5,845 nucleotides of DNA from JALSIF01 sp026981635 [NCBI: bacterium] (lineage in GTDB: Bacteria; 4484-113; JALSIF01). This document shows, one piece after another, positions 1 through 5,845 of the stretch. Every line of letters starts with the position of its first letter. Position 1 is the first letter of the stretch. The position numbers and the translations under genes were made by a program. The notes beneath the pieces are model-generated. The model made no database searches. It was not told the DNA's origin and worked only from the letters and a program-made list of their open reading frames with translations. The stretch lies in NCBI GenBank assembly GCA_026981635.1, contig JALSIF010000029.1, positions 1-5,845 of the forward strand. Reading direction: 5' to 3'.

Positions 1-219
<219 letters not shown>

Positions 220-264
220 CCCCACCTCTCCCTCTTCCACTTTCCCAACCCACCTGACTTCCCT

Positions 265-306
265 CTCCCCCTCCCTGCTTGCGGGGAGGGGGCCGGGGGG
301 TGGGGT
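265..306 (+). repeat. G-rich hairpin repeat, type R1, copy a
   Basis: A 42-bp element whose left part forms a hairpin: CCCCCTCCC (267-275) pairs with GGGAGGGGG (284-292) around the loop TGCTTGCG. The right part adds two more G-runs, giving four runs of at least four G (283-286, 288-292, 295-300, 302-305) with 1-2 base loops. It is identical over 42 bp to the copy at 2146-2187. It begins 45 bp after the ahcY stop. There is no U-tract after the hairpin, so it is not a classical terminator. Confidence 0.9.
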
Positions 307-364
307 GGACCTTAGGATAGGAATAGCTCCAGCCAAACACCGAAATCCCCCCTGCTCAAAGAAA

Positions 365-465
365 CCCCTCCCGGCTGCCTCACGGCAGCCACCCTCACCG
401 CCCGCGGTGAGGAAAAAAAGAAGCTCCCCCTCCCTGCTTGCGGGGAGGGGGTTGGGGGGAGGGGT
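365..465 (+). repeat. Composite three-hairpin repeat unit, diverged copy (R2-like plus R1b)
   Basis: Three hairpins follow one another. The first is GGCTGCC (373-379) with GGCAGCC (384-390) around TCAC. The second is CCTCACCG (393-400) with CGGTGAGG (405-412) around CCCG. After an A-rich spacer ending AAAGAAG comes an R1 hairpin (424-465) with loop TGCTTGCG and four G-runs. The order, the ACC spacer between hairpins 1 and 2, and the AAAGAAG linker match the units at 481-575 and 2051-2143, but hairpins 1 and 2 differ in sequence while keeping their pairing. The unit ends in GGGGTTTACA, as does the copy before the phosphorylase gene. Confidence 0.8.
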
Positions 466-480
466 TTACAGCGGAACAAA

Positions 481-575
481 ACCCCACCCGGCGCTCCGCG
501 CCACCCTCCCCTCACGAGGGGAGGGGAAAGAAGATTCCCATCCCCTTCTGCTGGGAGGGGGCCGGGGGGTGGGGT
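481..575 (+). repeat. Composite three-hairpin repeat unit (R2 plus R1c), left flank of cassette
   Basis: Hairpin 1 is GGCGC (490-494) with GCGCC (498-502). Hairpin 2 is CCCTCCCCT (504-512) with AGGGGAGGG (517-525) around CACG. The linker AAAGAAG leads into a degenerate R1 copy (534-575) whose left arm is eroded but whose right side keeps four G-runs. The first 53 bp match 2051-2103 with four differences by hand alignment, all transitions. The orientation is the same as in the downstream copy, so the two are direct repeats 1570 bp apart. Confidence 0.85.
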
Positions 576-576
576 C

Positions 577-605
577 TGTCTGCGGGGAGGGGCCAGGGGT
601 GGGGT
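577..605 (+). repeat. Partial R1 repeat (right half only)
   Basis: The segment carries the right arm and tail of R1: TGCGGGGAGGGG followed by CCAGGGGTGGGGT. The CCAGGGG variant is shared with the R1 copy at 2104-2143 and is not the CCGGGGGG form of copies a and f. The left arm is missing, so it follows the preceding unit directly. Four G-runs of four or more bases remain. Confidence 0.75.
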
Positions 606-732
606 CTCCCTCCTCTAAAAAAGTCCCCAGAATTTTCCCCTCCAACCCTGCGCTGCGGGGGGTCTCAGGTGTATAGGTATATGAGGGGGCAGTGAGATGC
701 CCTGGAAAGGAACTAGCAGGAGGTCTGTAGAG
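606..732. other. Leader between repeat cluster and exported-protein gene
   Basis: This non-coding stretch drops out of the G-rich repeats into mixed sequence. It must contain the cassette's promoter if the cassette has its own, but I see no convincing -35/-10 pair. The A/T-rich step around 671-682 (GTATAGGTATAT) is the only candidate for a -10 region. The short CCCTGCGCTGCGGGG sequence near 646-660 resembles an eroded R1 core. Confidence 0.4.
718..723 (+). promoter_or_regulatory. Shine-Dalgarno site of the exported-protein gene
   Basis: A perfect AGGAGG lies 9 bases before the ATG at 733. It decides the start: the frame is also open from an ATG at 697, but that one has no such site in front of it and would put a charged, unhelpful extension ahead of the signal peptide. 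Confidence 0.8.
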
Positions 733-1452
733 ATGAGCAAGAAGCCAGCAATACACCCACATTCAATCCTTCAACGCCTATTGACGGCGCTGATGATTTC
801 TGCTTTTATCTACACATTTAGTCTCATTGATACTAGCAATCCCTCATTTGCCCAAGGAAGCCAGCTTGGCTGTTGCAGAATCGGTTGGAGAACAACTGAA
901 CTAACAATCCCAGCAACATGGACAATAGAATACAATGACGGTTCAACTTGCACAATTAATTCAAGCCGGTGGATCGAACCAGTATTTGCCTCTGAAGGTT
1001 GTACCGATAAATCTAGATGTGATGAAATGGGGGGAGAATGGACCCCAGAAGGACAACCTGTTGATATCTTATGTTTTGATGTAAATCAAACAAATTTCAG
1101 CTATGCAGGATCATCAGGAAAGACACTTTCAGACTGTGTTCAAACAGAAGATAAGATTATTGACGGCATTACTTACCGTTGCGTAAGAGCCTTCTGCGCC
1201 TGTGGAAGCGGTAACGGCTCGTCTTTCGCATCTACATCTCTTGGCGGATGTCAATTCAAGGTGGAAACTACCCTCTTGCCAAGCTGGACTATATTTAAAC
1301 TTGGTAGATTTGTCTCAACTGAGAGTAGCTATCACATCACCCCGATGGATCCGTTTATCTTATTTGGGATTGTAGACTTAAAAAAACAAATCATTTATTT
1401 GAATAAAAACACCAAAAGTCCAGATAAATCACCAGAAACAAAGGAGGGATGA
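733..1452 (+). CDS. Exported cysteine-rich protein of unknown function
   Basis: I do not recognise a family. The 239-residue product begins with a signal peptide: lysines at 3 and 4, a hydrophobic core at about 16-32 (LLTALMISAFIYTFSLI), and a likely cut after S-F-A at residue 40. The mature part of about 199 residues contains 11 cysteines, including GCC just after the cut, a C-x5-C pair (EGCTDKSRC) and a CAC near the middle, plus many Asn, Ser and Thr. This suggests a disulfide-linked extracytoplasmic domain. The last 60 or so residues lack cysteine and end in a Lys-rich tail. The gene is strikingly A+T-rich (about 40% G+C by rough count, 25% in the line at 1381-1440), with AGA, ATA and TTA codons unlike the neighbours. 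It has a perfect Shine-Dalgarno site and sits three bases before a lipoprotein gene, so the two are probably cotranslated. Transfer from a lower-G+C source is my inference. Confidence 0.75.
   Translation: MSKKPAIHPHSILQRLLTALMISAFIYTFSLIDTSNPSFAQGSQLGCCRIGWRTTELTIPATWTIEYNDGSTCTINSSRWIEPVFASEGCTDKSRCDEMGGEWTPEGQPVDILCFDVNQTNFSYAGSSGKTLSDCVQTEDKIIDGITYRCVRAFCACGSGNGSSFASTSLGGCQFKVETTLLPSWTIFKLGRFVSTESSYHITPMDPFILFGIVDLKKQIIYLNKNTKSPDKSPETKEG
1441..1448 (+). promoter_or_regulatory. Shine-Dalgarno site of the lipoprotein gene
   Basis: AAGGAGGG lies inside the last codons of the upstream gene, 7 bases before the ATG at 1456. The upstream stop (1450-1452) falls between this site and the start, an arrangement typical of translational coupling. 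It supports reading 733-1938 as one two-gene transcript. Confidence 0.8.
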
Positions 1453-1455
1453 CAC

Positions 1456-1938
1456 ATGTCAGGAACACATCTGAAGTCAGTTTTCGCCATTGCCATCCTG
1501 GCAAGCCTCGCTCTCATTGCGGGCTGCCGGGGAGGCGGCCCGGAACCGTCCAGGGAACTTTCCCGAGCAAGCTTCTCCGACGACAACGCTCTAGTTCTGA
1601 GTAGCGACTTCGGAGAGGCAATCCGGAGACTCAGCCTTCCCCCCGCTAGCCCTTCCCCTGATCAAGCAGGCTCAAGGACCAGCAACATGGCCTGCTACCT
1701 CTCCCCCACCAGCGCTCCCCGTCCGGGCAAGCTCTTCCGTGTGGAGCGCATAGATGGAAAGACCACCTACGTCCGCAGGCCGGCCATGATTGTCAACGAC
1801 CTGGCCGCCGCTTACCCTGGGGCTCCCGCCATGGTTCCCCCGCCAGGCTATGAGAAGGTGGGGCTTTGCGAGCTTATGGGTGGCACCCCAGTCCCCGCCC
1901 CACCTCCAGTGGACACCGGCCTTTTCCTAAAACCTTAG
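1456..1938 (+). CDS. Putative lipoprotein of unknown function
   Basis: The 160-residue product has a clear lipoprotein signal: a short n-region with K7, a hydrophobic stretch at 9-22 (VFAIAILASLALIA) and the lipobox I-A-G-C with the lipid-bearing Cys at 24. The mature chain starts with Gly-, Ser- and Pro-rich, probably flexible sequence (about 25-85). A more compact segment follows (about 88-140), containing FRVERIDGKTTYVRRPAMIV and two further cysteines (in ACYL and GLCEL), then a proline-rich end. I recognise no domain. Its base composition is close to the high-G+C genome average, unlike its partner upstream. Tight spacing and coupling suggest that it anchors, or works with, the exported cysteine-rich protein at the cell surface; this is inference. 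A weak inverted repeat, CCTAA/TTAGG (1926-1939), spans the stop codon. Confidence 0.75.
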   Translation: MSGTHLKSVFAIAILASLALIAGCRGGGPEPSRELSRASFSDDNALVLSSDFGEAIRRLSLPPASPSPDQAGSRTSNMACYLSPTSAPRPGKLFRVERIDGKTTYVRRPAMIVNDLAAAYPGAPAMVPPPGYEKVGLCELMGGTPVPAPPPVDTGLFLKP

Positions 1939-2050
1939 GCCTCTTGCCTCGTCCCCCTGGGCATCGCCAACCAACGCCTGATGGACTAGCCCAACTGAGC
2001 CAACAAGGCCCAGCAGCTAGCCGAAGCCCTCTCCCCGCCTGCGCGGTCCC
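1939..2050. other. Gap between lipoprotein gene and right repeat cluster
   Basis: I see no gene here. The only structure is a loose inverted repeat, CTAGC (1986-1990) with GCTAG (2016-2020), too distant and short to call. No U-tract follows any hairpin, so termination of the cassette transcript is not evident and read-through into the phosphorylase gene is possible. Confidence 0.4.
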
Positions 2051-2143
2051 ACTCCACCCGGCGCTTCGCACCACCCTCCCCTTACGAGGGGAGGGGAAAG
2101 AAGCTCCCCCTCCCCGTTTACAGGGAGGGGCCAGGGGTGGGGT
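2051..2143 (+). repeat. Composite three-hairpin repeat unit (R2 plus R1e), right flank of cassette
   Basis: Hairpin 1 is GGCGC (2060-2064) with GCACC (2068-2072), one mismatch. Hairpin 2 is CCCTCCCCT (2074-2082) with AGGGGAGGG (2087-2095) around TACG. The AAAGAAG linker leads to an R1 copy (2104-2143) that keeps the stem but has a different loop, CGTTTACA. The first 53 bp match 481-533 in the same orientation, with four transitions. Confidence 0.88.
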
Positions 2144-2145
2144 CC

Positions 2146-2187
2146 CTCCCCCTCCCTGCTTGCGGGGAGGGGGCCGGGGGGTGGGGT
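2146..2187 (+). repeat. G-rich hairpin repeat, type R1, copy f
   Basis: By direct reading, this is identical over 42 bp to copy a at 265-306: the same CCCCCTCCC/GGGAGGGGG stem, TGCTTGCG loop and four G-runs (2164-2167, 2169-2173, 2176-2181, 2183-2186). It ends one base before the -10 box of the phosphorylase gene and 14 bases before its start codon, so its G-runs occupy the place of the -35 region. Confidence 0.9.
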
Positions 2188-2188
2188 T

Positions 2189-2194
2189 TACAAT
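2189..2194 (+). promoter_or_regulatory. -10 box of a probable leaderless promoter for the phosphorylase gene
   Basis: TACAAT is separated from the GTG start by exactly 6 bases. No Shine-Dalgarno site lies at the usual distance, so transcription probably begins at or next to the start codon. No TTGACA-like -35 is visible; the G-rich repeat fills that position. The TTTACA step also follows the R1 copy ending at 465, so part of the box may come from the repeat's end. Confidence 0.5.
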
Positions 2195-2200
2195 TGCCCC

Positions 2201-3061
2201 GTGTCCGAGCAGGCCTTTCCCGTCCCCTTAAGCCAGCAGCGCGAGGAGCTCTCTGCAGCCCTGGCCCATATCCGCCAGAGCACCCAGCGGGACTACCCCT
2301 TTGCCCTGATCGGGGGAAGCGGCCTTGACCTTGCCTCCCTGATTGAGGAGGAGGATGCCCGCCTCCCCCTGGTCGGCATCCCCCACCTTGCCCCCGCCAC
2401 CGTGGCCGGTCACCGGGGCGAGCTCATCCTCGGCACCTGCCAGGGAAAACCCCTCGCCCTCCAGCTCGGCCGCCTCCACTACTACGAGGGCCACTCCCTC
2501 TACCGGGTCACCTTCCCCGTCCGCCTGCTCAGTGCCCTTGGCGCCCGGGTGCTGGTGGTGACCACCGCCTCGGGTGGCATCCACCGCGACATGGCCCCCG
2601 GCGACGTGATGCTCCACAGCGACTTCATCAACCTGCTGGGCGACGACCCCCTGCGCGGAGTGGAGGTGGAGCCCGGACGGCCCCGCTTCCTGGACCTCTC
2701 CGCCCCCTACGACCTGGAGCTGACCGACCTCCTGGAGGAGGCCCTCTTGGGCGCCGGCCTGGTGGTCCACCGGGGGACCTTTGCCGCCCGCCCCGGCCCC
2801 TGCTACGAGACCCGGGCCGAGATTGAGATGCTGAGAAGCCTGGGGGTGGGGGCCGTCTCCATGTCCACCGTGCCCGAGGTGGTGGTGGGAAACCATCTGG
2901 GCATGCGGGTGGTGGGTCTATCCATTATCACCAACCGGGCAGGGGTGGGCAAGCTCTCCCATGAGGAGGTGCTAAGGGTCAGCCAGCAGGCATCAGAGCG
3001 CCTCTGCCAGGCCCTGCAAAGTTTCCTCGCCCGCGCCGAGGCGGGAGGAGAGGGAGGATAA
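2201..3061 (+). CDS. punA: Purine nucleoside phosphorylase (trimeric PNP/MTAP family)
   Basis: The enzyme splits purine nucleosides with phosphate into free base and (deoxy)ribose-1-phosphate in the cytoplasm. The 286 residues match the usual length of trimeric PNPs. Visible motifs in order: GGSGL at 38-42 (phosphate loop), H71 in HRG, GRLHYYEGH at 90-98 (R91 and H93 as phosphate ligands), TTASGG at 121-126, DFINLLGDDPLRG at 141-153, YETRAE at 202-207 with base-binding E203, MSTVPEV at 221-227, ITN with N245, and SHEEV with H254. The Glu/Asn pair favours 6-oxopurines (inosine, guanosine). T122, where PNPs usually have Asn, recalls methylthioadenosine phosphorylases, so exact substrate use is open. 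GTG at 2201 is the only reasonable start and gives a normal N-terminus. Nearby ahcY and metK suggest that it salvages purines derived from the adenosine released by ahcY. Confidence 0.9.
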   Translation: MSEQAFPVPLSQQREELSAALAHIRQSTQRDYPFALIGGSGLDLASLIEEEDARLPLVGIPHLAPATVAGHRGELILGTCQGKPLALQLGRLHYYEGHSLYRVTFPVRLLSALGARVLVVTTASGGIHRDMAPGDVMLHSDFINLLGDDPLRGVEVEPGRPRFLDLSAPYDLELTDLLEEALLGAGLVVHRGTFAARPGPCYETRAEIEMLRSLGVGAVSMSTVPEVVVGNHLGMRVVGLSIITNRAGVGKLSHEEVLRVSQQASERLCQALQSFLARAEAGGEGG

Positions 3062-3078
3062 GCGACTCCTGATGGAAG

Positions 3079-3151
3079 TGGCGGGGGCGGGATTCGAACC
3101 CGCGACCTGACGGTTATGAGCCGTCCGCTCTAACCCCTGAGCTACCCCGCC
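3079..3151 (-). tRNA. tRNA-Met (anticodon CAU)
   Basis: A full cloverleaf folds on the minus strand. The acceptor is GGCGGGG (3145-3151) with CCCCGCC (3080-3086). The D-arm is GCTC/GAGC with an 8-base loop. The anticodon stem GACGG/CCGTC encloses CTCATAA, with the anticodon at 3116-3118. A 5-base variable loop is followed by a T-arm GCGGG/CCCGC with TTCGAAT. The discriminator is A (3079) and CCA is not encoded. The paired first base and the absence of the GGG/CCC run in the anticodon stem argue against the initiator. Elongator Met is most likely; a lysidine-modified Ile tRNA cannot be excluded from sequence alone. Confidence 0.95.
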
Positions 3152-3210
3152 GCCGCTGTGGCATCAGCCCGGGGCCTGGCACCACTTACTACCCCACCCG
3201 GGGCGCCTTG

Positions 3211-3516
3211 TTATACCTCAAACTCGGGGGCCTCGGTATGCTCCTCCTCCTGCCCCATGAGCTGGTCTGCGCTCACATCGGTGGTCCCCGAGAAGACCCG
3301 CCCGAAGCGGGTGAGGATCTCGGCCTGGCCGCGGATCTTCATCACGCTCACGTTCTCCGTAAACTGGGCGATGAAGACCTCGCCCGGGTCCAGCTTCTCC
3401 GAATGGAGGAAGCGGGTCTCCTCTCCGCGGGTGAGCCCGGAGACGCTCACTCCCGGACCCAGCGCCTTGACCACGATGTACTCGGCCTGCACCGCTTTAT
3501 CCAACTCGTCTTTCAT
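3211..3516 (-). CDS. Hypothetical protein, 101 residues
   Basis: I recognise no family. The product has no signal peptide, membrane segment or cysteine, so it is probably cytoplasmic. The N-terminus (MKDELDKAVQAEYIVVKA) reads as a helix followed by a strand. The middle alternates hydrophobic and polar residues (VFIAQFTENVSVMKIRGQAEIL, about 47-68), as in a small beta-rich domain. The C-terminus is acidic (GQEEEHTEAPEFEV). Codon use and G+C content match the housekeeping neighbours, and the frame is uninterrupted, which supports a real gene. It lies 47 bp downstream of the Fur-family gene on the same strand and 59 bp upstream of the tRNA, so all three may share a transcript, although a separate -10 box is visible just before its ATG. 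No Shine-Dalgarno site is present. Confidence 0.7.
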   Translation of the reverse strand: MKDELDKAVQAEYIVVKALGPGVSVSGLTRGEETRFLHSEKLDPGEVFIAQFTENVSVMKIRGQAEILTRFGRVFSGTTDVSADQLMGQEEEHTEAPEFEV

Positions 3517-3525
3517 GGCCTAGGG

Positions 3526-3531
3526 ATTGTA
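3526..3531 (-). promoter_or_regulatory. -10-like box before the 101-residue protein gene
   Basis: On the minus strand TACAAT lies 9 bases before the ATG at 3516, which would give a leader of zero to three bases. The hexamer equals the one before the phosphorylase gene. There is no good -35; an 8-bp palindrome GGCATGCC (3546-3553) covers that position. Confidence 0.4.
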
Positions 3532-3563
3532 GCAAGGGCAAGGACGGCATGCCTATACCCGAG

Positions 3564-4055
3564 CTAGCCCCGCCGCTGCCCCTTGCAGCGGGGACAGAGG
3601 CCGTGGATGATGAGCTCGCTGTCCACAAACTGCCACCCCCGGCAGGCGGCCGCCTGCCTCACCAGGTGCTCGTGGCCCCAATCCACAAACTCAACGATCT
3701 CCCCGCACCCCTCGCAGATCATGTGGTGGTGGTGCTGCCGGCCCAGCTTCACCTCATAGCGGGCCGGCCCCTCGTCCATGGTGCTCTTGGACAAAAGCCC
3801 CGCCCTCACCATCAGGTCCAGGGTGCGATAGACCGTTGCCCGGCTCAGGGGAAAGCGGTCAAACTCCTCTCGCCAGCGCCCCTCACGGCGAAGCAGCTCC
3901 AGGATCGCCTCGGCATCAAAGTGACGGGGCTTGAGGCGAAAGATCTCCTCCGCCATGAAGAGCCGCTTCTTGGTCACATGGTGACCCTTCCCCCGCAGGT
4001 ACTCTGCAAACAACCGCCGGGCCCGTTCCGCTTCCGTCTCAACTTTAGCGCTCAC
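3564..4055 (-). CDS. Fur-family metal-responsive transcriptional regulator
   Basis: The 163-residue product has the two-part Fur layout. The N-terminal winged helix contains HVTKKR (26-31), HFDAEAI (45-51) and the recognition helix SRATVYRTLDLMVRAGLL (71-88). The C-terminal dimerisation and metal domain carries QHHHHMICEGCGEIVEF (107-123) and HGLCPRCKG (151-159). The paired CxxC motifs (C114/C117 and C154/C157) are the structural zinc site of the family, and the His cluster at 108-111 forms part of the regulatory metal site. About eight extra residues (RREGRWREEFDRFPL region) lie before the recognition helix compared with E. coli Fur. Fur, Zur and PerR cannot be separated from this sequence by eye. 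The start is GTG without a Shine-Dalgarno site but with a -10 box 8 bases upstream. It diverges from arcA over 53 bp, so self-control and control of arcA are both possible. Confidence 0.9.
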   Translation of the reverse strand: MSAKVETEAERARRLFAEYLRGKGHHVTKKRLFMAEEIFRLKPRHFDAEAILELLRREGRWREEFDRFPLSRATVYRTLDLMVRAGLLSKSTMDEGPARYEVKLGRQHHHHMICEGCGEIVEFVDWGHEHLVRQAAACRGWQFVDSELIIHGLCPRCKGQRRG

Positions 4056-4080
4056 TAAGTCTCATATTATCACGGACTTG
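4056..4080. promoter_or_regulatory. Possible operator between the Fur-family gene and arcA
   Basis: AAGTC (4057-4061) and GACTT (4075-4079) form an inverted repeat around 13 bases that contain the regulator gene's -10 box. On the minus strand the same stretch reads TGATAAT (4066-4072), equal to one half of the classical Fur-box core. A direct repeat, CTCATAT, occurs at 4061-4067 and 4087-4093. All are short and may be chance. Confidence 0.3.
4064..4069 (-). promoter_or_regulatory. -10 box of the Fur-family gene
   Basis: On the minus strand TAATAT ends 8 bases before the GTG start. With no Shine-Dalgarno site in the gap, a leaderless or nearly leaderless transcript is likely. Its -35 position (about 4087-4092) overlaps the arcA promoter region. 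Confidence 0.45.
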
Positions 4081-4096
4081 AAAGAGCTCATATCCC

Positions 4097-4102
4097 TAAA
4101 AT
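4097..4102 (+). promoter_or_regulatory. -10 box of a probable leaderless arcA promoter
   Basis: TAAAAT is followed by exactly 6 bases and the GTG start of arcA, the same geometry as before the phosphorylase gene. No Shine-Dalgarno site is present. TTGAAA (4078-4083) is the best -35 match, but its 13-base spacer is too short for a standard promoter. Confidence 0.5.
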
Positions 4103-4108
4103 CCTGCT

Positions 4109-5398
4109 GTGGAGATTTTCCGACCCAGGGTGGAGAGCGAGACCGGACGCCTTGAGATGGTGGTGGTGGAACCCCCAGGGCTCAACCACCTGGCCATGGA
4201 ACCCTCCGACCTGGAGCACTACTTCATCCGCGATGGAGAGCTTAAGGAGAACCCCGGCTACCTCCTGTTTGAGGACCTGCTCTTTGTGCGCCTGGCCCGC
4301 CGGGAGCACGACCAATTCACCTCAGTGCTCTCTGCCACCGGCCAGGTGCTCACCTTCTCCCAGCTCATGGCCGAAGCCCTAGAGCAGGAGGCGGCGGTGG
4401 AAGGTCTCATGGCTGGCCTGAGGGAGCTGGGAGATATTGACGGGGAGCTTGAAGAGGAGCTTCGTCACCTCAACCCATCAGACCTTGTCCTGGTGTTGAC
4501 CAGCGGCCGGAGGCGGGGCAGGCGCTTTGCCGAGCGCCTATTTGCCCCCCTGCCCAACCTGCTCTACACCAGAGACCTTGCCGCGGTGATGGGCAAGGTG
4601 GTGGTCCTCTCCTATGCCGCCAAGCCGGCCCGCTACCGGGAAATGCTCATGGCCCGCATCCTCTTCGCCCACCATCCCTCCCTCAGGGAGTGCAGACTGG
4701 TGGATCTGGGCCGGGCCGCACCTGGCCTCACCGTGGAGGGAGGAGACCTCATGGTGGTCTCTTCCCAGGTGGCCCTGATCGGCACCTCCGAGCGCACCTC
4801 CCGCCGGGCGGCAGAGCTCATTGCCGCAGAGCTGCTGGGCGAGGGCGGCTTTGAGGTGGTGCTTGCGGTGGAGGTGCCCCCCGAGCGGAGGGCGATGCAC
4901 CTGGACACGGTGTTTACCGTTATCGGCCCCGAGTGTGCGGTGGTCTATCCCCCCTACATTGAACAGCCCCCCGACGCCGATCCCCCCGGGGTGAGGGTCT
5001 ACCGGCTGGAGCGACCGGGGGACCGGATGGAGAAGCCCACCGGCCGCACCCTGCTTCGTGAGCTTGCTGAACTGGGCTACCACTTTGAGCCCATCGCCTG
5101 CGGGGGGAGGCGCTTCCGCCTGCTGCAGGACCGGGAGCAGTGGTCGGACGGGTGCAACCTGTTTGCCCTTGCCCCCAATGTGGTGGTCTGCTACGAGCGA
5201 AACGACGAGACCATTCGCGAACTCCAGCGCAACGACTTTCGGGTGGTCACCCCGGAGGAGTTCGTCAGGAACAGCGAGTTCTACCTCTCCCGTGCGCCGG
5301 AGCGCCGCACGGTGGTCGCCCTTGAGGGGGCCGAGCTTTGCCGGGGAAGGGGCGGCCCCCGCTGTATGACCCTGCCCCTGCGCCGGGCAACCGCCTAG
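4109..5398 (+). CDS. arcA: Arginine deiminase
   Basis: The enzyme hydrolyses arginine to citrulline and ammonia, the first step of the arginine deiminase pathway. All catalytic blocks are visible in the 429 residues: FEDLLFVRLARREHDQF (54-70), YTRD with D156, VEGGD with E210 and D213, MHLDTVF with H264 and D266, REQWSDGCN (342-350), and the closing GRGGPRCM with the nucleophile C419. These correspond to D166, E224, H278, D280 and C406 of the Pseudomonas enzyme. Length is normal to slightly long. A stretch of about 25 residues (382-407) between VVTPEEF and EGAELCRGRGG is longer than in the Pseudomonas form and may modify the lid near the active site. The GTG start has no Shine-Dalgarno site but a -10 box 6 bases upstream. 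The gene stands alone: the rest of the pathway (arcB, arcC, transporter) is not next to it in this window. A divergent Fur-family gene may regulate it. Confidence 0.95.
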   Translation: MEIFRPRVESETGRLEMVVVEPPGLNHLAMEPSDLEHYFIRDGELKENPGYLLFEDLLFVRLARREHDQFTSVLSATGQVLTFSQLMAEALEQEAAVEGLMAGLRELGDIDGELEEELRHLNPSDLVLVLTSGRRRGRRFAERLFAPLPNLLYTRDLAAVMGKVVVLSYAAKPARYREMLMARILFAHHPSLRECRLVDLGRAAPGLTVEGGDLMVVSSQVALIGTSERTSRRAAELIAAELLGEGGFEVVLAVEVPPERRAMHLDTVFTVIGPECAVVYPPYIEQPPDADPPGVRVYRLERPGDRMEKPTGRTLLRELAELGYHFEPIACGGRRFRLLQDREQWSDGCNLFALAPNVVVCYERNDETIRELQRNDFRVVTPEEFVRNSEFYLSRAPERRTVVALEGAELCRGRGGPRCMTLPLRRATA

Positions 5399-5412
5399 CT
5401 GGGGATCTAGGC
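5393..5412. other. Inverted repeat spanning both stop codons of convergent arcA and metK
   Basis: GCCTAG (5393-5398) and CTAGGC (5407-5412) are perfect inverted repeats around 8 bases. The arcA stop TAG is the end of the left arm and the metK stop is the start of the right arm. The stem is short and no U-tract follows on either strand, so it is at best a weak shared terminator. Confidence 0.4.
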
Positions 5413-5845
5413 CCCCGCCACCGACGCCCTGATGTTTAGCGCCTGTTGGACCTCCTCCACCTTGTCCAGCCGCTCCCAGGGGAGCTCCATGTCCTCCCTC
5501 CCCAGGTGGCCGTAGGCGCTGATGGGGGCATAGCGCACCTGGGTGAGCCCCAGCTCCTCAATCATGGCGGCGGGCCGGAAGTCAAAGATGCCCCCCTCCA
5601 TCAGCATCTGCTCAATCCGTTCCACTCCGACCCGCTGGGTGCCGAAGGTCTCCACGTGGATGGAGAAGGGCTTGGCCCGGCCGATGGCGTAGCTCACCTG
5701 CAGCTCCAGTCGGTCGGCTACCCCCGCCGCCACCAGGTTCTTGGCCACATAGCGGCAGTAGTAGGTGGCGCTGCGGTCCACCTTGGTTGGGTCCTTGCCC
5801 GAAAAGGCCCCCCCGCCGTGGCGGGAGGTTCCCCCGTAGGTGTCC
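5407..5845 (-). CDS. metK: S-adenosylmethionine synthetase (methionine adenosyltransferase), C-terminal part
   Basis: The last 145 residues are present and the frame runs out of the window at its 3' edge. The enzyme makes S-adenosylmethionine from methionine and ATP in the cytoplasm. The fragment begins [20 protein letters not shown] and continues [21 protein letters not shown], the family's most conserved C-terminal block, with the glycine-rich and lysine residues that contact substrate phosphates. Further on it has [20 protein letters not shown], the FDFRP segment, and the late signature [21 protein letters not shown]. The tail ends about 15 residues later, which is normal. It converges on arcA with 8 bp between stop codons. 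Together with ahcY at the other end of the window it represents the S-adenosylmethionine cycle. No defects are seen. Confidence 0.96.

What the first reader, a model, noticed from the sequence alone, without database searches (positions are those of the whole stretch)
481..2187. Surface-protein cassette bracketed by direct copies of a composite repeat
The two unrecognised genes (733-1938) lie between two clusters of the same repeat in the same orientation. Units 481-533 and 2051-2103 differ at four of 53 positions by hand alignment, and R1 copies a (265-306) and f (2146-2187) are identical over 42 bp. Recombination between the copies would remove the cassette and leave ahcY separated from the phosphorylase gene by a single repeat, restoring two metabolically linked neighbours. 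The first gene's low G+C content adds to the case for insertion. This could be a repeat-guided accessory module that can be gained and lost.
Basis: partly seen in the sequence, partly recalled or inferred. Interest (0 to 1): 0.6.

Follow-up and report, generated by a model that had tools for sequence, protein, structure and literature searches.

The report
Repeat-bracketed secreted-protein gene pair
Two unfamiliar, foreign-looking genes for apparently exported proteins sit between matching clusters of a hairpin-forming DNA repeat in an uncultured bacterium, and the same genome holds sister gene pairs, most of them bracketed by the same repeats, though nobody has yet seen such a pair come or go.

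Summary
In detail: same-orientation copies of a composite repeat bracket genes 733-1938 (4 of 53 mismatches; one 42-bp pair identical). Gene 1 has alien composition (third-position G+C 0.354 against 0.861 in the phosphorylase gene). The repeat is a RIME/REP-like palindromic element, in 11 clusters on 6 contigs of the searchable 1.75-Mb draft genome, not found in 9 class relatives. New here: the pair belongs to a family. A leader block (79% identical) is shared with C297, and TATATGAGGGG, present three times in the searchable genome, precedes three gene pairs (C29, C297, C89): a Cys-rich exported protein, then a second exported protein or lipoprotein. A fourth pair is linked to C89 by protein similarity. 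Three of four pairs lie between repeat clusters; C89 has none, and two clusters bracket nothing. Low-G+C patches lie near 7 of 10 clusters against 8.3% of random places. Gain and loss through the repeats was not shown: no close relative is held, and the clusters flanking C29, and those flanking C297a, are not each other's closest matches. The cassette family is fairly well supported; the excision mechanism remains a guess.

The parts
265..306 (+). hairpin unit R1 with G-rich tail; identical to 2146-2187
364..466 (+). composite palindromic repeat unit (three hairpins), with compensatory changes in hairpin 2
481..575 (+). composite palindromic repeat unit; its two ends pair in the predicted fold
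576..606 (+). partial R1 unit
   Evidence: (family D4, 578-613)
617..724 (+). leader shared with the C297 cassette (79% identity); no other match under E 0.1 in the searchable genome
678..688 (+). TATATGAGGGG, one of three copies in the searchable genome, 44 bp before the start codon
733..1452 (+). gene 1: 239 aa, 11 Cys, apparent signal peptide, then CC; low-G+C orphan
   Evidence: signal peptide judged by eye
1456..1938 (+). gene 2: 160 aa putative lipoprotein (IAGC lipobox by eye); orphan
2027..2187 (+). downstream repeat cluster (partial 2027-2050; composite 2051-2144; R1 2146-2187)
1..219 (+). ahcY C-terminus (left neighbour)
2201..3061 (+). purine-nucleoside phosphorylase gene (right neighbour)

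Best explanation
The window carries one of at least four two-gene cassettes of this genome, each with a Cys-rich, apparently exported first protein and an apparently exported or lipoprotein second protein. Three have TATATGAGGGG 41-44 bp before the first start codon. Three of the four lie between same-orientation clusters of a RIME/REP-like palindromic repeat, next to conserved genes. Shown: the repeats, the shared leader of C29 and C297a, the shared motif with C89, the protein link C89-C297b, the low G+C. Inferred: the [repeat cluster + leader] block was copied between sites while coding parts diverged or were exchanged; the clusters act as passive portable homology through which the host's own recombination can duplicate, swap or delete cassettes, without a dedicated recombinase. 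Most likely role of the proteins (inferred, weak): a secreted disulfide-stabilised protein working with a membrane-anchored partner at the cell surface.
For: The C29 leader matches only C297:957-1064 at E 1.7e-18, next best E 0.11. The C29-C297 homology runs from the repeats into the leader, to window position 724, and not into the coding part. TATATGAGGGG has 3 copies in the searchable genome, 0 for the reversed control, each before such a gene pair; 0.39 expected, Poisson P 0.007, with the motif chosen after the leaders were seen. Second genes of C297b and C89 are homologous, 36% identity, E 6.9e-26 in an 8-sequence BLAST; 1 of 385 genomes, its own, has this family. First genes of C297b and C89 score 51 against at most 50 in 200 shuffles, one of 28 pairs compared. 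7 of 10 clusters lie within 500 bp of a patch under 50% G+C against 8.3% of random places. Clusters around C297b and around the C316 gene are mutual best matches, 89.5% over 143 bp and 90% over 211 bp. Hairpin covariation 0.142 against 0.064 shuffled, 0 of 500.
Against: C89 has motif and gene pair but no repeats, and its leader shares only the 11-mer and the spacing: the leader search did not list it even at E 10, and a longer 18-base pattern missed it and gave two other places, C44 and C61, that I did not look at. C133 and C138 have clusters without a low-G+C cassette. The clusters flanking C29, and those flanking C297a, are not each other's best matches. The random-place control was not confined to intergenic places, and clusters are not independent: 5 contigs, 3 showing the link; at a 45% threshold 4 of 10 clusters count (4.2% at random). 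No empty site and no reads were seen. The first gene of C297a has a broken frame. Function unknown: structure models are poor (mean pLDDT 44.6 and 38.4).
Confidence: 0.47

Rival explanations
1. The repeats are ordinary RIME/REP/MITE-like elements that settle in permissive gaps. Recently acquired or fast-evolving orphan genes also lie in such gaps, so the two coincide without the repeats having any part in moving the genes.
For: C89 pair without repeats; C133 and C138 clusters without low-G+C cassettes; flanking clusters of C29 and of C297a not each other's best matches; the element is a general palindromic type, with a like-built sequence outside listed genes on a Rhizobium plasmid.
Against: The 5 low-G+C patches in 26.7 kb of repeat contigs all lie between two clusters, against 11 patches in 233 kb of 35 sampled contigs. 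The C29-C297a homology joins repeat and leader in one block. Clusters on C29, C297 and C316 each share one orientation.
Confidence: 0.37
2. Composite transposon: two flanking MITE-like elements moved together with the genes between them by a transposase acting in trans.
For: Complementary ends of a unit of about 95 bp; MITE-bracketed cargo is known (PMC3934969, listing and start of abstract; PMC10969869, passages).
Against: No Y1 (IS200/RAYT) transposase found in the searchable genome; clusters hold several units with tandem partial copies; target duplications were not tested; other transposase families were not searched.
Confidence: 0.08
3. Integron-like array: the palindromic repeats are recombination sites of a tyrosine recombinase that captures gene cassettes.
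For: Hairpin sites between short orphan gene sets, four clusters on one contig (C297).
Against: An aminotransferase and an acyltransferase gene (hisC-like, plsC-like) lie between clusters on C297; cassette b runs against the repeat direction while cassette a runs with it; the leader motif lies inside the C29 and C297a cassettes. An integrase was not searched for.
Confidence: 0.04
4. The clusters are transcript-level elements (terminators or RNA stabilisers) that insulate foreign genes from neighbouring operons.
For: Paired stems kept by compensatory changes on both sides of the gene pairs.
Against: No run of T after the stems by eye (the terminator scan was not run); cluster direction is opposite to gene direction on C133; clusters hold several hairpins where one would suffice.
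Confidence: 0.13

Closest known systems
RIME / REP / MITE-type palindromic intergenic repeats
   Same: Short, intergenic, multi-copy, stem-forming, mosaic. A Rhizobium plasmid stretch outside listed genes has the same order of parts: ACCCCTCCC, a GGC..GCC hairpin, a CCACCCTCCCC..GGGGAGGG hairpin.
   Different: Few clusters in this genome, placed mostly beside low-G+C genes; a third hairpin and tandem R1 units. Not compared with a published RIME consensus.
Microcin H47 genomic island of E. coli (PMC5426353; start of abstract and passages seen)
   Same: Accessory genes between imperfect direct repeats (148 and 144 bp) sharing short homologies; excised without a recombinase of its own and without RecA.
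   Different: Excision was detected there by PCR (an in vivo search for deleted clones failed) and empty sites exist in natural strains; here only the anatomy. Here the repeats are a dispersed palindromic family and several cassettes exist.
MITE-bracketed cargo, e.g. the blaPER-1 region of Acinetobacter johnsonii (PMC3934969, listing and start of abstract; review PMC10969869, passages)
   Same: Genes between same-family repeats.
   Different: No transposase link or target duplication established here.

Membership tests
RIME/REP-like palindromic intergenic repeat | multiple dispersed copies in one genome | tested here: met
   11 clusters on 6 contigs
RIME/REP-like palindromic intergenic repeat | stem-forming, structure kept by compensatory change | tested here: met
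   11 units: 95.9% of cells paired; covariation 0.142, 0 of 500 shuffles as high; 3 pairs with changes on both sides (17 of 500 as high); further pair types 8, not unusual (182 of 500). The structure was drawn from these units
RIME/REP-like palindromic intergenic repeat | matches a published RIME consensus | not tested
   only an 84% match over 45 bp to a Rhizobium plasmid and one over 50 bp inside an annotated Azospirillum gene; the RIME sequence is recalled, not fetched
REP with RAYT | Y1 transposase (PF01797) in the genome | tested here: not met
   0 matches in G000; controls rang in 5 of 14 genomes; genome 85% complete, short contigs masked
MITE-composite transposon | terminal inverted repeats | tested here: met
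   ends ACCCCACCC and GGGTGGGGT paired in the fold of 481-575
MITE-composite transposon | target-site duplication and parental transposase | not tested
   no empty site to compare; only PF01797 searched
Integron gene cassettes | integrase gene | not tested
Integron gene cassettes | fixed orientation of cassettes to sites, promoterless cassettes | tested here: not met
   C297a and C297b point opposite ways between same-orientation clusters; leader motif inside the C29 and C297a cassettes, though promoter activity is not shown
Recombinase-free excisable island (H47 type) | imperfect direct repeats at both ends | tested here: met
Recombinase-free excisable island (H47 type) | excision product or empty site observed | tested here: inconclusive
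   no close relative held; class relatives lack the repeat and show no ahcY beside the phosphorylase gene

The most novel reading that the evidence does not exclude
A recombinase-free cassette system: palindromic repeat plus a fixed leader form a constant docking and expression frame, into which fast-changing pairs of Cys-rich exported protein and anchored partner are exchanged between chromosomal sites of one lineage.
Probability: 0.15. Interest if true: 0.7.

Novelty: new variant of a known kind. Interest (0 to 1): 0.42.

Why it matters
If the repeats do carry these cassettes, a lineage varies its secreted or surface proteins by plain homology between hairpin repeats, with a shared leader in front. 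It would link dispersed palindromic repeats, usually treated as clutter, to turnover of orphan envelope genes. Even without mobility, a so far genome-private family of Cys-rich exported gene pairs with its own leader motif is a defined target for study.

Tried and rejected
Direct test in relatives: no material. The nearest genomes offered share only the class, none of 9 has the repeat under the pattern used, and the one genome-contig scan gave six distant phosphorylase loci, 24-43% identical. Phage or plasmid origin of the genes: gene 1 no match in viral contigs and plasmids, gene 2 none in viral contigs and phages; family A1 none in viral contigs. Gene 1 against phages and gene 2 against plasmids were not run. 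Repeat core, exact, in viral contigs: 0. RAYT: none. Defence-system proteins: none. PDB sequence relatives: A1 gave ten weak matches (best E 0.011), all to one calcium-uptake protein, judged chance; gene 1 none. AlphaFold models of genes 1 and 2 are too poor for a fold search, so none was run. A weak gene 1 to gene 2 similarity (1 of 200 shuffles as high) is judged chance. Background low-G+C patches: 11 on 10 contigs looked at by eye; C89 alone showed a like gene pair; the others are parts of longer ORFs or gaps, one (L113) beside an uncharacterised lipoprotein-like ORF not followed up. In print: three searches (0, 12 and 1 papers listed) showed nothing alike in their listings; the library is partial.

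Limits: 25 of 60 sampled contigs, all under 3 kb, read N, so repeat and motif counts are lower bounds. In one search the fragment taken for the C297a first gene was a wrong 16-residue piece, so its comparisons there mean nothing.

Full report
What is there. The window is a complete 5,845-base contig (C29) of a 1.745-Mb draft genome in 317 contigs, 85% complete. It holds the end of ahcY, two orphan genes, a purine-nucleoside phosphorylase gene, tRNA-Met, an mtrB-like gene, a Fur-family gene and an arginine-deiminase-like gene.

The repeat. Eleven units from 9 of the 11 clusters were aligned; left out were a shortened unit on C297 (about 842-903), the cut cluster at the start of C158, and the lone R1 units. 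They share one plan: ACCCC(A/T)CCC with small variants, a variable hairpin, a CCTCCCC..GGGGAGG hairpin, an A-rich spacer, a third hairpin and a G-rich end that can pair with the start. 95.9% of pair cells are standard and the covariation score (0.142) is reached by 0 of 500 shuffles; three pairs change on both sides (17 of 500 shuffles as high); the number of pair types is not unusual (182 of 500). Extra third-hairpin units are added in tandem. Of 72,556 plasmids two match, at 84% over about half the query: Azospirillum (inside an annotated gene) and Rhizobium (outside any listed gene, same order of parts). I recall RIME elements as built alike but did not fetch their consensus; one paper names RIMEs as intergenic repeats of unknown function (PMC2573895, passages).

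Where it occurs. In the searchable genome I group the matches into 11 clusters: two on C29, four on C297, two on C316, one each on C133 and C138, and one at the very start of C158. Matches at E above 0.05 on other contigs were not counted. Nine genomes of the same class have none under the pattern used. Clusters on C29, C297 and C316 share orientation within each contig.

The genes are a family. A 108-bp leader at 617-724 matches C297:957-1064 at 79% and nothing else better than E 0.1. TATATGAGGGG occurs three times: C29, C297 and C89 (0.39 expected, P 0.007). The motif was picked after seeing these leaders, so that P is indicative only; beyond the 11-mer and its spacing the C89 leader is not detectably alike. 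In all three a start codon follows 41-44 bp later behind a G-rich stretch (on C89 the start is chosen by this analogy). Each is followed by a gene for a Cys-rich, apparently exported protein (11 Cys on C29 and C89; the C297 one has a broken frame) and then a second gene with an apparent signal or lipobox (judged by eye). A fourth pair, C297 5272-6594 on the minus strand (C297b), lacks the 11-mer; its first protein has 12 Cys and its second gene is 36% identical to that of C89. CC lies soon after the apparent signal peptide in C29, C89 and C297b. The C89/C297b second-gene family was found in 1 of 385 genomes, its own; C29 genes 1 and 2 in 1 of 60 each, likewise.

Link of repeats and cassettes. 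Of four pairs, three (C29, C297a, C297b) lie between clusters; C89 has none. C316 clusters bracket one small, apparently membrane-bound gene with no Pfam match over cut-off. The five patches under 50% G+C on the five repeat contigs read all lie between two clusters, one of them in the C297 interval that also holds aminotransferase (hisC-like) and acyltransferase (plsC-like) genes. In 35 unmasked random contigs (233 kb) there were 11 such patches; 7 of 10 clusters lie within 500 bp of a patch against 8.3% of random places (P 2.6e-6 if independent, which they are not; 3 of 5 contigs show the link, and the random places were not confined to gaps). With a 45% threshold it is 4 of 10 against 4.2%. 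C133 and C138 show no such patch, though the C138 cluster borders an ORF without Pfam match at ordinary G+C. C158 could not be judged.

Mechanism. Around C297b and the C316 gene the flanking clusters are each other's best matches (89.5% over 143 bp, 90% over 211 bp), as expected if a block was duplicated with or around the gene, or kept alike by recombination. Around C29 they are not (downstream cluster closest to C297 clusters 3 and 4, upstream to C297 clusters 3 and 2), nor around C297a, whose two clusters are both closest to the C29 upstream cluster (best single alignments, clusters of unequal length). So no recent exchange between the C29 flanks is visible. The C29-C297a homology joins cluster and leader and does not enter the coding part, which suggests that repeat and leader travelled together, with different genes behind. 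Deletion between imperfect direct repeats of this size is known in E. coli: the 13-kb H47 island with 148- and 144-bp repeats is excised without its own recombinase and without RecA, as seen by PCR (PMC5426353, passages). Repeats as recombination points are also discussed for MITEs (PMC10969869, passages). For this genome the step is inferred only.

Verdict. Observation confirmed; the 'cassette' part is strengthened by sister pairs and a private leader motif; 'gained and lost through the repeats' stays open, with evidence both ways.

Noticed in passing
L164 (contig C89) 349-1859, minus strand: A further Cys-rich exported protein plus lipoprotein-like gene pair with the TATATGAGGGG motif but no flanking repeats.
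   Followed up: yes
L045 (C297) 957-2305 and 5272-6594: Two sister gene pairs on one 7-kb contig; the first gene of the former has a broken reading frame.
   Followed up: partly
L045 (C297) 4392-4763, minus strand: Small membrane-type ORF at 32% G+C beside a repeat cluster and next to a plsC-like gene.
   Followed up: no
window 3211-3516, minus strand: MtrB (TRAP)-like protein of 101 aa with about 24 residues beyond the matched part of the family model; just below the NCBIfam cut-off (106.5 against 117), above Pfam's.
   Followed up: no
window 4109-5398: Arginine-deiminase-family protein scoring well below the NCBIfam arginine deiminase cut-offs (242 against 414 bits), perhaps a different activity.
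   Followed up: no
L048 (C158) 1-49: Contig begins inside a repeat unit, as expected if these repeats break assembly; further clusters may be hidden at contig ends.
   Followed up: no
L113 5587-6700: Lipoprotein-like ORF beside a low-G+C gap next to a dnaG-like gene (label by eye); possibly another accessory site without repeats.
   Followed up: no
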